In this document: positions 1-5,703 of the stretch, in pieces | Layout of the letters: the number at the start of each line of letters is the position of its first letter | How positions within the stretch are numbered: the first letter of the stretch is position 1 | DNA from: Actinomycetota bacterium | Lineage (GTDB): Bacteria; Actinomycetota; Actinomycetes; Nanopelagicales; Nanopelagicaceae | Direction: 5' to 3' | Assembly (NCBI GenBank): GCA_009698975.1 | Contig: WLPB01000076.1 | Span: 1-5,703 of the forward strand | DNA length: 5,703 bases | Translations under genes and position numbers: made by a program | Notes under the pieces: generated by a model | The model's input: only the letters and a program-made list of their open reading frames with translations | Database searches by the model: none | What the model was told of the DNA's origin: nothing

Positions 1-284
1 CTCTTCCACTGCATTTTTGGATTCTTTTGGCGCTCTGCAGTCTGTGCTTCCCAGTTCTTATCTGCATAAAGTTTTGCTGCTACTTTTCCGAAATCTTCAT
101 GGCTAGCATGCTGCACAATAATGACATAAGCATTGTCTTCTCCATACCAGCCAGACATAACCTTTATTTGAGCCCCTGTTGCTGCTCTCAGATCACTGAC
201 GAATTCTTTTAGACGAGCACGAACTTCAACATCCGTGGTCTTTTCGTAACCATCTAACTTCCACACTTCCCATACTTCTGCCAT
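1..284 (-). CDS. Partial small protein, probable NIPSNAP-like dimeric alpha-beta barrel
   Basis: Reading from the ATG at 284 toward the left edge, 94 codons are open with no stop, so the C-terminus lies outside the window. The start is supported by GGAG followed by a six-base spacer (bases 285-294). The protein begins MAEVWEVWKLDGYEK. It continues with a helix-like stretch (RARLKEFVSDLRAA, about 22-35), two strand-like stretches (QIKVMSGWYG about 39-47, AYVIIVQHA about 52-60), and a helix ending in KLYADKNWEAQTAERQKNP (about 71-89). That order, and the late 'A-D-x-x-W-x-x-x-x-x-x-x-x-x-P' segment, resemble small dimeric alpha-beta-barrel (NIPSNAP/ABM-like) proteins. The family call is from memory of the pattern and is moderate at best. 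No catalytic residues can be assigned. It lies 34 bp downstream of the NTF2-like gene on the same strand and is probably co-transcribed with it. The plus-strand frame at 27-212 is its antisense shadow. Confidence 0.75.
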   Translation of the reverse strand, partial: MAEVWEVWKLDGYEKTTDVEVRARLKEFVSDLRAATGAQIKVMSGWYGEDNAYVIIVQHASHEDFGKVAAKLYADKNWEAQTAERQKNPKMQWK

Positions 285-318
285 TTACTTCTCCTTTTAT
301 GAATATTGATGTGAGTTG

Positions 319-693
319 TTACGCGTGCTCTCCGCCTGTGTGGGCGAATGTCTTGCAGGTGATTTGCCAGCGGCCATCTAGAACTGAGAGGGTGAAGTAA
401 TTAGTAAATGAGAGCGTTCCCCAGAAACCTTCTTCTTTCACAGTTGCGACAGCCACAGTGCCATCAATTTGGATATCAGTGATCTGTGCCTTCATCTGGC
501 CAGCATCTGCGGGAGATCCCACCATTAAGTCGATGAAGCCCGCCTTATCGACGTCGTAATCAACGCCGCCCATTGTTCCGAACCATCGGGCGCTTGAATG
601 AAAAGCCTCATTGAGTTTCTCAGCGTTGCCTTTTCCTGCACCTTCTATATACAGATTAATGAGTCTTGTTACTTCCTCTAAATCTTTCCCCAT
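319..693 (-). CDS. NTF2-like protein, putative lumazine-binding (Lumazine_bd_2) family
   Basis: This 124-residue protein has the length and residue pattern of the SnoaL/NTF2-like fold, closest to the Lumazine_bd_2 type. Residues 8-35 contain the helix motif VTRLINLYIEGAGKGNAEKL followed by NEAFHSSA. Residues 69-87 form strands (AQITDIQIDGTVAVATVKE). Residues 96-116 give the typical ending FTNYFTLSVLDGRWQITCKTF. Such proteins are cone-shaped alpha+beta barrels with a ligand pocket. Some are enzymes and many have no known substrate, so no reaction is assigned. No signal peptide or membrane segment is seen, so it should be cytoplasmic. The ATG at 693 is preceded by a purine-rich GGAGAGGAAG ribosome site with AGGA six bases from the start. 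It is the first gene of a probable minus-strand operon with the partial gene that begins at 284. Confidence 0.85.
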   Translation of the reverse strand: MGKDLEEVTRLINLYIEGAGKGNAEKLNEAFHSSARWFGTMGGVDYDVDKAGFIDLMVGSPADAGQMKAQITDIQIDGTVAVATVKEEGFWGTLSFTNYFTLSVLDGRWQITCKTFAHTGGEHA

Positions 694-719
694 TTTGCTT
701 CCTCTCCGTAATTAATCGA

Positions 720-749
720 AATGTAACTACCGGAAAGGGGTGAAGTAAA
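720..749 (-). promoter_or_regulatory. Candidate promoter of the NTF2-like operon
   Basis: On the minus strand, TTTACT (749-744, four of six matches to TTGACA) is followed after 18 bp by TACATT (725-720, a TANNNT-type -10). Transcription would begin near 713, leaving a leader of about 20 nt that carries the Shine-Dalgarno of the gene starting at 693. The match is inferred from consensus only and other placements in this AT-rich stretch are possible. Confidence 0.35.
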
Positions 750-949
750 TAGTTCGCTCCAGTTATCTACTGCTTAAGCGGTTGCTCACCAGAATCCTTA
801 AGGGCGAAGAGGGCAAACCGGACAATCCGCCGTTCGCGGCAATTGCGATGGCACTGAGGGAAAGAGATCCTCTATTTGAAGGCTTCCACGAGCAAGAAGC
901 AGAGTGGCTTGTACCCGAGCCCCTAGCTTTCTTGCTCATTAACGAGTAG
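749..949 (+). CDS. Possible small ORF or gene remnant without a normal start codon
   Basis: An open plus-strand frame runs from the codon after a TAA at 746-748 to a TAG at 947-949, 66 codons in all. Its translation is acidic and looks protein-like: KGEEGKPDNPPFAAIAMALR near codons 23-42, then ERDPLFEGFHEQEAEWLVPE, ending FLLINE, with no cysteine. I do not recognise the family. There is no ATG or GTG at the beginning. The candidates are ATA at 749, six bases after the purine-rich GGAAAGGGGTG, or TTG at 782 with a poor ribosome site. An ATG-to-ATA change at 749 would explain the good upstream site. The last 11 bp overlap the end of the convergent LamG gene, and no other gene covers 749-938. 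It could be a real small gene, a decaying one, or chance. Confidence 0.3.
   Translation: MVRSSYLLLKRLLTRILKGEEGKPDNPPFAAIAMALRERDPLFEGFHEQEAEWLVPEPLAFLLINE
890..937. repeat. Inverted repeat just past the LamG gene
   Basis: GAGCAAGAA at 890-898 is the exact reverse complement of TTCTTGCTC at 929-937. The stem is 9 bp with a 30-nt loop and can be extended by two G-C pairs across one bulged base. It begins two bases beyond the stop codon of the minus-strand LamG gene, where a transcript-end structure would be expected. There is no T-run after the distal arm, so it is not a classical intrinsic terminator. A 9-bp repeat with this loop range is expected about once by chance in a window this size. 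Confidence 0.3.
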
Positions 950-2024
950 TAGTTCGCTTATTTCCAAAGAAATTTGCACTCGGTGCCCAATTGACGGTCG
1001 CTGAGCCAGATGTCGTATAAGAAACTCGAATGTTAATTGCTCCATGAGTAGCCGGTTTCCATCTACAGATTGCTGTCGTGCTCGTAGGTACAACGCGCTT
1101 GCATCCAGGGATGATCTTTGTATTTTCATAGAATGTGACTCTGCTATTGAGTGGCACCGTTGCAGTTATTGTATTTAGGACTCGGTAAACGGGTGAATTA
1201 CTGGCAAGTGAAAAGCTGGCCGAAGTCACAAATGGCGCGTATCCAAAGTTCTCGCGCTCGACATTAAAGTCATTAAGCACGGTAGCGCTATCGAGTTTTG
1301 AGTTCCACATTCGGAAACGACTGATGTTTCCATTAATCGAGCAAGCCACACAATTTGAGCGTGCATCACTAATCCATAGTTGAGATGAGGTATTTGCAGT
1401 TCTGGTTGCCCCGGTTATCACAGCACCATCGGCCACGCCATTGATATAGAACTGCAAGCTTCCAGCAGTTGTCAGAGTAAAGCCAACCTGATACCAAGTA
1501 TTTAGAGCGAGAGCCGTAGATCCAAACATGTTGGTTTTATTAGTGGTGTAGAGATTAAGGTAACGATTACCGCCGGAGATGCGTGAAGCGAAATGCCAGT
1601 TTTGAGCTTCAGATCCCCCTGCATTAGTAAACCAATGTGAAGCAAGCAGGTTCCATTCGGCATTCCAACTAGAAAACCTCACCCACATCATGAGTGACAT
1701 GTCACCGCTGGGATTTGTTACTGTTCCTACGGCAGATGCGGGAAATGAAGCACCACCGTAGCTGGAAACTCCTGATACTTCTAGGGATCCACCACCGGCA
1801 GAGCTATATGCAGCATTACCTGTAAGAGTTGCTGCAACTGTTCCGCCAGAGACTAGGTCTCTCCAACTTGTGGCTCCTGATGTTGCCAGACTTGAAGGAT
1901 TACTCGCATCTAGTTCTAGAGTCGGAGAGGATGAAATTGCGGCGTTGACGGGGAAGGAAGATCCGAAAAGCCCTAAAGCGAGCAGGAATGTAGCGAGCAC
2001 AAGGCGCGCTACAAAGGTTTTCAC
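939..2024 (-). CDS. Secreted LamG (concanavalin-like) domain protein with C-terminal Cys-pair module
   Basis: This 361-residue protein starts with a Sec signal peptide: MKTFVAR, a hydrophobic core LVLATFLLALGLF, and a likely cut after VNA at residue 28. Residues 35-85 have the usual lead-in to bacterial LamG domains (LELDASNPSSL, SWRDLVSGG, GGSLEVSG). Residues 107-255 fit Laminin_G_3: MSLMMWVRF, WNLLASHWF, WYQVGFTLT, LQFYINGVADG, ISRFRMWNSKL. Such beta-sandwiches bind carbohydrate or other surface ligands; the ligand here is unknown. A CVAC pair sits at 225-228. Residues 267-361 form an Ig-like tail with VTFYENTKIIPGC (Cys308), CRWKP (Cys320) and the terminal RTTTR shared with the protein ending at 5384. 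There is no LPXTG motif or C-terminal membrane helix. The start is GTG at 2024, chosen because a -10 hexamer lies exactly six bases upstream and the signal peptide begins there. It lies 43 bp downstream of the dehydrogenase gene but appears to have its own promoter. Confidence 0.88.
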   Translation of the reverse strand: MKTFVARLVLATFLLALGLFGSSFPVNAAISSSPTLELDASNPSSLATSGATSWRDLVSGGTVAATLTGNAAYSSAGGGSLEVSGVSSYGGASFPASAVGTVTNPSGDMSLMMWVRFSSWNAEWNLLASHWFTNAGGSEAQNWHFASRISGGNRYLNLYTTNKTNMFGSTALALNTWYQVGFTLTTAGSLQFYINGVADGAVITGATRTANTSSQLWISDARSNCVACSINGNISRFRMWNSKLDSATVLNDFNVERENFGYAPFVTSASFSLASNSPVYRVLNTITATVPLNSRVTFYENTKIIPGCKRVVPTSTTAICRWKPATHGAINIRVSYTTSGSATVNWAPSANFFGNKRTTTR

Positions 2025-2030
2025 AGGTGC

Positions 2031-2036
2031 AGATTA
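2031..2036 (-). promoter_or_regulatory. Leaderless-type -10 box for the LamG gene
   Basis: TAATCT on the minus strand (2036-2031) is followed by six bases (GCACCT) and then the GTG at 2024, so the first transcribed base would be the G of the start codon. No good -35 is visible. The overlapping GGAG at 2040-2037 could be read as a Shine-Dalgarno, but its spacing of 12 bases is long. Confidence 0.5.
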
Positions 2037-2067
2037 CTCCATGCGATTTCAGGCGAGCGGAGATTAG

Positions 2068-3120
2068 TTACAGCTCAACGCCAATCTGTCTGCGGATTTC
2101 CTCGCCGATTCCAATAATCGCAATTGTCTGAGCATGGGTATGGAATGGGGACTCGAGTAAACCTTGCGATACATAGGAAGCTAAATAGTTTGCTTGGTAA
2201 CAGAGACCTTCATGCCCAACAACCCCGGTCGAGTCTTTCCAATGTGGACCTGTACCGTTAAAGACTGCTTCTTTCAAAGTTAATCCGGAAGGGGTAAAGA
2301 ATGGCGCATCAACTTCGAGCACGCCCTCACTTCCGGACACTGACGCACGCGTAGGTATGTGGCTATATCCCGATGCAGTTACGACAGCCCTTGCGCCAGA
2401 TTCGTATTCGAATACAGCTGATGCCATGGCCTCGGATCGAGCATTGTGAAGTTGTCCTGTAGCAGTGATTTTCTTTGGCAAGCCAAGAACTTGTTCGGTA
2501 AATGCAATGGGATAAATTCCCATATCTTGCGTGATGCTCGCTTCTGGCAACCAGAGACGAGCGATTGCTCGATTATCTTGGCCGAAATCAACTTGAATGA
2601 GGCTAATGTCGCCAAGTAATCCTTGAGCAACAATCTTGCGCATGATGCTCGCTTGCGGAAGATAACGAGACCACATTGCCTCCATTGCGAAGACGCCAGC
2701 TTTCGCTGCAGCTTCATAAAGTACTTTTGCATCCGCTGCTCTAATTGTTGATGGCTTTTCAATCAACACATGCTTACCACTGTTGATTGCAATCAGAGCA
2801 TCTGCAAGATGCGTATGTGGCAGAGTTGCAATGTAGATAACATCAATAGCGTTCTGGTCGCAGAGCGCTTCATATGAATCAAATGTCTGGTCTACGCCGT
2901 ACTTCTGTGCAAGCGTTGCCGCTTTTCCTGGTGTCTTTGAGGCAATGGCTACTACACGTTGTTGAGTATGTTTCTTCAGAGTATCGATGAAGACATCGGC
3001 AATATCTCCTGCGCCAAGAATGCCCCAACGAAGTGATGGCACTGATGCTGGGTCAAGCAGATCTGGCGTAGGGATATCTGAATTCGAAAATCGCCTAACG
3101 ACATCTGAGAACATAGCCAT
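2068..3120 (-). CDS. Gfo/Idh/MocA family NAD(P)-dependent oxidoreductase, dihydrodiol dehydrogenase-like
   Basis: This cytoplasmic dehydrogenase of 350 residues has the two-domain Gfo/Idh/MocA layout. The N-terminal Rossmann domain starts at residue 31 with RWGILGAGDIADVFI, where GAGDIA (36-41) binds the dinucleotide. Next come VVAIASKTPGKA (56-67), DVIYIATLPHTHLADALIAI (93-112) and the hallmark EKP at 121-123, with Lys122 the expected catalytic lysine. The C-terminal domain carries FAMEAMWSRYLP (144-155), characteristic of the trans-1,2-dihydrodiol dehydrogenase / glucose-fructose oxidoreductase-like branch, and GIYPI (201-205). Tyr203, 81 residues after Lys122, is the probable partner. The substrate is probably a sugar, polyol or diol, but the sequence does not decide which. 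About 30 extra residues precede the Rossmann start. The ATG at 3120 is preferred because a -10 box lies exactly six bases upstream; a second ATG at 3114 is less likely. It is divergent from the DUF2087 gene. Confidence 0.93.
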   Translation of the reverse strand: MAMFSDVVRRFSNSDIPTPDLLDPASVPSLRWGILGAGDIADVFIDTLKKHTQQRVVAIASKTPGKAATLAQKYGVDQTFDSYEALCDQNAIDVIYIATLPHTHLADALIAINSGKHVLIEKPSTIRAADAKVLYEAAAKAGVFAMEAMWSRYLPQASIMRKIVAQGLLGDISLIQVDFGQDNRAIARLWLPEASITQDMGIYPIAFTEQVLGLPKKITATGQLHNARSEAMASAVFEYESGARAVVTASGYSHIPTRASVSGSEGVLEVDAPFFTPSGLTLKEAVFNGTGPHWKDSTGVVGHEGLCYQANYLASYVSQGLLESPFHTHAQTIAIIGIGEEIRRQIGVEL

Positions 3121-3126
3121 TTCGCG

Positions 3127-3132
3127 ATGGTA
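3127..3132 (-). promoter_or_regulatory. Leaderless-type -10 box for the oxidoreductase gene
   Basis: TACCAT on the minus strand (3132-3127), then CGCGAA, then ATG at 3120: six bases from the hexamer to the start codon, with no purine-rich ribosome site near the start. TTCAAT 17 bp upstream of the hexamer is only a weak -35. Confidence 0.45.
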
Positions 3133-3196
3133 GTCCGTATTAAGAACTTATTGAAGCCACTCCCCTGCTGTGCTTTCTTTTTCAGGGCAGGATATT

Positions 3197-3202
3197 TACA
3201 CT
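3197..3202 (+). promoter_or_regulatory. Leaderless-type -10 box for the DUF2087 gene
   Basis: TACACT (3197-3202), then TCTCAT, then ATG at 3209. The only purine-rich element, AGGGCAGG at 3184-3191, ends 17 bases from the ATG, too far for a normal Shine-Dalgarno. The -35 region is poor. This site decides the start at 3209 over the upstream in-frame GTG at 3170, which has neither a -10 nor a ribosome site. Confidence 0.45.
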
Positions 3203-3208
3203 TCTCAT

Positions 3209-3475
3209 ATGCATGCAGATGTTGAGAAAATCGAGCAGTTCTTTCGTGAGGATGGAACCTTGATAAGCATCCCGGCAAAGAGTTCTAAGCGGCTTGCAGT
3301 CCTGAATCGAATTGCCGGTGAATTTTCTGCTAGGACCAAGTATTCTGAAAAAGAGCTCAACGAAATAGTCGCCCGATTTCACGAAGATACGGCTGCCATA
3401 CGCAGATATATGATTGAAAATGGCATTATGGAGCGTGATCGGGAGAGTGTTTACTGGCTCGCCGAGCGAAATTAG
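3209..3475 (+). CDS. Stand-alone DUF2087 domain protein
   Basis: This 88-residue protein matches the DUF2087 pattern along its whole length: EQFFREDGTLISIPAKSSKR (9-28), VLNRIAGEFSARTKYSEKEL (31-50) with the Y-S-E-x-E-x-N turn, FHEDTAAIRRYMIENGIMER (57-76), and a final VYW. In known proteins this domain is often attached to an ArsR-type helix-turn-helix. Here the domain stands alone with no room for an N-terminal DNA-binding domain, since the upstream in-frame extension adds only 13 residues. It is soluble, with no signal peptide, and its biochemical role is not established. The start at 3209 rests on the -10 box six bases upstream and on the domain boundary. Its stop is 40 bp before the secreted protein starting at 3516, which has its own promoter, so the two need not be functionally linked. 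Confidence 0.85.
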   Translation: MHADVEKIEQFFREDGTLISIPAKSSKRLAVLNRIAGEFSARTKYSEKELNEIVARFHEDTAAIRRYMIENGIMERDRESVYWLAERN

Positions 3476-3480
3476 CCACG

Positions 3481-3509
3481 CTGACGCCAGCATAATTCTG
3501 ACCTAAACT
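3481..3509 (+). promoter_or_regulatory. Promoter of the large glycine-rich surface protein gene
   Basis: CTGACG (3481-3486, four of six matches to TTGACA), a 17-bp spacer, then TAAACT (3504-3509), six bases and the ATG at 3516. This is the most complete promoter in the window and places transcription start on the A of the start codon. No Shine-Dalgarno is present. Confidence 0.6.
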
Positions 3510-3515
3510 CACCCC

Positions 3516-5384
3516 ATGAACAAATGGCTTCGAGCACTTCTCTCGATAGCCCTCCTTGCTCCAATTCTTACAAGTGTCCCTTCTGCAAATGCAGCTGCTT
3601 GCACGGTAACTACCGGGACTGTCTCTGGTACAACGCGATACGCCATATTTAATTCTGGTTCTGCCTGTACTTGGACCGTGCCAACTGGCGCCACTTCGAT
3701 TTCATATCTCATCGTTGGTGGTGGCGGAGGTGGAGGTGGCGCGCGCCAAGCTGCAAACTCTCCTAATCTTGGCGGAGGTGGTGGTGGCGCGGGAGGAGTC
3801 GTGCTCTCTTCCACATTTTCAACGACCGGTGGCACTTCAATAAATCTCACCGTGGGCACAGGTGGTTCCGGTGGCGCTGTTGGTGCAAATGGAACAGCTG
3901 GTGGTGCATCCTCTTTTACATATTCATCTACAACTATCACATCAAATGGTGGCGGAGCTGGCGCTGGATCCAATGATGTGAGTGGACCAACGACACTCTC
4001 CGGAGATGGTGGCTCTAACTCATCTTTCTCAGGTGGAGCCAATGACTGGGATGGCGGCGGCGGTGGTGCGGGTGCAGGAGCAAATGGAAGTGCCGGTATC
4101 GATATTGGTGGCCAAGGAGGAACAGGTGGCGCTGGAGGTGCTGGAGTTTCAAATTCCTTATTAGGTTCTCCAACTTTCTATGGTGGCGGTGGAGGTGGAG
4201 GTGGTACACCAAGTGCCAACTCCTCCGAAGTTGATGGCCTCGGTGGAACCGGTGGAAGTAGCGTTGGAGGAAATGGCGGCGGCGGTGCTGGAACGCAACC
4301 CACCGCGGGCGTTACAAATTCAGGGTCTGGTGGCGGAGGTGGTGGCTGGCGTTACACGAGCTCGGATGCTCTTCGTGCAGGTGCTGCTGGCGCAAGCGGA
4401 AAAATTATTTTTGTCTATACAAAATCAGCGGCAACTATTTCATCGCTCTCAATTACCTCGACATCAGGTGCTGACAGTACCTATTCGATTGGAAATATCA
4501 TCACTGTAACGGTCAGCACAAGCGAGGCAATTACCGTAACTGGATCACCGATTATTCCAATTGTAGGCCTCACATCTAAGAACTTTAACTATTCCTCTGG
4601 AAGCGGCACTTCAACACTCTTATTTACCTACACTGTTTTAACGGGAGATTCATCCACGGCAGGTCTAGCCATCACAGCAAATACCCTCGCTCTGAATTCA
4701 GGAACGATGCTTGATACAGGTGGACTAGCCCTTACTCTCACTCACTCTGCAGTTACTGCCTCCAGTAGTCACAAAGTCGATGGTATTGCCCCAACAATTA
4801 CTGGTACATCATCAATCTCTATTGCTGAGAACACGTCGGTAGTACAAACCTTGGTGGCAAGCGAGACTGGCACCTTCAGTATTATAGGCGGCACTGACAC
4901 TGCATTCTTCACGCTTAACGCAAACACGGGTGTAATGACTATTTCTCCACGCGATTTTGAAAGCCCAGCAGATTCTGATTTGAATAATGTTTACTATATA
5001 AGTGCTCGCTTTATCGATGCCGCTGGCAATGCCTCTGGAAACTACAATTACTTCATCACAATCACAAATCTCGCAGAAGTAGCTGTTATTGGTACGCCTA
5101 CGCTGGCTGCAGCTCCAAAAAAAGGCAATCCTGTAACAATCACAGTCACATCAGATGTAGCAGGTAAGTTCACTTTCTTTGCCAATGGAAAACGTATAGC
5201 TGGATGTCTCAATAAATCAACTACTGGATCATCACCTAATTTTTCAGGTCAATGCACTTGGACTCCGACAACAAGGATTCTGATTAGTTTGTATGTATCT
5301 TTCGTTCCTACTAGTTCACAGACCTCTGGCGGAAATTCTGCGAAGATCTCTGTACTCCCCGGCACCAGAACAACTACGCGCTAG
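3516..5384 (+). CDS. Secreted glycine-rich, Ig-like and cadherin-like surface protein
   Basis: This 622-residue exported protein has a signal peptide (MNKWLRALLSIALLAPILTS, likely cut after ANA at 26). Residues 27-302 fit the bacterial glycine-rich domain: CTWTVPTGATSISYLIVGGG, a long Gly/Ser/Ala region with repeated GGGGGG blocks, and the closing strand GKIIFVYT; Cys29 and Cys51 may pair. Residues 303-425 look like a bacterial Ig-like adhesin domain (STYSIGNIITVTVSTSEAIT, then NYSSGSGTSTLLFTYTVLTGD, ending HKVDGIAPT). Residues 426-520 are cadherin-like (ISIAENTSVVQTL, DTAFFTLNANTGVMTI, DFESPADSDLNNVY, DAAGN), with acidic residues that could bind calcium. Residues 525-622 are the Ig-like tail with FFANGKRIAGC (Cys564), CTWTP (Cys580) and terminal RTTTR, shared with the LamG protein at 939-2024. 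No LPXTG motif or C-terminal membrane helix is present. A role in adhesion or the cell envelope is inferred from domain type. The stop is 4 bp from the convergent zinc-ribbon gene. Confidence 0.9.
   Translation: MNKWLRALLSIALLAPILTSVPSANAAACTVTTGTVSGTTRYAIFNSGSACTWTVPTGATSISYLIVGGGGGGGGARQAANSPNLGGGGGGAGGVVLSSTFSTTGGTSINLTVGTGGSGGAVGANGTAGGASSFTYSSTTITSNGGGAGAGSNDVSGPTTLSGDGGSNSSFSGGANDWDGGGGGAGAGANGSAGIDIGGQGGTGGAGGAGVSNSLLGSPTFYGGGGGGGGTPSANSSEVDGLGGTGGSSVGGNGGGGAGTQPTAGVTNSGSGGGGGGWRYTSSDALRAGAAGASGKIIFVYTKSAATISSLSITSTSGADSTYSIGNIITVTVSTSEAITVTGSPIIPIVGLTSKNFNYSSGSGTSTLLFTYTVLTGDSSTAGLAITANTLALNSGTMLDTGGLALTLTHSAVTASSSHKVDGIAPTITGTSSISIAENTSVVQTLVASETGTFSIIGGTDTAFFTLNANTGVMTISPRDFESPADSDLNNVYYISARFIDAAGNASGNYNYFITITNLAEVAVIGTPTLAAAPKKGNPVTITVTSDVAGKFTFFANGKRIAGCLNKSTTGSSPNFSGQCTWTPTTRILISLYVSFVPTSSQTSGGNSAKISVLPGTRTTTR
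3717..4346 (+). repeat. Glycine-rich low-complexity coding repeat
   Basis: Irregular repetition of GGN codons (GGTGGCGGAGGTGG-like blocks near 3717, 3770, 4054, 4180 and 4328) encodes the Gly runs of the surface protein, separated by Ser/Asn/Thr-rich spacers. The skew opens long spurious frames on other strands, such as a Pro-rich one at 3509-4042. Runs like these are prone to slippage and length variation between strains. Confidence 0.8.
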
Positions 5385-5393
5385 CTATCTAGC
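5380..5393. terminator. Small hairpin containing both convergent stop codons
   Basis: GCTAG, loop CTAT, CTAGC is a perfect 5-bp inverted repeat. The plus-strand stop TAG (5382-5384) lies in one arm and the minus-strand stop (5391-5389) in the other. A weakly T-rich TCTTCTT follows at 5394-5400. It could act as a weak bidirectional terminator, but the stem is short and AT-containing. Confidence 0.25.
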
Positions 5394-5658
5394 TCTTCTT
5401 AAAAATTCTGCTAAATAACGATTTATTTCCAACCTTGCGCGTTGCACGGCGAACCTTTCGCGCCGACGGAGCTCTCTCAATATGGCGAGGCGGATCTTGA
5501 ATAGATTTTTCAAACGCCTCCATCGTGATCGGAGTGGGTTCAGAGCTCTGCCAACCAGATTTATCTAACTTACTCAGAGAGTCTTTTCCGCAATGGGGAC
5601 AGAATTTAGCGAAGCCTGCGACAACTTTGCCACATTGTGGATTTCCGCAGATTGGCAT
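5389..5658 (-). CDS. Small zinc-ribbon protein with basic C-terminal tail
   Basis: This 89-residue protein begins with a zinc ribbon: Cys4 and Cys9 (CGNPQC), then Cys20 and Cys23 (FCPHCGK), giving C-x4-C-x10-C-x2-C. The second knuckle, FCPHCG, is standard for zinc_ribbon_2/DZR-type domains. The first has four residues between cysteines instead of the usual two. Residues 33-58 are polar and probably disordered. Residues 60-89 are strongly basic (RKVRRATRKVGNK, ending FSRIFKKS), which suggests contact with nucleic acid, a ribosomal surface or anionic lipid. No membrane helix is present, and the function is unknown. The ATG at 5658 is preceded by an excellent Shine-Dalgarno, GGGGGAG at 5671-5665, six bases from the start. 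TAACTT at 5686-5681 or TAGAGT at 5691-5686 could be its -10, but the upstream region is cut off by the window edge. Confidence 0.82.
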   Translation of the reverse strand: MPICGNPQCGKVVAGFAKFCPHCGKDSLSKLDKSGWQSSEPTPITMEAFEKSIQDPPRHIERAPSARKVRRATRKVGNKSLFSRIFKKS

Positions 5659-5703
5659 TGCGTACTCCCCCTTTTCTTTAAAGTTACTCTACCGTCCCAG
5701 GTA

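Follow-up and report, generated by a model that had tools for sequence, protein, structure and literature searches.

In this study, we analysed a stretch of actinobacterial DNA of 5703 bases (the window, by which we mean the whole stretch) that holds two long genes for secreted proteins, a LamG protein and a glycine-rich protein. The features of both, and of the genes around them, are collected in Table 1.

Table 1. Features of the window, with positions counted from its first base; domains are placed by residue of their protein
Feature	Position	Strand	Basis
LamG protein, 361 aa	939..2024	minus	ORF; signal-peptide-like start by eye from translation
LamG domain PF13385	residues 102-249 of LamG protein
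Glycine-rich protein, 622 aa	3516..5384	plus	ORF; signal-peptide-like start by eye from translation
Gly_rich_2 domain PF21722	residues 49-301 of glycine-rich protein
C-terminal Ig-like module, LamG protein residues 267-361	942..1226	minus	homology to 5088-5381; profile matches in many relatives
C-terminal Ig-like module, glycine-rich protein residues 525-622	5088..5381	plus	homology to other window module
Terminal pentapeptide RTTTR, LamG protein	942..956	minus	translation
Terminal pentapeptide RTTTR, glycine-rich protein	5367..5381	plus	translation
Codon of C308, first conserved cysteine, LamG protein	1101..1103	minus	invariant in 29/29 copies
Codon of C320, second conserved cysteine, LamG protein	1065..1067	minus	invariant in 29/29 copies
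Codon of C564, first conserved cysteine, glycine-rich protein	5205..5207	plus	invariant in 29/29 copies
Codon of C580, second conserved cysteine, glycine-rich protein	5253..5255	plus	invariant in 29/29 copies
Neighbour: weak NIPSNAP match	3-284
Neighbour: Lumazine_bd_2	319-693
Neighbour: GFO/IDH/MocA oxidoreductase	2068-3120
Neighbour: DUF2087	3224-3475
Neighbour: weak zinc ribbon match	5389-5658

The first-pass annotation had claimed that the two proteins end in a common module carrying a pair of cysteines while their N-terminal parts differ. That observation was right, since the module match is significant, the remainders are unrelated and both proteins bear the same RTTTR. Over the last ~95 residues the two modules are 33% identical across 63 columns (BLASTP of the single pair, E 4e-07), and their Smith-Waterman score of 91 was reached by 0 of 2000 shuffles (shuffle maximum 71), whereas the N-terminal remainders align no better than shuffles, 119 of 500 of which reach their score. 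The cysteine spacing of 11 and 15 residues was located in the translations at C308/C320 and C564/C580, and the Ig-like sandwich that had been expected is what the structure model predicts, with seven beta strands. Because both cysteines are kept in 29/29 aligned module copies, a disulfide between them is plausible. Direct orthologues excepted, the copies are mostly 23-40% identical to the window copy, and their N-terminal partners are LamG, Gly_rich_2, fn3, He_PIG, Flg_new, or none that was recognised.

The module is claimed by no Pfam or NCBIfam model among those scanned, nor is a match to a known CTD or CTERM family listed for it in either collection, and a profile search found no solved relatives below E 0.43. 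The Big_3_5 family (PF16640), which is of the same fold class, matches 5/14 module copies weakly (best E 1.3e-5), has no row for either window module (for the second, none at E 1) and gives an internal relative 30.7 bits, below the curated cut-off of 35.5; the terminal copies are set apart from it by their cysteine pair and terminal tail. No description of the module was found among titles in the open-licence literature searched and, as far as that literature shows, it may be undescribed.

The most regular feature of the module, overlooked in the earlier annotation, is its tail: the LamG and glycine-rich proteins both finish in an identical RTTTR directly before the stop. We counted such ends in G079, a module-rich relative of which 1.37 Mb of about 1.5 Mb was read, with genes called by a simple longest-ORF rule. 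R-[STAV]-x-x-R-stop closes 17/17 closed module genes and 0/1309 other closed genes, eight of the latter having an R-x-x-x-R end in any form. A profile from which the tail columns had been removed, although built with the G079 rows included, recovers the same 17 genes, each 11-17 residues before the stop, and also finds two internal copies within one module protein (L118:5026-8190), behind which there is no R-x-x-x-R tail. Five and four different codons, respectively, encode the two arginines. By a simple rule, 16/17 of the G079 module proteins have a signal-peptide-like start, the 17th being cut by a contig end, and the same rule fires on 241 of the 1309 other closed genes. Neither an LPXTG-like motif nor a C-terminal membrane helix was found in any of the 17, hydropathy over 19-residue spans of the last 70 residues peaking at 1.19. 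As with C-terminal sorting domains in general, one end domain is thus common to 17 otherwise differing secreted proteins. Many copies per genome, exactly terminal placement, signal-peptide-like starts and varied N-terminal parts all bear out the idea of a portable C-terminal surface-protein module. A second kind of tail, roughly C-x-x-GK...CPxG[YF]K, ends the G079 proteins L118:500-2227, L118:8256-9797 and L121:6680-8401, two of which lie directly behind module genes.

Of all 125 distinct module sequences, 105 have the module at most 15 residues from the end; seven of the others are truncated and 13 carry it elsewhere than at the C-terminus. A strict R[STAVIG]xxR end is present in 82 of these 105 and a looser form in 101, in a set that is biased because 57 of its members came from a protein search whose query had the tail; G079 provides the clean count. 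Outside the genus the tail is looser (RTASR and RRTSR in G037, RRTSRS and KRVSR in G048, RRTSRS in G058), and the single-copy genomes G021, G033, G056 and G061 are without an R-x-x-x-R tail, which counts against the explanation that we prefer below.

A module query of the genome collection led to two actinobacterial MAG contigs, and the nearest genomes so found, G001 and G002, gave eight and nine matches, respectively, to the alignment of module copies. In the genus of G001, 14/27 genomes have a module match at E 1e-3 and 13 have none. Eight genomes have 8-19 matches each, counts that include some fragments and internal repeats; G017 and G080 have three each and G082 one, while in G062, G066 and G069 the only copy lies early in a ~320-aa protein, close to its N-terminus. 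A G080 match at positions 15-91 of a 317-aa frame, one of the three in that genome, resembles this N-terminal kind. C-terminal modules were counted in 11 of the 27 (the eight, G017, G080 and G082) and the other 16 were taken as without, C-terminal meaning for most rows that the match reaches the model end, with sequence letters read for a subset of loci. In the family sample, which shares six or so genomes with that of the genus, 24/61 genomes match. A C-terminal copy is present in nine of these (G001, G017, G021, G033, G037, G048, G056, G058 and G061), and in the other 15 the copies are confined to the interior of large proteins or lie towards the N-terminus of the ~320-aa protein. In the phylum sample, where at most 12 candidates were scored per genome, 2/396 genomes match at E 1e-6, namely the centre genome and another whose copies are internal, and for this reason the C-terminal form looks restricted to its family. 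The first-pass annotation had expected a genome search to give many matches, all of them C-terminal. In relatives this held for G079, where matches are many and terminal, and failed elsewhere: other members of the wider family have the same Ig domain within giant proteins or, in the ~320-aa protein, close to the N-terminus, so that "always C-terminal" is true of the G079 set and not of the whole domain family. The ~320-aa secreted proteins with an N-terminal Ig domain (L049, L051-L056, L058-L060, L065, L074 and L075) mostly end in AVPKA or similar. In G002 (contig C84), a lone module in a 74-aa ORF (L015:1504-1725), with an internal stop in the longer match and lying tail to tail with an intact module gene, is probably a decayed copy.

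G079 also carries a cluster of a SipW-like signal peptidase, several TasA-like short proteins and a polytopic protein of 521 aa. The peptidase (L124:10114-10737) scores 73.6 bits against TIGR02228, over the cut-off of 51.85, and a second copy (L163:2194-2967) scores 50.4, just under it; both are far below the cut-off of the Bacillus SipW model. The short proteins, which we read as putative fibre subunits, combine a cytoplasmic leader with a single membrane helix and share a conserved start of the AANITL...EFGQG kind, and one of them begins directly behind a module gene (L098). The name "TasA-like" stands for this reading together with the neighbouring peptidase, since neither a Pfam or NCBIfam family nor a solved TasA sequence matches the putative subunits (nothing below E 0.36 by profile) and their structure model failed (pLDDT 54, unusable). 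The polytopic proteins of G079 (L124:8559-10121, 521 aa, and L163:2963-4639, 559 aa) have an extracellular-looking N-terminal part and belong to an undescribed family with 114 relatives at E 1e-5 among 8000 candidates scored; no family model was over cut-off, no solved relatives were found by profile below E 0.28 and no catalytic motif was recognised. A scan of G079 proteins for catalytic motifs yielded no candidate that was taken up. Subunit-like proteins of ~390-430 aa with extra C-terminal parts, one LamG-like by eye, are found at L097 and L115 in G079 and at L034 in G001. At L034 (contig C37), the frame of the module protein opens with an acidic leader like that of the fibre-like subunits, and 61 bp after the module match comes a subunit gene extended by a long additional C-terminal region.

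The putative subunits travel with the C-terminal module. In the genus, the subunit profile matches in 11/27 genomes, 10/11 with C-terminal modules versus 1/16 without (G067; p 1.4e-5), and in the family sample in 10/61, 9/9 with C-terminal modules versus 1/52 of the others (p 5.8e-10), these statistics ignoring kinship and coming from genomes of unstated completeness and purity. The 52 divide into 15 genomes with only other copies, none of which has subunits, and 37 with no copy, of which one has (G004). G021, G033, G056 and G061 supply 4/10 of the family subunit rows, and when they and G001 are left out the comparison is 4/4 versus 1/52 (p 1.4e-5). The polytopic protein was found in 9/27 genus genomes, 9/11 with C-terminal modules and 0/16 without, G073 giving a distant partial match and G075 a fragment; in the family sample it was found in 9/61, that is, in 6/9 C-terminal-module genomes and in G004 (partial), G012 and G040 (weak). 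Exceptions count against our preferred explanation: no polytopic protein was found in G017, G058, G061 and G082 despite their C-terminal modules, G082, with its one module, gives no subunit match, and G067 has seven subunit matches with neither module nor polytopic protein, which may mean that the subunits serve another purpose there or that the genome is incomplete. As controls, a ParE-like marker was matched in 27/27 genomes (in G067, G068 and G082 only by a paralogue), and an accessory gene, photolyase-like by reading and absent from the 0.716 Mb read of the module-free relative G029, was found in 20/27, with no clear association (9/10 genomes with at least three module matches versus 11/17, p 0.16), in a control of one gene, which is few. 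ParE-like identity to G079 is 93-95% in five other module genomes, 91% in G071, G073 and G080 and 89% in G017, overlapping the 90-92% of module-free genomes with a full-length match, which hints, and only hints, that the carriers are perhaps not one tight clade.

With regard to linkage, in G021, G033, G056 and G061 the single module gene and a subunit gene lie next to each other in convergent orientation, the gaps between the two matches being 13, 69, 93 and 46 bp, respectively. In G021, G033 and G056 the polytopic gene lies 3.0-3.1 kb from the module match, with two more subunit matches on its other side. In the genus, a subunit match is at most 2 kb away from 6/95 listed module matches, against an expectation of 2.6, and most module genes lie elsewhere; module genes there are only slightly nearer to subunit genes than by chance, which again counts against the explanation that we prefer.

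Three known systems offer comparisons. LPXTG/sortase signals of Gram-positive bacteria are likewise C-terminal signals on secreted surface proteins; unlike them, the G079 module proteins have neither the motif nor the membrane helix (17/17). Sortase was rejected as the machinery because it was seen in only 3/27 genus genomes and in 2/11 of those with C-terminal modules; in the remaining 9/11 it was not found. In the type IX system of the Bacteroidetes, according to a review, many unrelated cargo proteins combine a signal peptide with a C-terminal Ig-like domain (CTD), and removal of two C-terminal residues already hinders transport (PMC5445135). The likeness to our module lies in this arrangement and would extend to the sensitivity of the end, while the module differs in its actinobacterial host, its cysteine pair and its R-x-x-x-R end. 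No type IX CTD family was listed for 14 copies scanned against Pfam or 29 against NCBIfam at E up to 10, in scans whose filters dropped most weak matches. TapA of B. subtilis, as described in two papers, has an Ig fold with a disulfide, is encoded with the SipW peptidase and a fibre subunit, acts on fibre assembly and starts TasA fibres through its N-terminal part (PMC10151520, PMC9674648), and its part beyond residue 190 is given in one of them as dispensable for biofilm appearance (PMC10151520). An Ig fold beside SipW and a fibre subunit would be common to both, the disulfide of the module being a probable one; on these accounts TapA is one protein acting through an N-terminal strand, whereas the module stands at the C-terminus of many. 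The 50 matches listed in the fold comparisons of the module did not include TapA, and the likeness is not thereby excluded. In outline, the module resembles both TapA and the type IX CTD, and we do not claim its membership of either.

These findings go beyond the earlier annotation in two respects: the R-x-x-x-R end is nearly invariant, and the module is associated with fibre-like genes. Since the module closes many secreted proteins, carries the same arginine motif and travels with fibre-like genes, it may be an undescribed surface-placement tag. Our preferred reading, to us about as likely as not, is a terminus-specific, sortase-independent C-terminal domain that sorts proteins to, or docks them on, a fibre-like surface system. 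The observed basis of this reading is homology, terminal placement, near-invariant tail, signal-peptide-like starts, no sortase detected in most carriers, gene association, and adjacency in several genomes; the module is real and the partner system a strong candidate, and fibres would be what the module binds. Cargo with ordinary signal peptides, as suggested by the rule-based starts, would be exported by Sec and fold outside, the last ~90 residues forming an Ig-like sandwich, probably held by one disulfide, with R-x-x-x-R as its free carboxyl end. Given the strict conservation of the motif on terminal copies, we infer that this arginine-bearing end is recognised outside the membrane. The cargo would then be attached to, or built into, a fibre-like structure of TasA-like subunits processed by the SipW-like signal peptidase, and the polytopic membrane protein of the same cluster may take part. 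That the subunits form fibres is likewise a supposition, and genome association and gene adjacency suggest that the module would bind either the subunits or the polytopic protein. As to origin, the simplest account would start from one cluster gene, whose C-terminal domain then spread over the genome, its end becoming fixed as R-x-x-x-R along the way. The fuller account remains tentative, and we would sooner doubt than accept it as a whole: a sortase-independent display in a monoderm, in which the arginine end of an Ig domain is read by the subunits or the polytopic protein and cargo is mounted on a SipW-processed fibre, the tag having spread from one ancestral fibre-cluster gene to some 17 genes in G079.

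It is conceivable, if unlikely, that the module instead ties proteins by its basic end to peptidoglycan or to an acidic wall polymer, with no fibre involved, the gene association reflecting a shared attached lifestyle. A basic end lacking a membrane helix, the failure to find sortase in most carriers and the position of most genus module genes away from subunit genes would all agree with wall binding; against it, of the 52 family-sample genomes that lack C-terminal modules only one has subunit genes, and four genomes have their single module gene directly beside a subunit gene. We regard as improbable, and more so than wall binding, that the module is a signal cleaved in the manner of the type IX CTD, directing cargo to translocation or transfer by the polytopic protein or a partner and then being removed. 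The logic would be the same, with a signal peptide at one end and an Ig-like domain of strict C-terminal end at the other, the loss of two C-terminal residues harms the type IX CTD on the account cited above, and the polytopic protein tracks the module closely (9/11 versus 0/16). However, the families reported by our scans include no type IX CTD match and the polytopic protein has no recognised catalytic motif. An outer membrane is, moreover, not expected in actinobacteria of this kind.

Just as improbable is that we are dealing with an ordinary structural repeat of the Big_3_5 type that stands last by chance in an expanded family, its tail kept by recent duplication. Such a domain would explain the PF16640 matches in 5/14 copies, with E down to 1.3e-5, and the internal and near-N-terminal copies elsewhere. 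Against it stand copies that, direct orthologues apart, are mostly 23-40% identical to the window copy and nevertheless keep invariant terminal arginines in mixed codons, the tail-less internal copies of L118:5026-8190, and a subunit association that accompanies terminal copies and is seen in 0/15 genomes with only other copies.

To our knowledge, the placement of proteins on the surface of small-genome actinobacteria of this kind has been little described. The cysteine-pair Ig module with its R-x-x-x-R end gives a simple rule for listing the candidate surface proteins of a genome, and the tag points to candidate machinery that could be tested in laboratory strains. If the docking of tagged proteins on a fibre-like system is true, it would add a sortase-free route for mounting proteins on fibres to the routes already known.
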